Below are positions 1-64,000 of a stretch of DNA of 64,000 nucleotides, one piece after another. The stretch comes from Aurantibacillus circumpalustris. Its GTDB lineage: Bacteria > Bacteroidota > Bacteroidia > B-17B0 > Aurantibacillaceae. The notes under the pieces were generated by a model. The model was not told where the DNA came from, made no database searches, and worked only from the letters and a program-made list of their open reading frames with translations. The position numbers were made by a program, and so were the translations under genes. The stretch lies in the NCBI RefSeq assembly GCF_029625215.1, contig NZ_CP121197.1, positions 4,092,001 through 4,156,000 on the forward strand. The letters are read 5' to 3'. Within the stretch, counting starts at the first letter, position 1. The number at the start of each line of letters is the position of its first letter.

Positions 1-790
1 GAATATGTCCGCTTAAACATGCCTTAACATTTGGATACCGATAAAACAAATTTGTAAGCTCTGCTGCGTCGCCGTGTAATAAATTATCAGGCACAGTTCT
101 ATGTTTTTTATTACTAAATGTTGTATCAAATAAAGTACATATTGCAAGAATAGGTACGTGAGATACAATGCAAATAAAAAAATCTGGTGGTGTATCTTTT
201 AGTTCTTCCTCCAACCAAATCATTTGCACGCTGTCTAACCTCGCAGAATAACCGGGAATAGAATTTTTACATTGAATACTATCTAATACTATAAACTTCC
301 ACTTACCTTTTGTAAAAGAATAATAAGGCTTGCTGATAGAATACTCATCCATAGCCCTAAATTTACTTTCTGCCTCTGAACATTTTGCAACTGGCCAACC
401 AACTAAATCGTGATTACCAATACAATGTTTAACAGTAATTGAATTATCGCTCTTTAATAGAGCATGAAATAATTCCCATTGCTTGTTAACTTTTTCTTTT
501 GAAAAGGTTAAAGCAGAATTCATAATCGCATCGCCGCCATTAATGATAAGATCAGGTTTATGTGGCAAAGAATTTACAGCATTTAAACAAGATGCAAAGC
601 CGCGTTCTGGTTCTAAACCATTTTGAATATGAATATCTGTGAGATGCGCTACTCGCAAAGGTTCAGGCGAAAATAGTTTGCCATCGTTTCCACTAAAAGG
701 AATGGACGTAGCATTAAGTTCAGAAATTAAGACTCCTATTGAAGCAAGTCCAACGAGCTTAAGAAATTTTTTTCGGTTTAATGTTTCCAT
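1..790 (-). CDS. Calcineurin-like metallophosphoesterase (C-terminus cut by window edge)
   Basis: Reading the minus strand from the ATG at 790 gives an uninterrupted frame to base 1, so the 3' end lies outside the window. The product has the ordered metallophosphoesterase metal-binding motifs: DIH near residue 55, GGD near residue 86, GNHD near residue 125, SHVP and a terminal GHI. The N-terminus contains NRKKFLKLVGLASIG, which resembles a Tat-type or hydrophobic export signal, so a periplasmic or lipid-anchored phosphohydrolase is likely. The substrate cannot be told from sequence. It is divergent from the secreted protease to its right. The family assignment is firm because motif order and spacing are complete; only the exact role is open. 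Confidence 0.88.
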   Translation of the reverse strand, partial: METLNRKKFLKLVGLASIGVLISELNATSIPFSGNDGKLFSPEPLRVAHLTDIHIQNGLEPERGFASCLNAVNSLPHKPDLIINGGDAIMNSALTFSKEKVNKQWELFHALLKSDNSITVKHCIGNHDLVGWPVAKCSEAESKFRAMDEYSISKPYYSFTKGKWKFIVLDSIQCKNSIPGYSARLDSVQMIWLEEELKDTPPDFFICIVSHVPILAICTLFDTTFSNKKHRTVPDNLLHGDAAELTNLFYRYPNVKACLSGHI

Positions 791-994
791 GCGATTGCGT
801 TATTTGTTTTTATTGATACAAACATACCAGTGCACATTTATCAAATTATTAAGCCTATGTTACCGCAGATGATCTTATGAACTTGTAATTGTTTATGACG
901 AAAAAAAGTAAAAAATTGACGGAGCCATTCCATTCAAAAAAATCATACCACTATGTGCTTATAATTGTTATTTTTAATCTACAGATCTAATACC

Positions 995-2152
995 ATGAAA
1001 AACAACATTTTTATTCTTTTATTCCTCACTTCTTCTTTACTAAACAGTCAGGTAAGTACATTTTCTTTTAACATCAACGGCACCATTCCAAACGGTATGT
1101 TACAAGCACTCACTTTGGCAGGACAGAAATGGAGTAATCACATCCAAATAGACATTCCGATTAAGGTAAACGTGTTTACGGTTAACGCCTCTTTCTTGCC
1201 TTTTTCGGCCATCACGCTCGCAAATGGTAGAAAGAATTTTAGCAATGCACCCTATTCCAATATTTTATATACAACTGCATTAGCCAATCAGCTTGCTGGA
1301 ACCGAAGTGAATAGCGGCGAGTACGATATGGATATTTATTTCAATTTAGCTACCTCGTTTTATTTTGGAACCAGCAAACCTTCTTTTTCGCAAATGGATT
1401 TTATTTCAACAGCGATGCACGAAATAGGTCACGGTTTAGGTTTTTACAGTGATGGCAATGTAGATGGTTCTGGAAAAGGCTCATTCGGTAATGTACCACC
1501 GAGTGCTATTTTCCCCTTAACGGCCTCCTTTCCATGGAGGGGACAAGATAGTGTTCCAAGTATTTACGACACTTACATCACAAAAAGTTCAGGTAACAAG
1601 TTAATAACTTCGGCAGCATTTGACTCATTTGATTTAGGAGATAGTATAAATAACGGGCCTTTATATTTTAGCGGCCCCATGTTCGCAAATCCTTCTCACT
1701 CAAATACTCCAGTGCGTGTATCTGGTGGAACCGGAAGTTTTTCATTCGGTGAAGATTTGTTACACATTCACAACTCTTATGCGAAGACTATTATGTCCTA
1801 TTATTGGGGAAATGGAGATACTGTTAGAATTCCAGCCCCTTGGGAAATGGGTATTTTAAGAGAAATTGGTTGGAATCCATTATTAGTTGGAGTAAAAGAA
1901 ATTAATCGTTCTGTTGGGATACAGATTTTTCCTAATCCTGCAAGCGAAGTAATAACAGTAAGTGGGCAACAATTAAAACAAGTTGATTTGTGCAATCTTG
2001 AAGGAAAAGTAATTCAAACTATCAGCCCTCGTTCGAATGAAACAGAAATAAAAATCATGACTGAAAAATTAAATGCAGGGATTTACTTTCTAAAAGTTCA
2101 ATTTGATGATGCAGGTTCAACTGTGTCTAAAAAAATTATTGTAATGCATTAG
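995..2152 (+). CDS. Secreted HExxH zinc metalloprotease with T9SS sorting domain
   Basis: A 385-residue protein starting at the ATG at 995; an upstream in-frame TTG at 965 would only add residues before the signal peptide. Residues 1-19 form a signal peptide. HEIGHGLGFYSD at 142-153 is a zinc-binding HExxHxxG motif of metzincin type, and a later IMSYYW segment could be the Met-turn. The last 80 residues begin IFPNPASEV and form a T9SS type A signal, so the protein is probably exported through the outer membrane and attached or released. It is probably a broad extracellular protease, although some HExGH proteins of this family have no proven activity. No operon partner is visible. Confidence 0.8.
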   Translation: MKNNIFILLFLTSSLLNSQVSTFSFNINGTIPNGMLQALTLAGQKWSNHIQIDIPIKVNVFTVNASFLPFSAITLANGRKNFSNAPYSNILYTTALANQLAGTEVNSGEYDMDIYFNLATSFYFGTSKPSFSQMDFISTAMHEIGHGLGFYSDGNVDGSGKGSFGNVPPSAIFPLTASFPWRGQDSVPSIYDTYITKSSGNKLITSAAFDSFDLGDSINNGPLYFSGPMFANPSHSNTPVRVSGGTGSFSFGEDLLHIHNSYAKTIMSYYWGNGDTVRIPAPWEMGILREIGWNPLLVGVKEINRSVGIQIFPNPASEVITVSGQQLKQVDLCNLEGKVIQTISPRSNETEIKIMTEKLNAGIYFLKVQFDDAGSTVSKKIIVMH

Positions 2153-2181
2153 ACTCGTTTAAGGCAAAGTAGCTTTTAAGC

Positions 2182-2486
2182 TTATAACTCAACTAAAAGT
2201 TTTAAGTTACCTCCAAGGCCTTCGCTGATAATTCTAATGAGTGTAGATAGTCTTATGTCACTTACATTATTTTCAATTCGCGAAATGTACGGTTTAGTGG
2301 TGCCGCACAGTCAGCTAGTTGTTCCTACGTCATACCTTGTTCTTTGCGCATTTCCTGCAACATAACTCCTAGTTTGAATGCCTCAAAACCAGTCTCAAAA
2401 ACTTCTCGTTTTTTTGTTCCGCGTTTGCCGTATTGTTTTTCTATGTGTTGGCTCAACGATGTGAGACTTTTACTTGTCTTTTTCAT
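2182..2486 (-). pseudogene. Decayed HigA/XRE-family antitoxin (in-frame stop plus frameshift)
   Basis: Minus-strand translation from the ATG at 2486 gives a recognisable XRE antitoxin start (SLSQHIEKQYGKRG, then GFEAFKLGVMLQEMRKEQG). It then hits TAG at 2325-2327 where the family has Gln (MTQEQLA). About 15-20 bases further on, one base is missing near 2308-2312; shifting frame restores CGTTKPYISRIENN and LIRIISEGLGGNLKLLVEL up to a TAA at 2182. With both lesions repaired the product would be about 101 residues, normal for this HTH antitoxin family. No HigB/RelE toxin can be read in the 130 bases upstream, so this looks like the relic of a lost toxin-antitoxin locus. Confidence 0.85.
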
Positions 2487-2619
2487 GGAAATACCTTTTT
2501 TTAGTGTCTGTTGAATTTCAGATAATCCATTACAAAATTAGCTAATGAGTGAACATTTACAGAAGTATTTTAGTGTGTTTTTGATGCAAGTTAGATTCCA
2601 AATAACTGCACTATTAAGC

Positions 2620-4407
2620 CTATTGAATTTCCTTTTTCTCTAATTCCAATTTCTTAATCCTTGAATAAATAGCGCCCTTACTTCTTTCTAGGAGTTCTAC
2701 TATTTGTTTAACCGATCTATCTGAAGATATCATTGCCACTAGTTCCTGATCCATTTCAGGAGTCCAAGGCATATAAGCAACTTTGTATTTTTCCCTGATT
2801 TTTTCCACGGAGTACGATTTCTCATTGACGGGACTTTGAATATCCTCTGCGGGCATTTCAGATTTTAAAGAGTCTATCATTTCATCGGTTTTTGTATCTG
2901 GTTTTATGCAGTGAATTACTGGAGACTTGCGAAACCCTTCGGGTAAAGTAGTTGAATGAATATGAATAGAGTTCTTTGTTCGGGTTAAAGCCACGTAAAG
3001 TAGATTAACTTCTTCCATCAATTTAATTTTAGCTTGTTCTTCACGTACCTTTTTCTTCAACTCAAGTATTTTATTTTCTGTAATAAAATCATTAGCTAGT
3101 TGAATGGCATCATACTCCATGCCTTTGCAGCGATGTACAGTCGAAAAAACGATCTCTGCTTTATCTTTCTCAGAATCGCCGACGTGTTTAGATTTAATTT
3201 CTTTTATTAAAACAGGAATAGCATTTCCATATTCCTTCACAATCTCCACCATAATTCCTAATTGAGAATCTTCTGTTTTATCGATATATTCTTCTAAATC
3301 CTCCATTGTTCTCATTGTCTTGATAAGTTTATCACGAATCAAACGGTGTTTACCATTAAAGAGATTAAGAACATCGTACAAGGAAGCGCCATCTTCTGCA
3401 TAAGTGTAAGAGTTAAAGTTTCCTTCAAAATAAATGCGCGTTATTTTTCGTTTTTCAATTACAAAATTGATTGCTTCAAGCAGTAAACCTAAATTCGTGC
3501 GAGCAATTACTGCTTTACTTTCTATTTCACAAGCTAAACCCTCCCCTTTAAGAGGTAAAATAGTTTGCTGCTCAATGTGATTTTTCCAGATCAAAACACG
3601 GTTTGCCAGATCTGCAATATCCTGACCAAATCTAAAACTGCTTGATAAATTAAAAGTTTTGAAGTTTACTTTTTCGAGTGAATTTACTGCATGACGCCAG
3701 GCATAAATCTGCTGATGTGTGTCTCCTACAATAACTTTTACTGCGCTTTGTTTAAGAAAAACATCAAGTATTGCAGCAGAGGCGTCCTGACCTTCGTCAA
3801 ATAATATAAAATCGTATTTTAGTTGTGGAGCTAGCAAATGAAACTTTTTTAAATAAAAATCATGGGTGATGTCTATTTGACCCATTTCCATTTTCTCTAG
3901 TAAATTGGCGGTTTGTTTTTCGATATAATTATAATAACGTTTCACAAAATCTCTAGCCTTATAATCACTAATACTGTCTAAGTAATTCAAATCACTTAAT
4001 TTTTGTTTATCGCTATTACAGAAATAAGATATAAACTTATTGATATGATTGGCTACCATATACTCTGCATGTTTCTCACCGCCTCCATTAAGACGTAAAA
4101 TTTCAGACACTTCATAAGTTTTGTAACTAGTTGGCCGCACTTTATAGTTACTCCCCACAATAATATGTTTGTATGCCAAAGAATGCGCTGTTTCTACCTT
4201 GACATTAAAAATATTTTTCTCTCTGAATTTTTTCTCTGCTTCTTTTTTCACAGATCTATTAAACACTAGATAAAGTATTTTCGAATTTGTCGGCCTGAGT
4301 CTGGCATACTCAATGATTGTTGTAGTTTTGCCCGATCCGGCTACAGCGTTAATTTTAATATCTCCAGTTGAATGGATGATTTCTTCTTGTTCTTGGGTAA
4401 ATTTCAT
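2620..4407 (-). CDS. UvrD/FBH1-like superfamily 1 DNA helicase with C-terminal HTH-like tail
   Basis: A 595-residue helicase. Walker A AVAGSGKTT is at 21-29, the motif II equivalent FDEGQD at 203-208, motif III GDTHQQIYAWR at 228-238, SSSFRFG at 255-261, motif V STVHRCKGMEYD at 422-433 and motif VI LLYVALTRTKNS at 469-480. The order and the AWR variant fit the UvrD/Rep superfamily, nearest to the FBH1-like branch rather than canonical UvrD, PcrA or RecB. Residues 545-588 (MPWTPEMDQELVAMI through SKGAIYSRIKKLE) look like a Myb/SANT or HTH module that may bind DNA. It probably unwinds or strips DNA in repair. It lies just downstream of radC on the same strand with a 63-base gap and may be cotranscribed. 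Confidence 0.85.
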   Translation of the reverse strand: MKFTQEQEEIIHSTGDIKINAVAGSGKTTTIIEYARLRPTNSKILYLVFNRSVKKEAEKKFREKNIFNVKVETAHSLAYKHIIVGSNYKVRPTSYKTYEVSEILRLNGGGEKHAEYMVANHINKFISYFCNSDKQKLSDLNYLDSISDYKARDFVKRYYNYIEKQTANLLEKMEMGQIDITHDFYLKKFHLLAPQLKYDFILFDEGQDASAAILDVFLKQSAVKVIVGDTHQQIYAWRHAVNSLEKVNFKTFNLSSSFRFGQDIADLANRVLIWKNHIEQQTILPLKGEGLACEIESKAVIARTNLGLLLEAINFVIEKRKITRIYFEGNFNSYTYAEDGASLYDVLNLFNGKHRLIRDKLIKTMRTMEDLEEYIDKTEDSQLGIMVEIVKEYGNAIPVLIKEIKSKHVGDSEKDKAEIVFSTVHRCKGMEYDAIQLANDFITENKILELKKKVREEQAKIKLMEEVNLLYVALTRTKNSIHIHSTTLPEGFRKSPVIHCIKPDTKTDEMIDSLKSEMPAEDIQSPVNEKSYSVEKIREKYKVAYMPWTPEMDQELVAMISSDRSVKQIVELLERSKGAIYSRIKKLELEKKEIQ

Positions 4408-4470
4408 AATTGGGTTTATTTCTTATTGATTTTTTAGTATAGATTAGGTGTAAGTAAAAAAGTTTAATTC

Positions 4471-5169
4471 TCAAATTAAGCCATCATCCGAAAAACTAAA
4501 ATATTTTTGATCGCCAATAATCACATGATCTAACAAGGAAATATCAAATAATTTAAGCGCTTCTTTGAGTTTTTTTGTAATCGATTTATCTTGTTCACTC
4601 GGAAAAATTTGTCCACTCGGGTGATTGTGTGCTATTACTAAACCACTCGCTGCATTTTCAACAGCCATTTTGCAAATAAGTCTTACGTCAACTACTGTTC
4701 CCGAAACACCTCCTTTACTTAAGCGTTCTTCCTTTAACACCTGATTGGCACGGTTTAAGAGTAGTACCCAAAATTCCTCATGTGGTAAATCGCTTAAATG
4801 TTTATGAAGTAATTGATAAGCCACATGGCTTGAAGTGATTTTAACTCGTTCAATAGTTTCAGATTCCTTCCTCCGTCTACCCAGCTCAAAGGCAGCGGAG
4901 ATAGTCACTGCCTTAACTTCGCCAATTCCTTTAAATTTTTTCAGATCGTTGAGACTCAATTTTGCTAATTCATTTATATTGTTGCTATGATTCGATAACA
5001 TACGCTGTGCCAATTGAACAGCCGTTTCGTTTCTATTGCCCGAACCGAGGATAATGGCGATTAGTTCTGCATCGCTCAGGGTATGTCTACCCGATCCTGA
5101 AAATTTTTCTCTTGGTCTATCGTCTTCTGCCAGCGATTTAATGGTAATGTGTTTTGAATAGTCTTCCAT
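4471..5169 (-). CDS. radC: RadC family protein (JAB/MPN domain)
   Basis: 232 residues, the usual size for RadC (UPF0758). An N-terminal helix-hairpin-helix-like region contains KKFKGIGEVKA (77-87). The C-terminal JAB/MPN domain carries the metal-site signature HNHPSG with His181, His183 and Asp194 in SEQD. The biochemical role of RadC is still unclear; older links to RecA-dependent repair were not confirmed, though the fold predicts a metal-dependent hydrolase. It is divergent from the MFS transporter with about 90 bases between starts, and the helicase follows it. Confidence 0.93.
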   Translation of the reverse strand: MEDYSKHITIKSLAEDDRPREKFSGSGRHTLSDAELIAIILGSGNRNETAVQLAQRMLSNHSNNINELAKLSLNDLKKFKGIGEVKAVTISAAFELGRRRKESETIERVKITSSHVAYQLLHKHLSDLPHEEFWVLLLNRANQVLKEERLSKGGVSGTVVDVRLICKMAVENAASGLVIAHNHPSGQIFPSEQDKSITKKLKEALKLFDISLLDHVIIGDQKYFSFSDDGLI

Positions 5170-5258
5170 ATATTTTGTAATAATTTATAAATTGTTCATT
5201 TAATTTGTTGGCTAAGCCATACTGCTTAATAGGTTTTGTTTAATTTTGGGACATATTT

Positions 5259-6521
5259 ATGGCTTTCATCCAAACTGATTCGCTTCAGGTTTTTAAAATA
5301 AAAGAGTTCCGTTTATTTATTCTGGTACGTTTGTTCTTAACGCTGGCAATACAAATGCAGTTCAGCACCATTTATCTTCAAATCTATTACGAGTATTCAA
5401 AAGATGAGCTCATCTTAGGTTTGATAGGTCTTGCTGAAGCCATTCCCTTTATTGCTACTTCCTTTTTTAGCGGACATTATGTGGATCTTTTTTCCAAGAA
5501 AAAAATTATTCTCCTCAGTACAATGCTATTAATGCTCGGTGCCGTGTTTCTGTTTTTAAATGCACAAGCTACCATTCATTTGTTGCACAGTGCAGGAATT
5601 GGTGTTTTGTTTTCTATTGTTTTTCTTTTTGGGATCATTCGTGCATTTTTAGGTGCTACTACTAATCCCTATTTAAGTCAACTCGTTCCGCGGAAAGACT
5701 ACACCCACTCTGCCACCTGGAACAGTACCGCCTGGCATACAGGTGCTATTCTTGGTCCCGTGTTAGCTGGTTTAATTTACGGGCATAACAACAGTTACAA
5801 TGCGCAATGGTGTCACTTTATTGAAATAGTCTTATTTCTTATTTCGCTTATTTTAATTATCCGAATCAACAATCCTGGTGCTGCCGAACATCGTGAAAAG
5901 CGTGAGTCTGTCTTTGAGAGTATGAAAGTGGGGCTCAATTTTGTTTTCAAAACTAAAATGGTTCTCAGTGCTATTTCACTCGACCTATTCGCGGTTCTTT
6001 TCGGTGGAGCAGTCGTTTTAATTCCAGCCTTTACAGATAAAATTTTACATCTTGGTCCTGAGGCATACGGTTTATTAAGAACCGCTCCAGCCATCGGCGC
6101 TGTAGTTTCAGCCTTTATTATGGCCGCATATCCTCCAGCAAAAAAAGCTGGTATTGCATTAATTTGGTCTGTGATTGCATTTGGAATTTTTACCATATTA
6201 TTCGGACTCAGTAAAAGTTATTGGATGGCCTGTGCCATGCTTTTCTTTACCGGCGCTTTCGACAATGTAAGCGTTGTAGTGCGTCATAGCATTTTGCAAT
6301 TAATGACACCGAATAACATGCGCGGAAGAGTGAGTGCCATCAACAATATTTTTGTTGGAAGCAGTAACGAAATTGGTGCTTTTGAAAGCGGCGTTACGGC
6401 TAAGTTTATGGGACTTATTCCTTCTATTATTTTTGGAGGCGGCATGACCATTTTAGTTGTACTGGGGATTCATAAAATTAATCCTAAACTCAAAGAACTT
6501 GATATTAACGAGCTTTCTTAA
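5259..6521 (+). CDS. MFS transporter (EntS/MFS_3-like exporter)
   Basis: A 420-residue inner-membrane protein with about 12 hydrophobic segments. The cytoplasmic loop between TM2 and TM3 (SGHYVDLFSKKKIIL) is the MFS motif A. The overall pattern, including the N-terminal FRLFILVRLF and the late GRVSAINN segment, resembles the MFS_3 group that includes the enterobactin exporter EntS. It probably exports small molecules by proton antiport. No siderophore gene lies nearby, so the substrate is unknown. It ends at a shared hairpin terminator facing the ssb cluster. Confidence 0.82.
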   Translation: MAFIQTDSLQVFKIKEFRLFILVRLFLTLAIQMQFSTIYLQIYYEYSKDELILGLIGLAEAIPFIATSFFSGHYVDLFSKKKIILLSTMLLMLGAVFLFLNAQATIHLLHSAGIGVLFSIVFLFGIIRAFLGATTNPYLSQLVPRKDYTHSATWNSTAWHTGAILGPVLAGLIYGHNNSYNAQWCHFIEIVLFLISLILIIRINNPGAAEHREKRESVFESMKVGLNFVFKTKMVLSAISLDLFAVLFGGAVVLIPAFTDKILHLGPEAYGLLRTAPAIGAVVSAFIMAAYPPAKKAGIALIWSVIAFGIFTILFGLSKSYWMACAMLFFTGAFDNVSVVVRHSILQLMTPNNMRGRVSAINNIFVGSSNEIGAFESGVTAKFMGLIPSIIFGGGMTILVVLGIHKINPKLKELDINELS

Positions 6522-6562
6522 ATTAAAGCTTCACCTGCCTCATGCAGATGAAGCTTTAATTT
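6520..6562. terminator. Bidirectional hairpin terminator between MFS gene and ssb cluster
   Basis: The sequence reads AAATTAAAGCTTCA, CCTGC, a short loop, GCAG, TGAAGCTTTAATTT: a near-perfect hairpin of about 18 base pairs starting with A runs and ending in T runs. It fills the whole gap between the stop codons of two convergent genes, so it can stop transcription from both sides. Confidence 0.85.
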
Positions 6563-6563
6563 G

Positions 6564-6896
6564 CTAGGACTGTTTTTGATTTAATGCTACTTCGTTAGCT
6601 ACCACTTCGGTCACATATTTTTTCTGACCGTTTTTATCGGTATAGTTACGGGTTACTAGTTTTCCTTCTATGCTTACGAAGCTTCCTTTTTTAAACTCGT
6701 TTTCAACGCGTTCTGCCACTTTGCCCCAGGCAATGATGTAATGCCATTGTGTGTCGGAAGATCTTTCGCCACTTCGTGTTGTGAATTCCTCTTTTGTAGC
6801 CATTGAGAATTTTGCAAGTTTTCCGTTTTCGAAATTTTTAATTTCAGGATCGTTACCTAGGTTTCCTGTTAATTGTACTTTGTTTATTGCATTCAT
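6564..6896 (-). CDS. ssb: Short single-stranded DNA-binding protein (copy 1, divergent)
   Basis: A 110-residue SSB with one OB fold: NKVQLTGNLGNDPEIK near the start, the central DTQWHYIIAWGK strand and GSFVSIEGKLVTRNY. It ends just after the OB fold (VALNQKQS) and lacks the disordered Gly/Pro linker and the acidic DDLPF-type tip that main replicative SSBs use to recruit partners. It is clearly diverged from the two neighbouring copies and belongs to the same minus-strand row. It may be an accessory SSB like those of conjugative elements or competence systems. Confidence 0.88.
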   Translation of the reverse strand: MNAINKVQLTGNLGNDPEIKNFENGKLAKFSMATKEEFTTRSGERSSDTQWHYIIAWGKVAERVENEFKKGSFVSIEGKLVTRNYTDKNGQKKYVTEVVANEVALNQKQS

Positions 6897-6927
6897 GATA
6901 TTTGTTTTTTTATGGTTTATAATTTAA

Positions 6928-7122
6928 GCTCCGCTTATACGGTGCATTTCTTTTAACACAGAGGGACTGAGGCACAGAGGCACTGAGGTTTTTTCTGTGG
7001 TGTTTTTTATTCTGTTAACTGTGCTCCGCTTACACGGTGTTCTTTTTTTCAACGCAGAGAGACTGAGCCTCAGAGACACCGAGAGTTTTCTCTATGCCTG
7101 AGTGTCTCTGCTACTCAGTGTT
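6928..7122. repeat. Two copies of an intergenic repeat between ssb genes
   Basis: Two units begin at 6928 and 7023 with the same box (GCTCCGCTTAYACGGTG), followed by an A/T run and then cacagaggcactgagg-like steps that can fold back on cctgagtgtctctg. A third unit lies at 7511-7606. The units fill the gaps between the three ssb genes and contain no open frame. They look like members of a dispersed intergenic repeat family or structured mRNA spacers. Confidence 0.65.
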
Positions 7123-7130
7123 TATTTATG

Positions 7131-7478
7131 TTAGGCAGCCTGCACTTGTTTAGCGAATACAAATAATTCGTTCGCCACAATTTCTGTGCTAGAGCGTTTT
7201 ACACCTTCTTTATTTACGTAGGAGCGGTTGAATAATTTACCGTCCACTGTTACCTGTGTACCCTTTGTAAGGATTTTCTCTGCTATACCCGCTAAATTTC
7301 CCCAGGCAATAATCGAGTGCCATTGCACATCGGTTACTTTTTCACCTGTTTTTGTTTTGTAGGTTTCTGATACTGCTATATTAAAGCGAGCAAGTTTGTT
7401 TCCGTTCTCTAATACTTTTACTTCTGGGTTTGCACCTAAACGTCCAACTAATTGTACGTGATTTTTAATGTTCATCAT
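7131..7478 (-). CDS. ssb: Short single-stranded DNA-binding protein (copy 2)
   Basis: 115 residues, one OB-fold domain (NHVQLVGRLGANPEVK, DVQWHSIIAWGN, GTQVTVDGKLFNRSY) ending in VFAKQVQAA with no acidic C-terminal tip. The protein differs from copy 3 at only four positions (I/V three times, R/H once), and the DNA is about 96% identical by eye, so the two are a recent duplication. It binds single-stranded DNA by family. Without the tip it would not be expected to recruit the usual SSB partners. Confidence 0.9.
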   Translation of the reverse strand: MMNIKNHVQLVGRLGANPEVKVLENGNKLARFNIAVSETYKTKTGEKVTDVQWHSIIAWGNLAGIAEKILTKGTQVTVDGKLFNRSYVNKEGVKRSSTEIVANELFVFAKQVQAA

Positions 7479-7510
7479 TTTTTGTTTTTTTAATTTATTT
7501 TAATTTTTAC

Positions 7511-7606
7511 CTCCGCTTACACGGTACTCTTTTTTCAACACAGATGACTAAGGCACGGAGGCACTGAGGTTTTTTCTGTGCCTCAGTGTCTCTGTTACTC
7601 AGTGTT
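7511..7606. repeat. Third copy of the ssb intergenic repeat, with hairpin potential
   Basis: It starts with the same CTCCGCTTACACGGT box as the units at 6928 and 7023. The stretch gcacggaggcactgagg is followed after a T run by cctcagtgtctctgt, which can pair with it. It sits between ssb copies 3 and 2 and appears to have been duplicated together with the gene, as the repeat-plus-gene unit recurs at a distance of 484 bases. Confidence 0.65.
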
Positions 7607-7614
7607 TATAGATG

Positions 7615-7962
7615 CTAGGCAGCCTGCACTTGTTTAGCGAATACAAATAATTCGTTCGCTACAATTTCTGTACTTGAGCGTTTTACACCTTCTTTATTTA
7701 TGTAGGAGTGGTTGAATAATTTACCGTCCACTGTTACCTGTGTACCCTTTGTAAGGATTTTTTCAGCGATACCCGCTAAATTTCCCCAGGCAACAATCGA
7801 GTGCCATTGCACATCGGTTACTTTTTCACCTGTTTTTGTCTTGTAGGTTTCTGATACTGCTACATTAAAGCGAGCAAGTTTGTTTCCGTTCTCTAATACT
7901 TTTACTTCTGGGTTTGCACCTAAACGTCCAACTAATTGTACGTGATTTTTAATGTTCATCAT
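7615..7962 (-). CDS. ssb: Short single-stranded DNA-binding protein (copy 3)
   Basis: A 115-residue near twin of copy 2 (changes NVAV, SIVAWG, NHSYINK). The same OB-fold motifs are present and the acidic C-terminal tail is again missing. It is the promoter-proximal gene of the minus-strand ssb row. Keeping three short SSBs in tandem suggests dosage selection or a recent unequal crossover; the sequence cannot tell which. Confidence 0.9.
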   Translation of the reverse strand: MMNIKNHVQLVGRLGANPEVKVLENGNKLARFNVAVSETYKTKTGEKVTDVQWHSIVAWGNLAGIAEKILTKGTQVTVDGKLFNHSYINKEGVKRSSTEIVANELFVFAKQVQAA

Positions 7963-8460
7963 GGTTTTTTGTTTTTTAATTGTTCTTTCTTGTTATTTAT
8001 TTTTCTTTTTGACCTTCTTTACTCAAATACGGATTAGTGTTATTTGTGCAATATGTCTCTGTTTTTTTTGTGTCTTTTTAAAATCTGAATTCAAACCGCG
8101 TTATTTCAAATCGACAATGCAAAGGTGGGGTGAGTGAAAAACTTTATTCGGTTTTTAAACATTTGTATTCGAATATAACCGACAACAAACGACTAACGTC
8201 GGATAATTTTATCTGTAAGCTATTTATTATCAATAGTATACAAAACAAAAAGGTTTAATGAAAAAAATTGAGTTATTTTTATTTTGCGCAGGTCTTTTTT
8301 GTGTTTATATGTTATTTAGGGGACGTTGTAAGTACCAACTTTGCCAATTTAGGCTAACACAAAATACTGATGACGCACACAACCACCTTTTTTGACGCTT
8401 TTACACCTTAATTATTTAGGGTTTAGCGGTACATTTGGATAACAACAAAAAATAAAACTA
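7963..8460. other. Intergenic region without a convincing gene
   Basis: About 500 AT-rich bases between the start of ssb copy 3 and the VOC gene. It must contain both outward promoters, but no clear TAnnTTTG box with a matching TTTG stands out. A small CCGAC/GTCGG inverted repeat lies near 8180-8205. A 45-codon frame at 8258-8395 starts MKKIELFLFCAG but shows no recognisable domain, so I do not call it a gene. Confidence 0.5.
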
Positions 8461-8895
8461 ATGGCACAAATAAATCCTCACATTAACTTCAACGGAAATG
8501 CCGAAGAAGCATTTACCTTTTACAAATCAGTATTTGGTGGAGAATTCGCAAAGATTATGCGTTTCAAAGAACTTGCAAACACTGAATTTCCAGTCGCAGA
8601 AAGTGAAGCAAATAAAATAATGCACATTGCTTTGCCTATTGGAAAAACTGTTTTAATGGCAAATGATGTTCCTGAAATTATGGGAAAAACAAATGAAAAC
8701 GAGAACAGAAGTAAAATTGTAATAAGCGCGGAAAGTAAAGAAGAGGCAGACAAATTATTTAAAGGTCTATCAGCAGGTGGACAAATTGAAATGCCTATTG
8801 CAGACAGCCCCTGGGGTACCTATTTCGGAATGTTTAGAGATAAATATGGAATTGAATGGATGGTAGATTTTGACCCAAACTATAATGTAAAATAG
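8461..8895 (+). CDS. VOC family protein, PhnB/3-demethylubiquinone methyltransferase-like
   Basis: 144 residues. INPHINFNGNAEEAFTFY followed by FGGEFAKIMRFKE is the start of the PhnB-like glyoxalase/bleomycin-resistance fold, and DSPWGTYFGMFRDKYGIEW closes the second half. Family members are small dimeric proteins with roles from metal-dependent lyases to antibiotic binding; the exact role is unknown. Its stop codon is followed after 14 bases by a 15-base sequence like the left end of Vibrio-type attC sites (see 8910-8924). This makes it a candidate gene cassette, in keeping with how often VOC genes travel in integrons. Confidence 0.85.
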   Translation: MAQINPHINFNGNAEEAFTFYKSVFGGEFAKIMRFKELANTEFPVAESEANKIMHIALPIGKTVLMANDVPEIMGKTNENENRSKIVISAESKEEADKLFKGLSAGGQIEMPIADSPWGTYFGMFRDKYGIEWMVDFDPNYNVK

Positions 8896-8909
8896 TACCA
8901 AAGCAAAAC

Positions 8910-8924
8910 AACAAACGCCTCAAG
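8910..8924 (+). repeat. Sequence resembling the left end of a Vibrio-type attC (VCR) site
   Basis: AACAAACGCCTCAAG follows the VOC gene stop by 14 bases. As I remember it, the Vibrio cholerae VCR attC begins with this same string just after each cassette gene. The rest of a VCR is not here, because the GNAT gene begins at once, so this could be a truncated site or chance. Confidence 0.35.
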
Positions 8925-8938
8925 TGCCTGATACTAAT

Positions 8939-9445
8939 ATGATTTTTGAAACGACAAAACTATATGTTAGACAACTAGAAACAAATGACGCAGCTGCATT
9001 TTTCGAGTTAATGGGTAATCCAAATGTTATGAATCCGATTCCTCAAAAACCTTTTAACGAAAAAGAAAGCGTTTCTAAATTGGCTGAACTAATCCTATTG
9101 GAAAAATCATCAGACACTAAAATTTGGTGCTTATGCCAAAAGGGTAATAATAAACTAATTGGAATTTGTGGTGTTTTAAAAAATGATGATAAGGAAGATG
9201 AAATTGTTTATCGAATTATTGAAACGTACTGGGGCAATGGTTACGGGACAGAAATAGCAAAAGGACTTATCGATTATTGTTTTGTTACAATGAAATCTAA
9301 CCTTATAACTGCAGACGTTTGTATTGAAAATGTTAAATCAGTAAAAATATTGAATAAGTATTTTACAATTGAAAAAGAATTTTTTAACCCTGAGGATAAC
9401 TGTATAGATAGACGATATGTTTTAAAAAGAGAAAACTGGTTATAA
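8939..9445 (+). CDS. GNAT family N-acetyltransferase (RimJ/RimL-like)
   Basis: 168 residues from the ATG at 8939; a GTG at 8924 would add five residues. The start FETTKLYVRQLETNDAAAFF is the typical opening of RimJ/RimL-type GNAT proteins. The acetyl-CoA region contains ETYWGNGYGTEIAKGLIDY, the Q/RxxGxG/A equivalent (GNGYG), then ADVCIENVKSVKILNK. The substrate is unknown. It sits after the VOC gene in a row of small accessory genes in the same direction. Confidence 0.83.
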   Translation: MIFETTKLYVRQLETNDAAAFFELMGNPNVMNPIPQKPFNEKESVSKLAELILLEKSSDTKIWCLCQKGNNKLIGICGVLKNDDKEDEIVYRIIETYWGNGYGTEIAKGLIDYCFVTMKSNLITADVCIENVKSVKILNKYFTIEKEFFNPEDNCIDRRYVLKRENWL

Positions 9446-9520
9446 CGGTTAGCAATGACCGTTTTGCAGATCAACGCTCAAATACATATTTTAAGTACGT
9501 AAAAAAAAGTATCCATTTAT
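9446..9520 (+). repeat. Degenerate left half of an attC-like palindrome
   Basis: After the GNAT stop, the sequence ataacggttagcaatgac, then gttttgca and aacgctcaaatacata, parallels the left part and loop of the better preserved palindrome at 16939-17034 (gctaacagctactggcaa, tttttgc, aacgctcaaatgcata). No right arm follows. It looks like a decayed member of the same repeat family at the end of a small accessory gene. Confidence 0.4.
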
Positions 9521-9537
9521 AAAACGCTAAACTTATT

Positions 9538-10236
9538 ATGAAAAATATATCGCTTCCTGAAAATCAAACTTATTGCGTTGCGAGCTTTGAAGACCTTGTT
9601 TCCACGCCTTTTCATGGGGAAATGAACGCGATTAGCTGGACGCGTGAACTAAGAGGTGATTTTTCTGAGATTGTACATAAGTTAGAACTAAAAGAAAATA
9701 TAACGGTAGTCAGTCAAGAAAATCTTTTTGAACTTGAGTTGACTAAAGAGGGACAACTAGCACGTGAAATTCTTTTAAATGACATGAAATTGTTGAAAGC
9801 TCATGGTGCATCTCCAACCCTTAATCTGATCAAGTATTATGAGATGGATGATACCTACCCTTTTTTTCCAACCGATGTTTATTCTTTTCATGTGGATCGC
9901 TCTCCTATACCAACCGATACCTTTTTATGTACTTACTATGGCGAGGCGAGTGAAATATTACAAAATTCCCAAGCCGAACAAAAAGTGCTTGTTCCCGAAA
10001 TTCGTGAGCAACTCAAAAAACTATTTCAAGGATCAGATGAAAAATTTGAATCCTTTTTAAGTGAACATTTCTTTGATTTACACTATCAAGCTAAAACAAA
10101 CGCAAACCTTATCAACTTAGGAATAGGTCACTTATGGCGCTTAGCGGTTGATCATCCTGAAAGTAAAACGCTTCCTTGTATTCACCGGGCACCAAAAGAA
10201 AAAACTGGCGAGAAACGCTTGTTATTGATTTGTTGA
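9538..10236 (+). CDS. DUF1826 family protein
   Basis: 232 residues matching the DUF1826 pattern: a conserved WTRELRGDF segment near residue 36, FHVDRSPIPTDTFLCTYYG in the middle and PCIHRAPKEKTGEKRLLLI at the end. The spaced His-Asp and His-Arg residues recall a metal-binding cupin-like or oxygenase-like site, but I know of no proven function, so the biochemical role is left open. It is a single gene; the following 300 bases are non-coding. Confidence 0.7.
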   Translation: MKNISLPENQTYCVASFEDLVSTPFHGEMNAISWTRELRGDFSEIVHKLELKENITVVSQENLFELELTKEGQLAREILLNDMKLLKAHGASPTLNLIKYYEMDDTYPFFPTDVYSFHVDRSPIPTDTFLCTYYGEASEILQNSQAEQKVLVPEIREQLKKLFQGSDEKFESFLSEHFFDLHYQAKTNANLINLGIGHLWRLAVDHPESKTLPCIHRAPKEKTGEKRLLLIC

Positions 10237-10534
10237 ATGCATTTTATTAAGTACATAGTTTTATGTATTTACTGATTTAATAAACATTTACTTTTAAACC
10301 GTCGAACTTGGCTAGTACGCTTACAAAAAAACATCGATACACATTTACTTTTTAACCGAAACAAAAAAAACGATAAATAAATTTGCGCAACTCGGTAGCT
10401 GCACATATATTTCAATCCTGAAAGCGGCGTAATTAAACACTAAAAAATGAAACAAGACATGTGTTGTTGAATAGCTTAGAAAAATTATTAGCATCAAGAA
10501 TAAAAGCCATAAGCAGCCATAATTTTACATCGAT
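10237..10534. other. Intergenic region with two short direct repeats
   Basis: No gene is seen. The segment contains two copies of acatttacttttaaaccg-like sequence (near 10284 and 10340), 56 bases apart, and a TAAATTTG box near 10377-10384 that fits a Bacteroidota -7 element for the downstream DUF1801 gene. Confidence 0.45.
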
Positions 10535-10963
10535 ATGAACGTAGAAAAACAAATCAAAGAGTATATCTCAACTCAACCCGAACCAAAACATAGCGAAATG
10601 CAAACGTTACATCAGCGCATACTGTTAGTGCTACCAAAATGTAAATTATGGTTCTTAGACGGTAGAGACGATAAAGGTAAAATTGTTTCTAATCCTAACA
10701 TAGGATATGGACTTCAAACAATAAACTATGCAGATGGAAAAACAAGAGAGTTTTATCAAATTGGCCTAAGTGCAAACACAGTTGGAATCTCCGTTTATAT
10801 AATTGGTATAGATGATAAGACCTATTTAACCAAAACGTATGGAAAAAAACTAGGTAAGGCGAGCGTGACCGGGTATTGCATTAAATTTAAAACGATAAAA
10901 GACATAAACATAGATGTGCTTGAAGCGGCCATACTGTATGGAGTTAAGGTTACGACTCCATAG
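10535..10963 (+). CDS. DUF1801 domain protein
   Basis: 142 residues. KCKLWFLDGRDDKGKIVSN, then NIGYGLQTINYADGK and YQIGLSANTVGISVYIIG fit the DUF1801/YdhG-like fold, related to the frataxin-like CyaY shape. Such proteins are common in accessory regions and integron cassettes, and no activity has been demonstrated. A second, different DUF1801 gene follows 142 bases later, so two members of the family are grouped here without being recent duplicates. Confidence 0.75.
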   Translation: MNVEKQIKEYISTQPEPKHSEMQTLHQRILLVLPKCKLWFLDGRDDKGKIVSNPNIGYGLQTINYADGKTREFYQIGLSANTVGISVYIIGIDDKTYLTKTYGKKLGKASVTGYCIKFKTIKDINIDVLEAAILYGVKVTTP

Positions 10964-11105
10964 ATTTCAATCGGTAAAAAAAGTATGCTAATGAAAACAT
11001 CAAGAAATTTATTTATTTTTCTATTTGTTTTCGTAAATTTATATTAGACTATGGCAGTCACCATTACAGCGACTGCAAAAGTAAAACGTAACTATTCACA
11101 CTGAA

Positions 11106-11498
11106 ATGAACAAAGAAATTAAATCCTACAATGATGGGCAAGAGGCGGCTGACAAAGAAATTTGCGAACTACTTGCGAAGGTAATTGACAATGAACTAAC
11201 TGAATCTAAAAATAAAATTTGGCATGCTCATCCTGTTTGGTTTTTAGAAGGCAATCCAATTGTTGGCTACAGTAAACAAAAAAAAGGATTGAGACTTATG
11301 TTTTGGAGTGGCGCAGACTTTGAAGAAGAAAATTTAAATGTAAGGGGTGAAAAATTTAAAGATGCCTCTATTTTCTACAATGATGTTTCAGAAATTAAAA
11401 CCAAAGACTTAAAACGTTGGCTTAAAAAATCGAGAGAAATACAATGGGATTATAAAAACATAGTAAAAAGAAAAGGACAACTTGAAAGATTAAAATAG
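11106..11498 (+). CDS. DUF1801 domain protein (second type)
   Basis: 130 residues: NKIWHAHPVWFLEGNPIVGY, KKGLRLMFWSGADFEE and a conserved tail REIQWDYKNIVKRKGQLERL. The tail is characteristic of one DUF1801 subgroup. The next gene begins one base after its stop codon, so the two are cotranscribed. The function is not known. Confidence 0.78.
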   Translation: MNKEIKSYNDGQEAADKEICELLAKVIDNELTESKNKIWHAHPVWFLEGNPIVGYSKQKKGLRLMFWSGADFEEENLNVRGEKFKDASIFYNDVSEIKTKDLKRWLKKSREIQWDYKNIVKRKGQLERLK

Positions 11499-11499
11499 C

Positions 11500-11865
11500 A
11501 TGAAAATAACAGCAGAGCATAATGAGCGCATGGCTAAAATGACATTTGCTACCGTTTATCCGCTTTACATTAATAAAGTGGAGCGTAAAGGCAGAACAAA
11601 AAAAGAATTGCACCAGGTAATAGAATGGCTAACCGGCTTTGACGATAAGAAACTACAAGAACTGATTGACAAGAATGATACCTTTGAATCCTTTTTTAAG
11701 AAAGCCAAACTAAACCCAAATGCTCATTTGATAACAGGCTTAATTTGCGGATACCGGATAGAAGAAATTGATAATACACTCACAAAACAAGTAAGGTATT
11801 TAGATAAATTGGTGGACGAGTTAGCGAAAGGAAAGAAAATGGAAAAAATTTTGAGGGTTGCGTAA
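11500..11865 (+). CDS. DUF2200 family protein
   Basis: 121 residues with an almost full-length match to the DUF2200 pattern: ITAEHNERMAKMTFATVYPL, KAKLNPNAHLITGLICGYRI and VRYLDKLVDELAKGKKMEKI. This is a very conserved small family of unknown role found in scattered bacteria, which suggests horizontal spread. It starts one base after the DUF1801 stop. A GCATAACAC box, shared with the attC-like repeats, lies about 50 bases after its stop (11916-11924). Confidence 0.85.
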   Translation: MKITAEHNERMAKMTFATVYPLYINKVERKGRTKKELHQVIEWLTGFDDKKLQELIDKNDTFESFFKKAKLNPNAHLITGLICGYRIEEIDNTLTKQVRYLDKLVDELAKGKKMEKILRVA

Positions 11866-12155
11866 AGAAACAAATAACTGAAATTTATTTTGCGCTCTTT
11901 CCATTTTTAATTACGGCATAACACATTTGATTTTCTTACAATGTCGTGTGAAATTTCTATATCTCCACTAAATCAATAATTTTTACTTTAAATATCAGAG
12001 ATATTTTTTATATTAGATTAAATTAAAACCCATTTAATCTCCATTAAGTTAATTACATAAACGCATATGCCATAGTCGAGTAGTGTATGTTTTGTTATAC
12101 TTTGCGAATTCTAAGATAATTACAGAGACAAAAAACATAATAAAAATAGAGACCC

Positions 12156-13080
12156 ATGAAAAAACATTACGTAAGCATTTTAATCGTGGCACTTTTATTT
12201 ACCGCTAGCGTTTCTTTTTCGCAGGTGAATTCTTATTTTCTGAATAACCCGGTTTGGACGATATCTAGTGGATGTCAAATACAAACCAGTTCTTGTATTG
12301 AGAATAAAAAATACAACTATTACATTACTGGTGACACAATAATAAATTCGTTGGTGTACAAGATAATACGGGAAAAGGGACAGGTCTGGTACTACCCTGG
12401 GCCCTTTGGTCCCTCGCAGGAATATTGTCCGCCATCGTACCAATATACTTTTAGTTATAATGTGCACTATTTACGCTCATCTGGCAAAAAAGATGTTTAA
12501 ATATCAAAGTGGTAGCGAATGCTTATTATATGACTTCAATCTACAAGTTGGGGATACACTTCCCCAATTATGTATGAGTTGGGAAACTAATATTAAAGTT
12601 ACCGCGATAGACAGCATTTTTACACCCTACGGATATCGCAAACGTTTTAAGTTGTCGAAATCTAAACCGTATCTATATGAAGGAATAGGAAATACTGCGG
12701 GATTAGTTGAACCGATTGGGCCAGTGATGGAGTGTGGATATACTCTGCAATGTTTCAGTTTAAATGATATAGCCTATGTTCCAACTGTTGGGGCATCGTG
12801 CGATTTGCGCGTTGGGATTGACTCTTACGAAAGTGATGTAGCTCCTTCCGTTTTTCCAAATCCTTTTAACGACTTTGCTACTATTTCGTTTAACGCCATT
12901 TTAACTAAGGCACATCTTAATCTTTATAATTATATTGGAGAGAAAGTAATGACCCGCGAAGAAATTTTTGGCGAGAGCACGACTATTGAAAAGGGTTCTT
13001 TAAAATCTGGCGTCTATTTTTTTGAGATCATACAGGACAGTGAAAAAATGGCGACAGGCAAATTGATCATTACGGATTGA
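12156..13080 (+). pseudogene. T9SS-exported protein gene split by a one-base frameshift in an A6 run
   Basis: The first frame (12156-12500) has a signal peptide (MKKHYVSILIVALLFTASVS) and runs to YNVHYLRSSGKKDV and a stop. The frame one base over continues KKMFKYQSGSECLLYDFNLQ and ends in a T9SS type A domain (SVFPNPFNDFATISF, LKSGVYFFEI, GKLIITD) at 13080. The two parts join naturally as LRSSGKKMFKY if one A is removed from the six-A run at 12486-12491. The joined product would be about 308 residues: signal peptide, small middle domain with YDFNLQVGDTL, sorting signal. It could be a true mutation, a sequencing error or slippage during expression. Confidence 0.82.
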
Positions 13081-13372
13081 TCGGAAATAGGTTAGTTTAT
13101 TTTGTTTGCTTACAAGGGGCGACAGACTTGGATTTTTAAGTGGCAGAACAATTACAAGCCAGCGGACAATTACGGGTCCTACAAAACAGTAGCCCCAGAT
13201 TGAAAAACACTCCGATTTCGCACTGTACTTTTAACCTACTGCATTAAAAAAAATGCATTTTGACTCCATATATTTAATAACTTAGATCTACTATCAAAAA
13301 ACATTAACTGTATAAAAGAAAATAGAAAAAACTTTAAGACAATAATTCGAACAAAATAAAATACCCCACACC
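13081..13372. other. Intergenic region, no gene seen
   Basis: About 290 bases between the frameshifted T9SS gene and the large glycine-rich T9SS gene. A ggggcgaca ... tagcccc pairing near 13118-13195 hints at another weak palindrome, but no arms are as clear as those at 16939 or 18662. The A-rich tail before 13373 is the leader of the next gene. Confidence 0.35.
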
Positions 13373-15976
13373 ATGAAAAGAAAAATTTACAAATTAGTAT
13401 CAGGTGCAAAAACGGAATTATTAGCACTTGCGTTGGCCCTGTTTTCAATTACGGCATACTCACAAACAACTTACACGTTCAGTTACACTGGAGGTCAGCA
13501 AACCATCGCCCTTCAGGCAGGTTCTTATTCCGTTCAGTGTTGGGGAGCAAAGGGAGAATCAGCTGTGAACCAACCGACTGGAGGTATAGGAGGTTATTCT
13601 GCAGGAACATTTAGTCTTAGTTCTACAACGACCGTATACGTTTCAGCAGGAGGTAAAGGAAGTTTAGGACCTTCTTCAGGCGCATTTGCGAATGGTGGTT
13701 GGAATGGTGGCGGACAAGGATACGGAAGTACTGTTATAGGAGCTGGTGGTGGTGGCGCGTCACATATAGCAACAGTAACAGGGGTTTTAAGTGCTTTATC
13801 GAGTAACACATCCGCAATTATTATAGTTGCCGGCGGTGGCGGTGGCTCTGGATATGCTGGTGTTGGCGGTAATGGTGGTGGAGTAACTGGTGGAAACGGA
13901 AATAGTGGCACTGGTGGTACTACTGGTGGCACTTTCGGAGTTGGAGCAATTGGAACAACCGCCGGTACTTGCGGTGGTGGTGGTGGTGGTTGGTTCGGAG
14001 GTAACTTAGGTAGTCCTGGAAATACTGGTGGAGCTGGCGGCGGCTCAGGCTACATTGGAGGACTTATCAGTGGTATTACTGTTCAATCAGGTCAAACCGG
14101 TTTTGTGTCCGATCCCGATGTTACAGGAAACGGCTTGGTACTTATTACAGAGTTATGTAACATTTCCATCTATTCTTCCGGTACCAATAGTTTAAATCCT
14201 TCGATTTGCAGTGGACAATCACTCACCCTAACAACCAACGCAACCAGTAATTACTCTTGGAGTACAGGGCAGACAACCAATTCCATCGTGGTGGCACCAA
14301 ACACCAATACTGTTTATTCTCTTGTGGCTACCAGTTCGCTGAACTGTAGTACAAGTACCACCAGAAGTGTAACGGTAAGTTCCCTTCCACCTGTCATCAG
14401 TATCTCAAATCCAAGCAACAACATTTGTTTAGGAAAAACAGTTTCACTCACAGCTTCAGGCGCACTCACCTACACCTGGGTGAATGCCGGTGTGGTGAAT
14501 GGACAAACATTCACACCTTCGGCAACAGCTGCTTACACTGTAATGGGGCAAAACGGTTGTGGTACTACAAACGCAACCACTACTATAACGGTTGCACCTC
14601 TGGTGGTAACAGCAACTGCGCCGGTAACGCTTGTGTGTGCAGGTTCAACGGCCACACTTACAGCTACTTCCGCAGTTCCCAATTACACGTGGTTGCCCGG
14701 ACCATTTACAGGTAGTACGGTAGTAGCATCTCCAACCGCAAATACATTATATACAGTTATAGCTAGTGACGGCGCATGCAATGGTACTGCAACATTGAAC
14801 ATCACTACTAAAGTCACTCCAACTATTACATCTTCTGCAAGTTCTGCTACTATATGTCAAGGCCTGAGCACAACTCTAAATGCTTCTGGTGCCGGAACCG
14901 GTGGAACATACAGCTGGACACCAGGTGGAGCGGGTTCTCAAATAACTGTTTCGCCAGCAACATCAACTCTCTATACATTGATGGGCACCAACACTCTTAA
15001 TTGCACAGGACTGACCCAACAACTTGTAATAGTAGACAATATGCCAATATTTAACGTGGTCGCTAATAAAACGTTGGTTTGCTCAGGACAAACGGTGAAC
15101 CTTGTTGCAAGTGGTAATAGTATAAGTGGTTTTGTATGGACTAATGGACCATCAACAGGAACTTACACACCAACAGTGAGCACCACAAATGTGTATACTG
15201 TAACTGCGAGCCATAGTGCCAATACTTGTACAGCTACAAAAACAATTGTTGTTGCAGCCATCATTCCTAATGTTACATTTCCGGTCGACACTAGTATTTG
15301 TGCTGGCGGAACTGCAACCATAACGGCCAGCGGCGCCACTTCTTATGTGTTTAATGGTCTAACTAATGGTACATCAGGTACTACTATTTTTCAGCCACAA
15401 CAAACTACGACTATTACAATTATAGCAACAACAACATCGCTCACCACAAACTGTCCGCTTACACAAACTCTGCTGCTTAGTGTAAATCCACTACCAACAT
15501 TAACAGTTGTAGCAACACGAACTGCTATCTGTAAATCTGAAACCAATACTCTAACACCAAGTGGTGCTCAGAGTTTTACATTGACAAGTGCGACTGGAGC
15601 AACAAACACCGGAACTTCATTTGTAATCACGCCAACTGCAAGTGTTCTTTATACTGTTACTGGTACCGATTCTAAAGGATGTAAAGCTGAGTTAGTATTA
15701 CAAGCCAAAGTAAATACTTGCAACAGCTTGAACGAATTTAACTTTAATACTACAGCATGGCTTGTATATCCAAATCCAAGTAATGGAACATTTATATTAA
15801 AGTCAGATGTGCCGCTAGATCTTACGCTTGTTAACGAACTTGGACAGCAAGTGCGAACTATACAACTGGAGGCGGCAAATGGTTTCTCTGTTGAGATCAA
15901 GAATCTGCGTGCTGGAATTTATTTTGTGATCGATAAAAATAGTTCTGGTACAGCCAGGAAGATAGTGGTGGAGTAG
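13373..15976 (+). CDS. Large T9SS surface protein with glycine-rich domain and Ig-like repeats
   Basis: 867 residues. An N-terminal signal segment ends in ITAYSQ. Residues about 32-260 form a glycine-rich domain beginning YTFSYTGGQQTIALQAG, then runs such as GAGGGGASHIA, like the Gly_rich domain also seen in ALK-type receptors. From about 265 onward there are repeated Ig/PKD-like modules of about 80 residues, each with a cysteine pair and a YTV or YSL strand (SICSGQSLTLT, NICLGKTVSLTA, SICAGGTATITA). The end is a T9SS type A signal (VYPNPSNGTFIL, LRAGIYFVI). It is probably a cell-surface adhesin or matrix protein. Confidence 0.83.
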   Translation: MKRKIYKLVSGAKTELLALALALFSITAYSQTTYTFSYTGGQQTIALQAGSYSVQCWGAKGESAVNQPTGGIGGYSAGTFSLSSTTTVYVSAGGKGSLGPSSGAFANGGWNGGGQGYGSTVIGAGGGGASHIATVTGVLSALSSNTSAIIIVAGGGGGSGYAGVGGNGGGVTGGNGNSGTGGTTGGTFGVGAIGTTAGTCGGGGGGWFGGNLGSPGNTGGAGGGSGYIGGLISGITVQSGQTGFVSDPDVTGNGLVLITELCNISIYSSGTNSLNPSICSGQSLTLTTNATSNYSWSTGQTTNSIVVAPNTNTVYSLVATSSLNCSTSTTRSVTVSSLPPVISISNPSNNICLGKTVSLTASGALTYTWVNAGVVNGQTFTPSATAAYTVMGQNGCGTTNATTTITVAPLVVTATAPVTLVCAGSTATLTATSAVPNYTWLPGPFTGSTVVASPTANTLYTVIASDGACNGTATLNITTKVTPTITSSASSATICQGLSTTLNASGAGTGGTYSWTPGGAGSQITVSPATSTLYTLMGTNTLNCTGLTQQLVIVDNMPIFNVVANKTLVCSGQTVNLVASGNSISGFVWTNGPSTGTYTPTVSTTNVYTVTASHSANTCTATKTIVVAAIIPNVTFPVDTSICAGGTATITASGATSYVFNGLTNGTSGTTIFQPQQTTTITIIATTTSLTTNCPLTQTLLLSVNPLPTLTVVATRTAICKSETNTLTPSGAQSFTLTSATGATNTGTSFVITPTASVLYTVTGTDSKGCKAELVLQAKVNTCNSLNEFNFNTTAWLVYPNPSNGTFILKSDVPLDLTLVNELGQQVRTIQLEAANGFSVEIKNLRAGIYFVIDKNSSGTARKIVVE

Positions 15977-16000
15977 AAATCAGAAATTTAGAATTTAGTA

Positions 16001-16034
16001 AAAGGGTTGTCTTAAAAAGACAGCCCTTTTTTAT
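16001..16034 (+). terminator. Rho-independent terminator after the glycine-rich T9SS gene
   Basis: AAAGGGTTGTCTT, a 3-base loop, AAGACAGCCCTTTTTT forms a 13-base-pair stem followed by a T run, 25 bases after the stop codon at 15976. Confidence 0.85.
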
Positions 16035-16068
16035 TTCGTTGAGTTTTGTTCACAAAGCCGCATGTATT

Positions 16069-16320
16069 CATAACACGGGGCTTAATATCAGCCGAGACAT
16101 GTGCAACAGGAAAAGTTTCGAAGTCTCTTCCAAATTAATCACATCACTTTTAAATATCTGATACAATTCGTATCTTGTTATTTATTGAAAACCCATGCAA
16201 TCAAGATTAGCCGATAACAATTGCTTACAAATGTGTAAACCTATTTGTTGTCGCTTTTTTGGCGGTTAGTAGGTAGTTAGCGGGCACGCCTGACAGACTC
16301 CGCTAGGACAACTGACACAA
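16069..16320. repeat. Repeat region with attC-like left end upstream of the toxin-antitoxin pair
   Basis: The string cataacacggggcttaata followed by tcagccgagacat at 16069-16101 matches the left end of the palindrome at 18667 (cataacacgggcctagcac, cagccgggacat) with only a few differences. Further right, gttagcggg (from about 16276) and ccgctaggacaac form a small inverted repeat. No gene is seen in the 398 bases between the T9SS gene terminator and mazE. The region therefore looks like remains of the same repeat family that borders the RCC1 and arr genes. Confidence 0.5.
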
Positions 16321-16328
16321 AAATAAAT

Positions 16329-16359
16329 TTGGAGTATATACTTTTAATATATACCTTTA
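16329..16359 (+). promoter_or_regulatory. Promoter and operator of the MazEF-like pair
   Basis: TTG at 16329-16331, 20 bases, then TACCTTTA at 16352-16359 fits the Bacteroidota promoter (TAnnTTTG with one mismatch). Inside it lies a perfect inverted repeat, GTATATA (16334-16340), 7-base spacer, TATATAC (16348-16354). Ribbon-helix-helix antitoxins usually bind such palindromes to repress their own operon, and this position would block RNA polymerase. It is 16 bases before the antitoxin start codon. Confidence 0.6.
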
Positions 16360-16374
16360 TAAAAACAATCTGAC

Positions 16375-16605
16375 ATGAAAACTTTATCATTAAAACTTGA
16401 CGACGAAATTTATAATGACGCCGAAAAAATTACTTCAAAGTTAAAACTTGCAAGAAATCGTTACATTAACGAAGCGGTAAGTATTTACAATCTTTACAAT
16501 TCAAGACGTCTTTTAAAAAAACAACTCGAGAAGGAATCTAAACTAACGAAAGCTGACTCAATGACCATATTACACGAATTTGAAAAGTTGATAGATGAAG
16601 CTTAA
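16375..16605 (+). CDS. MazE-type ribbon-helix-helix antitoxin
   Basis: A 76-residue acidic/basic small protein starting KTLSLKLDDEIYNDAEKIT, typical of a ribbon-helix-helix DNA-binding strand and helix, with a charged C-terminal tail suited to toxin binding. Its last 11 bases overlap the start of a clear MazF/PemK toxin, the classic type II arrangement with antitoxin first. It should neutralise the toxin and repress the operon through the palindrome at 16334-16354. Confidence 0.78.
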   Translation: MKTLSLKLDDEIYNDAEKITSKLKLARNRYINEAVSIYNLYNSRRLLKKQLEKESKLTKADSMTILHEFEKLIDEA

Positions 16606-16930
16606 ACAATATGATATTTGGCTTGCAGACCTGAACCCACGAATAGGGACCGAGCCAGGAAAAACCAGACCTGTTGTAATTATTCAAACAGACTTATTGA
16701 ATGAATTTCATCCATCAACTATTGTGTGTCCGGTGACTTCAAAAGTAAATAAGGACATTCAATTGTTACGAGTTCATTTAAAAAAAGACCAACTTGACAA
16801 GGCTTCAGATATATTAGTTGATCAAATCCGTGCAATAGACAATAGCCGACTTAAAAAAAGGCTCGGCGCTTTGACAAAGGATCAAATTCAAACACTCAAG
16901 GCAAATACTAGAATCGTTCTGGACATATAA
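16595..16930 (+). CDS. MazF/PemK family endoribonuclease toxin
   Basis: 111 residues: QYDIWLADLNPRIGTEPGKT, then RPVVIIQTD, STIVCPVTSK, DILVDQIRAIDNSRLKKRLG. These are the PemK/MazF signature strands, including the conserved RPVVI and DQIRAID segments. MazF enzymes cut mRNA at short sequences to stop translation. The ATG overlaps the antitoxin stop region (16595-16605), so translation is coupled. A cruciform attC-like palindrome begins nine bases after the stop, the position expected for a cassette-borne toxin-antitoxin module. Confidence 0.9.
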   Translation: MKLKQYDIWLADLNPRIGTEPGKTRPVVIIQTDLLNEFHPSTIVCPVTSKVNKDIQLLRVHLKKDQLDKASDILVDQIRAIDNSRLKKRLGALTKDQIQTLKANTRIVLDI

Positions 16931-16938
16931 GGCACGAC

Positions 16939-17034
16939 CCGCTAACAGCTACTGGCAATTTTTTGCGTGTTAACGCTCAAATGCATAACTTGGACATAGC
17001 AAAAAACTGCAAGTAGCCGCAATCCGTTATGCGG
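16939..17034. repeat. Imperfect palindrome resembling an integron attC site
   Basis: The left inner arm GCTACTGGCAATTTTTTGC (16948-16966) pairs with GCAAAAAACTGCAAGTAGC (16999-17017) at 17 of 19 positions around a 32-base loop. Outer ends CCGCTAAC (16939-16946) and GTTATGCGG (17026-17034) also pair, with extra unpaired bases on the right side only. Paired arms, unpaired extra bases and an AAC ... GTT border recall attC sites, although the boxes do not match the RYYYAAC/GTTRRRY consensus strictly. No integrase gene is in the window. A MITE or REP-like origin is the alternative. Confidence 0.55.
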
Positions 17035-17148
17035 CATGCAACCTCGGACGACGGCTTTACTTTTTCATCTGAATTATTACCTTTGTATCTCGGTTGACAA
17101 TGTTTCGGCCTGACAAGAACCAATAAATAGCCTCAAATACCACACACA

Positions 17149-18540
17149 ATGAAAAATCTACTACTCTTTAACATTGCTCTGCTCTGGATGTCCAGCGACC
17201 TAAAAGCACAAATTATCGCCTCGGGTTGTATGTCAAGTTCTTCGTATTTTTTATGCAGTACTTTCGGATCTCCGATGGCCTGCGGATATAATGCGTTTGG
17301 GGAACTTGGCAACGAAATAAATCCAACCTATAATATACCTATAAACGTGAATGGGCTATCTGGTATTATTGCAATAAGTGGTGGACAAAACTATTCGCTC
17401 TTTCTGAAAAATGATGGTAACATTTGGGCTTGCGGCGACAATTCATCCGGCCAGTTGGGAATTGGATCAGCCACAATTAGCAGTACTCCTATAAAGTTGA
17501 ACGGGCTCTCAGGTGTCACTGCAGTGTCGGCGGGAGAGCGTCATTCTCTCTTTCTAAAAAATAATGGCACCGTTTGGGCTTGCGGCTATAACGAATATGG
17601 ACAATTGGGAGACGGTACAAATACAAACAAAAATTTACCATCACAAGTGAATGGTTTAAGCGGCATTACTGCAATAAGCGCAGGAAGATACCATTCTTTA
17701 TTTCTGAAAAACGACGGCAGCGTCTGGGCTTGCGGATATAATTTTTTTGGCGGATTGGGAGACGGAACAGTTATAGATAGGAACATACCGGTTCAAGTGA
17801 ACGGATTATCAAGTATAAAAGCAATAGGCGCAGGTGAGTGGCATTCCCTTTTTCTGAAGAATGACGGTAGTGTTTGGGCGTGCGGCTACAACGGAACATA
17901 TATAGACAATAAAATATCAGTACAGGTAATTGGACTATCAGGTATCACCGCAATAGGAGCAGGAGCCCGGGTATCTCTTTTTCTGAAAAATGATGGCAGT
18001 GTTTGGGCTTGTGGAAATAATAGTGCGGGACAATTGGGTGACGGAACAAATACAAGCAAGGGTTCGCCTGTTCTAGTGAGTGGGTTATCAGGCATTACTG
18101 CAATAGCTGCTGGACACAGTCATTCGATCTTTCTCAAAAATGATGGCAGTGTTTGGACTTGCGGAAATAATAGTGCGGGACAATTAGGCGATGGTTCCTT
18201 TACACATATGAACTTGCCAGTACAGACGATCTTAATAGTTAACGGACAATGTACCTCGCTTGTTAGTATTGGTAGTGAAGTAAGCAATGATTTTTCAAAA
18301 CTTAAGATCTTTCCAAATCCTGCAAAGGATTTTATAACAATTGAGACCATCGGGAACATGCCGCAGAGAAAAGTAAAAATATTTAGCAATACTGCGCAGG
18401 AGGTCTTTCAATCATCCTTTAGTGATTATCGTATCAATCATTCTTTAAACATTGATATTTCTACTCTTTCTCCGGGTATCTATTTTATTCGTTTTTTAGA
18501 TGAAGGAAGGCAAGTAAATGGAAAGTTTGTGAAAGATTAG
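17149..18540 (+). CDS. RCC1-repeat propeller protein with T9SS sorting domain
   Basis: 463 residues with an N-terminal signal (ending in LKAQ). About seven RCC1 repeats of roughly 50 residues follow, each like HSLFLKNDGSVWACGYN, QLGDGTNT and a LSGITAI step. A T9SS type A signal ends the protein (KIFPNPAKDFITIE, LSPGIYFIRFL). RCC1 repeats form a seven-bladed propeller for protein binding; in secreted bacterial forms the partner is unknown. The gene lies between two attC-like palindromes. The near-identical DNA repeats make this a likely site for recombination or assembly errors. Confidence 0.9.
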   Translation: MKNLLLFNIALLWMSSDLKAQIIASGCMSSSSYFLCSTFGSPMACGYNAFGELGNEINPTYNIPINVNGLSGIIAISGGQNYSLFLKNDGNIWACGDNSSGQLGIGSATISSTPIKLNGLSGVTAVSAGERHSLFLKNNGTVWACGYNEYGQLGDGTNTNKNLPSQVNGLSGITAISAGRYHSLFLKNDGSVWACGYNFFGGLGDGTVIDRNIPVQVNGLSSIKAIGAGEWHSLFLKNDGSVWACGYNGTYIDNKISVQVIGLSGITAIGAGARVSLFLKNDGSVWACGNNSAGQLGDGTNTSKGSPVLVSGLSGITAIAAGHSHSIFLKNDGSVWTCGNNSAGQLGDGSFTHMNLPVQTILIVNGQCTSLVSIGSEVSNDFSKLKIFPNPAKDFITIETIGNMPQRKVKIFSNTAQEVFQSSFSDYRINHSLNIDISTLSPGIYFIRFLDEGRQVNGKFVKD

Positions 18541-18661
18541 GAAGGGGATTTTTTATTAAAAAAATGAAAAGCAATTTCAAAATCGATCCAAAAAACAACT
18601 CACTACTAACATTTCAATAGACAGCACCTCGATGATTTAGGATGCTGGAGCAAAGGCGCAC
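18541..18661. other. Spacer before the attC-like palindrome
   Basis: A short non-coding stretch after the RCC1 gene; together with the palindrome at 18662-18854 it makes up the 361-base gap before arr. No open frame and no clear terminator are seen. Confidence 0.4.
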
Positions 18662-18854
18662 GACCGCATAACACGGGCCTAGCACCAGCCGGGACATCTA
18701 TGCACGCAAAAGCAATTTTTCTTCATTTGCCCCTTCGGGACATTTTTTTATTTTACTTTTGCTCGGTTTATTGTAAATTCACGTTGGACAGCGGAGTAAT
18801 ATAGCAACCGGCGGCATTTTAGGACGCGGCCGGCGCCAGGCCTGATTCCGTTAC
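18662..18854. repeat. Long imperfect palindrome resembling an attC site, directly upstream of arr
   Basis: The left arm GGCCTAGCACCAGCCGGG (18676-18693) pairs with CGCGGCCGGCGCCAGGCC (18825-18842) at 14 of 18 positions, three of the four mismatches being transitions. The flanks GCATAAC (18667) and CCGTTAC (18849) also pair. A smaller inner stem, GCAAAAG (18706-18712) with CTTTTGC (18756-18762), adds branches. It is far richer in G and C than its surroundings, a sign of foreign DNA. Its left end recurs at 16069. The arr gene begins 48 bases after it. Confidence 0.55.
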
Positions 18855-18901
18855 AAATAGTTTACACATAAAAAATAAAACCAAAACTACAAGCTAAAAC
18901 G

Positions 18902-19351
18902 ATGGCTAAAAACAAAGGCAACAACCCTCTCAACCAAGGCCTCAGCCCCTTTGCTCAAACCTATTTTCACGGGACAAAAGCAGACTTAAACATTGGAGGC
19001 TTCATTGAGCCGGGTTTCAATTCCAATTTCGGAAAAAGAAAAAACGCGAAGTACATTTTTCTCTCAGCAACATTAGATGCCTCTATCTGGGGCGCTGAAC
19101 TTGCTTTTGGTGACGGGCGTGAAAGAATTTATTTAGTAGAACCAACAGGCCCTATTGAAGATGATCCTGATTTAACGGATAAAAAATTTCCGGGTAATCC
19201 AACAAAATCGTATCGTTCAACACATCCCTTTAAAGTGGTGGGTGAAGTAACACTTTGGCAAGGTCATTCTGCCGAACAAATTAAAACCATGAAAGACGCC
19301 TTAGCGAAACTCAAAGAACAAGGTATTGATTCGCTCAACGATGAAGAATAG
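18902..19351 (+). CDS. arr: Rifampin ADP-ribosyltransferase (Arr)
   Basis: 149 residues, very close to the usual size of Arr. All core segments are present: FAQTYFHGTKADL (His23), a tyrosine in KYIFLSATLDASIWGAELA (Tyr51), YLVEPTGPIEDDPDLTDK (the catalytic Asp is one of Asp87/Asp88), FPGNPTKSYRSTHPFKVVGE. Arr transfers ADP-ribose from NAD to rifamycin antibiotics and so inactivates them. In clinical bacteria arr is a well-known integron cassette, and here it directly follows a long attC-like palindrome. Environmental Bacteroidota also carry chromosomal copies. It reads alone, with no operon partner. Confidence 0.93.
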   Translation: MAKNKGNNPLNQGLSPFAQTYFHGTKADLNIGGFIEPGFNSNFGKRKNAKYIFLSATLDASIWGAELAFGDGRERIYLVEPTGPIEDDPDLTDKKFPGNPTKSYRSTHPFKVVGEVTLWQGHSAEQIKTMKDALAKLKEQGIDSLNDEE

Positions 19352-19567
19352 GTCGTCAAAAACCTTACTTTGTTATCTTGCGTAATCGCAATTTCCTTTA
19401 CGAACAAACTTATACAGCTTCCTTTTTTTCATTAGCAACGAAACCTGCTTTAAATAGCGTACATTCACGGTGAACAATAAAATAGGTGGTTTACGCCAGT
19501 TCTTATTTACCTCCCGCAATGACAGGTTAGGTTCTAATACATCAATTAAACATAAGAGCTAAATAAA

Positions 19568-20764
19568 ATGGAAAACAATCAGAACAATCAGAAAATTCTT
19601 AGAAACAGATACGTACCCACCACTGAATTTTATAGTCAGGTTATTGACAGCTTACAAGATTATTCCATTTTCACTATCGATAAAGAATTTATTATCAATA
19701 GTTGGAGTTCTGGCTCCACAAAAATATTTGGTTACACAACAGAAGAAGTTATTGGAAAACCATTCGATTTAATATTTACTGAGGAAGATTTTAATAAAGG
19801 AATTCCGAAAAGTGAAATTGAAACAGCTTTAAAGGATGGTCGAGCAACAGATAACCGATGGCACATTGCTAAAGACAAAAGTCTGTTTTATGCCTATGGT
19901 TTGGTTTTTCCACTCATTGATGCATACGGCGAGGTGTTTGGTTACGTTAAAATTTTACGTGACTTAACAGATAGAAAACGATCGGAAGATGCTATAAAAA
20001 AATATGTGCGAGAATTAGAGGATCTCAATACGCATAAAGAGAGTGTTCTGGCAATTCTTTCACACGATTTAAGAAGTCCACTTTCAGGAATTATTGGAAC
20101 AGCTAAATATTTGAAAGAAAATTTTCATAAAATGAAGCCGGTAGCCGTTCAGGAAATGCTTGACTTGCTTTATAAATCATCAACCGATGAATTAGAAATG
20201 TTAGACTATTTAGTAGAATGGGCTAGAATAAAATACGCATCTGATGTTTTTTCTCCAACAAAACTAAAACTAACCGACTACATTGATAAAGTATTTGCTT
20301 CTCTCAACGAAAGTGCTTTAGTTAACGCTGTAAATCTTCATCATGAAATTGAAGAAGAAACTTCAGTGTTTGCAGATCGAAAAATGTTGATTTCGATTAT
20401 TCAAAACATTGTTTCAAACGCGATAAAACATACTGAAAAAGGAGGAAAGATAACGGTTTCTGCAAAAAGCCAGGACGGAAAAATTATTGTTCGCGTGAAA
20501 GATAACGGAATTGGTATGTCGGAAGAAATCATGCAAAAACTTTTTACTCCACAAATGAAAACCCTTTCACAAACAAGAAAGAACGGCAAAGGAGCTGGAA
20601 TTGGCTTGTTATTGGTAAAAGGCTTTTTAGAAAAAAATGGAGGTGAAATATGGGTAGAAAGTATTGAAGGCGAAGGCTCCTCTTTTTATTTCACCTTACT
20701 CATTGAAAAAGAAAAACATAAAGTAGGCGATTCTGATGAAATTATGTTTGATGAAAGTGCATAG
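19568..20764 (+). CDS. PAS-domain sensor histidine kinase
   Basis: 398 residues, no membrane segment. A PAS domain covers about 20-135 (SIFTIDKEFIINSWSSGSTK, FGYTTEEVIGKPFDLIF, then the PAC end VKILRDLTDRKRSE). HisKA with LSHDLRSPLSG follows, phospho-acceptor His166. The HATPase has the N-box QNIVSNAIKHT, VKDNGIGMS and GKGAGIGLLLVKGFLEKNGG. It is a cytoplasmic kinase that autophosphorylates on histidine. No response regulator is adjacent, so it is an orphan in this window. The ligand of the PAS domain is unknown. Confidence 0.92.
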   Translation: MENNQNNQKILRNRYVPTTEFYSQVIDSLQDYSIFTIDKEFIINSWSSGSTKIFGYTTEEVIGKPFDLIFTEEDFNKGIPKSEIETALKDGRATDNRWHIAKDKSLFYAYGLVFPLIDAYGEVFGYVKILRDLTDRKRSEDAIKKYVRELEDLNTHKESVLAILSHDLRSPLSGIIGTAKYLKENFHKMKPVAVQEMLDLLYKSSTDELEMLDYLVEWARIKYASDVFSPTKLKLTDYIDKVFASLNESALVNAVNLHHEIEEETSVFADRKMLISIIQNIVSNAIKHTEKGGKITVSAKSQDGKIIVRVKDNGIGMSEEIMQKLFTPQMKTLSQTRKNGKGAGIGLLLVKGFLEKNGGEIWVESIEGEGSSFYFTLLIEKEKHKVGDSDEIMFDESA

Positions 20765-21024
20765 TTCGAGCTTAGTAGAAGTATTTTTTATTTAAATCAC
20801 AACTAATTTTCCAGGTTTTGGCTAGGCAAAAAAATGTCCTACCTCCTCCCCTTACATTATCAATAAGGGCATACAAGGATCTTTATTTCATTTTGTTTTT
20901 GCAGGGGTTTTCCGTAATTTCATTTAAAAATTTAAGGTTAGTTGTTTCGCGATTTTTTCCAATCGACTATAGCCGAAAATAAATTACGTCTCTTTACCCA
21001 AATCCCACAAATAAAAAATAACAT

Positions 21025-22011
21025 ATGAAAAAACTATTTCTGATTTTAGCCCTTGCAGTTTTTAGTATTCCATTTTCTAATTCGCAGAATGTAACGCTTC
21101 CAATAAAATTCGATAAAAAAATTCTGGATCACATTTTTGTGACATCCATTGCAATTAATAAAAATAATATTGCTTGGATAGGAACATTTAAAAACGGATT
21201 GATACGGTACGATGGTAAAGAAACTATTTTTTACAATTCTAAAAATTCGTGCATTAATGATACAGTATCCATACCCGACATTAAAATTGATGGGAATGGA
21301 AACATTTGGATAGCGAACAACGCACTAATAAAATACGATGGAAAAAAATTCACACTGTTTAATTCGCACAACTCGAAGATACCTGAAGACTATGTTAGTG
21401 CAATCGTAGTTGACTCCAAGAATACGATTTGGTTTACCTCATGTAGACATCAACTGGGAGGACTGGTAAAATATGATGGAAAAAACTTTACCGTTTTTAC
21501 TCCTAAGAATTCCAAATTGCCAGTAAATCTTATACAGAGTATAGCCATAGATAAGAACGACAACCTTTGGTTAGCTGTGTTCGAATCGGCAGGTACTTCC
21601 TATTTAGTTAAAAAAAGTAATGACAATTGGACTAAGTATGGGCGCGCAGAATTAGGCTTTAGTCCATATAATTTGAGAAACATAAAAATTAACAGTAAAA
21701 ATGAGGTTTATGTATCAATTGATTATTCACTGTCAAGTTCAATTGGTGGGGAGCATCCTACACTATTTACTTTTAATGGGCAAAAAAGTGAGATATTAAA
21801 ATCAGATAAATCTTTTGGCTGCAAATTACTAAATATAGATCATGAGGATAATTTATGGTGTGCCGAAAATTCTAATTATAGTGTTTATTCAGGTAATAAA
21901 TGGATACAATCGGGAAAGACAAATTTTGAAGGGATATTTGCAATTGAACAAACAAAAGACAATAAAATTTGGATGGGCACAGGAGATGGCGTTTATATTC
22001 AGACCAAATAA
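21025..22011 (+). CDS. Secreted beta-propeller protein (two-component regulator propeller repeats)
   Basis: 328 residues with a signal peptide (LILALAVFSIPFSNSQ). Repeats of the Reg_prop type, such as IAWIGTFKNGLIRYDG, GNIWIANNALIKYDG and NTIWFTSCR.GGLVKYDG, indicate a beta-propeller. In this phylum such repeats form the sensor part of hybrid two-component proteins, but here no transmembrane or kinase part follows, so it is a stand-alone periplasmic propeller. It lacks an obvious T9SS tail. It lies downstream of a histidine kinase but 260 bases away; a link between them is only a guess. Confidence 0.75.
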   Translation: MKKLFLILALAVFSIPFSNSQNVTLPIKFDKKILDHIFVTSIAINKNNIAWIGTFKNGLIRYDGKETIFYNSKNSCINDTVSIPDIKIDGNGNIWIANNALIKYDGKKFTLFNSHNSKIPEDYVSAIVVDSKNTIWFTSCRHQLGGLVKYDGKNFTVFTPKNSKLPVNLIQSIAIDKNDNLWLAVFESAGTSYLVKKSNDNWTKYGRAELGFSPYNLRNIKINSKNEVYVSIDYSLSSSIGGEHPTLFTFNGQKSEILKSDKSFGCKLLNIDHEDNLWCAENSNYSVYSGNKWIQSGKTNFEGIFAIEQTKDNKIWMGTGDGVYIQTK

Positions 22012-22349
22012 ATATTTTGAAAATTTAAAAGAACGAGAAATACCAAAGTGTTTTTTGTAAGACACAAAACAAACAACAGGTGTGAACTAACCAATAACCA
22101 ATACTAGTCAACCCATAGCTATTATTGCGAATTCAACGACTGATATAAACCCACCAACGACAACTTAAAGTCAACACTAGTGAAATCGTTTTGATTTAGA
22201 TCTTAACGCATTTTGCACAAATTTTTCTTTTGAATTCGTTTTCGTAACTTCATATTAGAGTTCGGAGGTATTTTAACTTTGGTTTTCATTCAAAAGCGAT
22301 TAGCGACAATCTGAATTCCGCTATCGAAAATTTAATTGTAACAAATAAA
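22012..22349. other. Intergenic region with a probable promoter only
   Basis: About 340 AT-rich bases without a gene. Near 22240 the sequence ttttcgtaacttcatatta closely resembles gttttcgtaaatttatatta at about 11027, upstream of the second DUF1801 gene. This is probably a shared promoter core (TAAnTT variant of TAnnTTTG) for the SGNH gene. I see no hairpin terminator after the propeller gene. Confidence 0.4.
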
Positions 22350-24131
22350 ATGCAAAAACATTCGAAGATAAATAGAGTTAGTTTGATGCTCACCATTTTA
22401 TTTTCGCTATTCCTATGCAATTCAGGAAACAAATTACACGCACAACTCAGTTACAAAGTTTTATTCATCGGCAACAGTTATACCAGTGTTAATAATTTAC
22501 CGCAACTCATACACGATGTTGCTTTGTCTGCGGGGGATACGTTAATTTTTGATAGTTATACTCCCGGCGGATATCAATTAATAGATCATAGTATTGACAT
22601 CAATTGTCAAAATAAAATAATAGCTGGCGGTTGGGATTATGTGGTTATTCAAGGACAGAGTCAGGAACCTGTTGTTGCATCTAATCAATTTAATAATGGT
22701 GCTGCAGCTTTGTATACATTAATAAGACATTATAATCCCTGTGCAGTAATCATGCCTTACATGACCTGGGGAAGAAAAAACGGAGATGCTTCTTTATGCC
22801 CCAACTTTCCACTTATGTGCAGCTACCAAAGTATGGACAATGAACTAAAACTTCGTTATTTGAACCTTGCTTCGAATCTTAATGGAGAAGTATCTCCCGT
22901 TTCCGTAGTTTGGAAATACCTTCGGCAAAATTATTCCATTATAAATTTGTACCAACCAGACGAAAGTCACCCCTCACCAGAGGGATCTTATGCAGCAGCT
23001 TGTTGTTTCTATGCAAGTCTTTTTAAAAAAGATCCTACTTTTATTACTTTAAATTCTGGCTTAAATGCAAACGATGCTACCATAATAAAAAATGCGGCCA
23101 AAACACAAGTCTTTGACAGTTTACAAGTGTGGAATTATAAGAAACTACCAGTAGCTAATATTCATTTTCAAATAGGTCCCGGTATTAACGAGGTTATTTT
23201 TCAAGCACCCAACCAAGGTGTAATACAAAGTACTTTGTGGGATTTTGGAGATGGCGCAACGTCCACTACCCCCTACTCCACCCACTCCTATTCCGCCAAC
23301 GGAACATACACGGTAACCTTAACTACAACAAATTGCGATTTACTAGGCTTACATATCGCTTTTGCAGATACTGTTATTCAATTCTGCAGCCATACACCCA
23401 CTATTTATGCATCTCATCCTTGGGTGTGCAATGTGGATACGATTTGGACACAAGTAGCCGATTCTTATCAATGGTATCTTTATGGTACTGTTTTGCCTGA
23501 AACCAATCAATACCTAACAAATTTTGCCCAGTATAACTCTATGGGATTTTCGGTTCTTTCTACACTTAATGGTTGCGCTGAATTATCTAAAACATATACA
23601 AACAGTCCACAATGGTCAGGTTTTTACTTTGACGCATTAGGAGACCCTTGTATTGGAGATACAGTCGCATTAGCTGTATTGCATACAAACGGTTTTTTGT
23701 CTGGTTTAGAAACTATACTTTGGTATAAAAATAATTTGCTCTTACCTTCTATGATAAATATGGACACTTTATTTATTTCTTCATCAGGAAAATTCGAGTG
23801 TAAAGTTGTTAACCCAAACTCTAATTGTCCCTTAGATACAACCTCTTACTTGATCGAATATGATTGTGGTCAGATTGTTGGAATTGACAAAAGACATCAG
23901 AATAACTTTTGGACTCTTTTTCCGAATCCAGCTTCAGAAAGCGTTACTATTAAATTTACTGATTTCAGTGGAAAAGATCAGATTCAACTTTATAATGCGG
24001 TGGGGCGTTTAATAAAAGAAATGGGTGTATCTGAAGAAACAATTCTTACTATTTCAGATTTACCGAAGGGACTTTATTTTATCCGGCTAAAAAATAACGG
24101 CCGGCATTCTTTAAAATTTTTTAAAGAGTAG
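22350..24131 (+). CDS. Secreted SGNH-type hydrolase with PKD domain and T9SS signal
   Basis: 593 residues. A signal peptide is followed by an SGNH hydrolase-like domain: block I VLFIGNSYTS (Ser43), QGQSQEP near 101-107, and the block V pair Asp204/His207 in PDESHPSPEGS. A PKD domain lies at about 270-335 (LWDFGDGATSTTPYSTHSYS). Two Ig-like stretches follow, and the end is a T9SS type A signal (LFPNPASESVTIKF, LPKGLYFIRL). It is probably an extracellular esterase or deacylase acting on polysaccharide or lipid; the substrate is not predictable. It is not part of an operon. Confidence 0.82.
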   Translation: MQKHSKINRVSLMLTILFSLFLCNSGNKLHAQLSYKVLFIGNSYTSVNNLPQLIHDVALSAGDTLIFDSYTPGGYQLIDHSIDINCQNKIIAGGWDYVVIQGQSQEPVVASNQFNNGAAALYTLIRHYNPCAVIMPYMTWGRKNGDASLCPNFPLMCSYQSMDNELKLRYLNLASNLNGEVSPVSVVWKYLRQNYSIINLYQPDESHPSPEGSYAAACCFYASLFKKDPTFITLNSGLNANDATIIKNAAKTQVFDSLQVWNYKKLPVANIHFQIGPGINEVIFQAPNQGVIQSTLWDFGDGATSTTPYSTHSYSANGTYTVTLTTTNCDLLGLHIAFADTVIQFCSHTPTIYASHPWVCNVDTIWTQVADSYQWYLYGTVLPETNQYLTNFAQYNSMGFSVLSTLNGCAELSKTYTNSPQWSGFYFDALGDPCIGDTVALAVLHTNGFLSGLETILWYKNNLLLPSMINMDTLFISSSGKFECKVVNPNSNCPLDTTSYLIEYDCGQIVGIDKRHQNNFWTLFPNPASESVTIKFTDFSGKDQIQLYNAVGRLIKEMGVSEETILTISDLPKGLYFIRLKNNGRHSLKFFKE

Positions 24132-24339
24132 AAATTATACTAGACTGTAAGCTCCCTCAATTATTTGAACCGCTCAAAGTCTAATTTTTAATTAAATTTA
24201 ATTTTTAATCTTTTCAAATCTAATTTTAACAGACTTGCGTTATTTTAAAAGAGCTTTTGTAAAAAAATTATGTTAGTTTCGTACTTGATCCCCAAACTGT
24301 TCCCAATAATTTAAATTTTCTTTATTTAAAAAAAACCAA

Positions 24340-25524
24340 ATGAAAAAATCAATTTTAAATTTAGCATTCCTTCTGTTAGGAATTATTAGTTTTTTAGGCT
24401 GTAAGAAAAAAGAAGAGCCTCCCCGCACTCCCGTATTACCAACCGTAGTTACCAGTCCTGTAACCAGTATAACAACCAGCTCAGCACTATGTGGCGGGGA
24501 AGTAATCACAGATGGCGGGTCACCTATTTTGGATAGAGGGTTAACCTGGGGTACAGCTCCTAATCCAATTTATGCTCAGGCAGGTAATTTTTCTACGAAT
24601 GATGGATCGGGCACTGGAAAGTTTATTAGTAATATGGTTAATGGCAATCCTCCCAATTGTATCCTTCCCGGAACTACATATTTTGTGAGGGCTTGGGCAA
24701 GAAATAGTGACGGCATTGCTTACGGCAATGAGCAAACTTTTACCACTCCTAGTCCATCTTTAGCAACAATTACAACTGCCACAATATCCGCTATTACAGA
24801 AACTTCAGCTGTAAGTGGTGGGGATGTTATATCCGATGGTGGGGCTCCTGTACTTTCAAAAGGAGTGTGTTGGAGTACTTCACCAAATCCTACCTCCGAT
24901 CTAAGTACTAAAAGTATGGACGGAGGCAGTATCGGATTATTTACAAGTAATTTATTAAATCTTTTATCGAACACCACTTATTATGTTAGAGCTTACGCTA
25001 CCAATTCTATCGGCACCTCATACGGAAATGAAATTATCTTTACAACTAACCTAGGTGTTGGAGATAGTTATCAAGGAGGAGTTATTGCCTACGTATTGCA
25101 ACCAGGAGATACCGGATATGATGTAAACACACAACATGGTATTATAGCAGCCGCAACTGATCAAAGTGCTTCTGCACCGTGGGCACTCACTCTTACTTCA
25201 ACTGGCGCAAATGCCCAAACAATAGGCTCAGGTAAAAACAATACAAATGCAATTGTTAGCAATCAGGGTGCAGGAACTTATGCTGCGGCTTTATGCGACA
25301 ACTTGGTATTAGGTGGTTACAGTGATTGGCATTTACCAAGCTTAAATGAGTTAACTAAATTATTCTTAAATAAAGACAAAATTGGCGGCTTTGCAGTTGC
25401 ATTTTACTGGAGCTCCAGTGAGGATAATACCAATACAGCGTGGACACAATCGTTCAATTCCAACTCCCAAGCTCCTGGCACTAAAACTACTAACTACAAT
25501 GTAAGAGCTGTGCGTTACTTTTAA
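24340..25524 (+). CDS. DUF1566 lipoprotein with FN3-like repeats (copy 1)
   Basis: 394 residues. A lipoprotein signal with lipobox SFLGC (Cys21) is followed by a proline-rich linker. Two FN3-like repeats of the Bacteroidota surface type come next (ALCGGEVITDGGSPILDRG ... TYFVRAWARNSDGIAYGNE). The C-terminal domain, about 250-394, is DUF1566 (GDSYQGGVIAYVLQ, HGIIAAATDQ, DWHLPSLNEL, YWSSSE). Such domains are found on surface lipoproteins of unknown role, possibly carbohydrate or protein binding. A paralogue follows directly. Confidence 0.82.
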   Translation: MKKSILNLAFLLLGIISFLGCKKKEEPPRTPVLPTVVTSPVTSITTSSALCGGEVITDGGSPILDRGLTWGTAPNPIYAQAGNFSTNDGSGTGKFISNMVNGNPPNCILPGTTYFVRAWARNSDGIAYGNEQTFTTPSPSLATITTATISAITETSAVSGGDVISDGGAPVLSKGVCWSTSPNPTSDLSTKSMDGGSIGLFTSNLLNLLSNTTYYVRAYATNSIGTSYGNEIIFTTNLGVGDSYQGGVIAYVLQPGDTGYDVNTQHGIIAAATDQSASAPWALTLTSTGANAQTIGSGKNNTNAIVSNQGAGTYAAALCDNLVLGGYSDWHLPSLNELTKLFLNKDKIGGFAVAFYWSSSEDNTNTAWTQSFNSNSQAPGTKTTNYNVRAVRYF

Positions 25525-25722
25525 TAAAATTATAATTAAATTGTATTTGGTAATTTATAATAGTTGTAAAGGATTACAAAAAATTTAATGTGAATTAATT
25601 ATTATTTCTCAAACCAGCCTGTGCCAATTTGAAAGATTTTTTATTTTTAATACGAATTAAAAACTAAACATAAATTCAAAATAAACTAGATAAATAAAAA
25701 ATAAACGACTAAAAACAAAACA

Positions 25723-26901
25723 ATGAAAAAATCAATTTTAAATTTAGCATTCTTGCTGTTAGGAATTATTAGTTTTTTAGGCTGCAAGAAAAAAGACAAA
25801 GACCCCACATATTCTAACGCATCAGTGGTAACAGATTCAATTTCTGGCATTACTGCTAATTTTGTTTATGGTTACGGAGAAGTAAAAACAGATGGTTCTG
25901 GCGAATTATTTGTCGATATTCTTGATAGAGGTTTTGTCTGGAGCACTTTTAGTAATCCCACGTATGGCGGAACAAATTGTTATAATGTGGATGAAGGTGG
26001 GAATGGATACGGCTCGTTTTGGTTTAAATTAGAAACAGACATGAAGGCCGGTACAACTTATTATGCAAAAGCTTTCGCCAAAACAAAAGATGGATTTCTT
26101 TATGGAAATGAATTAAGCTTTAAGACTCCAGAATTATTATTACCAACTTTAATTTCGCAATTTGCGTTTGATATCACAACTAACTCTGCAATGTGCACTG
26201 GTAATATTATTTCAGACGGAGGTAGTGTCTTAACAGCCCGTGGTATGTGTTGGAGTAAATCACCAAATCCAACACTGTCTAATTTTTCAGCATTTAACGG
26301 CGTTGGTACAGGGACGTTTAGCAGTTCGTTAACAGGTCTTTCATCAAATACTACCTATTATGTGCGGGCTTACGCAACAAATATTAAAGGAACGGCTTAT
26401 GGAAATGAAATTATCTTTACAACTAACGTAGGTGTTGGCGATAGTTATCAGGGAGGAATTATTGCCTATGTTTTGCAAGCAGGTGATATTGGTTACGACT
26501 CAAATGTACCACACGGTATTATAGCAGCAACAACAGATCAAAGTGCTTCTGCACCGTGGGCACTTACCCTTACTTCAACCGGAACAAATGCCCAAACAAT
26601 AGGCTCAGGTAAAAACAATACAAACACAATTGTTAGCAATCAGGGTGCTGGAACTTATGCCGCGGCTTTATGCGACAATCTGGTATTAGGTGGTTATAGT
26701 GATTGGTTTTTACCAAGCTTAAATGAGTTAACAAAATTGTACCTCAATAAAGACAAAATTGGCGGATTTGCGGTTGCCTTTTACTGGAGCTCGAGTGAAG
26801 AGAACACCAACACCGCTTGGGCACAATCGTTCAATTCCAACTCCCAAGCTCCTGGTACTAAAACTACTAACTACAATGTAAGAGCGGTGCGATATTTTTA
26901 G
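25723..26901 (+). CDS. DUF1566 lipoprotein with FN3-like repeats (copy 2)
   Basis: 392 residues, the tandem paralogue of the gene at 24340. The lipoprotein signal and the final 160 residues are nearly identical to copy 1 even in DNA, while the middle (the first FN3-like repeat, ANFVYGYGEVKTDGSGE) has diverged. This pattern of conserved ends and variable centre suggests either gene conversion at the ends or diversification of the exposed part. It ends at a hairpin terminator. Confidence 0.82.
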   Translation: MKKSILNLAFLLLGIISFLGCKKKDKDPTYSNASVVTDSISGITANFVYGYGEVKTDGSGELFVDILDRGFVWSTFSNPTYGGTNCYNVDEGGNGYGSFWFKLETDMKAGTTYYAKAFAKTKDGFLYGNELSFKTPELLLPTLISQFAFDITTNSAMCTGNIISDGGSVLTARGMCWSKSPNPTLSNFSAFNGVGTGTFSSSLTGLSSNTTYYVRAYATNIKGTAYGNEIIFTTNVGVGDSYQGGIIAYVLQAGDIGYDSNVPHGIIAATTDQSASAPWALTLTSTGTNAQTIGSGKNNTNTIVSNQGAGTYAAALCDNLVLGGYSDWFLPSLNELTKLYLNKDKIGGFAVAFYWSSSEENTNTAWAQSFNSNSQAPGTKTTNYNVRAVRYF

Positions 26902-26950
26902 CACGTATAAGTAACGCGCAAATTTGCGCCTTTACAATACTATCCTGTAT

Positions 26951-26985
26951 AAAAAGACTCTGGGAAAATTTCCTGGAGTTTTTTA
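26951..26985. terminator. Hairpin terminator between the lipoprotein gene and oxyR
   Basis: AAAAAGACTCTGGGAAA followed by TTTCCTGGAGTTTTTT folds into a stem with few mismatches, with A and T runs on both sides. It lies between convergent genes and can serve both. Confidence 0.75.
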
Positions 26986-27043
26986 TAATTGAAATTTCAC
27001 CCTTCACAACAGAAACTCCTATATTTTTTCCAATAGACCTTCA

Positions 27044-27983
27044 TCAACGATCAACGCTAATTTCTACAATCTTTTTATCATTCAGATTGTGCATTGCTTT
27101 TGGAACAATATTTAAGATTTCAGTTTGAAGTGTTTTTATGAGTTTTGTTTTCAGATGATCACGATGTGTAACCAAACTCACCTCGCGCGCTGGACTAGGA
27201 TCCCTGAGCCTTTTCACCAATTTCATTTGTGTTTTCGAAAACTCCATCACAGCTAATTCAGGTAAAATAGTGACACCGTCGCTTTTATCCACCATTCTTT
27301 TTAAGGTTTCTATATTACCTGTTTCATATTTAAAATTAAGATTAGAGTATTTTCTAAGTTCACATAAATTCAATATCTGAGATCTAAAACAATGTCCTTC
27401 TTCGAGTAACCAAAGTTGATTGGGATCAATTTCAGTTGCTAACACATATTTTTTTAAATGCAGTGCATTTTTTTTAGAAACGTAAATAAAAAGTTCTTCA
27501 TAAAACAATATGTCTTCTTTTATGGAACTGTCCTTTAATGGTGTAACCACAATTCCACAGTCTAACCGGTTGTTTTTTAACTCATGAATAATGTCTTCTG
27601 TAATCGTTTCCTTAACGATAAGATTTACGTTTGGATACTTCCCTCTGATAGCTTTAAAAAGGTTGGGTAGCAAATACGGTGCGAGTGTGGGAATGATTCC
27701 TATGCGTAGTTCACCACTCATAGTATCCTTTTTTTCTGAAATAATCTGACGAATCATTCCTGCTTCACGCAATACAAAACGTGCTTGCGCAATTATACTC
27801 TTACCAAGTTCGGTGGGAATCACAGGTTGTTTTGTTCTGTCAAATATTTTCACCCCCAACTCTTCTTCCAATTTCTGAATTTGCATGCTCAGTGTTGGCT
27901 GCGTTACAAAGCATTTCTCTGATGCTAACACAAAATGTCGGTAAGTATCAATGGCAACTATGTATTCGAGCTGAGTTAGAGTC

Positions 27984-27985
<2 letters not shown>
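27044..27985 (-). CDS. oxyR: OxyR-type LysR family peroxide sensor
   Basis: 313 residues. The N-terminal LysR HTH (TQLEYIVAIDTYRHF ... TQPTLSMQIQKLEEELG) is followed by the LysR substrate domain. The OxyR signature EEGHCFRSQILNLCEL holds Cys199 and Cys208, the same numbers as the redox cysteines of E. coli OxyR, so peroxide sensing by disulfide formation is expected. It is divergent from katG, the usual OxyR target, and a consensus-type OxyR half-site overlaps its own start codon, implying autoregulation. Confidence 0.93.
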
Positions 27986-30283
<2,298 letters not shown>

Positions 30284-30323
30284 TTTGTTATTCAAAAAAA
30301 TATAGTTGGTTAAAACATTTGCG

Positions 30324-30374
30324 GACTCTTTTAAAAAAAATGCGCCTGTGCATTTACTAATTTTTAAAAGAGTC
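30324..30374 (+). terminator. Long hairpin after katG
   Basis: GACTCTTTTAAAAA pairs perfectly with TTTTTAAAAGAGTC across a 23-base loop, 40 bases after the katG stop. The stem is AT-rich, so it may be a terminator or simply a stable 3' end structure. Confidence 0.6.
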
Positions 30375-30464
30375 TTCAAAGCCTACTGAAAAATAAACTT
30401 GTTGTTGACAAGCCTGAAAACAATTGAACAGATAATCATAGTCAGCTAAATAGGTTTAAGAAAA

Positions 30465-30848
30465 ATGAAATTTAGACTAGCAAGGCATACTAATTCAATC
30501 GAAGAATTAGCAAACTTTTATGTAAAAATCATTGGCCTAGATTTGTTAGATGAATTTAAAAACCATTCTGGTTATGATGGAGTTTTTATAGGGAAAAACA
30601 ACCTAGACTGGCACCTTGAATTCACTCAGACAATTGAAAAGGTTAATCACACTTTTGACGATGATGACCTTTTGGTTTTTTATCCTGGCACTCAATCAGA
30701 ATATGATGAAATAATTGTTCGAATAAATAAAAATAACATAACTCATTCCGTTCCAAAAAATCCATACTGGCAAACAAATGGAATTACAATCCAAAACCCA
30801 GATGGGCATTATGTGATTATTTCTAAGCAAAGAATAAACGAAATCTAA
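30465..30848 (+). CDS. VOC family protein (YycE-like glyoxalase fold)
   Basis: 127 residues: RLARHTNSIEELANFYVKII is the opening strand and helix of a vicinal oxygen chelate fold, WHLEFTQ the metal-side strand and TIQNPDGHYVIISKQ the closing segment. It resembles YycE-like proteins, whose role is unknown. It stands alone between katG and a phosphatase gene. Confidence 0.78.
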   Translation: MKFRLARHTNSIEELANFYVKIIGLDLLDEFKNHSGYDGVFIGKNNLDWHLEFTQTIEKVNHTFDDDDLLVFYPGTQSEYDEIIVRINKNNITHSVPKNPYWQTNGITIQNPDGHYVIISKQRINEI

Positions 30849-30982
30849 TAAAATCTTAGATTTCCACTTTCGGATTATTGCTTTCCTATTAATGATTAAT
30901 ATTGGAAACGAAGAAAATTATACTTTTCTTCGTTATACAATTTTAGTCCTAAAATTTAAGTTTTAGACCAATAGCCCAAATC

Positions 30983-33295
30983 ATGAAAAATTTTATTACA
31001 AGCAAATGGATACCGGTGGTTTTCGCAAGTATATTCATTCTATCACTCTTACTATTAAGAGTAGTTGGAAGTTTGACGGAAGAAGTTGTAGTAATTCTTC
31101 TCTCAGTAATATACGTACCAATGATTTTTTTGTACTTCCCTACGCTAGCAATAGTATCGATAAAGACAAATCATCCAAAAAAACACCAAATCATTGGTAA
31201 TATTGGATTATTTTGCTTGATCCTCTGGTTATTAGGATTAATCTCAAAGATACATTTGAATTGGTATGGTTCACCTTTACATATTATTGCAGGTTCTTTT
31301 ATTTTTCTAACTTCATTTCTTCCCGCATGGTATGCTTTAAAAATTGCAGAAAGCCAAGCAAAACTTAAACTGTTTTATTTTCTACTCACTAATTTTTATG
31401 GCGCGCTTATACTATACGGATGTTCAAGTACTCAACACTTTCCATTTTGGGAAAACACAATGTATTTTTGTTTTTTTTCTTCTATTGTTCTTCTACCGTT
31501 TCTTATTTATCATCTTATAAAAGGTAATATTCAATTTAATTTTAAGAACAATTTTACTTTCATTTTTTTCATCGCCTATATCCTTGGCATGCGTCAAATG
31601 GTTTACATGAGGGATTTAAGAAACAGTAGTGTTAATGTTAACCAGGAAGAAGCAGAAAAGAACTTCACAATTAATGAGCGCAAAGCTAATTTTATTTATG
31701 AAGCATTTAGTAGTACTCATTCCAGCGATTCTCTTTTTCTATCCAACTATGCAAAAGTAAAAACAATAAAAACTGCTGGTGATTCACTTCAAAAATATGT
31801 ATCCGATTTAAAATCGGTTTTGGTTGTCGAGGTAGCAGCTTTGTCCAAATCGGTAGCAGATACCATCAAACTGAAAAAAATCTCTGCGGCTGCGAAAGCG
31901 AATTATGATATTCCAACAAACATACTATTCGATAGCATTCCGAAATTTAAACATATTGAAAACTATAATATCTACTCACTTAAAAAGAGATTGTTAAGCT
32001 TTTCTGATACTTTAATTTCACTATCACCTCAAGAATTTAAAACACAGTTAAAACAATATAACCCTATTCAAATTGTTGACCAAAACGACTATGAAGACGG
32101 TATGCAGTTAACTTGGGAGGTTACACAATTCTCCCACCGGCCGCTTGGTATCATCTATACGCAACTCACGTCTATTCAAAGCGATATTTTTGCGGCAGAA
32201 ATACTGGTAATGAATGAACTGTTCAATAAAGCCAACCAAAACCGAAAAGAAAACTTAGCAGCGCAATTAACCGAGGTTTCTTTAAAATATGAAACAGAAA
32301 AAAAGGAAAAACAAATAAGTTTATTAGAAAAAGATAAAGAATTGAATGATGCAAAACTCATGGCAAAAGACGTCGAAATTTCACAGACCCGCGAAACACT
32401 CATTTACTTTGTTTTTGCCTTAGTTATATTTGTTGTATTGATTGTGTTTGTTATCAGAGCCAACCTTCAACGCAGAAAAGCTAATCAGCTTTTAACACAA
32501 CAAAAATTGGAGATCGAAAAACAAAAACATCTGGTTGACGAGAAACAAAAAGAAATTGTGGACAGTATTACCTATGCCAAACGTCTACAGCACGCCATCT
32601 TACCCCCGCAGGAATTTATTAATCAATTTGTACCTAATAATTTTGTTTTATATAAACCTAAAGACATTGTTGCTGGTGATTTTTATTGGGCGGAACAAGT
32701 AGGCGATAAATTTTTTATTGCTGCTGCAGATAGCACAGGTCATGGTGTTCCGGGGGCAATGGTTTCGGTGGTTTGTTCCAATGCGCTCAACAGAGCGATT
32801 AAAGAATTTAAACTAAATGATACTGGAAAAATACTGAATAAAACGAGAGAATTGGTTTTAGAAACCTTCGAGAAAAGTTCAAGCGAAGTAAAAGATGGGA
32901 TGGATATTTCGCTATTCTGTATCGACAGTAAAAACAAAAACATTTTCTGGAGCGGAGCAAATAATCCGCTTTGGTACATTCAAGACAATGAGCTCAAAGA
33001 AATAAAAGCCAACAAACAAGCTATTGGAAAGACAGACAATCCTGTTCCATTTACAACACATCAAATCGACTATAAAGAAAATACTTTGTTTTATTTATTC
33101 ACGGATGGATTTGCTGATCAATTTGGTGGCGCCAACGGTAAAAAATTCAAATACAAACAATTTGAAGAGTTACTCGTTTCAATCAGCAGTAAACCCATGC
33201 AGGAGCAATCCGACATTATTAATAAAATATTTGAAGATTGGAAAGGGTCACTCGAGCAGGTTGACGACGTTTGCGTAATTGGGATAAAAATATGA
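30983..33295 (+). CDS. Membrane-bound SpoIIE-type serine/threonine phosphatase
   Basis: 770 residues. The first 210 residues contain about seven hydrophobic helices, followed by a periplasm- or cytoplasm-facing helical region, a further TM near 475-495 (IYFVFALVIFVVLIVFVIRA), a coiled coil (KQKHLVDEKQKEIVDSI) and the SpoIIE/PP2C domain from about 530. That domain carries the motifs KDIVAGDFYW, AADSTGHGVPGAMVS, DGMDISLFCID and LFTDGFADQFGG with the expected metal-binding aspartates. It probably dephosphorylates a partner-switch protein in response to a membrane signal. Its catalytic part is related to the SiaA-like phosphatase at 57465. Remnants of a second copy of its 3' end follow it. Confidence 0.86.
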   Translation: MKNFITSKWIPVVFASIFILSLLLLRVVGSLTEEVVVILLSVIYVPMIFLYFPTLAIVSIKTNHPKKHQIIGNIGLFCLILWLLGLISKIHLNWYGSPLHIIAGSFIFLTSFLPAWYALKIAESQAKLKLFYFLLTNFYGALILYGCSSTQHFPFWENTMYFCFFSSIVLLPFLIYHLIKGNIQFNFKNNFTFIFFIAYILGMRQMVYMRDLRNSSVNVNQEEAEKNFTINERKANFIYEAFSSTHSSDSLFLSNYAKVKTIKTAGDSLQKYVSDLKSVLVVEVAALSKSVADTIKLKKISAAAKANYDIPTNILFDSIPKFKHIENYNIYSLKKRLLSFSDTLISLSPQEFKTQLKQYNPIQIVDQNDYEDGMQLTWEVTQFSHRPLGIIYTQLTSIQSDIFAAEILVMNELFNKANQNRKENLAAQLTEVSLKYETEKKEKQISLLEKDKELNDAKLMAKDVEISQTRETLIYFVFALVIFVVLIVFVIRANLQRRKANQLLTQQKLEIEKQKHLVDEKQKEIVDSITYAKRLQHAILPPQEFINQFVPNNFVLYKPKDIVAGDFYWAEQVGDKFFIAAADSTGHGVPGAMVSVVCSNALNRAIKEFKLNDTGKILNKTRELVLETFEKSSSEVKDGMDISLFCIDSKNKNIFWSGANNPLWYIQDNELKEIKANKQAIGKTDNPVPFTTHQIDYKENTLFYLFTDGFADQFGGANGKKFKYKQFEELLVSISSKPMQEQSDIINKIFEDWKGSLEQVDDVCVIGIKI

Positions 33296-33305
33296 CGCAA
33301 ACGGA

Positions 33306-33361
33306 GGAGCTTGTCCTGAGCTTGCCGAAGGAATGTGTGTGTGATTGGAATAAGAATATGA
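33306..33361 (+). pseudogene. Repeat fragment plus remnant 3' end of a second SpoIIE-type gene
   Basis: Just after the phosphatase stop lies gcttgtcctgagcttgccga (33309-33328), a string I recognise from dispersed intergenic repeats in this phylum and others. It is followed at 33332-33361 by codons NVCVIGIRI and a stop. The genuine gene ends DVCVIGIKI. Six of the eight aligned codons differ, mostly at silent positions, so this is not a fresh duplication but an old paralogue end, or a shared gene end next to an inserted repeat. Confidence 0.55.
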
Positions 33362-33421
33362 TCTTCAAATACACTACAGAAAGCTCTTCAATTATTATAC
33401 TCAAAAAATAATTTAGAAATC

Positions 33422-33892
33422 ATGACACACGAACACCATTACAAACTCACTACCGTTTGGCAAGGTAACAAAGGCGAAGGAACAAAAAACGTAAAAACGT
33501 ATGACCGCAGTCACACCGTGACGATTGCTGGAAAACCTCAACTTCATTTAACAACAGATAATCCAGCAGTAGGTGACAAAACAAAATTAAACCCGGAAGA
33601 TTTATTGGTGACAGCCATATCATCTTGCCACATGCTTTCTTACTTATATGTATGTGCACTGGAAGGAATTGTCATTACTGACTATACCGACACTGCCACT
33701 GGAATCATGATAGAAAAGAAAAGTGGTGGCGGTAGTTTTAAAGAAGTAACCTTGAATCCTGTTTTTAAAGTAGCGAATAGTTCCATGAAAGAGAAAGCGA
33801 TTGAATTGCATCACAAGGCACATGAAATATGCTATTTAGCTAGTTCGATAAATTTTGAAGTGAAGTGCAGTCCTATCTGCTTGGTAGATTAA
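33422..33892 (+). CDS. OsmC family peroxiredoxin-like protein
   Basis: 156 residues matching OsmC/YhfA-type proteins: AVGDKTKLNPEDLLVTAISS, the first cysteine in SSCHMLSYLYVCAL and the second in HEICYLASSINFEV. The two cysteines form the thiol active site that reduces organic hydroperoxides. Its ending is 19 bases from the convergent efflux gene. With katG and oxyR nearby it adds to a peroxide-defence theme, but no shared promoter is visible. Confidence 0.88.
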   Translation: MTHEHHYKLTTVWQGNKGEGTKNVKTYDRSHTVTIAGKPQLHLTTDNPAVGDKTKLNPEDLLVTAISSCHMLSYLYVCALEGIVITDYTDTATGIMIEKKSGGGSFKEVTLNPVFKVANSSMKEKAIELHHKAHEICYLASSINFEVKCSPICLVD

Positions 33893-33911
33893 AGTAAATT
33901 CAACTCACCGA

Positions 33912-36900
33912 TTATTTCACCAAACTGCCATTTACACGCAGTAATTCTGCCTCAGCAATTTTGATAGCATAAAGTGCATTTATATACCGCACTTGTGCAT
34001 CTTCTAAGTTTTTTTGAGTCTCTATGGTTTCTAAAAGATTAGCCTTTCCAATTTTGTAACGTTCAAGGGAAATACTTTGCACCTCTTTTGAATCAGCCAG
34101 ATTCTGCATTTCCATATTCACAATTTGTTTGTTCAGTAAAAACGCTTTATAACTCACGTAAACCAATCCATCTATTCGTAGTTGCGTTTGTTCAGTAACG
34201 TAGCGTTGATTGAGTGCTAATATATTTCTCTCTTTAACTAAACGATTATTTTTATTTCCATTAAAGATCAACCAACTTGCCGTTAAGCCAGCGTTTAAAC
34301 CACTTTGGCGGTTTAAAAATACAATTCCGGCTTGACTTGTATTCCGCGTAAATACATAAGCGCCGTTTAACTGTACAACTGGTAAATTTGCCGAACGTGC
34401 TTCGTTTACACTTTGAGAAAATATTAACTCGTTTTGTTTTGAAATTAAAATAGAAGAATTATTTTGGACAACACTCTTTTTTAAATCTTCCAAATTAGGA
34501 TTGTAGTTAACAACTATGGAATCAGCTGTGGTGTAATCCGCATCAGCCTGTTTAGCGAGGAGTGAGTTTAATTGCACTTTAGCATTTAATAAATCGAGTT
34601 CTAATTGTGTGATAGCACTCTTGGCTTTATTTTCATCGGATCGTGTAAGAAGTAAATCCACTTTTGAATCAGAACCAATTTCCAATTTTAGTTGTGCTAT
34701 TTTTAAACGCTCTTCATACATTTTTAAATTCTGCTTATTTGCCTTTATAAGTTCGTTAATTTTAACAATGTTGTAATACGCGACAATAACATCATACACG
34801 GTATTCTCCATTTGTTGTTTAAGTTGAATGGATGATAGCTCCTCATTTAAACTCAATCGCTTTTTTATGGCAAACATTTTAAATCCGTCAAACACATTCC
34901 ATGCAGCGTTGAGAGAGGCACCAGTATTGTTTGTGACGGCCCCTGTTCTGTCCTGAATAGTTCCTGTGTTAAACTCCTGATGAGAGTTCAAACTTGCTAC
35001 ATTTAAATTTCCATTTAAACTCACAGTTGGAGACATACCAGCACTACCCATATTATTTTGTGCCTTTGCTATTCCTTGTTGATTCTTTACAATTAATACG
35101 GAATAATTTTTCTCTAAGCTAATTTTAATCGCATCTTCTATTTTAAGCAAATCTTGTGCTGAAGAACTGAAACCAAAAATGCTAAAAGATAAAACCAGTA
35201 TCAGTCCACTTGCCGAAAAATTTACCTTCGCAGAACTTCTTCTCTTAAAAAAACGTTTGACCCAAAAACGCACTTGAAATGAAAGTAGCACCATTGCAGG
35301 TATTACGAACAAAGTGAGAATCATGGATAACAACAAACCACCAATAATCACGATACCCATTCCCATTCTGCTTTCCGAACCTGCTCCAAATGCCATAGCA
35401 ATCGGAAGTGCTCCAAGCATCGTAGCAAGGCTTGTCATTAAAATCGGACGCATCCTTGAAGTAGATGCTTGTATTAATGCCTTGCGAACCGTTAAACCTT
35501 TTTCACGCAACTGATCATAAAACTCAATGATTAAAATACCATTTTTTGTAACGAGTCCGATGAGCATGATAATTCCAATCTGGCTAAAAATATTTAAGGT
35601 TTGATTAAAATACCAAAGAGAAAAAACCGCGCCTGCAAGCGCCATTGGAACCGTGCATATAATTATTAAAGGAGATCCAAAACTTTCGAACTGAGCAGCG
35701 AGTAATAAATAAATCAATACAAGTGCCAATATGAATGCAAACAAAACATTGCTGCTACTTTCTGCAAAATCACGTGAAGCACCTGTTAAAGAAGTCGTAA
35801 AACTATCATCTAAAACCTCTTTGGCAATTTTATCCATTTCCTTAATACCATCGCCAATTGTTTTACCTGGTGCTAAACCAGCGGTGATGGTAGCGGATTG
35901 ATAACGGTTATAGTGGTATAATTGTGGTGGACTACTTCTCTCTTCTATCGTAATAACATTATCGAGTTGAATCATCTCTCCACGACTATTTCTCACATAC
36001 AATTCTTTAATATCCGTTGGATCATCTCGCTTTTCGCGGTTCACCTGACCCACTACCTGATATTGTTTGTCGCCTTGAATGTAATACCCAAAACGCTGAC
36101 CACTTAATGCTAATTGAATAGTCTGCGCAACATCGGCAATAGAAACTCCCATGGTCCTGGCCTTGTCTCTATTAATTTCAATAACCAATTCGGGTTTATT
36201 GAATTTAAGATTTACGTCTACTAAACCACCAAAAGTTGGATTCTTATTTGCTTGTTCTAAAAACAGTGGAAGTTTTTCGCGTAACTTTTCAAAATTCTGC
36301 GTCTGTAAAACAAACGCTACAGGTAAGGTTCCACGCGGACCACCACCAGATGAAATAGATTGTTCCTGAATGATAAACACTCTACCTTCAGGGAACTGTG
36401 ATAAATTTTTAGTAAGATAGGCGGCGATTTCCGCTTGTGATCTTTTACGCTTGCCCGATTCGGTAAGAGCTAAACGACCAAAGCCGGTATTTACAGCACC
36501 AGAACCCGCAAAGCTTGGTGCACTTACTGTTAAACAAACTTGTTTTTCTGGAACAGAATCGGAAACGAAATCAGAAATTTTATCCATTAAATTATCAGTT
36601 ACCTCGTACGAAGTTCCCTCCGGTGTAGTAACCATCATTCGTAACCAGTTACGATCTTCTAAAGGTGATAATTCAGATTGCAGTTGAGAACCAAAAAATA
36701 AAATTGAACCGAATGATGCAACAAGAATTATAATTGCCCACCATCTTTTTTGTAAGAATCGTATAATTGTTTTTTTAAACCAAGCATCGAGTGCAACAAA
36801 AAATGGTTCAGTCGCATTATAAAATCTGCCCTTTTTAGTAGGATCTTTTCTAATTAATTTGGCATTCAACATAGGAGTCAGTGTAAGAGACACAAAAGCA

Positions 36901-38321
36901 GAAATTAAAACTGCTCCCGCGAGAACCACACCAAACTCACGAAATAATCTTCCTACAAATCCCTCCAAAAATATTACCGGCATAAACACAGCCACTAACG
37001 TAAGGGACGTAATAATTACAGCTGTATAAATTTCACGCGTTCCTTCAATGGCGGCTTCTTTGGGCTTCATACCTTTTTCAATTTTCTTAAAAATATTTTC
37101 AGTCACAACAATCCCATCATCTACAACCAAACCAGTGGCCAATACAATTGCTAAAAGAGTAAGGACGTTAATGGAATAATCCATCAAATACATAATAAAA
37201 AAAGCACCCACCAAAGAAACCGGAATGTCAATAAGCGGTCTGAAAGCAATGATCCAATCTCTAAAAAACAAAAAGATAATGATGATGACCAACGCTAACG
37301 CAATGAGTAAGGTTTCTTTTACTTCAATGATTGAGTTTTTAATAAAACGGGTATTATCGAGCGCAATGTTGATGTGATAATCTTTTGGTAAATCTTTTTT
37401 AAGCAATTCATAACGTTTGTAAAATTCGTTCGAGATATCGAGGTAGTTCGCTCCTGGTTGTGGCACTAATGCAAGACCTACCATAGGGACACCAGAATTT
37501 TTTAAAATGGTTTCCTCATTCTCTGAACCCAATTCTACTTTAGCTACATCTCTTAACCTTACAATATTACCTGCATCTTCCTTCACAATCATTCTTTCAA
37601 ACTCAGGAACAGTGGATAATCTGCCAATAGTATTTACCGTTAGTTCAGTTGCATTACCAGATATTTTTCCAGAAGGCAAATCAACATTCTCACGATCGAG
37701 TGCTAGTTTTACGTCTAATGGCGTAAGGTTATACGCAGCTAATTTATCTGGATGCAAACGAATACGCATCGCAAAACGACGTTGTCCCCAAATCTGCACC
37801 AAACTCACACCAGAAATAGTTTGTAGATTTTGAGCTATCACATTTTCTGCATAATCACTTACTTCCAATAGAGAACGCGTATCACTCAGTAATGTCATCG
37901 AAACAATTGCATCTGAGTTTGCATCAGCTTTTGAAACAACAGGGGGTGCATCAATATCTTGTGGCAACTGACGAAGTGCTCTTGATACCTTGTCGCGTAC
38001 ATCATTCGCAGCGGCCTCTAAATCAGCTCCTAAATTAAATTCTACGGTAATGTTGCTTGAGCCTTGATTCGATGAAGCAGAAATAGAACGAATACCATCA
38101 ATACCATTAATTACTTTTTCAAGAGGCTCAGTAATTTGTGATTGAATCACATCGGCATTTGCACCGGTATAACTCGTCCGCACTGTAATAACAGGCGGAT
38201 CGATGGATGGGAATTCTCGTACCCCTAAATAACTATATCCAATAGCCCCAAATAGGAGTATAAACACCGACATAACAACGGCAAGAACAGGGCGATTTAC
38301 GCTTAAGGAGGCTATGTCCAT
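33912..38321 (-). CDS. RND efflux pump fused to a TolC-like outer-membrane channel
   Basis: 1469 residues in one frame. Residues 1-1030 are a full HAE1/AcrB-type pump (SLSVNRPVLAVVMSVFILL; GLVVDDGIVVTENIFKKIE; late TM block GLVTKNGILIIEFYDQLREK and RMRPILMTSLATMLG). An internal hydrophobic signal at about 1034-1053 ends in SSSAQ, and residues 1055-1469 form a complete TolC/OEP domain (LLKIEDAIKIS ... LERYKIGKANLLETIETQKN). The polypeptide is probably cut by signal peptidase at about 1054 into inner-membrane pump and outer-membrane channel. It overlaps the adaptor gene stop by one base (TAATG), so pump, channel and adaptor are made together. Substrates are unknown. Confidence 0.9.
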   Translation of the reverse strand: MDIASLSVNRPVLAVVMSVFILLFGAIGYSYLGVREFPSIDPPVITVRTSYTGANADVIQSQITEPLEKVINGIDGIRSISASSNQGSSNITVEFNLGADLEAAANDVRDKVSRALRQLPQDIDAPPVVSKADANSDAIVSMTLLSDTRSLLEVSDYAENVIAQNLQTISGVSLVQIWGQRRFAMRIRLHPDKLAAYNLTPLDVKLALDRENVDLPSGKISGNATELTVNTIGRLSTVPEFERMIVKEDAGNIVRLRDVAKVELGSENEETILKNSGVPMVGLALVPQPGANYLDISNEFYKRYELLKKDLPKDYHINIALDNTRFIKNSIIEVKETLLIALALVIIIIFLFFRDWIIAFRPLIDIPVSLVGAFFIMYLMDYSINVLTLLAIVLATGLVVDDGIVVTENIFKKIEKGMKPKEAAIEGTREIYTAVIITSLTLVAVFMPVIFLEGFVGRLFREFGVVLAGAVLISAFVSLTLTPMLNAKLIRKDPTKKGRFYNATEPFFVALDAWFKKTIIRFLQKRWWAIIILVASFGSILFFGSQLQSELSPLEDRNWLRMMVTTPEGTSYEVTDNLMDKISDFVSDSVPEKQVCLTVSAPSFAGSGAVNTGFGRLALTESGKRKRSQAEIAAYLTKNLSQFPEGRVFIIQEQSISSGGGPRGTLPVAFVLQTQNFEKLREKLPLFLEQANKNPTFGGLVDVNLKFNKPELVIEINRDKARTMGVSIADVAQTIQLALSGQRFGYYIQGDKQYQVVGQVNREKRDDPTDIKELYVRNSRGEMIQLDNVITIEERSSPPQLYHYNRYQSATITAGLAPGKTIGDGIKEMDKIAKEVLDDSFTTSLTGASRDFAESSSNVLFAFILALVLIYLLLAAQFESFGSPLIIICTVPMALAGAVFSLWYFNQTLNIFSQIGIIMLIGLVTKNGILIIEFYDQLREKGLTVRKALIQASTSRMRPILMTSLATMLGALPIAMAFGAGSESRMGMGIVIIGGLLLSMILTLFVIPAMVLLSFQVRFWVKRFFKRRSSAKVNFSASGLILVLSFSIFGFSSSAQDLLKIEDAIKISLEKNYSVLIVKNQQGIAKAQNNMGSAGMSPTVSLNGNLNVASLNSHQEFNTGTIQDRTGAVTNNTGASLNAAWNVFDGFKMFAIKKRLSLNEELSSIQLKQQMENTVYDVIVAYYNIVKINELIKANKQNLKMYEERLKIAQLKLEIGSDSKVDLLLTRSDENKAKSAITQLELDLLNAKVQLNSLLAKQADADYTTADSIVVNYNPNLEDLKKSVVQNNSSILISKQNELIFSQSVNEARSANLPVVQLNGAYVFTRNTSQAGIVFLNRQSGLNAGLTASWLIFNGNKNNRLVKERNILALNQRYVTEQTQLRIDGLVYVSYKAFLLNKQIVNMEMQNLADSKEVQSISLERYKIGKANLLETIETQKNLEDAQVRYINALYAIKIAEAELLRVNGSLVK

Positions 38322-39388
38322 TAGTTAACCGATTTTAATAGTTTGAGTTTAGAATCATTTCTTACCGAAAGAAGTCCAGTTGTAAGCACAGTGTCATTAA
38401 CCATTAGTCCTTTAATAATTTGGATTTTATCATCCGTGCGTACTCCAATCTCAACCTGAATTTCTTCCGCAGTGCCATTTCGGTTCACAAATAGTTTTTG
38501 TCCCTTCAATGTTGCAATTACGCATTCTGTTGGAACCATTAAAGCATTGTTTGTTTCCCCTAGGTTTACAAATACTTTTACAAAACTTCCCGGATAAAAA
38601 GTCTCTGATCCATTATAAGAAGCCCTGGCTTTTATTGTTTTGGTAATTTCATCCACCACTGGTTCTATCGCATAAATAGTAGCCGAAAAAGTTTTTGTGG
38701 TTTTCAAATTATCGTTTGAAAAATTAACCCTTACTCCTTTTTTGAAAAAACTACTGTATTTTTCTGGAATAGAAAATTCAACGAATAAGGGCTGTAATTG
38801 AACTAAAGAAGCAATTGGCGTAGTAGCATTTACATATGAACCTTCGCTAATATTTTTTAAACCCACTGCTCCATTAAAAGGTGCAACAATATTTGTTTTA
38901 GCTAGTTGTGCTTTCGTGTATGCTTCGTCTGCTTTATAAGTAGCGACTTCGTTTTCTTGCATGTCATAATCTTCCTGACTTATGCCATTAATAGCAAGAA
39001 GTTTTTTTAGACGGGCAAGTTTTTGTTCTGATAGTTTTAATTGCGTTTGAGTTTTTAAAAGCTGTGCTTCCAAATCGGCACTATTTAACTTCACTAGCAG
39101 AGCACCTTTGCTAACTGTTTCACCTTCTTTAAAATAAACAGCTGTAATTTTTCCAGCTACTTCAGGCAGAATTTCAATTTGATTGAAGGCACCAATTTTT
39201 CCGGTTGTAAATACATCGTTACTAAAAGAAGTAGATTTAACCACAAAATAATTCACAGCGACCGGTAACTTTTTCTTTTCTTCTGGCGACAATCCTTTCT
39301 CTACTTTTTTGGCAAAGAAAATAAATTTAGAAGCGACTAAGAGTCCTAAAATGCTAATAACAATTATCCAATTCGGTATTTTTTTCAT
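38321..39388 (-). CDS. RND efflux periplasmic adaptor (membrane fusion protein)
   Basis: 355 residues. A single N-terminal membrane anchor (WIIVISILGLLVASKFIFF), biotinyl-lipoyl halves (GKIGAFNQIEILPEVAGKIT and NIVAPFNGAVGLKNISEGSY) around a coiled-coil hairpin, and a beta-barrel part ending VNDTVLTTGLLSVR fit the AcrA/MexA family. It links pump and outer-membrane channel. It is the middle gene of the marR / adaptor / pump operon: the regulator stop lies 13 bases upstream, and the pump start overlaps its stop. Confidence 0.92.
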   Translation of the reverse strand: MKKIPNWIIVISILGLLVASKFIFFAKKVEKGLSPEEKKKLPVAVNYFVVKSTSFSNDVFTTGKIGAFNQIEILPEVAGKITAVYFKEGETVSKGALLVKLNSADLEAQLLKTQTQLKLSEQKLARLKKLLAINGISQEDYDMQENEVATYKADEAYTKAQLAKTNIVAPFNGAVGLKNISEGSYVNATTPIASLVQLQPLFVEFSIPEKYSSFFKKGVRVNFSNDNLKTTKTFSATIYAIEPVVDEITKTIKARASYNGSETFYPGSFVKVFVNLGETNNALMVPTECVIATLKGQKLFVNRNGTAEEIQVEIGVRTDDKIQIIKGLMVNDTVLTTGLLSVRNDSKLKLLKSVN

Positions 39389-39401
39389 AGCGGGTGTATG
39401 T

Positions 39402-39908
39402 TTATAGTTCAGAGTTTATTTTTTGTTTACCCTTCTTTAGGGTTTTTTTATAATTGAAAAAAAGATCGTTAGAAGGTAAGACCTTTAAATTATCGGTCAA
39501 ACTGGATAGCACACTTATAAAAGTGCTTTTATCCTTTTTAGAAATTGATTTAAAAATTTCTTCGTCTAGAGCATTAAATGACTTTACTATTTCTTCTGTA
39601 CGCTTTTGTCCTTTTTTAGTAAGAGTAATAAAATGCTGTCTGCGGTCATCAGGATTTACAGCGCGTTTTACATAATCCGCTTTTATAAGATAATCGATTA
39701 CCTTAACCATGGCGGTTTTATCGATAGCCAAGTGGTTACAAATACATTGCTGATTACAACCATTGTTTTCACTTAAGAAATAAAGAATTGAAAAATAGCG
39801 CTCAATATCAAGGTCTTCGAGGCTCTTACTTATAACACCGTAATAGAATTTTGAGAGAATAAGTGCCTGCGTTCCTACAGGAATATTTTTATCAATTTGT
39901 TTTTTCAA
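39402..39908 (-). CDS. MarR family transcriptional regulator of the efflux operon
   Basis: 168 residues if translation starts at the TTG at 39908. A longer frame to an ATG at 40031 overlaps the start codon and promoter of the divergent gene and adds 41 residues with no MarR similarity. The winged-helix core reads YFSILYFLSENNGCNQQCICN, KTAMVKVIDYLIKADYVKRA and NPDDRRQHFITLTKKGQK. MarR proteins typically repress an adjacent efflux operon until they bind a toxic ligand; being first in the operon fits this. Three cysteines (NGCNQQCIC) in the recognition region could sense oxidation. Confidence 0.8.
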   Translation of the reverse strand: MKKQIDKNIPVGTQALILSKFYYGVISKSLEDLDIERYFSILYFLSENNGCNQQCICNHLAIDKTAMVKVIDYLIKADYVKRAVNPDDRRQHFITLTKKGQKRTEEIVKSFNALDEEIFKSISKKDKSTFISVLSSLTDNLKVLPSNDLFFNYKKTLKKGKQKINSEL

Positions 39909-40003
39909 GGATAAAGGTTTAATTGTAAAATAGTTTGTAAATGTAACTAATATGCATTCTGAGATTTCGATTTTATACCTTTTTAACTCTCGTCTTTTGT
40001 AGG

Positions 40004-40011
40004 TATATTTG
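40004..40011 (+). promoter_or_regulatory. Predicted -7 element for the TolB-like gene
   Basis: TATATTTG fits TAnnTTTG exactly and lies 18 bases before the ATG at 40030. A matching TTTG 20 bases upstream is not clear. Its position inside the longer MarR frame argues for the shorter MarR start. Confidence 0.5.
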
Positions 40012-40029
40012 CAGCTTTTATAACCAGAC

Positions 40030-41067
40030 ATGAGATTTATTCCTTTTTATTTAACACTTGTTTTTTTCAGCTCATTAGTTTCACAAAACGAAAAACACCT
40101 TAAAAACCTTACCATGCTAACACATGGTGGAGATAATGCTGAAGCCTATTTTAGTTACGATGGTAAGTTTGCTTCCTTTCAAAGCAATTATTCAAAATGG
40201 GATTTAAAGTGTGATCAGATTTTTAATCTGGATCTTAAAAAAGCAGCTCTCGATTCAAGCTACAAACCACCTATGATTAGTTCGGGTAAAGGAAGAACAA
40301 CCTGCAGTTATTTTTTAAAGGATGGTAAACATATTTTATATGCCTCAACCTTTAAAGGTGGTAATGAATGTCCACCCGCGCCTGAAACAAAAGGTAAATA
40401 CCTTTGGGCAGTTTATAAAAGCTTTGATATATATGTAGCCGATTTAAAAGGCAACATCACGCAACAACTGACAACAAGTGACGGGTATGATGCAGAAGCA
40501 ACAGTATCACCTCAAGGAGATAAGATTGTATTTACAAGCGATAGAAGCGGTGATTTAGAATTATGGACTATGGATATTGACGGTAAAAATCAAAAACAAA
40601 TTACTTTTGGCTTGGGGTATGATGGCGGTGCTTTCTTTTCTCCTGACGGGAAACGTTTGGTATTCAGAGCATCACGTCCCACTGAAGAAGCAGAAGTAAA
40701 AGAGTATAAAGAACTATTGTTACAAGGACTAGTTGCTCCAACAACAATGGAAATTTACACGTGTAATGTAGATGGAAGCGATATTAAAAAAGTTACTTCT
40801 TTGGGTAAAGCAAACTGGGCGCCTTTTTACCATCCAAGTGGTAAAAAAATAATTTTTTCAAGTAATCATCACAGTACAAAAGGTTACGATTTTCAACTGT
40901 TCATGATTAATGAAGACGGAACAGGATTAGAACAAATTACGAATCAAAGTATGTTCAATGCCTTCCCGATGTTTTCACCAGATGGTAAAAAACTCATCTT
41001 TTCTTCTAACCGCAATAATGGTGGTACACGTGACACTAATTTATTTATTGTTGATTGGGTGGAATAA
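40030..41067 (+). CDS. TolB-like PD40/WD40 beta-propeller protein
   Basis: 345 residues with a signal peptide (FYLTLVFFSSLVSQ). PD40-type repeats are visible: DAEATVSPQGDKIVFTSDRS, GGAFFSPDGKRLVFRASRP, PSGKKIIFSSN and FPMFSPDGKKLIFSSNRN, together with TMDIDGKNQKQIT and INEDGTGLEQIT. The gene is a stand-alone periplasmic propeller resembling the TolB C-terminal domain, but it lacks the TolB N-terminal domain and Tol partners nearby, so a binding or lytic-accessory role is only a guess. Confidence 0.86.
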   Translation: MRFIPFYLTLVFFSSLVSQNEKHLKNLTMLTHGGDNAEAYFSYDGKFASFQSNYSKWDLKCDQIFNLDLKKAALDSSYKPPMISSGKGRTTCSYFLKDGKHILYASTFKGGNECPPAPETKGKYLWAVYKSFDIYVADLKGNITQQLTTSDGYDAEATVSPQGDKIVFTSDRSGDLELWTMDIDGKNQKQITFGLGYDGGAFFSPDGKRLVFRASRPTEEAEVKEYKELLLQGLVAPTTMEIYTCNVDGSDIKKVTSLGKANWAPFYHPSGKKIIFSSNHHSTKGYDFQLFMINEDGTGLEQITNQSMFNAFPMFSPDGKKLIFSSNRNNGGTRDTNLFIVDWVE

Positions 41068-41523
41068 GTAAACTCATTCATAAATGCGATTCATAAAAAT
41101 GAAGGTTCGTTAATTTTGACGGGCTTTTTTTATTTATAATTTACTTTAATGTTTAATAAATGAATGGGATTTACAATAAATTACCTACTAGGGTTTCCAA
41201 TTCTTCCAAAGCATCCTAAAAGGATGCAGATTAGAAAATGCTTAAAAACAATTTAAAAGAACGTTTTCAAGCTGCCTATTTAATACTTTTGATGCAGCAA
41301 AACCCAAAATCACTTGTCTAATCAGTAAGTCCATTTAATCTGTAATCGCCTGTAACAAAAGAAACTTCGAACACGTCTCATTAAAAGAAAACAAAGAATT
41401 CGCTTTAGAAATCACATCAAAAAAGAAATAATTTCCATGACTAGGGGTTAACTCTTTTAGGGTTGTCTTAATGAAAATTTAATATCACATACAAAACCAC
41501 ACACAAACAACAAAAACATACAC
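41068..41523. other. Intergenic region, no gene seen
   Basis: 456 AT-rich bases between two same-strand genes. A small hairpin, catcctaaaaggatg near 41211-41225, and a possible T-run terminator near 41105-41130 (gaaggttcgtt ... gacgggcttttttt) are the only structures I see. No small frame with recognisable protein features is present. Confidence 0.4.
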
Positions 41524-43623
41524 ATGAAAACCAATAAATCAAAAAAAACAAGTTTATTCTACGCGCTTTGCTTCGCGTTTGCTGGCATAACGCAGGCTCA
41601 GAATTACACCTGGATGAAAGGCTCTAATACGGTTGATCAATCTGGACTTTACGGCACATTAGGCGTGCCAGCTTCAACAAACAATCCTGGATCACGCGAT
41701 GGAGCTTGCCAATGGAAAGACGCTTCAGGAAATTTCTGGCTCTTCGGCGGATATGGATATGACGCAGCTGGAAATTATGACATCCTTAATGACCTTTGGA
41801 AGTATACACTTTCAACCAATCAATGGACTTGGATTGGCGGTGACTCTATTGTTTTTCAAGACGGAGTTTACGGAACAATGGGAGTTCCCTCTTCAATAAA
41901 TAAACCCGGTTCGCGCTCTGGAGCAGTAACCTGGACAGATTTGTCTGGCAACTTATGGATGTTTGGCGGATATGCCGTGGATGCTTTTTCAAGCGATGCT
42001 GAAATGAACGATTTATGGAAATATAATATTACAACCAATCAATGGACTTGGACGAAAGGAAGTAACGCAATTTCACAATTAGCAACCTTTGGATCAATAG
42101 GTGTGGCAGCAAATAGTAATGTACCAGGATCTGCGATTGGCTGCACTTCATGGACTGACGCTTCAGGCAATTTATGGCTATTTGGAGGAATAGGAAATGA
42201 TGCGACCACCTTCGGCAACTTAAATGATTTATGGAAATACAACATTACTTCGAACCAATGGACCTGGGTAAAAGGAAGTGGTATAATTGATCAAAATGGC
42301 GTTTACGGTACAGTCTCAGTACCTTCCATCTCTAACTTACCTGGCGGCAGATTTATTGCTAACAGCTGGGCAGATGCTGCGGGAAACCTTTGGCTGTTTG
42401 GTGGCAGCGGTTTTGACGTAAGTTCATCATCTGCTGATTTCTTAAATGATCTTTGGAAATATTCTATTACTACAAACCAATGGACCTGGGTAAAAGGAAG
42501 CAATATTATTTCTCAAGGCGGGACTTATGGTACACTTGGAGTAGGAGCTCCAACTAACGTTCCAGGAGCAAGAATTGGTTCGCTATCTTGGAAACAACCT
42601 AATGGTGACTTTTATCTATTTGGCGGAATTGGTTATTATACACCTAGCAACTTTGATAATATGAATGATCTTTGGAAATATTCTTCACTAACAAATGAAT
42701 GGACATGGATAAAAGGTAGTAATAATACTGCTGTAAACGGAACTTATGGTACACAAGGTATATCGGCTCCGGCTAATACACCAGGAGCAAGAGGTTCAGG
42801 CTCTTCGTGGGTTGATAATTCAGGTAATCTCTGGTCATTTGGAGGTTCAGGGATTGACGCAACAGCTCAATCATTTGGCGAATTAAATGATTTGTGGAAG
42901 TTTTCAATATGTACTTCACCTAATTTAACAATAACTGCTCTTCAACCAACCATTTGTGCTGGTGTTACCACATCACTTAGTGTAAGTGGCGCAAATACTT
43001 ATACTTGGAACACTTTACAAAACTCAAGTGTTATTGCCGTTGCGCCCACCATTAATACTACCTATACTGTAATAGGAACCTTTACCAACACAGGATGCAG
43101 CAATTCACTATTCTTTACACAGGAGGTTTATCCTATAAAAACAATCAGTGTTACGTCTAATCGCGGCGCAAATGTCTGTAAAGGTGAATCAGGTAATTAT
43201 ACCGCAACCGGAGCAACAACATATACCTGGAGTAATGGCAACACCGGTCCTGTTGCAACCGTTTCGTTTTCAAACATAGGATTGGCTACTTATACTTGCA
43301 CATATACTGACTCAAATGGTTGTGTGAACACGTCAACGGTAAATAAAAATGTAAATGCTTGCACGAACATCGACGACACGAAAAATTCAGTGTTGTTGAC
43401 TTCTGTTTATCCAAATCCAAGCAACGGAGTATTTAATATCTCAACTCCACATTTTGAAGGAGCTCAGTTAATGATATTTAACGCAGTTGGACAAAAGGTA
43501 ATTGAGCAAACATTGGTTTCTGAAAAAACTGAAATAGAAAGCACTTTACAAAAAGGCATTTATATTTATCAGGTTATTCAAAACAACAAAAGAATAGGCA
43601 ACGGAAAACTGATTATCGAATAA
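41524..43623 (+). CDS. Kelch-repeat surface protein with T9SS sorting domain
   Basis: 699 residues. After a signal peptide (FAFAGITQAQ) come about six Kelch-like repeats of 60-65 residues, each with a GSRDGACQWKDASGNFWLFG-like strand, a LNDLWKY step and a NQWTWIKGS step. They suggest a six-bladed Kelch propeller. Two Ig/PKD-like modules follow (TICAGVTTSLSVSGANTYTW; NVCKGESGNYTATGATTYTW). The end is a T9SS type A signal (VYPNPSNGVFNIS, LQKGIYIYQVI). It is a probable surface binding protein; the ligand is unknown. A strong terminator follows. Confidence 0.88.
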   Translation: MKTNKSKKTSLFYALCFAFAGITQAQNYTWMKGSNTVDQSGLYGTLGVPASTNNPGSRDGACQWKDASGNFWLFGGYGYDAAGNYDILNDLWKYTLSTNQWTWIGGDSIVFQDGVYGTMGVPSSINKPGSRSGAVTWTDLSGNLWMFGGYAVDAFSSDAEMNDLWKYNITTNQWTWTKGSNAISQLATFGSIGVAANSNVPGSAIGCTSWTDASGNLWLFGGIGNDATTFGNLNDLWKYNITSNQWTWVKGSGIIDQNGVYGTVSVPSISNLPGGRFIANSWADAAGNLWLFGGSGFDVSSSSADFLNDLWKYSITTNQWTWVKGSNIISQGGTYGTLGVGAPTNVPGARIGSLSWKQPNGDFYLFGGIGYYTPSNFDNMNDLWKYSSLTNEWTWIKGSNNTAVNGTYGTQGISAPANTPGARGSGSSWVDNSGNLWSFGGSGIDATAQSFGELNDLWKFSICTSPNLTITALQPTICAGVTTSLSVSGANTYTWNTLQNSSVIAVAPTINTTYTVIGTFTNTGCSNSLFFTQEVYPIKTISVTSNRGANVCKGESGNYTATGATTYTWSNGNTGPVATVSFSNIGLATYTCTYTDSNGCVNTSTVNKNVNACTNIDDTKNSVLLTSVYPNPSNGVFNISTPHFEGAQLMIFNAVGQKVIEQTLVSEKTEIESTLQKGIYIYQVIQNNKRIGNGKLIIE

Positions 43624-43641
43624 ATTAAATTGATTAAAATT

Positions 43642-43673
43642 AAAAAAGCAGGTTTTTATAGCCTGCTTTTTTT
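43642..43673 (+). terminator. Rho-independent terminator after the Kelch gene
   Basis: AAAAAAGCAGG, loop TTTTTATAG, CCTGCTTTTTTT forms an 11-base-pair stem ending in a T run, and the symmetric A run could also serve the convergent doxX gene. Confidence 0.88.
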
Positions 43674-43723
43674 ATGGAAGAAAGATTCTATAAAAATGAG
43701 TCACAAAAATTTGTTTACCGAAA

Positions 43724-44155
43724 TTATGTTGTCGCAAGATTCTGAACTGACGCTTTTGCATTCATTTTCAGATTAAAAAAATAAGAAGCAGTCAATAAAA
43801 TCAAAAATACTAGTGGTGCAGCAAAAGGGGTGCTAGTTGCCACATGCGTCCATACAGCACCAATCAATACAAAAGTAAATCCGGCATAAGCCCATTCTTT
43901 TAATTTAGGAAACCAAGGATTTACGAGAGCGATAGCCCCAAGTAATTTAGCCAAGCCAAGAATAGTGACAAAATAAACAGGGTAACCTGCTTTACTAAAA
44001 TTCTCCATTAACTCAGGCGCTTTGGTGAGATACATAAAACTGCTCATTAAAAATCCCAATGCTACAAGACCAGTTATGGTCCAATAGATGATTTTAGTTA
44101 CTTTGTTTGATTTACTGTTGGTTGCAGCATTTAGTGCATTAATTTCTGTTTTCAT
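43724..44155 (-). CDS. DoxX-like membrane protein
   Basis: 143 residues with four membrane helices (KIIYWTITGLVALGFLMSSF; VTILGLAKLLGAIALV; WAYAGFTFVLIGAVW; APLVFLILLTASYFF) in the DoxX/DUF417-like arrangement. Members are thought to be quinone or redox related, but their role is uncertain. It is divergent from an HxlR regulator, and a perfect palindrome lies between the two starts, so it is probably a target of that regulator in oxidative or electrophile stress. Confidence 0.85.
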   Translation of the reverse strand: MKTEINALNAATNSKSNKVTKIIYWTITGLVALGFLMSSFMYLTKAPELMENFSKAGYPVYFVTILGLAKLLGAIALVNPWFPKLKEWAYAGFTFVLIGAVWTHVATSTPFAAPLVFLILLTASYFFNLKMNAKASVQNLATT

Positions 44156-44171
44156 ATGTTTTAATTTTGGA

Positions 44172-44179
44172 CAAAGCTA
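44172..44179 (-). promoter_or_regulatory. Predicted -7 element of doxX
   Basis: TAGCTTTG on the minus strand matches TAnnTTTG exactly, 16 bases before the doxX start at 44155. The palindrome at 44214-44233 lies just upstream of the expected -33 position. Confidence 0.5.
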
Positions 44180-44213
44180 CAGCATCTGATTCCTTAATTA
44201 GACCTACTATACT

Positions 44214-44233
44214 AAAGGATACCGGTATCCTTT
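44214..44233. promoter_or_regulatory. Perfect 20-base palindrome, probable HxlR operator
   Basis: AAAGGATACCGGTATCCTTT reads the same on both strands, in the 129-base gap between divergent doxX and hxlR. An additional half-site GATACC occurs at 44253-44258, closer to hxlR. HxlR/DUF24 regulators bind dimeric palindromes in just this kind of gap. Confidence 0.7.
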
Positions 44234-44268
44234 TGGAAACCACTATTAAAAAGATACCAAGTTTAGTG

Positions 44269-44276
44269 TATATTTG
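44269..44276 (+). promoter_or_regulatory. Predicted -7 element of hxlR
   Basis: TATATTTG matches TAnnTTTG exactly and ends only eight bases before the ATG at 44285, so the transcript would have almost no leader. Confidence 0.55.
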
Positions 44277-44284
44277 TAAAAGAA

Positions 44285-44677
44285 ATGGAAACACACGATA
44301 AACGAAAATGTCCACAACATTTATCTTCGGAACAATGTTCACGCATGTTACTGCCTGTGAACGATGCCCTTGATATTTTACACGGCAAATGGAAAATACC
44401 TATTATCATCTCCTTAACATTTGGAAAAAAACGATTTAAACAAATTCAAAGGGAGTTACCTGGCATTACGCCGAAAATGCTTTCTAAAGAATTAAAAGAA
44501 TTGGAGATAAATCAACTGGCGGAAAGACACGTATACGATACAGTTCCTGTTAGTGTAGAATACGAATTAACGCCATATGGTAAAACATTAAGGCCTTTAA
44601 TTGGAGAATTGCATGAATGGGGCGCAAAACATCGCAAAAAAATTATTTCGGGAAGTAAGAAAGTGCAGAAAAAATGA
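44285..44677 (+). CDS. HxlR/DUF24 family redox-responsive regulator
   Basis: 130 residues with the HxlR winged helix: ALDILHGKWKIPIIISLTFG, then FKQIQRELPGITPKMLSKEL and SVEYELTPYGKTLRPLIGEL. Cys9 and Cys18 (KRKCPQHLSSEQCSRML) lie before the HTH; in family members such as HypR and YodB the N-terminal cysteine senses electrophiles or disulfide stress. Its stop overlaps the flavin oxidoreductase start. It probably controls that gene, dsbA and doxX through the palindrome upstream. Confidence 0.88.
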   Translation: METHDKRKCPQHLSSEQCSRMLLPVNDALDILHGKWKIPIIISLTFGKKRFKQIQRELPGITPKMLSKELKELEINQLAERHVYDTVPVSVEYELTPYGKTLRPLIGELHEWGAKHRKKIISGSKKVQKK

Positions 44678-45708
44678 TGACAAAACTTAAATTAGGAATA
44701 CTCGATCAATCAATAGTACATTACGGAAAGACTGCTAAAAATGCCTTAGACGAAACCATAGCAACCGTGAAGCTTGCAGAAGAATTAGGGTACAGTCGTT
44801 TTTGGGTTTCAGAACATCACAATTCTACTTTTATTGCAGGATCGGCACCAGAAATTTTAATGGTTAAATTGGCTTCTGAAACCAAACACATTCGTATTGG
44901 TTCTGGTGGCGTGATGCTGCCAAATCACAGCACTTTAAAAGTAGCCGAAAATTTTCGTCTACTAGAAACGCTTTTTCCTGGAAGAATAGATTTAGGAATG
45001 GGTCGTGCTCCAGGCGGAGATAAAATTAGTGCTTCTCTTCTAAATCCTTCCAATACTTTTAGTGAAGAAAGTTATTTAAAACAGTTAGATAATTTGCAAC
45101 GATTTTTTAGCGACTCTGCTGCAACGTTATACGGTCCCTTAATTGCAGTTCCAAAAGCAGAAACCACTCCTGAACAATGGATTTTAAGTTCGAGTGGTGG
45201 CAGCGCAGCCATCGCAGCTAAGTTTGGACTAGGATTAGCAGTAGCCCGTTTTATTAATGGTTTTGCAGCTCCTGAAATTGCCGCCAATTACCGCAAAAAT
45301 TTCAAACCATCTAAACACCTCACTGAACCAAAAGTACTTCTCGCTATTTCTGTATTGTGTGCAGATACCGAAGAAAAGTCTCTTCAAATGCGCAAATACA
45401 TTGATTATGTTTTACTGCAATTCGAACGTGGAAAATTTGATGGTTTTGGAACGCCAGATGAAATTGCTAAACATAGTTTTTCGATGGAAGAATTAGAAAG
45501 AATAAAAAATCATAAAGGACGTATTGTATCAGGAACTAAAGAACAAGTAAAAGATCAACTACTTAAATTAGCAGATGAATTTAAGGTGGATGAGATTATG
45601 GTAACTGTAATGGCTAACAATTCTCAAGACCGCAAACGTTCTTTTGAATTATTAGCAGATGCTTTTGATTTAGCAAAACAAAATTTAGCTCACACTGAAA
45701 AAGCGTAA
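44674..45708 (+). CDS. LLM-class flavin-dependent oxidoreductase
   Basis: 344 residues resembling luciferase-like monooxygenases: KLGILDQSIVHYGKTAKNAL, SRFWVSEHHNSTFIAGSAPE, LPNHSTLKVAENFRLLETLF, RIDLGMGRAPGGD, and a C-terminal GTKEQVKDQLLKLADEF. Such TIM-barrel enzymes use reduced flavin to oxidise small substrates, which are unknown here. The start overlaps the hxlR stop by four bases (ATGA), or by one base if the second ATG at 44677 is used. It belongs to an operon with hxlR and dsbA. Confidence 0.9.
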   Translation: MMTKLKLGILDQSIVHYGKTAKNALDETIATVKLAEELGYSRFWVSEHHNSTFIAGSAPEILMVKLASETKHIRIGSGGVMLPNHSTLKVAENFRLLETLFPGRIDLGMGRAPGGDKISASLLNPSNTFSEESYLKQLDNLQRFFSDSAATLYGPLIAVPKAETTPEQWILSSSGGSAAIAAKFGLGLAVARFINGFAAPEIAANYRKNFKPSKHLTEPKVLLAISVLCADTEEKSLQMRKYIDYVLLQFERGKFDGFGTPDEIAKHSFSMEELERIKNHKGRIVSGTKEQVKDQLLKLADEFKVDEIMVTVMANNSQDRKRSFELLADAFDLAKQNLAHTEKA

Positions 45709-45718
45709 ACATTAAAAC

Positions 45719-46543
45719 ATGAAACCAAAAAAGCGATCTACCCCACTCTTCTGTATCCTTTTCATAGGTTTTTTTTTAAGTAGTGTAGATAGCTTCTCAC
45801 AAAAAAAGAATAACACAGTTTTAAAAAAGGAAAAAATGAAAGTAGAAATCTGGTCTGACGTAATGTGTCCATTTTGTTATATAGGCAAACGTAAATTTGA
45901 AGCGGCACTTAATGAGTTTGACAATAAAGAAAATATAGAGATAGTTTGGAAAAGTTTCCAATTAAATTCAGAACTTAAAACTGATCCTAGTAAAAATACA
46001 GTGCAGCATTTAGCAGAAACTAAAGGCTGGACAATGGAATATACACGCAATACTATTAAGTATGTAACTGACATGGCAAGTTCGGTTGGCTTAAACTATA
46101 ATTTTGATAAGGCTGTTGTTGCCAATTCGTTTGACGCACACCGTTTTATTCAATACGCCAAGACAAAAAACAAAGGCGACGCTGCTGAAGAGGCTTTATT
46201 CAAAGCATACTTCACAGAAGGTAAAAACACCGCAGACCACGCGGTGCTCATTCAGCTAGGAACGGAAATTGGTTTGGATGGCGATGCTATAAAAACAATT
46301 CTTAAAGGAACAGACTTTTCTGAAGAAGTAAAAAAAGACATTGCTGAGTCACAACAAATTGGTGTGAACGGCGTTCCCTTTTTTGTGGTTGACCGTAAAT
46401 ATGCCGTATCGGGAGCACAGGATTCAAAAGTGTTTTTAGAAACCTTGACCAAAGCGTGGAAAGAACATGCAAAGTCTAATCCGAATGCAATTAAGAAATC
46501 TGCTGACGGAACGGTTTGCACGCCAGAAGGGGATTGTAAATAA
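45719..46543 (+). CDS. DsbA/FrnE family thiol oxidoreductase, exported
   Basis: 274 residues. A hydrophobic N-terminal segment (LFCILFIGFFLSSVDSFSQ) is followed by the FrnE-type core KVEIWSDVMCPFCYIGKRKF with active-site Cys50-Pro-Phe-Cys53, FDAHRFIQYAKTK, and a cis-Pro loop IGVNGVPFFVVDRKYAVSGA. FrnE-type proteins are usually cytoplasmic; the added signal suggests periplasmic or membrane location. An extra C-terminal pair in GTVCTPEGDC is unusual. It lies 10 bases after the flavin enzyme and shares its operon, fitting a redox-stress role. Confidence 0.88.
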   Translation: MKPKKRSTPLFCILFIGFFLSSVDSFSQKKNNTVLKKEKMKVEIWSDVMCPFCYIGKRKFEAALNEFDNKENIEIVWKSFQLNSELKTDPSKNTVQHLAETKGWTMEYTRNTIKYVTDMASSVGLNYNFDKAVVANSFDAHRFIQYAKTKNKGDAAEEALFKAYFTEGKNTADHAVLIQLGTEIGLDGDAIKTILKGTDFSEEVKKDIAESQQIGVNGVPFFVVDRKYAVSGAQDSKVFLETLTKAWKEHAKSNPNAIKKSADGTVCTPEGDCK

Positions 46544-46584
46544 AATAACGAAGATTCTCCATTAAGTACATAAAGAAATGGAAC

Positions 46585-46617
46585 AAAAAAAAGCGCTAAT
46601 TTCTTAGCGCTTTTTTT
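46585..46617. terminator. Bidirectional terminator between dsbA and the HU gene
   Basis: AAAAAAAAGCGCTAA, a short loop, TTAGCGCTTTTTTT forms a strong stem with A and T runs on both sides, placed between convergent genes. Confidence 0.9.
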
Positions 46618-46639
46618 ATAAAATTTTCTATGCAGAAAA

Positions 46640-46921
46640 TTATTTTCCTTTATTTACAGCAGTTGCTAAATCAGCACCAGCTTTAAATTTTACTACTTTT
46701 TTAGCAGCAATTTTAATCGCTTTTCCTGTTTGAGGATTACGACCCATACGTGCAGCACGTTTTGCTACTGAGAAAGCACCAAAACCTACTAAACCAACAC
46801 GATCACCTTTTTTTAAAGATTTTTCGATCGCTGCGATTGTTGCAGCTAATGCACGACCTGCGTCAGCTTTTGTAAGCTTTGAACCAGATGCGATAGCATC
46901 AACTAATTCTTCTTTGTTCAT
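46640..46921 (-). CDS. HU family DNA-binding protein
   Basis: 93 residues starting at the ATG at 46921 ([20 protein letters not shown]); an upstream in-frame start at 46960 would add 13 unrelated residues. [40 protein letters not shown] is the classical HU/IHF beta-arm and C-terminal signature. It is a small abundant nucleoid protein that bends DNA. Which HU paralogue it is cannot be told. Confidence 0.95.
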
Positions 46922-47129
46922 TTTTTTATTTTTTAAGGTTAAACAATTATTGTGCTGCAAACATAAGCTGCCTTAACGTGTTAAACAAGACCTATGCCAA
47001 AAAAAAGTCCTGTTTTGTTGATAACCCCTCACTTTTTTAATAAATAATTCGTTTTCGGTCTGTCTACAGAAGGTTTCAAGGGGAAACCCTGTTTTAAAAA
47101 TTAAAAGCTGAGTTCTAAAGAAACATTTT

Positions 47130-49724
47130 CTAATGTTCTGCTTGCACTATAACTCTGTTAGAACATACCAAAGTTTTACCTGAAAAAATCTGGACAAAAT
47201 AGTATCCTGATTTTAAATTAATTGGCATTTTTATTGCTGAGTTTTCTGGGTTTAGATAAAATTCGAATTCTTGACAAAGTCTTCCCAAATTATCCACTAT
47301 TTTAATTTGACATTCTCCATTATAGGCTAATGAATTTAAATCAAAATTAAGTTCAGTAATTACAGGGTTGGGAAACAAGGTTACTTTTCCATCTTTCTTT
47401 TTTCCGCAGGCGACACTAATTAATTTATATCGTTTCTCCGTCCCATCAAAATCAACCTGACTAATACTGTAGTAGCTTATTTCGTTAGAATAAACTTTAT
47501 CTAAGAATGTGTACTCCTTCTCTGAACGACTATTACCAGCCCCTACAATATTTTTTACATTTTGCCATTCCAAACCATCTTTACTTTTTTGTAATTTAAA
47601 AAAGTCGTTATTAGATTCGCTTTGGGTCGTCCATTTTATTTCAACCCCTTCATCTCCACAACTAGCTGAAAAATTACTTAACTCAACAGGCAAGGGATTT
47701 ACACCACCTAATTTAGAGGCAAATGTAAACGGACTAAAAGCGGTAATTACAGCATTTGAAAGCACATTTCCTGATCCTGTGCCAGAGCAGCTAGAACCAC
47801 CAACGGTTGTACCCGCGCGTTCATCCCAAGAAGCACCATTCCACCGAGCAATAGTTAAATCAGGGCAGTTGTTTATTACACTTGCAGAAGCATCTTCCCA
47901 ATACAACGCCAGTTTAGCGTTACCAGCACCAACTATTCTATCCACTTGCCAATATTCCATTTTACTAACATTGTTTAAAGGAGCATTAACAGTAGTTGAG
48001 TTTGCGTAAGGCGTATCAAAATATTCTGCTCTAAAAGTTGAAGATGCCGAGATGCTGGTTACTGAAGCTCTTCGCCATTTATTATTTTTACCTATTGGAA
48101 AGATAAAATCTGTAGTACCAACTTTAGACATTGGTCCAGAAACAAAACTACTTGACGAACCACTACTCGAAGTCGCGGATGTACCTAATGCTAGAATATT
48201 TGTTGCACTTGTGTAAACTATTCCTGAAGTAAGAACAAGACTACCTGCAACACCAACACTGTTATTTAACACAACCGAGGGTGAAGAGAATGTATTGTTG
48301 ATTGTAAGATTATTAAGATTGTATGTGCCCGAGCCTGATAAATTTTGAACTTGAATATTTGATGAGGTACTGTTTAAAACAAGATTCCCTGTACTTCCAT
48401 TTATAACGCCACAGTTCATTACATCGGATGCTATTGAAAGTGTGCGGTTTGATAAAGACAAAGTAGCACCACTGCGTATCATTACAGAATTTAGCTGCAA
48501 ATTTGCATTTAAAATTGGATCAAAAGTACCAGAAGAAATTATTATATCAGTAGAGGCAGCAGGTGCAGAGCCTCCTGACCAATTACCCCCTGTTGACCAA
48601 ACCGTACTTGATCCACCGAGCCATTCTTTTGGTTCAGATGAAATTGTATAAAACGTTCCTGGCCCTGGTGAGTTTTGATTGTTGTATTCTGTTGCAATCC
48701 AACCTGCAGAACGAATAACATTTGAAAGTCTTAATTCATCTAACCTACCGTCTAAAAATGCCGTTGAGGCAAATGGTTCTCTACCTATTTTCATTGTCCC
48801 CGGAGAACTCCAGCAGGAAGCTGTAGTTGAGTAGTTCCTATCCAAAGATCCATTCAAATAGGTATTAATAAAATCGCCTGGATCTGAATATTGCCCTACA
48901 ATATAGTGCCAAGTATTATTTGTTATAGGAGTACCACCAGAAGCTGAACGACTTAAGGAGGGACTATTTGAACTATTCCTTATTTCAAATTCAATTTTGT
49001 TATCTGTATACACACCAAACTTCCAGCCTCCATTAACGTTATCTTCATTTCCGGCTATTTTTTGATCAATACCAATTGTGCTTGGTCGTAGCCATGCAGA
49101 TACCGTTAAATCGCTAAATAAATTATATGCTGAATTGTATGGGCTAACATCAATGTATTGACTAGAACCACTTTGAAAACGTCTGGCCGTTCCAAACTTT
49201 GCGGTAGCATTATTTGACGTACTATAATTTGTACCATTCATCCATGTTAAAGCCGTTGAGTTATTTACGTCGTTATCAAAATGCCAAACGCCAACAAACC
49301 CATTACTCCAGGTATTTGTTGTTGACTGATCGGTTGTAACAGCTGAATTACCATAGTACATATAAATATCTGTGTCAATAGATACTGACAGTAAAGGTAT
49401 TTTCACCCAGCAATCTAAACTACCGTTAGTACTTGTATAACTTGTGAGTTCGTGATTTAAGACTGTAACACCGTCGCTTGAAGTAAAAATAATGTCGTAA
49501 CCATTAGCGCTTTGAACGTGTCCACCAGAACTGGTAACTCTTAAATTGTTATCATTTGTAATGCTAATTATTACAGGAAAATCAATTAAATCAGTAGTTC
49601 CAGAAACTTGAGAAGAATTGAATGTAATTCGTTTACGGTATTTGTAAGAACATGTTGCTTGTGCTGTAAAATCACTTACAGCAATAAATAAAATTGAAAA
49701 AAAAAGAAAATATTTGGTTTTCAT
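47130..49724 (-). CDS. Secreted DUF2341 and LamG protein with T9SS signal
   Basis: 864 residues. After a signal peptide (FLFFSILFIAVSDFTAQA) there is a DUF2341 domain (YKYRKRITFNSSQVSG ... DIYMYYGNS). A concanavalin-like LamG domain at about 150-350 follows (GVWHFDNDVNNSTALTW, FSDLTVSAWLRPSTIG, GRLDELRLSNVIRSAGW). Then come right-handed repeat-like strands, an FN3-like part (PLPVELSNFSASCGDEGVEI) and a T9SS type A signal (TLFPNPVITELNFDL). The layout suggests polysaccharide binding at the cell surface. It is the last gene of a minus-strand series after the three small secreted genes. Confidence 0.84.
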   Translation of the reverse strand: MKTKYFLFFSILFIAVSDFTAQATCSYKYRKRITFNSSQVSGTTDLIDFPVIISITNDNNLRVTSSGGHVQSANGYDIIFTSSDGVTVLNHELTSYTSTNGSLDCWVKIPLLSVSIDTDIYMYYGNSAVTTDQSTTNTWSNGFVGVWHFDNDVNNSTALTWMNGTNYSTSNNATAKFGTARRFQSGSSQYIDVSPYNSAYNLFSDLTVSAWLRPSTIGIDQKIAGNEDNVNGGWKFGVYTDNKIEFEIRNSSNSPSLSRSASGGTPITNNTWHYIVGQYSDPGDFINTYLNGSLDRNYSTTASCWSSPGTMKIGREPFASTAFLDGRLDELRLSNVIRSAGWIATEYNNQNSPGPGTFYTISSEPKEWLGGSSTVWSTGGNWSGGSAPAASTDIIISSGTFDPILNANLQLNSVMIRSGATLSLSNRTLSIASDVMNCGVINGSTGNLVLNSTSSNIQVQNLSGSGTYNLNNLTINNTFSSPSVVLNNSVGVAGSLVLTSGIVYTSATNILALGTSATSSSGSSSSFVSGPMSKVGTTDFIFPIGKNNKWRRASVTSISASSTFRAEYFDTPYANSTTVNAPLNNVSKMEYWQVDRIVGAGNAKLALYWEDASASVINNCPDLTIARWNGASWDERAGTTVGGSSCSGTGSGNVLSNAVITAFSPFTFASKLGGVNPLPVELSNFSASCGDEGVEIKWTTQSESNNDFFKLQKSKDGLEWQNVKNIVGAGNSRSEKEYTFLDKVYSNEISYYSISQVDFDGTEKRYKLISVACGKKKDGKVTLFPNPVITELNFDLNSLAYNGECQIKIVDNLGRLCQEFEFYLNPENSAIKMPINLKSGYYFVQIFSGKTLVCSNRVIVQAEH

Positions 49725-49778
49725 ATTCTGAAACTGAATTGTAGGCAGAGACGTACTTTTTTATCCTATCTTTTATGT

Positions 49779-50270
49779 CTACCCCTTAACAACATAGTAT
49801 TTAAAACTTGTAGTTCGCAAGCTGTAAAGGGTGTAGTCATTACTAGTTTCTTTCTTATTATTAGAATTTCCATCTGAATGACTCAATTGTCCTTTACCTT
49901 TATATACAAAATTATCGATCCTTAATTCCCATTTTGAAATTTCCTTGAATATGGAATAGAGTTCATCTACCATGTTTTTTTCAGGATGTTTTTTTAGATC
50001 TTCAAGAAGTTTATTGATTGAAAAATTAATTGTATCCTTTTTAACAATAAATTTTAAAGCTTCAATATTGTGGTACTCCACTTCTTCTGGAAGACTAATT
50101 GCTTTTTCCTTCAGTATTGAATAATATCTACCGTTGGCTTTTACAAAGGCGTAAACCGGTACTTCTGTTTTACTTACTTCTTTTGTATTCACATAAACTT
50201 TTAGGAGCGGGTTTTGCGCAACAATAGAATTTGCTATGATTAAAAGACTTATAATTGTTATTCTTATCAT
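49779..50270 (-). CDS. Small secreted protein, unknown function
   Basis: 163 residues with a signal peptide (IRITIISLLIIANSIVAQ). The rest is a mixed alpha/beta chain (KVYVNTKEVSKTEVPVYAFV, KLLEDLKKHPEKNMVDELYS) and a short Ser/Asn linker (SHSDGNSNNKKE). I do not recognise a family. It follows another secreted unknown protein with a 19-base gap, so the two are likely cotranscribed. Confidence 0.6.
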   Translation of the reverse strand: MIRITIISLLIIANSIVAQNPLLKVYVNTKEVSKTEVPVYAFVKANGRYYSILKEKAISLPEEVEYHNIEALKFIVKKDTINFSINKLLEDLKKHPEKNMVDELYSIFKEISKWELRIDNFVYKGKGQLSHSDGNSNNKKETSNDYTLYSLRTTSFKYYVVKG

Positions 50271-50289
50271 GATTGTATATTAATTGAGA

Positions 50290-50775
50290 TTAATCATTAA
50301 CTAAAGAAGAAAAAATACCTAAGGCACAACCTTCTTCACCATCTAAAAAACTAAACGAAAGGCAATAATTTCCAGTTGTTTTGCATTCGAATTCCAATTC
50401 ATTGTAGAATTTTTTAAATGTGGAATTATATGTTGACCCTAACATAAATTCCTGCTTTTCGTTGTTATAAATAGTCAGTATTGGTTGTCCTTCATAATCT
50501 TTGTTTCTAACTGCAAAAAACTTATACCGAACACCCCTATTTAAAGTGATTACTTGTTTTTTATATTCAATTGAAGCGCTTCCCTTTTTTTTCTTCATGT
50601 AAAAAGGAAATTCTTGCAAAAGAGTAAATTTTTTTAACTGGTCTACTGCTAAGGCCGTCATTTGTGAATTACTGCAATCGCCCTTTTTTAAACTATAAAA
50701 AGCTGAGCAAGTTATGAATACACAGAGCAAAGTGCAGACAAAGACAAGACTTTTGGATCTTATTACTAATTTCAT
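50290..50775 (-). CDS. Small secreted or membrane-anchored protein, unknown function
   Basis: 161 residues. A hydrophobic N-terminus (LVFVCTLLCVFITCSAFYSL) suggests export, and a cysteine follows in TCSAF. The remainder is beta-rich (ITLNRGVRYKFFAVRNKDYE, FECKTTGNYCLSFSFLDGEE) with a possible disulfide pair. No family is recognised. It stands between a lipoprotein gene and another secreted unknown in the same direction. Confidence 0.6.
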   Translation of the reverse strand: MKLVIRSKSLVFVCTLLCVFITCSAFYSLKKGDCSNSQMTALAVDQLKKFTLLQEFPFYMKKKKGSASIEYKKQVITLNRGVRYKFFAVRNKDYEGQPILTIYNNEKQEFMLGSTYNSTFKKFYNELEFECKTTGNYCLSFSFLDGEEGCALGIFSSLVND

Positions 50776-50819
50776 TTTAATAATTTTTCAATGATTAAAT
50801 AGAAAGCAATCTACTTTCT

Positions 50820-51725
50820 TTATTTATAAACTATGAAAATTGAATTTCTTAATTTTGTTATTTCTTTATCAATGGCGTCCATATCAGCTTTTGTCATTTC
50901 AATTACCGATTCAGAACCGTCTTCAATAACTAATTCGCCATTTACTTCTTTTGTAATTGGTTCCTTATAAACATAAGATATTTTCACGTTAGCATAAACG
51001 TCTTTTAACCCCTTTAATTTTTCTTTCAGTTCACGGTAATAAGCTACTTTATCAATTTTATTAAGAATGGCATAAATGTTATTGATAATTATTTTTTGTT
51101 CACCTATTCTTTTTGTAATCTCAGGTGAAGGATTGTGACGTGCAATGTTGTTAAACATGTGAAGTCCCTCTACCCAAGAGCCGACAAGAATAAGTACACT
51201 AAGATCACCTCTTTCTTTACTTCTCAAATACTCGTCAATGTGATTGAAATTTTCGGTAGAAATTCGAATTAATGAATCTACATTATTTCTGTTTTTAGCA
51301 AGGTTATTCAATGTTGAGAAATCAAGAAACTGATTCACTTTTAATTCTTTGGAAATAGTATTCACGCTCTCCAAATACTCCACCACATAAAGCATTTTAT
51401 TATTAAGGTTAATATAACCCAAATCCACACCGTAACCTCCCAAAGCCAATGCTTGAGCATATTTATTAGGAAAGTTTACAGCATTTTGTGCAGGAATTAA
51501 TAATGTTTTATCAAAACTGCTTTTCGCTTGCGTGATTAAATTAGCAGTCTCAATTGGTGATGGCAATGTCTGCATCATTTCATCCAAAACGTCTCTTGAT
51601 ATAGAAACATTTTGAGTATTTTCAATAGGCTGATTCATTAACGCAGCTTCCAGATCTGCTTTGTTAGAATCGCCACAACTCATAAGTATAACAGCAGATA
51701 ATAGGATTGTAATTGTTTTTTTCAT
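50820..51725 (-). CDS. Helical lipoprotein, unknown function
   Basis: 301 residues. The signal ends in LMSCGDSN, a lipobox with Cys17. The mature part is almost all helix (ETANLITQAKSSFDKTLLI, YAQALALGGYGVDLGYINL, EGLHMFNNIARHNPSPEITK). I have no family name for it. It lies 150 bases downstream of the Sia-type transporter operon on the same strand and heads the group of small secreted genes, so it could be a periplasmic partner of the transporter, but a separate promoter is possible. Confidence 0.65.
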   Translation of the reverse strand: MKKTITILLSAVILMSCGDSNKADLEAALMNQPIENTQNVSISRDVLDEMMQTLPSPIETANLITQAKSSFDKTLLIPAQNAVNFPNKYAQALALGGYGVDLGYINLNNKMLYVVEYLESVNTISKELKVNQFLDFSTLNNLAKNRNNVDSLIRISTENFNHIDEYLRSKERGDLSVLILVGSWVEGLHMFNNIARHNPSPEITKRIGEQKIIINNIYAILNKIDKVAYYRELKEKLKGLKDVYANVKISYVYKEPITKEVNGELVIEDGSESVIEMTKADMDAIDKEITKLRNSIFIVYK

Positions 51726-51875
51726 TTTTATTAGTTTTGTTTTATTCTATTCGTAATAGGGCCCTTTGACTCATTTTTTTCACAGTTCACTACCATTACC
51801 ATTACTTTGCAAAAATAGAGCCCGCGGTCCGTTTTATTTATTAAGGTTATATTTAATTTTTATAAGGTTTTTCCA

Positions 51876-54800
51876 TTAGTTTAGTTTATTAAAAATCCGT
51901 TTGAATACGTCAAAATAGAGGATTAGGAATAAAAGGACATTTATAAACCAAATAACAAAAAGGTTAAAGTAATAGGTTGGTACCAAAGAGTTAAACAAAT
52001 ATTTAGATGCTGAAAGGAAATGTGTCTTAGTACCAACAAATGTGTTCTCAGAGCTTGGTTCTTGAAAAATCGGATCAACTATTTGCACAAGGGAGTTGTT
52101 TTCAATAACAATTTTTTCTTTCTCCAAACTCCCTGTAACTATCTCATCCAAACTATTATTAAAATACTTCAATTTTAATTTTTCGAACTCCGATTCGCCT
52201 CCTAATTCAGCAATTTGTTTAGCATTTGCTATCTCCTTAATTTCAGACGCATGATTGAACATTTCACTGTAGAACACATTTAAAGCCTGCAAATAATTTA
52301 ATACTGACTCGTTATTGATAAAATCGGGAAGTTTGTTTTTATAACCGAGTTTCGATGATTCAACTAAATCCTTCTCTAATTCAGATTTAATAAGTTGAGT
52401 CCGTTGATCAAAATTTTCTTTTAATTCCTTACTTCTTTCCTTTACAATCTCTTCTAATTTTGGTATTAAATAAACCAATTTGTAATTAAACTTACTTTCT
52501 AATTTGGAATAGATAAATCTTTCCTTATTGTAAGGTGTATTAACATACATATCTACCGCCAACGCCTCATACGCCCACCTCGATACCATTACGTTTGCAA
52601 TTCCTGGAACTTTATGTCCTCCACCAAAAAGACTGCTCAATTTGGAGTAACTAAACATAGCACCTCCTAAAATTAATTGAGGAATAATGATTAGAGGAAT
52701 AATGATATAAATTGTAACTGGACTATTAAAAGTTGAAGAGAGAATGAGACCAAGTATGTTTGAAAAACAAAAAACAGAAAACAGAACAAAGAAAAAACTA
52801 AAATAGTTTACATAGATCTGTAGAATCACATTACCAATTATAACAAACAAAATAGACTGTATAGCTGAAATAGCAAATAATAATATTACTTTGGATGAGA
52901 GGTACGAAAGTCTGCTTAAGTGCAAAAACTTTTCACGTTTAAGTATTTTCTGATCTTTGTATATTTCTTCTGCACTAATTGTTAATCCCACTAAAAGCGC
53001 AACAATAATAGACATGAAAAAATAAGACGGGATATTGGTATTATGAAAATACGTGTAACCCTCAGATTTGGTTTTATCAATAAAACGAATGATTAAGCTT
53101 AAAAACATAACCAAAACGGGCACTTCAATTAAATTAATTAAGATGTATTGTTTGTTTGATAGCTTCGAAAATAAGTCGCGGAGAAAAAAATACTTAGTTT
53201 GAACAAAACGATTCGGAACACTAAATGTGCTTTGTAGTTTTGTTAACACCGGTTTTACCTCTATTTTACTTAAAAATTTCTCTTTGTAATATTCGTAAAA
53301 CTTTAGTGGCTCTATCTTTCTCTTGGCAGTATAATTACCATATTCATCAATTTCCTTTAGTTCAATTAAATTAAAAATCGTTTCAGGATTCACACTTCCA
53401 CAAGCGTAACACTCCCCTACTTCACTATTGATTTGGTTGGTCACCTTTTTAAAATACATAACACCCTCAATCGGATTTCCGTAATATGAAGGGTATCCGC
53501 CAGTGTCTAGTATTAATATTTTATCAAACATTTTAAAAATATCTGATGAAGGCTGATGAATTACAACAAAAATCAGTTTACCTCTGAACGTAAGTTCTTT
53601 CAATAAGTCCATTACATTCTCTGAATCTCTTGATGATAAACCTGAAGTAGGCTCATCTAAGAATAATACATGAGGCTCACGAATAAGTTCTAAGGCAATG
53701 TTCAAACGCTTACGTTGACCACCACTGATCTTTTTATTAAGCGGGCTCCCAACTTTAATGCCTTTAATTTCTTCTAGGCCCAATGAGATAAGCGTCTTAC
53801 TTATTTTTTGATTAAGTTCTTCTTCATTTAAATCCTTAAAACATAATTTAGCGTTATAAAATAAATTTTCATAAACCGTTAAATCCTCAATTAACAAATC
53901 GTCTTGAGGAACAAAACCAATAGCACCTTTTAAATCATTAGATCCAGAATTTAAATCAACCCCATTGATTTCTATTTTACCATTCGAAGGCTTGTCTTGA
54001 CCCGAAAGCAATGTTAACAAAGTAGTCTTACCTGAACCACTCGCTCCCATTATACCAACTAAATTGGCAGATGTTTCGGCAATCTTTAGTTCATTTAGAG
54101 CTTTTTTTCCATTTGGAAATTTATGCTCGATAATATGTGCATCGAATGAAAAAGCTTCACCTGAAAGGTCTTCGGTAAATTTTGAAATTATATTTGAGTA
54201 ATAGATCGTTGTTTGTGGCAAACGTAATGTACTACCATGAGGAAATAAATAAATATTTTCCGGTTTAATAACAACACCATTTAAAAACAACTCTACATTA
54301 CCATGGTATTTTAAAATAACAATGTTAATGCTTTGAATATAAATAAACTTACAATTACCACTGTAATTTTGAAAAGGAAGATAGTGCTTACAATTACAGC
54401 TATTTTTGAATTCTTCTTCTCCAATAACAATTTCATTTTCGTTAGTTTCATCTTTAGGTTCAAATACAAAATTTTTAATGTCCAGAAATTCCTGTTTTTC
54501 AATTTTAAAAACATCTGCCACAGTTTCAACTATCTGAACTCTATTTGTTGATTTTTGTGAGTCGTTTTTAAAGAACTCCAATAAACGTATGAGTACAATT
54601 GTTTTTTGTTTTTGTGCTAAAGTCTTGTTGATTTTTTTACAAATAGCCAGTGTACGCACTGAATCCTTCATAGAAGTACGTGCTTTATCTTTAGCATCAG
54701 CACTTGGAGATTCTGTTTTAACGTCACCTAAAAAATCATTGTACAACACCATGTATTCGCTAACACGGTCGATACTTAGTTGTGAAGACAAAAAGTCACC

Positions 54801-54893
54801 CACAAATTTTTCATGATCATCCAATAAAACACCGTCTTGCTTAGCGATGATGGCAAATAATTGCATCAACGCTTTTAAAATTTCTTCGCTCAT
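51876..54893 (-). CDS. ABCG-type transporter with N-terminal TerB-like domain
   Basis: 1005 residues. Residues 1-145 are helical and TerB-like (EEILKALMQLFAIIAKQDGV, ...KIEKQEFLDIKNFV). Residues about 155-270 form a small beta domain (NIVILKYHGNVELFLNGVVI) with a cysteine pair in CNC. The ABC domain has Walker A GASGSGKTT at 283-291, signature ISGGQRKR at 389-396, Walker B VLFLDEP at 409-415 and His446. A CYACG motif lies near 494-498. The second half has about six membrane helices in ABC2 style, so one polypeptide carries a half-transporter of ABCG (White) order. It overlaps the SiaC-fusion stop by four bases, so it is translated with the Sia switch genes. Confidence 0.9.
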   Translation of the reverse strand: MSEEILKALMQLFAIIAKQDGVLLDDHEKFVGDFLSSQLSIDRVSEYMVLYNDFLGDVKTESPSADAKDKARTSMKDSVRTLAICKKINKTLAQKQKTIVLIRLLEFFKNDSQKSTNRVQIVETVADVFKIEKQEFLDIKNFVFEPKDETNENEIVIGEEEFKNSCNCKHYLPFQNYSGNCKFIYIQSINIVILKYHGNVELFLNGVVIKPENIYLFPHGSTLRLPQTTIYYSNIISKFTEDLSGEAFSFDAHIIEHKFPNGKKALNELKIAETSANLVGIMGASGSGKTTLLTLLSGQDKPSNGKIEINGVDLNSGSNDLKGAIGFVPQDDLLIEDLTVYENLFYNAKLCFKDLNEEELNQKISKTLISLGLEEIKGIKVGSPLNKKISGGQRKRLNIALELIREPHVLFLDEPTSGLSSRDSENVMDLLKELTFRGKLIFVVIHQPSSDIFKMFDKILILDTGGYPSYYGNPIEGVMYFKKVTNQINSEVGECYACGSVNPETIFNLIELKEIDEYGNYTAKRKIEPLKFYEYYKEKFLSKIEVKPVLTKLQSTFSVPNRFVQTKYFFLRDLFSKLSNKQYILINLIEVPVLVMFLSLIIRFIDKTKSEGYTYFHNTNIPSYFFMSIIVALLVGLTISAEEIYKDQKILKREKFLHLSRLSYLSSKVILLFAISAIQSILFVIIGNVILQIYVNYFSFFFVLFSVFCFSNILGLILSSTFNSPVTIYIIIPLIIIPQLILGGAMFSYSKLSSLFGGGHKVPGIANVMVSRWAYEALAVDMYVNTPYNKERFIYSKLESKFNYKLVYLIPKLEEIVKERSKELKENFDQRTQLIKSELEKDLVESSKLGYKNKLPDFINNESVLNYLQALNVFYSEMFNHASEIKEIANAKQIAELGGESEFEKLKLKYFNNSLDEIVTGSLEKEKIVIENNSLVQIVDPIFQEPSSENTFVGTKTHFLSASKYLFNSLVPTYYFNLFVIWFINVLLFLILYFDVFKRIFNKLN

Positions 54894-55963
54894 ACCAACT
54901 CTTCTACCCCATCAGAAATTATACAATATTCAAATCCTTTTTTGTAGATACCACCCAAATGCTCACCAAATTCGCGCATATCCGTATCTTCAGGGTCAAA
55001 ATACCAAAAGATTTTAGGGCCCTTCCCTTCTTTTGCCATTGCGTCGCATTTACGACATAATTGAACTAAAAACTTGGAAGTGTAGGTATTAAAATAATCC
55101 AAAATAATATAGATCTCCAGAGGCTTATCTCCCAGCTTTCTATGATTATCAAACCACTCAAGTATTGGTGTGAAAAAATTTGTTGGAGAAAAAGGTGAAG
55201 AAGATCCACTTATAATAACTTTACCATCTATTGGATCTAAAACAATTTTCGGCGTATTTGCAGTCGCGGCTAACTCAAAGTACTGATAAGGTTGATGACT
55301 TCTAACTGAATTGACTACTTCATCAAATGTATTATATCCGAAGTCATCCATAAAATAATTGCTTGCGTGAATTATATTTAATTCCATATTTAAAGTTTCT
55401 TCGATAAAATGATAAGGGTTTTTACATTTAACAAATGTTTTAGATAGGAATAAATCGAAATTTTTGAAATATTTTAAATAAACTACTTCATTGTTTCTGT
55501 TTGCCGCATACATAACATTCGCTCCCAAATATTTGGTCGAATTTGTTTTTCTATTATTTGTAAAATAAACTGCATTCTTTTTATCTGTAAATGCTTCCTG
55601 GTTCAGAAAAAACTCAGTCAGTTGGATTCTATCCTCACTATCAATGATAAGTGCGGTTTGTAAAGCATCGATTTTTTTCTCAAACTCAGCGTCCATTTTT
55701 CCAAAACAATCATTAAAATATTGATGAAAAAGTAATGTGAAAATATAAAACCCTGAAATCGGATTATTAGTTTCAACATCATTTATATTTACTGTTTTTC
55801 CGTTTGAATGTTTGCCGGAAAGAACAGAGATAATTTGCATTATCTCTTTATTATTTATAAATGTTTTTCCTAGGAAAAGTTCACCACTATTAGAAACACT
55901 CCTTTCGGGTCTGCGCAGATCGCCAACAAAGGCTGAAACGTTGGTGCGAATTTGAGTTTTCAT
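54890..55963 (-). CDS. SiaC-family domain fused to an unknown N-terminal domain
   Basis: 357 residues from the ATG at 55963; a TTG at 55972 is also possible. Residues 1-230 are of unknown family. The C-terminal 120 residues match SiaC/DUF1987 (TPKIVLDPIDGKVIISGSSS, NFFTPILEWFDNHRKLGDKP, LDYFNTYTSKFLVQL). The Thr in YFNTYT (about residue 293) aligns with the phosphorylated Thr68 of SiaC. It starts two bases after the SiaC stop and overlaps the transporter start, so it is a natural candidate for the piece linking the phosphorylation switch to the transporter. Confidence 0.85.
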   Translation of the reverse strand: MKTQIRTNVSAFVGDLRRPERSVSNSGELFLGKTFINNKEIMQIISVLSGKHSNGKTVNINDVETNNPISGFYIFTLLFHQYFNDCFGKMDAEFEKKIDALQTALIIDSEDRIQLTEFFLNQEAFTDKKNAVYFTNNRKTNSTKYLGANVMYAANRNNEVVYLKYFKNFDLFLSKTFVKCKNPYHFIEETLNMELNIIHASNYFMDDFGYNTFDEVVNSVRSHQPYQYFELAATANTPKIVLDPIDGKVIISGSSSPFSPTNFFTPILEWFDNHRKLGDKPLEIYIILDYFNTYTSKFLVQLCRKCDAMAKEGKGPKIFWYFDPEDTDMREFGEHLGGIYKKGFEYCIISDGVEELV

Positions 55964-55965
55964 TT

Positions 55966-56343
55966 TTAACAAGCAATTAAATTGAATGGAATCTCAACTA
56001 ATTCTTTGTACTCTTCTCCTGCTTCCAACATGTCGTCATCTGATTCAAAATAATACCATTCGATATTAATTTGAGAATTTTTAGACTCCATCATGTCTTC
56101 TAGTTTCATAAGAATATCTAAAATAATTTTTGAAGACGCAGTATTAAAATATTCCAATTTAAATTTAAAGCTTGTTGTTGGTGTTGTTTCTTCCGAAAAG
56201 GCTTCTAGCCATTCAAAAACTGGTTTGTAGAAAGTGGTTACGTCCTCTGGTAAAGAGCGTCCTGAGATTATAAATTCATTAGTTTCTCCATTAAAAGTGA
56301 TTTCCGGAGTGTCTTCTGTTGCTGTAATGTTAAGTAATTGCAT
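55966..56343 (-). CDS. SiaC family regulatory phosphoprotein
   Basis: 125 residues, the full length of SiaC (DUF1987). TPEITFNGETNEFIISGRSL, VFEWLEAFSEE and LEYFNTASSKIILDIL are its conserved segments, and the threonine that is phosphorylated in Pseudomonas SiaC falls exactly at Thr68. In that system SiaB phosphorylates and SiaA dephosphorylates SiaC, and free SiaC activates a diguanylate cyclase. No cyclase is found here. It lies directly between SiaB-family genes and a second SiaC-domain gene. Confidence 0.9.
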   Translation of the reverse strand: MQLLNITATEDTPEITFNGETNEFIISGRSLPEDVTTFYKPVFEWLEAFSEETTPTTSFKFKLEYFNTASSKIILDILMKLEDMMESKNSQINIEWYYFESDDDMLEAGEEYKELVEIPFNLIAC

Positions 56344-56375
56344 GATAAATTGTTTTACGGGGTTTTAAATTATTT

Positions 56376-56918
56376 TTAGTTGTTACTGATTTTGCTGTGT
56401 AGAATAAAAAAAGAAAGGTTTGCATCTGATACATAAAATTTATAGTCAAGTCTGTTTCCAGATTTTCTCACCATGTCTATAAATCCAAGACCGGCACCGC
56501 CAACTTCACTAATTATACTGTTTAAACGGGCCGTCTTGTAATGTTCTTTTAATTCTTCTTTATTAAGTGTATTTATAAAGTCTATTTTATCTTTTACGAC
56601 GGAAATTTTTTCGTTACGGATAAAATTACCTGTTACTACATTATAGGAAGTCTCATCTTTTCCAATCATTAAAAATGGATTTTGATTGTTTTCTGAACTT
56701 ACCATTTGATGCTTACTGATGTTTTGCAAACCTTCAACCATAACGTTGAATAACTTACGGCGCAATCCTTCTTCTATATTTTCTTGAATGAGTTTTTTCT
56801 CTGTCATAGAAATTACCGATTTAATCATTGCTTGATCAAAAAGTCCCTGATAAATAAGAATAATCTTATTCTCAGACATGGTTTTGTAGATATCGTATAT
56901 ATTAATTGTAGATTCCAT
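56376..56918 (-). CDS. SiaB family protein kinase, intact ATP-binding motifs
   Basis: 180 residues of the SiaB/DUF6272 family. The histidine-kinase-like ATPase motifs are visible: N-box-like MVEGLQNISKHQ and glycine box EVGGAGLGFIDMVRKSG. It should phosphorylate SiaC on threonine. Its start overlaps the upstream paralogue by 17 bases. Compared with that paralogue it keeps the full glycine box, so it is the likely active kinase of the pair. Confidence 0.87.
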   Translation of the reverse strand: MESTINIYDIYKTMSENKIILIYQGLFDQAMIKSVISMTEKKLIQENIEEGLRRKLFNVMVEGLQNISKHQMVSSENNQNPFLMIGKDETSYNVVTGNFIRNEKISVVKDKIDFINTLNKEELKEHYKTARLNSIISEVGGAGLGFIDMVRKSGNRLDYKFYVSDANLSFFILHSKISNN

Positions 56919-57462
56919 CAGTAAGTTTTAAATTGGATATGGTTGTTTTGAATGATAAAAATGTGCTGTGCTCATCAATCTGAATTAATTCATAATTGAT
57001 TTTTTCTTTTGTTTTCTTCGAAATATCAAGTAAACTCATTAGTAATGGATTTTGATTTACCAATTCTTTGGTAACTAATTCGCTATAAAACTTGGTTTTT
57101 ACTTCTTCTGTTTCAAGGCTATTCACAATGTTTAATAACTCTTGTATTTTAGAAGTTTCAGAAGATTTCATGGAAGTTCCAAGATGCACGGTATATTGAT
57201 CGTTGTTCTTACCAATCAAAAAGATGTTATCACCTGCAAGATCATTACTTTGTTCAATACGCGATAAATTTTGCGCGCATTCAATCATAAAATGAAAAAT
57301 CTTTTTCTTAATACTTCCATCAATCTCCAAACTGGAAAGCTTTTTATCGGTAATGTTTAAAAGCGAAAGCAATAAGCTTTGATTAAAACTTCCCATAATC
57401 GACATCACAAACTGTTGTGATACCATTCTATCGTAAATGTTTTTTGTTAAATCTATATTCAT
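56902..57462 (-). CDS. SiaB family paralogue lacking the glycine box (possible pseudokinase)
   Basis: 186 residues, same fold and length as the next gene (FNQSLLLSLLNITDKKLSSL; N-box region MIECAQNLSRIEQ). Where the intact copy has EVGGAGLGFIDM, this one reads VNQNPLLMSLLDISKKTKEK, without the GxGxG residues needed to hold ATP. The N-box asparagine remains. It may be an inactive partner or a regulator of the kinase. Spacing to the phosphatase gene is two bases. Confidence 0.82.
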   Translation of the reverse strand: MNIDLTKNIYDRMVSQQFVMSIMGSFNQSLLLSLLNITDKKLSSLEIDGSIKKKIFHFMIECAQNLSRIEQSNDLAGDNIFLIGKNNDQYTVHLGTSMKSSETSKIQELLNIVNSLETEEVKTKFYSELVTKELVNQNPLLMSLLDISKKTKEKINYELIQIDEHSTFLSFKTTISNLKLTDGIYN

Positions 57463-57464
57463 TG

Positions 57465-58451
57465 TTAAAAATTTAGTCCCATAATTAAAATGTCATCAAC
57501 TTGTTTATTGGTGCCCTTCCACTCGTTGAGATAAGTATATAAGGTTGATTTAAAATCTTGCATCGACAGGCTTGCATTTTGCTCCATAAATGTTTTTAAA
57601 TTGCGTGTCATTAGTTTCCTTTTTTCTGGACCTCCAGTTTGATCAGGTAATCCATCTGTAAATAAAAATATGGAATCACCTTTTTGGTAAGTAATCGTAT
57701 GATCGGTAAAAGAGTTTAAGCCTTTATAATGCATTCCACCAATAGGAAATTTATCCCCACCAATTACTTCAACACTTCCATTTCTTAAAAAGAAAAGCGG
57801 ACGGTGAGCCCCACTAAAAGTAACTTCACCTTTTTTCTTGTCAATGCAACAAAGCCCAATGTCCATGCCATCGTTAGAATTTCCGTCAGAAGAATCTTGT
57901 TTTAATGTTTTTACAACCGATTCGTGTAAACGTCTTAGTATTACTGATGGTTTTAATAGTTTACCGTCATTCGTAATATCATTTAATAATAAATTACCAA
58001 TCATCGACATCATTGCACCTGGAACTCCATGCCCTGTGCAATCAACTGCTGCCAAATACAAAAAGTCGCCTGTTTCATATAACCATGGGAAATCTCCGCT
58101 AATCACATCTTTAGGAAGGTAAAGAATGAAGCTATTTGGATTATATGTTAACAGATCCTGTTCTGTAGGGTTAATTGCTAATTGAATTTTGCGTGAATAA
58201 TTAATACTTTCTGTAATACGTTTATTTTGACTTTCTACAATTTGTCTTGTATTATTTAACTCGCCTAAGGTTTCAGTGAGCTTTTTTTTCATTTCTCTTT
58301 CACGCCAAGTAGCTGAAATCAAATGATTGTTAGTTTCTTCTAGTTCAGTAAAATATAATTTTAGACCGTTTAATTCGGTTTTTAAGCTCTCATTCTCTTT
58401 TTGGAGCAAATTGAACTGATCTGAGGGTATTTCTTGTATTTCCTTTTCCAT
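57465..58451 (-). CDS. SiaA-like SpoIIE/PP2C phosphatase, cytoplasmic
   Basis: 328 residues. An N-terminal coiled coil (about 15-90) contains no membrane segment. The SpoIIE domain follows: SINYSRKIQLAINPTEQDLL, KDVISGDFPWLYETGDFLYL, AAVDCTGHGVPGAMMSMIG, NDGMDIGLCCID, IFLFTDGLPDQTGG. All metal-binding aspartates are present. In Pseudomonas, SiaA is membrane-bound with a sensor domain; this version lacks it, so its input must come from elsewhere, perhaps from the divergent hybrid kinase. It is the first gene of the operon. Confidence 0.9.
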   Translation of the reverse strand: MEKEIQEIPSDQFNLLQKENESLKTELNGLKLYFTELEETNNHLISATWREREMKKKLTETLGELNNTRQIVESQNKRITESINYSRKIQLAINPTEQDLLTYNPNSFILYLPKDVISGDFPWLYETGDFLYLAAVDCTGHGVPGAMMSMIGNLLLNDITNDGKLLKPSVILRRLHESVVKTLKQDSSDGNSNDGMDIGLCCIDKKKGEVTFSGAHRPLFFLRNGSVEVIGGDKFPIGGMHYKGLNSFTDHTITYQKGDSIFLFTDGLPDQTGGPEKRKLMTRNLKTFMEQNASLSMQDFKSTLYTYLNEWKGTNKQVDDILIMGLNF

Positions 58452-58462
58452 AATTCTGGTTA

Positions 58463-58470
58463 CAAAATTA
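58463..58470 (-). promoter_or_regulatory. Predicted -7 element of the Sia-type operon
   Basis: TAATTTTG on the minus strand matches TAnnTTTG exactly and ends 11 bases before the start codon at 58451, so the leader is very short. Confidence 0.5.
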
Positions 58471-58574
58471 GGTCAGCAATAGCCGGTGGCGCTAAGGGTT
58501 GTTTCTAAAAAAACTAAGGGTTTTATTTAGTGTAAAATAGGTGTTTCCAGTGATCTCAAAAGTCATTATTTACG

Positions 58575-58582
58575 TACCTTTG
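58575..58582 (+). promoter_or_regulatory. Predicted -7 element of the hybrid kinase gene
   Basis: TACCTTTG matches TAnnTTTG exactly. Transcription would begin near 58589 and give a leader of about 40 bases to the ATG at 58631. It is divergent from the Sia-type operon promoter with about 105 bases between the two boxes. Confidence 0.5.
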
Positions 58583-58630
58583 GTTCATTAAATAAAGCAG
58601 AATCAACCATTTAATTAATTAAAGAAGCGT

Positions 58631-61600
58631 ATGCCCTCACCGAGCAAACTGAAAGAAAAACAGACACTCTTATTTGAGATTACATCAAAGTACATTGATT
58701 CGCACTTTGATGAAATCCCCTTGCAAAGCATGTGCGATGACATGCATAAACTTTCTGACGCATCCTATGCAATTTTAAATCTCATCTCTCCTTCGGAAAC
58801 AAGTATCAAAACGCTTGCTATTTCTGGAATTAAAAAGAACATAAAAAAAGTAATAGACCATTTAGGTTTAAATTTAATTGGAAAGGAGTGGGATCTTCCA
58901 CCAATTGAACTTGAGAAAATGAAGAATACCACCATTGTAAAGCTTGGTGAGTTAGAAGACACAAATACCTTTTTTAAGAAAAAATTTACCTCTCTTTTCA
59001 AGCACGCATTAAACATTGGTGATGTTTACCGAATTGGACTAAAAAACCAAGATAAAGTAATAGGCACTGTAGCTCTTATTATGGAGCGAAACGCTCAAGT
59101 TGAATACACTGAAATTATTGAACTGTATGCCAAACTACTAGGCAGTGTAATTTTCAGGATGGAAAAAGAAAAAGAACTAAACGAAGAAAAACTTAAACTC
59201 AAAATCGTTTCCGAAAACTCACCAAATCTTTTGCAACTTGTAACGAGAGACAGAAAAATACAATTCGTTAACAAAACAAACTTGTATAAAATTACCGATG
59301 TAGTTGGTAAGGATATTCTTGATTTTGTTCCAAGCACCTATCAAGTTAATTTTAAAAAATTATTATCCGAAGCATTTGAAAGCAAAAAAATCGTCAAAGG
59401 AAAAATGGTTGCCTGGGGAAAAGATAATCCAGAAACTCATTACGATCTGCAATTTATACCCTTAATTGTAAACAATGAGGTGACTTCTGTTTATATAATT
59501 TCGACTGATATTACCGAAAATGAAAATTTAATAGCTGAATTAAGCAATCAAAAAAACATCTTTGAACAGGCTGGCCATCTTACTAAATTTGGAAGTTGGG
59601 AGTTAGATTTAGAAACCAACACAATTATCACTAGTGAGGCGCTTGCTGATATCTACGGTATTAAAAGAGGTCGGAAATCTTCCTTTGAAGAAATTTTCGC
59701 CACCTTTTTAGCAGAAGACCGTGAAATTCTTACCAACAAAATGCTAAATGCCATTGATCTCGGTGAAGGTTTTTCTTACCAAGCCTTGCAAAATACCTAC
59801 GATGGAAAGCAAAAATGGCTCAGTCACACATCTAAACCAAAATACGAAAACAATAAAATTGTGGGTCTTTATGGCACCACGCAAGATATCACGGAATTTA
59901 AAATATTAACGGATGCACAAATTGTAACTAGCAATCAACTTTCGCAATTTCAATTTGCACTTAACGAAGCCAGTATTATCTCTAAGACAGATGAAAATGA
60001 AGTAATCACCTTTGTAAACCGAAATTTTGAAACTATTAGCGGATTTACTTCTGATGAAATGATTGGAAAAACCCATCAACTAATTAATGCTAACTATCAC
60101 CCTGACTCATTTTGGAATGACCGCTATAATATTATCACGAAAGGCAAAGTTTGGCGTAGTGAAATAAAGAACAGAGCAAAGGATGGTAGCTATTTTTGGA
60201 CCGATACATTTGTAATTCCAATAAAAAATCCAGTCGGAGTAGTTGTTGAATATTTATTTATTCGTAATAATATCACCGAAAAAAAACAAAACGAATTTGA
60301 ATTAACTCTTATTAAGAACCGATTAGACAATGTTCTTACTTCTATTGATGATGCTATCTGGTCCATTAGTTTATCTCAATCAGAAATGCTGTATTTAAAT
60401 TCAGCAGGTGAAAAACTTTTCGGATATACTTTAAAAGAATTTAACACCAATAAAACTTTATGGCAAGATCTCTATCAGCCAGAAGACATTCAGCTAAGAT
60501 ATCTAAAACGCGCAGAGTTATTTGACAAGGGTTATTGCGAGTTTGAACAGAATTCAAGATTAGCAGATGGTAGGGATATTTTTTCTTACGTAAGGGTTTG
60601 GTTAATACGTGATAACAAAGGGAATCCTTCGAGAATAAATGGCGTTACTTCTGATATTACTGCGCGCAAAATGGCAGAAAGAGAATTAGAGAAAAACAAT
60701 CGGCTCTATGAAAAATTAATTTATCAAATACCTGGACTCATTTTTCAGTTTCGAATGAAACCAGACGGTAGCTCCAATTTTATGTATTTAAGCCAAAAGT
60801 TTAAAACACTTCTTGGAATCGAAACGGATGGTCTTTTAGAAAATGCAGCAGAAGCATGGAGCAAAGTTCACAAGGATGATTATCAGAATATGCTACAAAG
60901 TTTTCAAGAATCTGCGCAAACACTTCAAAATTTAAATATTGAATTTAGAATTAACCATCCCGATCACCTAGTTCCTGTTTGGAGAGGAATTCAGGCTACT
61001 CCAGAACTACAATCTGATAATTCAATAATTTGGTACGGCTACATTTCGAGCATCGAATCTCAAAAAAATTATGAACTTAAATTATTAACAGCACAGAAAG
61101 AAGCTAAACACTCCAATGATTTTACCAAAAAAATAATACGGCAAATACCTGGAACCGTTTTTCAACTAAAAATTTCGAAAGAAGGCGACAGTGAATTTCT
61201 ATTCTTAAGTGATTTGATAATGCCTTCATCTGAAAATCATTTCAGTGAAATGCCGCATCTAAGCAATATTTTTGATTTAATTCATCCTGAGGATAGAAAC
61301 AGTCTGCTAATCATACTTGATAAATCAACACGCAATCTAATTCCTATTAATATGGAAATGCGTATGAAAACAAGATTCAGTGAAGAATACTCATGGAAAT
61401 TACTTCAAGCAAGTCCTGAAAAAGACAATGAGGAGAATATCATTTTCTACGGTTATCTTGGCGAAATTGAAGAGATGAAGAAAGCTCAGTTAAAAACGAT
61501 AGAAGCCAAAGAAGAAGCTGAGAGAGCCAACAAAGCCAAAACAGAATTTTTGGCAAACATGAGTCACGAAATACGTACACCAATGAATGCTGTACTTGGA

Positions 61601-62986
61601 TTCTCTGAACTTTTAAAGGGCAATACCATTGGTCCAAAATACGAAGGCTATCTTGATGGTATTTTATCAGGCGGTAAAAATTTGCTTTCACTCATTGATG
61701 ATATTTTAGACCTCTCCAAAATTGAGGCGGGTCAAATGAGCATTCAAAATGTTTTGGTAAATCTTGAAAAGCTTTGTGAAGAATTCAGACAGTTATTTAA
61801 TCAAAAAGCTAAAGAAAAAAACATTGCATTTATTATTGATATTGAGAAAGATTTACCAAAAAACATTCTAATAGACGAAACACGCATTCGCCAAATTCTA
61901 TTTAATTTGGTTGGTAACGCCTTTAAATTCACACATTCGGGCTCTGTAAGACTTTCTATTTTCATGCAAGAAAATGCATTAAATTCTTTATCACATTCCA
62001 TTACCTTTAAAGTTACCGATACGGGTATTGGAATTCCAGAAAGTCAACACCAACTAATTTTTGACTCTTTTAAACAGCAAGATGGACAAAGCAATCGCAA
62101 ATATGGTGGAACAGGTTTAGGTTTATCAATTACTAAAAGATTAGTAGATATGATGGACGGAACCATACATTTAGAGAGTAGTCCTGGCCAAGGTGCTTCT
62201 TTTTCAGTAACTATTCATAATCTAGAAGTAGATTTTGCTGATGAGAAGCAACAAATTGCAGAGCCAGCTCCATCTTTTCTTTATCGCTTCAATGGTCAAA
62301 AAATACTTTTGGTTGAAGATGTAGAATCTAATAGAGAAATAATAAAAGGTTTTTTAGAGCCTTTAAATCTTGAGATAAATTTTGTTGAAAATGGACAAGA
62401 TGCCATAAATAGCTTAAAGAAAAGTCAACCAGACTTAATCCTCATGGATATGATGATGCCAATTATGGACGGCTACACGGCGGTGAAAGTAATACGTGGC
62501 AATTCCCAGTATGATAAAATTCCAATCATTGCAATTACCGCTTCTGCCTTAAAACAAAGTGAACTTGAAATTAGAGAATTATGCAACGATTACTTAAGAA
62601 AGCCCATAAATAAAAATGATTTACTTTTAGTTTTAAGTAATTATTTAGCACACAAAGTTTATAAAGATAAAGCAGATTCACAGTCAAATTTTTCGTCCTC
62701 AAAATTTGATACTTCATCTTTTTCAAAAGAATTTAGAAAAGGACTGAGCTTGAATTTTTCAGACTCATGGCAGAAAGTTTCAACACTCATGAGTATTGAT
62801 GACATAATTAAATTTGCCAACCAACTAAATATATATGCAGGTAACCATCAAAATAAAGATCTTATAAACTATTGTGAGATCCTTCTTGTCTACGCAGAAA
62901 ACTTCGATATTGACAAAATGAATGCGCAATTTTTCGATTTCGGAAGATTTCTAAATGAAACAGCTGATAATATAGATTCGCATTAG
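58631..62986 (+). CDS. Very large multi-PAS hybrid histidine kinase
   Basis: 1451 residues, soluble. It has an N-terminal GAF-like region (about 1-190). About five or six PAS domains follow (for example [60 protein letters not shown]), each with a PAC-type tail. His[21 protein letters not shown] has His979, then HATPase [38 protein letters not shown] receiver follows, [14 protein letters not shown] with phospho-acceptor Asp1273 in [16 protein letters not shown], then a C-terminal helical tail of unknown type. It senses several unknown signals. Divergence from the Sia-type operon suggests it may tune that switch. Confidence 0.92.
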
Positions 62987-62989
62987 AAA

Positions 62990-64000
62990 ATGCTAGATAA
63001 TTTAAACATAAATAAAAACAAGCAAAGGGATTTAAAGTATCCTATTGAATTACTTGACCTAATGTCTAAGTATCTAAATTCGGACGAAACAAGTTTCAGT
63101 TTACAAAGCATTTGTGATGACGCCTGCTTTTTATCTAAAGCCTCAAATGCATATATTGCGTTAAAAGAAACCGTAACAAACAATTTAAGGACGGTTGTTT
63201 CAAGCCAAAACCCTTTAAAAAAACAAATTCCATTTTCCAGTGATTTACTGGATAAAATATGGAAGTCAAACAACTTTAATACTAAATCCTCTTGCGAATG
63301 CCAACTCACTTCATTCGTATTTAACACGGAATTTAAAGATTTAGATTTTCCAGATATCACTTTATCTTACATTAATATATATCGAGAAACAACTTATTTT
63401 GGAACAATCCTATTTTTAACAGAAGCAAAGGAAGAAATTCACTTTAAGGAATCACTTGAGTACTTTATAACAACTATTCAAAGAAAAATAATTCATTTTC
63501 GTGTCAATAAATTACCAGAGTATTTGTTTAAGAATGCAGGAATCGGTCCGCAGAAAGATTCTGATTTTATTTTTATTATTGATAAAGATTTCATCGTAAA
63601 TGATAGTAATACATCCACTATTCCCGGATCTCGTAAAAAAATCATTGGCGAATCCATTTTAAATCTGGTCTCAAATAATCTTAGAAATGTATTTTCAACA
63701 TCTGTATTTAAAACCTTTCAAAGTGGTCTTATCGAATACCATGAAATGCCTTTAGGTTCTGGGAATTTTAACGACCCCTTTTATTCGATAAAATTTATTC
63801 CAATAACGGTTAATAAAAGTATAGAAACAATTTGTATTATAGCCACAGATACAGAGCAACCGAAACATTTGCTTCAGGATTTTGTAACCTTGCAACAAGT
63901 GGCAAAAATTGGTTGGTGGGAACTCTTTATGCCTTCCAACAAACTAATCTGGTCTGAAGGTTTATATAATATTTTAGAAATTAGTTATGCAGAACTTGAG
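62990..64000 (+). CDS. Second kinase-like GAF/PAS protein (cut by window end)
   Basis: The frame from the ATG at 62990, three bases after the hybrid kinase stop, stays open to the end of the window. The start PIELLDLMSKYLNSDETSFS, LQSICDDACFLSKASNAYIA parallels the beginning of the hybrid kinase ([20 protein letters not shown]), and later VAKIGWWELFMPSNKLIWSE parallels its [16 protein letters not shown]. It is a paralogue in tandem, probably also ending in a kinase or receiver beyond the window. The two may be cotranscribed. Confidence 0.8.
   Translation, partial: MLDNLNINKNKQRDLKYPIELLDLMSKYLNSDETSFSLQSICDDACFLSKASNAYIALKETVTNNLRTVVSSQNPLKKQIPFSSDLLDKIWKSNNFNTKSSCECQLTSFVFNTEFKDLDFPDITLSYINIYRETTYFGTILFLTEAKEEIHFKESLEYFITTIQRKIIHFRVNKLPEYLFKNAGIGPQKDSDFIFIIDKDFIVNDSNTSTIPGSRKKIIGESILNLVSNNLRNVFSTSVFKTFQSGLIEYHEMPLGSGNFNDPFYSIKFIPITVNKSIETICIIATDTEQPKHLLQDFVTLQQVAKIGWWELFMPSNKLIWSEGLYNILEISYAELE

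Follow-up and report, generated by a model that had tools for sequence, protein, structure and literature searches.

SiaABC phosphorylation chemistry is known from PMC8457831 and PMC7647112, and in Pseudomonas aeruginosa the switch has the diguanylate cyclase SiaD as its output. In the 64,000-nucleotide stretch of DNA analysed here (the window), a similar set of genes is followed by a gene for an ABC transporter, which raises the question of what the switch controls. The answer that we favour, with somewhat more confidence than doubt, is a SiaABC partner switch with an ABCG-type transporter as its output in place of SiaD.

The initial annotation described a packed cluster of six genes, and ORF calls and family matches agree on it. 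All six lie on the minus strand, where neighbours overlap by as much as 17 bases or lie no more than 32 bases apart, and they encode a SiaA-like phosphatase, SiaB1, SiaB2, SiaC, a SiaC fusion and a TerB-ABCG transporter. NCBIfam indicates the same families for the six genes, none of which passes an equivalog cut-off. The placing of the operon end at the transporter had to be corrected, as the conserved unit continues downstream to position 50290 and includes two overlooked genes on the same strand. These encode the lipoprotein D301 (50820..51725) and the small exported protein D161 (50290..50775), which has an N-terminal hydrophobic stretch in most members of its family. Both are conserved with the transporter, of which they are putative partners, and neither has a credible match in Pfam or among solved structures. 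Searches of the window for promoters and terminators gave no more sites than in shuffles, and a Bacteroidetes-type promoter pattern had no match at the operon and was not enriched in the window. A search of a viral structure library gave no match below E 0.001.

The first gene (57465..58451) encodes a SiaA-type PP2C/SpoIIE phosphatase of 328 amino acids with a probable coiled coil and a PP2C domain. It matches SpoIIE/PP2C at 7e-21 and the solved SiaA PP2C domain 6k4e at E 1.3e-30 over residues 51-328, and falls far under the NCBIfam SiaA equivalog cut-off (161 vs 700 bits). A hydrophobic 19-mer was found in 61 of the 67 SiaA-type proteins of operon loci and was absent from the window protein and five others, two of which (L171 and L179) may be split-gene fragments. 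Membrane input may therefore be missing in these six. Flux-sensing ABC transporters report to a kinase, and the TerB/FHA-like ABCG protein could likewise be the input, sensing an envelope condition and steering SiaA or SiaB while SiaC acts elsewhere. The six proteins lacking a 19-mer fit such an arrangement, which we nevertheless regard as unlikely, since the other 61 have a hydrophobic segment of their own.

SiaB1 (56902..57462) and SiaB2 (56376..56918) match DUF6272 at 5.7e-22 and 1.1e-35, respectively. Only SiaB2 exceeds the NCBIfam SiaB subfamily cut-off of 85 (136.8, compared with 76.2 for SiaB1), and it matches the solved SiaB structure 6kko_A at E 1.3e-7. Both the N-box and the glycine-rich box expected of a kinase are found in SiaB2 alone; SiaB1 retains the N-box Asn and carries NPLLMS at the site of the GAGLG of SiaB2. 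Its counterparts in three other loci (G021, L151 and L224) likewise have no glycine-rich box. Thus, of the two SiaB-family proteins initially annotated, both are members of the family, but SiaB1 has lost the glycine-rich box and is, to judge by these motifs, probably a pseudo-kinase.

SiaC (55966..56343) and the SiaC fusion (54890..55972) match the SiaC family at 3.2e-41 and 4.7e-25, and SiaC matches the solved 6kko_C at E 1.1e-12. Its Thr68 (codon at 56140-56142) aligns with Thr68 of the P. aeruginosa protein, and Thr296 is the equivalent residue of the fusion. Among 107 SiaC domains this position is occupied by Thr in 99, Ser in seven and Asn in one.

The transporter (51876..54893) is a TerB/FHA-like ABCG half-transporter of 1005 amino acids in which the ATPase precedes the membrane domain in one chain (ABC_tran 1.6e-29, residues 275-417; ABC2_membrane 4.5e-18, residues 565-756). 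It scores 222.5 bits against TIGR00955, under the cut-off of that model. The N-terminus had been described as regulatory-looking, with a TerB-like and a beta domain; TerB is recognized by family alignment, and the beta domain is FHA-like. The helical TerB domain covers residues 1-144 (54462..54893). Taken alone, the window protein matches Pfam TerB weakly (15.6 bits, cut-off 24.4), while TerB is found at E<=1 in 52 of 53 aligned transporter N-termini, the best at 4.8e-12; in structure, the domain matches 2h5n (Z 8.4) and 2ou3 (Z 7.3), the latter a tellurite-resistance protein. For the beta domain (residues ~150-241, 54171..54446), the best Foldseek match is the MEK1 FHA domain, with probability 1.00 and E 0.028, no Foldseek E being below 0.001. 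FHA domains make up the majority of the 50 VIA rows (Z 6.6-8.2), among them Rv1747 FHA-2 at Z 6.9. FHA is absent among the 25 Pfam families listed.

The FHA-like fold suggests a different mode of action, in which SiaC phosphorylated at Thr68 docks on the beta domain, so that phosphorylation recruits SiaC and does not release it. There is a precedent in the FHA-ABCG transporter Rv1747, to which phosphothreonine recruits Rv2623 through a pocket of Gly, Arg, Ser, His and Asn residues (as given in PMC5549992). These pocket residues are not conserved across the 53 aligned N-termini, where only a later Asn-Gly pair is, as judged by reading of alignment columns. Moreover, Thr68 of P. aeruginosa SiaC is placed by PMC7647112 at the start of a helix and not in a loop peptide. 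The fold of the beta domain seems suited to a phosphothreonine receptor, but because the pocket residues are not conserved we retain this mode of action only as a rival, and a quite improbable one.

The preferred reading, with the transporter as output of SiaC, gains from natural proteins that join the two. In one other genome (L151), a 367-amino-acid gene lies between SiaC and the transporter in the same operon, with a TerB/FHA-like part scoring 28.3 bits and a SiaC part scoring 133.8 bits; a second TerB/FHA-like–SiaC protein is encoded elsewhere in the window genome (L140:6915-8039, 26.3 bits). The transporter-type N-terminus is thus fused to SiaC and not to SiaA or SiaB, which argues against the transporter as an input. 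In the fusion of the window, a protein of 360 amino acids whose ORF begins with TTG (ATG is the fourth codon), the SiaC domain spans residues ~229-351. Its N-terminal 228 residues are possibly a degenerate TerB/FHA-like region, on weak evidence: they score only 5.3 bits against the TerB/FHA-like profile and gave no match to the N-terminus of the second fusion with hhalign. The predicted structure (mean pLDDT 59.4 over the whole model) is poor at the N-terminus, its secondary structure is at most compatible with such a region, and the VIA rows are all taken up by the SiaC domain, so we did not accept the model as proof. In G021 the second SiaC is unfused. In L149, a 262-amino-acid TerB protein is encoded beside SiaC genes; its C-terminal end reads as DnaJ-like in the sequence, and it was taken as an unrelated TerB protein.

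The initial annotation had noted that the window contains no GGDEF gene. Across 41 genomes, that of the window included, a search with the Pfam model likewise gave no GGDEF match; a control search gave matches in eight of 14 genomes. A classical Sia route, in which SiaC acts on an unlinked diguanylate cyclase, is scarcely credible given this result: nothing was found in its favour, and within the sensitivity of that model it is refuted for the window genome. In other classes, where ten neighbours were scanned, the gene after SiaC encodes a GGDEF protein in two regions (L232 and L235), a histidine kinase in three (L233, L234 and L250), a class III cyclase in one (L245), an AAA+ protein in three (L238, L248 and L249) and a glycosidase in one (L242); after the overlap filter, no SiaC frame was found in L231 and L240. 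The transporter thus holds the place of the GGDEF gene of L232 and L235, a further point against its being an input. Because the genes after SiaC differ across classes, the switch resembles a plug-in that can be fitted with various outputs. One might generalize that SiaABC is a universal plug-in for threonine phosphorylation, with a diguanylate cyclase, histidine kinase, class III cyclase or AAA+ protein as its output depending on the lineage, that in the class of the window the output under its control is a TerB/FHA-like ABCG exporter that has two new partners in the envelope, and that the N-terminal module of the transporter was copied onto SiaC as a pre-tethered regulator; to us the case for and against this whole proposal is evenly balanced. 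The data suggest that the SiaA/SiaB/SiaC switch has been re-plugged to membrane transport control in many Bacteroidota.

Co-occurrence of SiaB, SiaC and the transporter, proposed from the window, is borne out: of the same 41 genomes, 35 have all three and the other six have none of them, a pattern that also holds where the genes lie apart. Among 395 genomes of the class, 190 have SiaC and the transporter, 23 SiaC only, nine the transporter only and 173 neither, so that one occurs without the other in 32; these searches had unequal thresholds, 1e-10 in one and 1e-3 in the other, and relatedness is left out of account in Fisher's p for the co-occurrence. Eleven of the 23 SiaC-only genomes are under 85% complete, and completeness is 97% or more in each of the nine transporter-only genomes; in 13 of the 190 the transporter match is weaker than 1e-25, 12 of these belonging to one family. 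In a midpoint-rooted transporter tree of 125 tips, the clade of the window (88 tips) has SiaC immediately upstream in the same orientation in 74 (72 by script, the window and G021, with a 4-base overlap), further off and divergent in four, and none in the stretch in ten. In the other clade (37 tips), 30 have no SiaC in the stretch, six have it convergent and one divergent. Of the 80 GTDB loci that come closest, 68 have SiaB and SiaC adjoining the transporter, a count that favours the operon clade because the loci were chosen as most similar to the transporter of the window; SiaC is tail to tail with the transporter in six further loci. The transporter is thus retained in the operon in most of the clade and of the closest loci. 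Against this, G021 alone among 24 relatives from the same genus shows the six-gene order, and in most of these SiaC and the transporter lie apart; 16 have a single transporter copy, and the stretch surrounding it contains no SiaC in 15 of them, some of these stretches being short contigs.

The common occurrence of non-neighbouring SiaBC pairs and transporter copies in the genus, together with the 23 SiaC-only genomes, would suit a regulon whose members are kept together without contact, the target of SiaC being another protein. The natural fusions and the matching presence and absence over 41 genomes speak against co-transcription alone, which we hold to be improbable. Since no GGDEF match was found in the 41 genomes and the linkage recurs over the window's clade of the transporter tree, the wiring of SiaC to the transporter is well supported.

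By analogy with the P. aeruginosa proteins, SiaB2 would phosphorylate SiaC at Thr68 and the SiaA-like phosphatase would remove the phosphate. SiaC in one of its forms, most likely without phosphate as in P. aeruginosa, would bind the TerB/FHA-like N-terminus on the cytosolic side of the transporter and alter the ATPase or dimer state of that protein, and inner-membrane export of a putative cargo would be turned on or off with no second messenger. The SiaC fusion may serve as a tethered or competing SiaC, and D301 and D161 may be envelope partners of the transporter. Direct gating of transport by the phosphorylation state of SiaC through these N-terminal domains is, we infer from the sequences, likely.

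The Discussion of PMC8457831 describes SiaC-type (DUF1987) proteins as widespread and suggests that they modulate adjacent proteins. In the titles and abstracts of open-licence PMC literature we found no SiaC-transporter link in Bacteroidota, the words co-occurring in PMC7643975 (Neisseria), and no other named target of such proteins was found in the open-licence PMC literature. If true, a conserved SiaC target in genomes with no detectable GGDEF gene would show the switch to be modular and would mean that these bacteria can control export through threonine phosphorylation; two envelope families that lack annotation would thereby gain a function.

Several known systems share parts of this arrangement. 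In MlaFB of Escherichia coli a STAS-fold protein acts with an ABC ATPase, and the SiaC domain of the fusion matches an MlaFB chain at Z 7.3; MlaB is not known to belong to a kinase-phosphatase switch, nor MlaFB to have a TerB or FHA part. The stressosome and the SpoIIAA/RsbV partner switches combine a SpoIIE-type phosphatase, a GHKL kinase and a STAS-fold phosphoprotein, and the same SiaC domain matches SpoIIAA, RsbV and RsbS at Z 6.6-7.2. Their output is a sigma factor or a second messenger, whereas the proposed output here is a membrane transporter. In Mycobacterium tuberculosis, one operon encodes both the ABC exporter Rv1747, whose N-terminal domains have the FHA fold, and the Ser/Thr kinase PknF (PMC3908365). 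FHA I of Rv1747 has a full pocket and binds phosphothreonine according to PMC5549992; here the pocket residues are not conserved, TerB is added, and the kinase-phosphatase pair is of the SiaB-SiaA kind. With SiaABCD of P. aeruginosa the locus shares the PP2C phosphatase, the SiaB-type kinase, the STAS-like SiaC with Thr68, the gene order and an output gene directly after SiaC. It differs in a phosphatase with no membrane part, in the additional SiaB lacking a glycine-rich box, the SiaC fusion and the two putative envelope partners, and in an output gene for a TerB/FHA-like ABCG transporter where P. aeruginosa has a GGDEF enzyme.

The six genes at 51876-58451 on the minus strand are as tightly packed as the initial annotation had described, neighbours overlapping by up to 17 bases or standing at most 32 bases apart. 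Family profiles assign their products to a PP2C/SpoIIE phosphatase (57465-58451), two DUF6272 (SiaB-family) proteins (SiaB1, 56902-57462; SiaB2, 56376-56918), SiaC (55966-56343), a SiaC-domain fusion (54890-55972) and an ABCG-type transporter (51876-54893), and together with structure searches they bear out the identities first proposed (SiaA-like, two SiaB-family, SiaC, SiaC fusion and TerB-ABCG). In searches of solved structures, which covered SiaB2 of the two SiaB proteins, the nearest relatives of the phosphatase, SiaB2 and SiaC are SiaA, SiaB and SiaC of Pseudomonas aeruginosa. Two studies place the phosphorylation site of P. aeruginosa SiaC at Thr68 (PMC7647112, PMC8457831); the window SiaC has Thr68 at the same position, and the fusion keeps the equivalent residue, Thr296. 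Unlike P. aeruginosa SiaA, the window phosphatase lacks a hydrophobic 19-mer, which is present in 61 of 67 SiaA-type proteins of the operon loci.

SiaB1 keeps the N-box Asn and has NPLLMS in place of the glycine-rich box of SiaB2 (GAGLG). The box is also gone in the SiaB1 counterparts of the same-genus relative G021 and of loci L151 and L224. A strict glycine-rich motif was matched by 93 of 103 SiaB domains; five of the remaining 10 have truly lost the box, namely SiaB1, its three counterparts and, in locus L148, the second SiaB. Among the fused double SiaB proteins listed, both halves retain it; such fusions occur in L095, L098, L144 and L152, among others. Single proteins at L145:11655-14837, L238:8219-9940 and L247:10162-12039 match both the SiaA and SiaB profiles and are natural phosphatase-kinase fusions. 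The gene at 58631-62986, which points away from the operon, encodes a hybrid histidine kinase of 1451 aa that combines numerous PAS domains with a receiver domain. The window genome also carries a separate SiaA-SiaB-SiaC set (L141:3978-8982), with no TerB-ABCG gene found in the 20 kb fetched there; the gene directly downstream of this set resembles, in our reading, a fructose-bisphosphate aldolase.

SiaB, SiaC and the transporter co-occur. Among 41 relatives each was found in 35, and all three are missing from the same six genomes, one of which is only 73% complete. Of 345 genomes sampled across the phylum, five encode a full-length transporter (four weak matches, below 30 bits, were left out) and all five have SiaC; the other 15 SiaC genomes all belong to other classes. 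In a sample of 395 genomes from the window's class, Bacteroidia (match thresholds: transporter 1e-10, SiaC 1e-3), SiaC and the transporter were found together in 190; 9 had the transporter without SiaC, 23 had SiaC without the transporter and 173 lacked both (Fisher's p 6e-73, genome relatedness ignored). Thirteen of the 190 depend on transporter matches weaker than 1e-25, 12 of them from one family. Eleven of the 23 SiaC-only genomes are under 85% complete, and the nine transporter-only genomes are all at least 97% complete.

Searching GTDB contigs with one peptide pattern gave at least 536 confirmed relatives of the transporter N-terminus. The expectation that the transporter shares the operon in relatives holds for the best 80 of these at least 536 loci, where SiaB and SiaC lie beside it in 68 (SiaB only in 1, SiaC only in 1, neither in 10, three of which are cut off no more than 250 bases 5' of the transporter), usually in the order SiaA (about 870 aa), SiaB, SiaC, transporter. 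Within the genus, only G021, one of 24 relatives, has the six-gene order, its second SiaC being unfused (149 aa); sixteen of these relatives carry just one copy of the transporter, and for 15 of them the fetched stretch contains no SiaC. In a midpoint-rooted tree, 125 transporters split into two clades. In the 88-tip clade, which includes the window, 74 transporters directly follow a SiaC gene of the same orientation (72 scored by script, the window and G021 by hand because SiaC and transporter overlap by 4 bases), 4 are divergent and 10 lack SiaC within the sequence covered. In the 37-tip clade SiaC is missing from the sequence covered for 30, while 6 are convergent with it and 1 is divergent.

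The initial annotation had noted the lack of a GGDEF output gene in the window, and GGDEF is indeed absent from all 41 genomes in the set of relatives. Among 18 further SiaC-positive genomes of the phylum sample it occurs in 14 of 15 from other classes, several by a single weak match, and in none of the three from the window's class. Seventeen regions from other classes were fetched, and a total of ten genes downstream of SiaC were scanned from them. These ten comprise two GGDEF genes, three histidine kinases, one class III cyclase, three AAA+ genes, each separated from SiaC by a short frame (77-85 aa), and a glycosidase (L242) that is probably a mere neighbour. The histidine kinase (L233, L234, L250), cyclase (L245) and multi-AAA+ genes (L238, L248, L249) are candidate further outputs. 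This variety across classes supports a Sia switch with exchangeable targets, of which TerB-ABCG would be the target in the window's class.

AlphaFold2 predicts residues 1-242 of the transporter (mean pLDDT 85.3) as seven helices, after which come a beta region and a short helix at the end. The helical part matches 2h5n at Z 8.4 and, at Z 7.3, the tellurite-resistance protein 2ou3; Pfam TerB is matched at E<=1 in 52 of 53 aligned transporter N-termini. For the beta part, Foldseek returned no match below E 0.001, the best being the FHA domain of MEK1 (E 0.028, though at probability 1.00), and in VIA most of 50 rows are FHA domains (Z 6.6-8.2), FHA-2 of the mycobacterial transporter Rv1747 included. 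Since Z scores of this size may arise by chance, we call the domain only FHA-like. A study of Rv1747 gives Gly, Arg, Ser, His and Asn as the phosphothreonine-binding residues of FHA I (PMC5549992); in the aligned N-termini these are not conserved, a later Asn-Gly pair being the only conserved residues in that comparison.

Two further genes that the initial annotation had not listed, D301 (50820-51725) and D161 (50290-50775), lie downstream of the transporter as its conserved neighbours. For transporters flanked by 2.5 kb or more on each side, D301 lies on the same strand within 2.5 kb in 65 of 69 from the window's clade and in 21 of 28 from the other; the corresponding figures for D161 are 63 of 69 and 20 of 28. 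Of the D301 family, 82 of 105 members carry a lipobox-like motif, and of the D161 family 92 of 102 begin with a hydrophobic stretch near the N-terminus; neither family has a credible match in Pfam or PDB. D301-type proteins occur in 36 of the 41 relatives, and the five genomes with none all belong to the six lacking the transporter; the sixth, the incomplete G004, has three such genes. Individual genomes among the 41 relatives have as many as eight D301-type copies, and the window genome has five, so the family is probably used by other systems as well. Directly after D161, a 163-aa gene (49779-50270) has no relative in the fetched loci beyond its own copy.

The best sequence evidence for joint action of SiaC and transporter comes from proteins in which a transporter-type N-terminus is joined to SiaC. 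One is encoded in L151 (Bacteroidetes bacterium RIFCSPLOWO2_12_FULL_35_15), by a gene that lies between SiaC and the transporter and links a TerB/FHA-like part (28.3 bits) with a SiaC part (133.8 bits). The window genome has a second fusion (L140:6915-8039, 374 aa) about 36 kb beyond the operon, whose TerB/FHA-like match (26.3 bits with HMMER filters off) is unlisted under default filters; profiles found no other Sia genes in the 20 kb fetched there. The SiaC fusion of the window operon sits at the place where L151 has its fusion gene, and its N-terminus, which scores 5.3 bits against the TerB/FHA-like profile and is poorly predicted, is perhaps a degenerate form of this part.

In P. aeruginosa, SiaC is bound to the helical stalk of SiaD while unphosphorylated and loses this contact once phosphorylated (PMC8457831). 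In parallel, SiaC would here act on the transporter's helical TerB domain. We consider this mechanism more likely than not, its direction, contact and cargo being inferred. The parts are known already, and the SiaC-to-transporter wiring appears to be new. No link of this kind was found in the titles and abstracts of papers matched in an open-licence PMC library. Control of an ABC ATPase by a STAS-fold protein has a precedent in MlaB-MlaF, and an MlaFB chain is among the structural matches to the SiaC domain of the fusion (Z 7.3).
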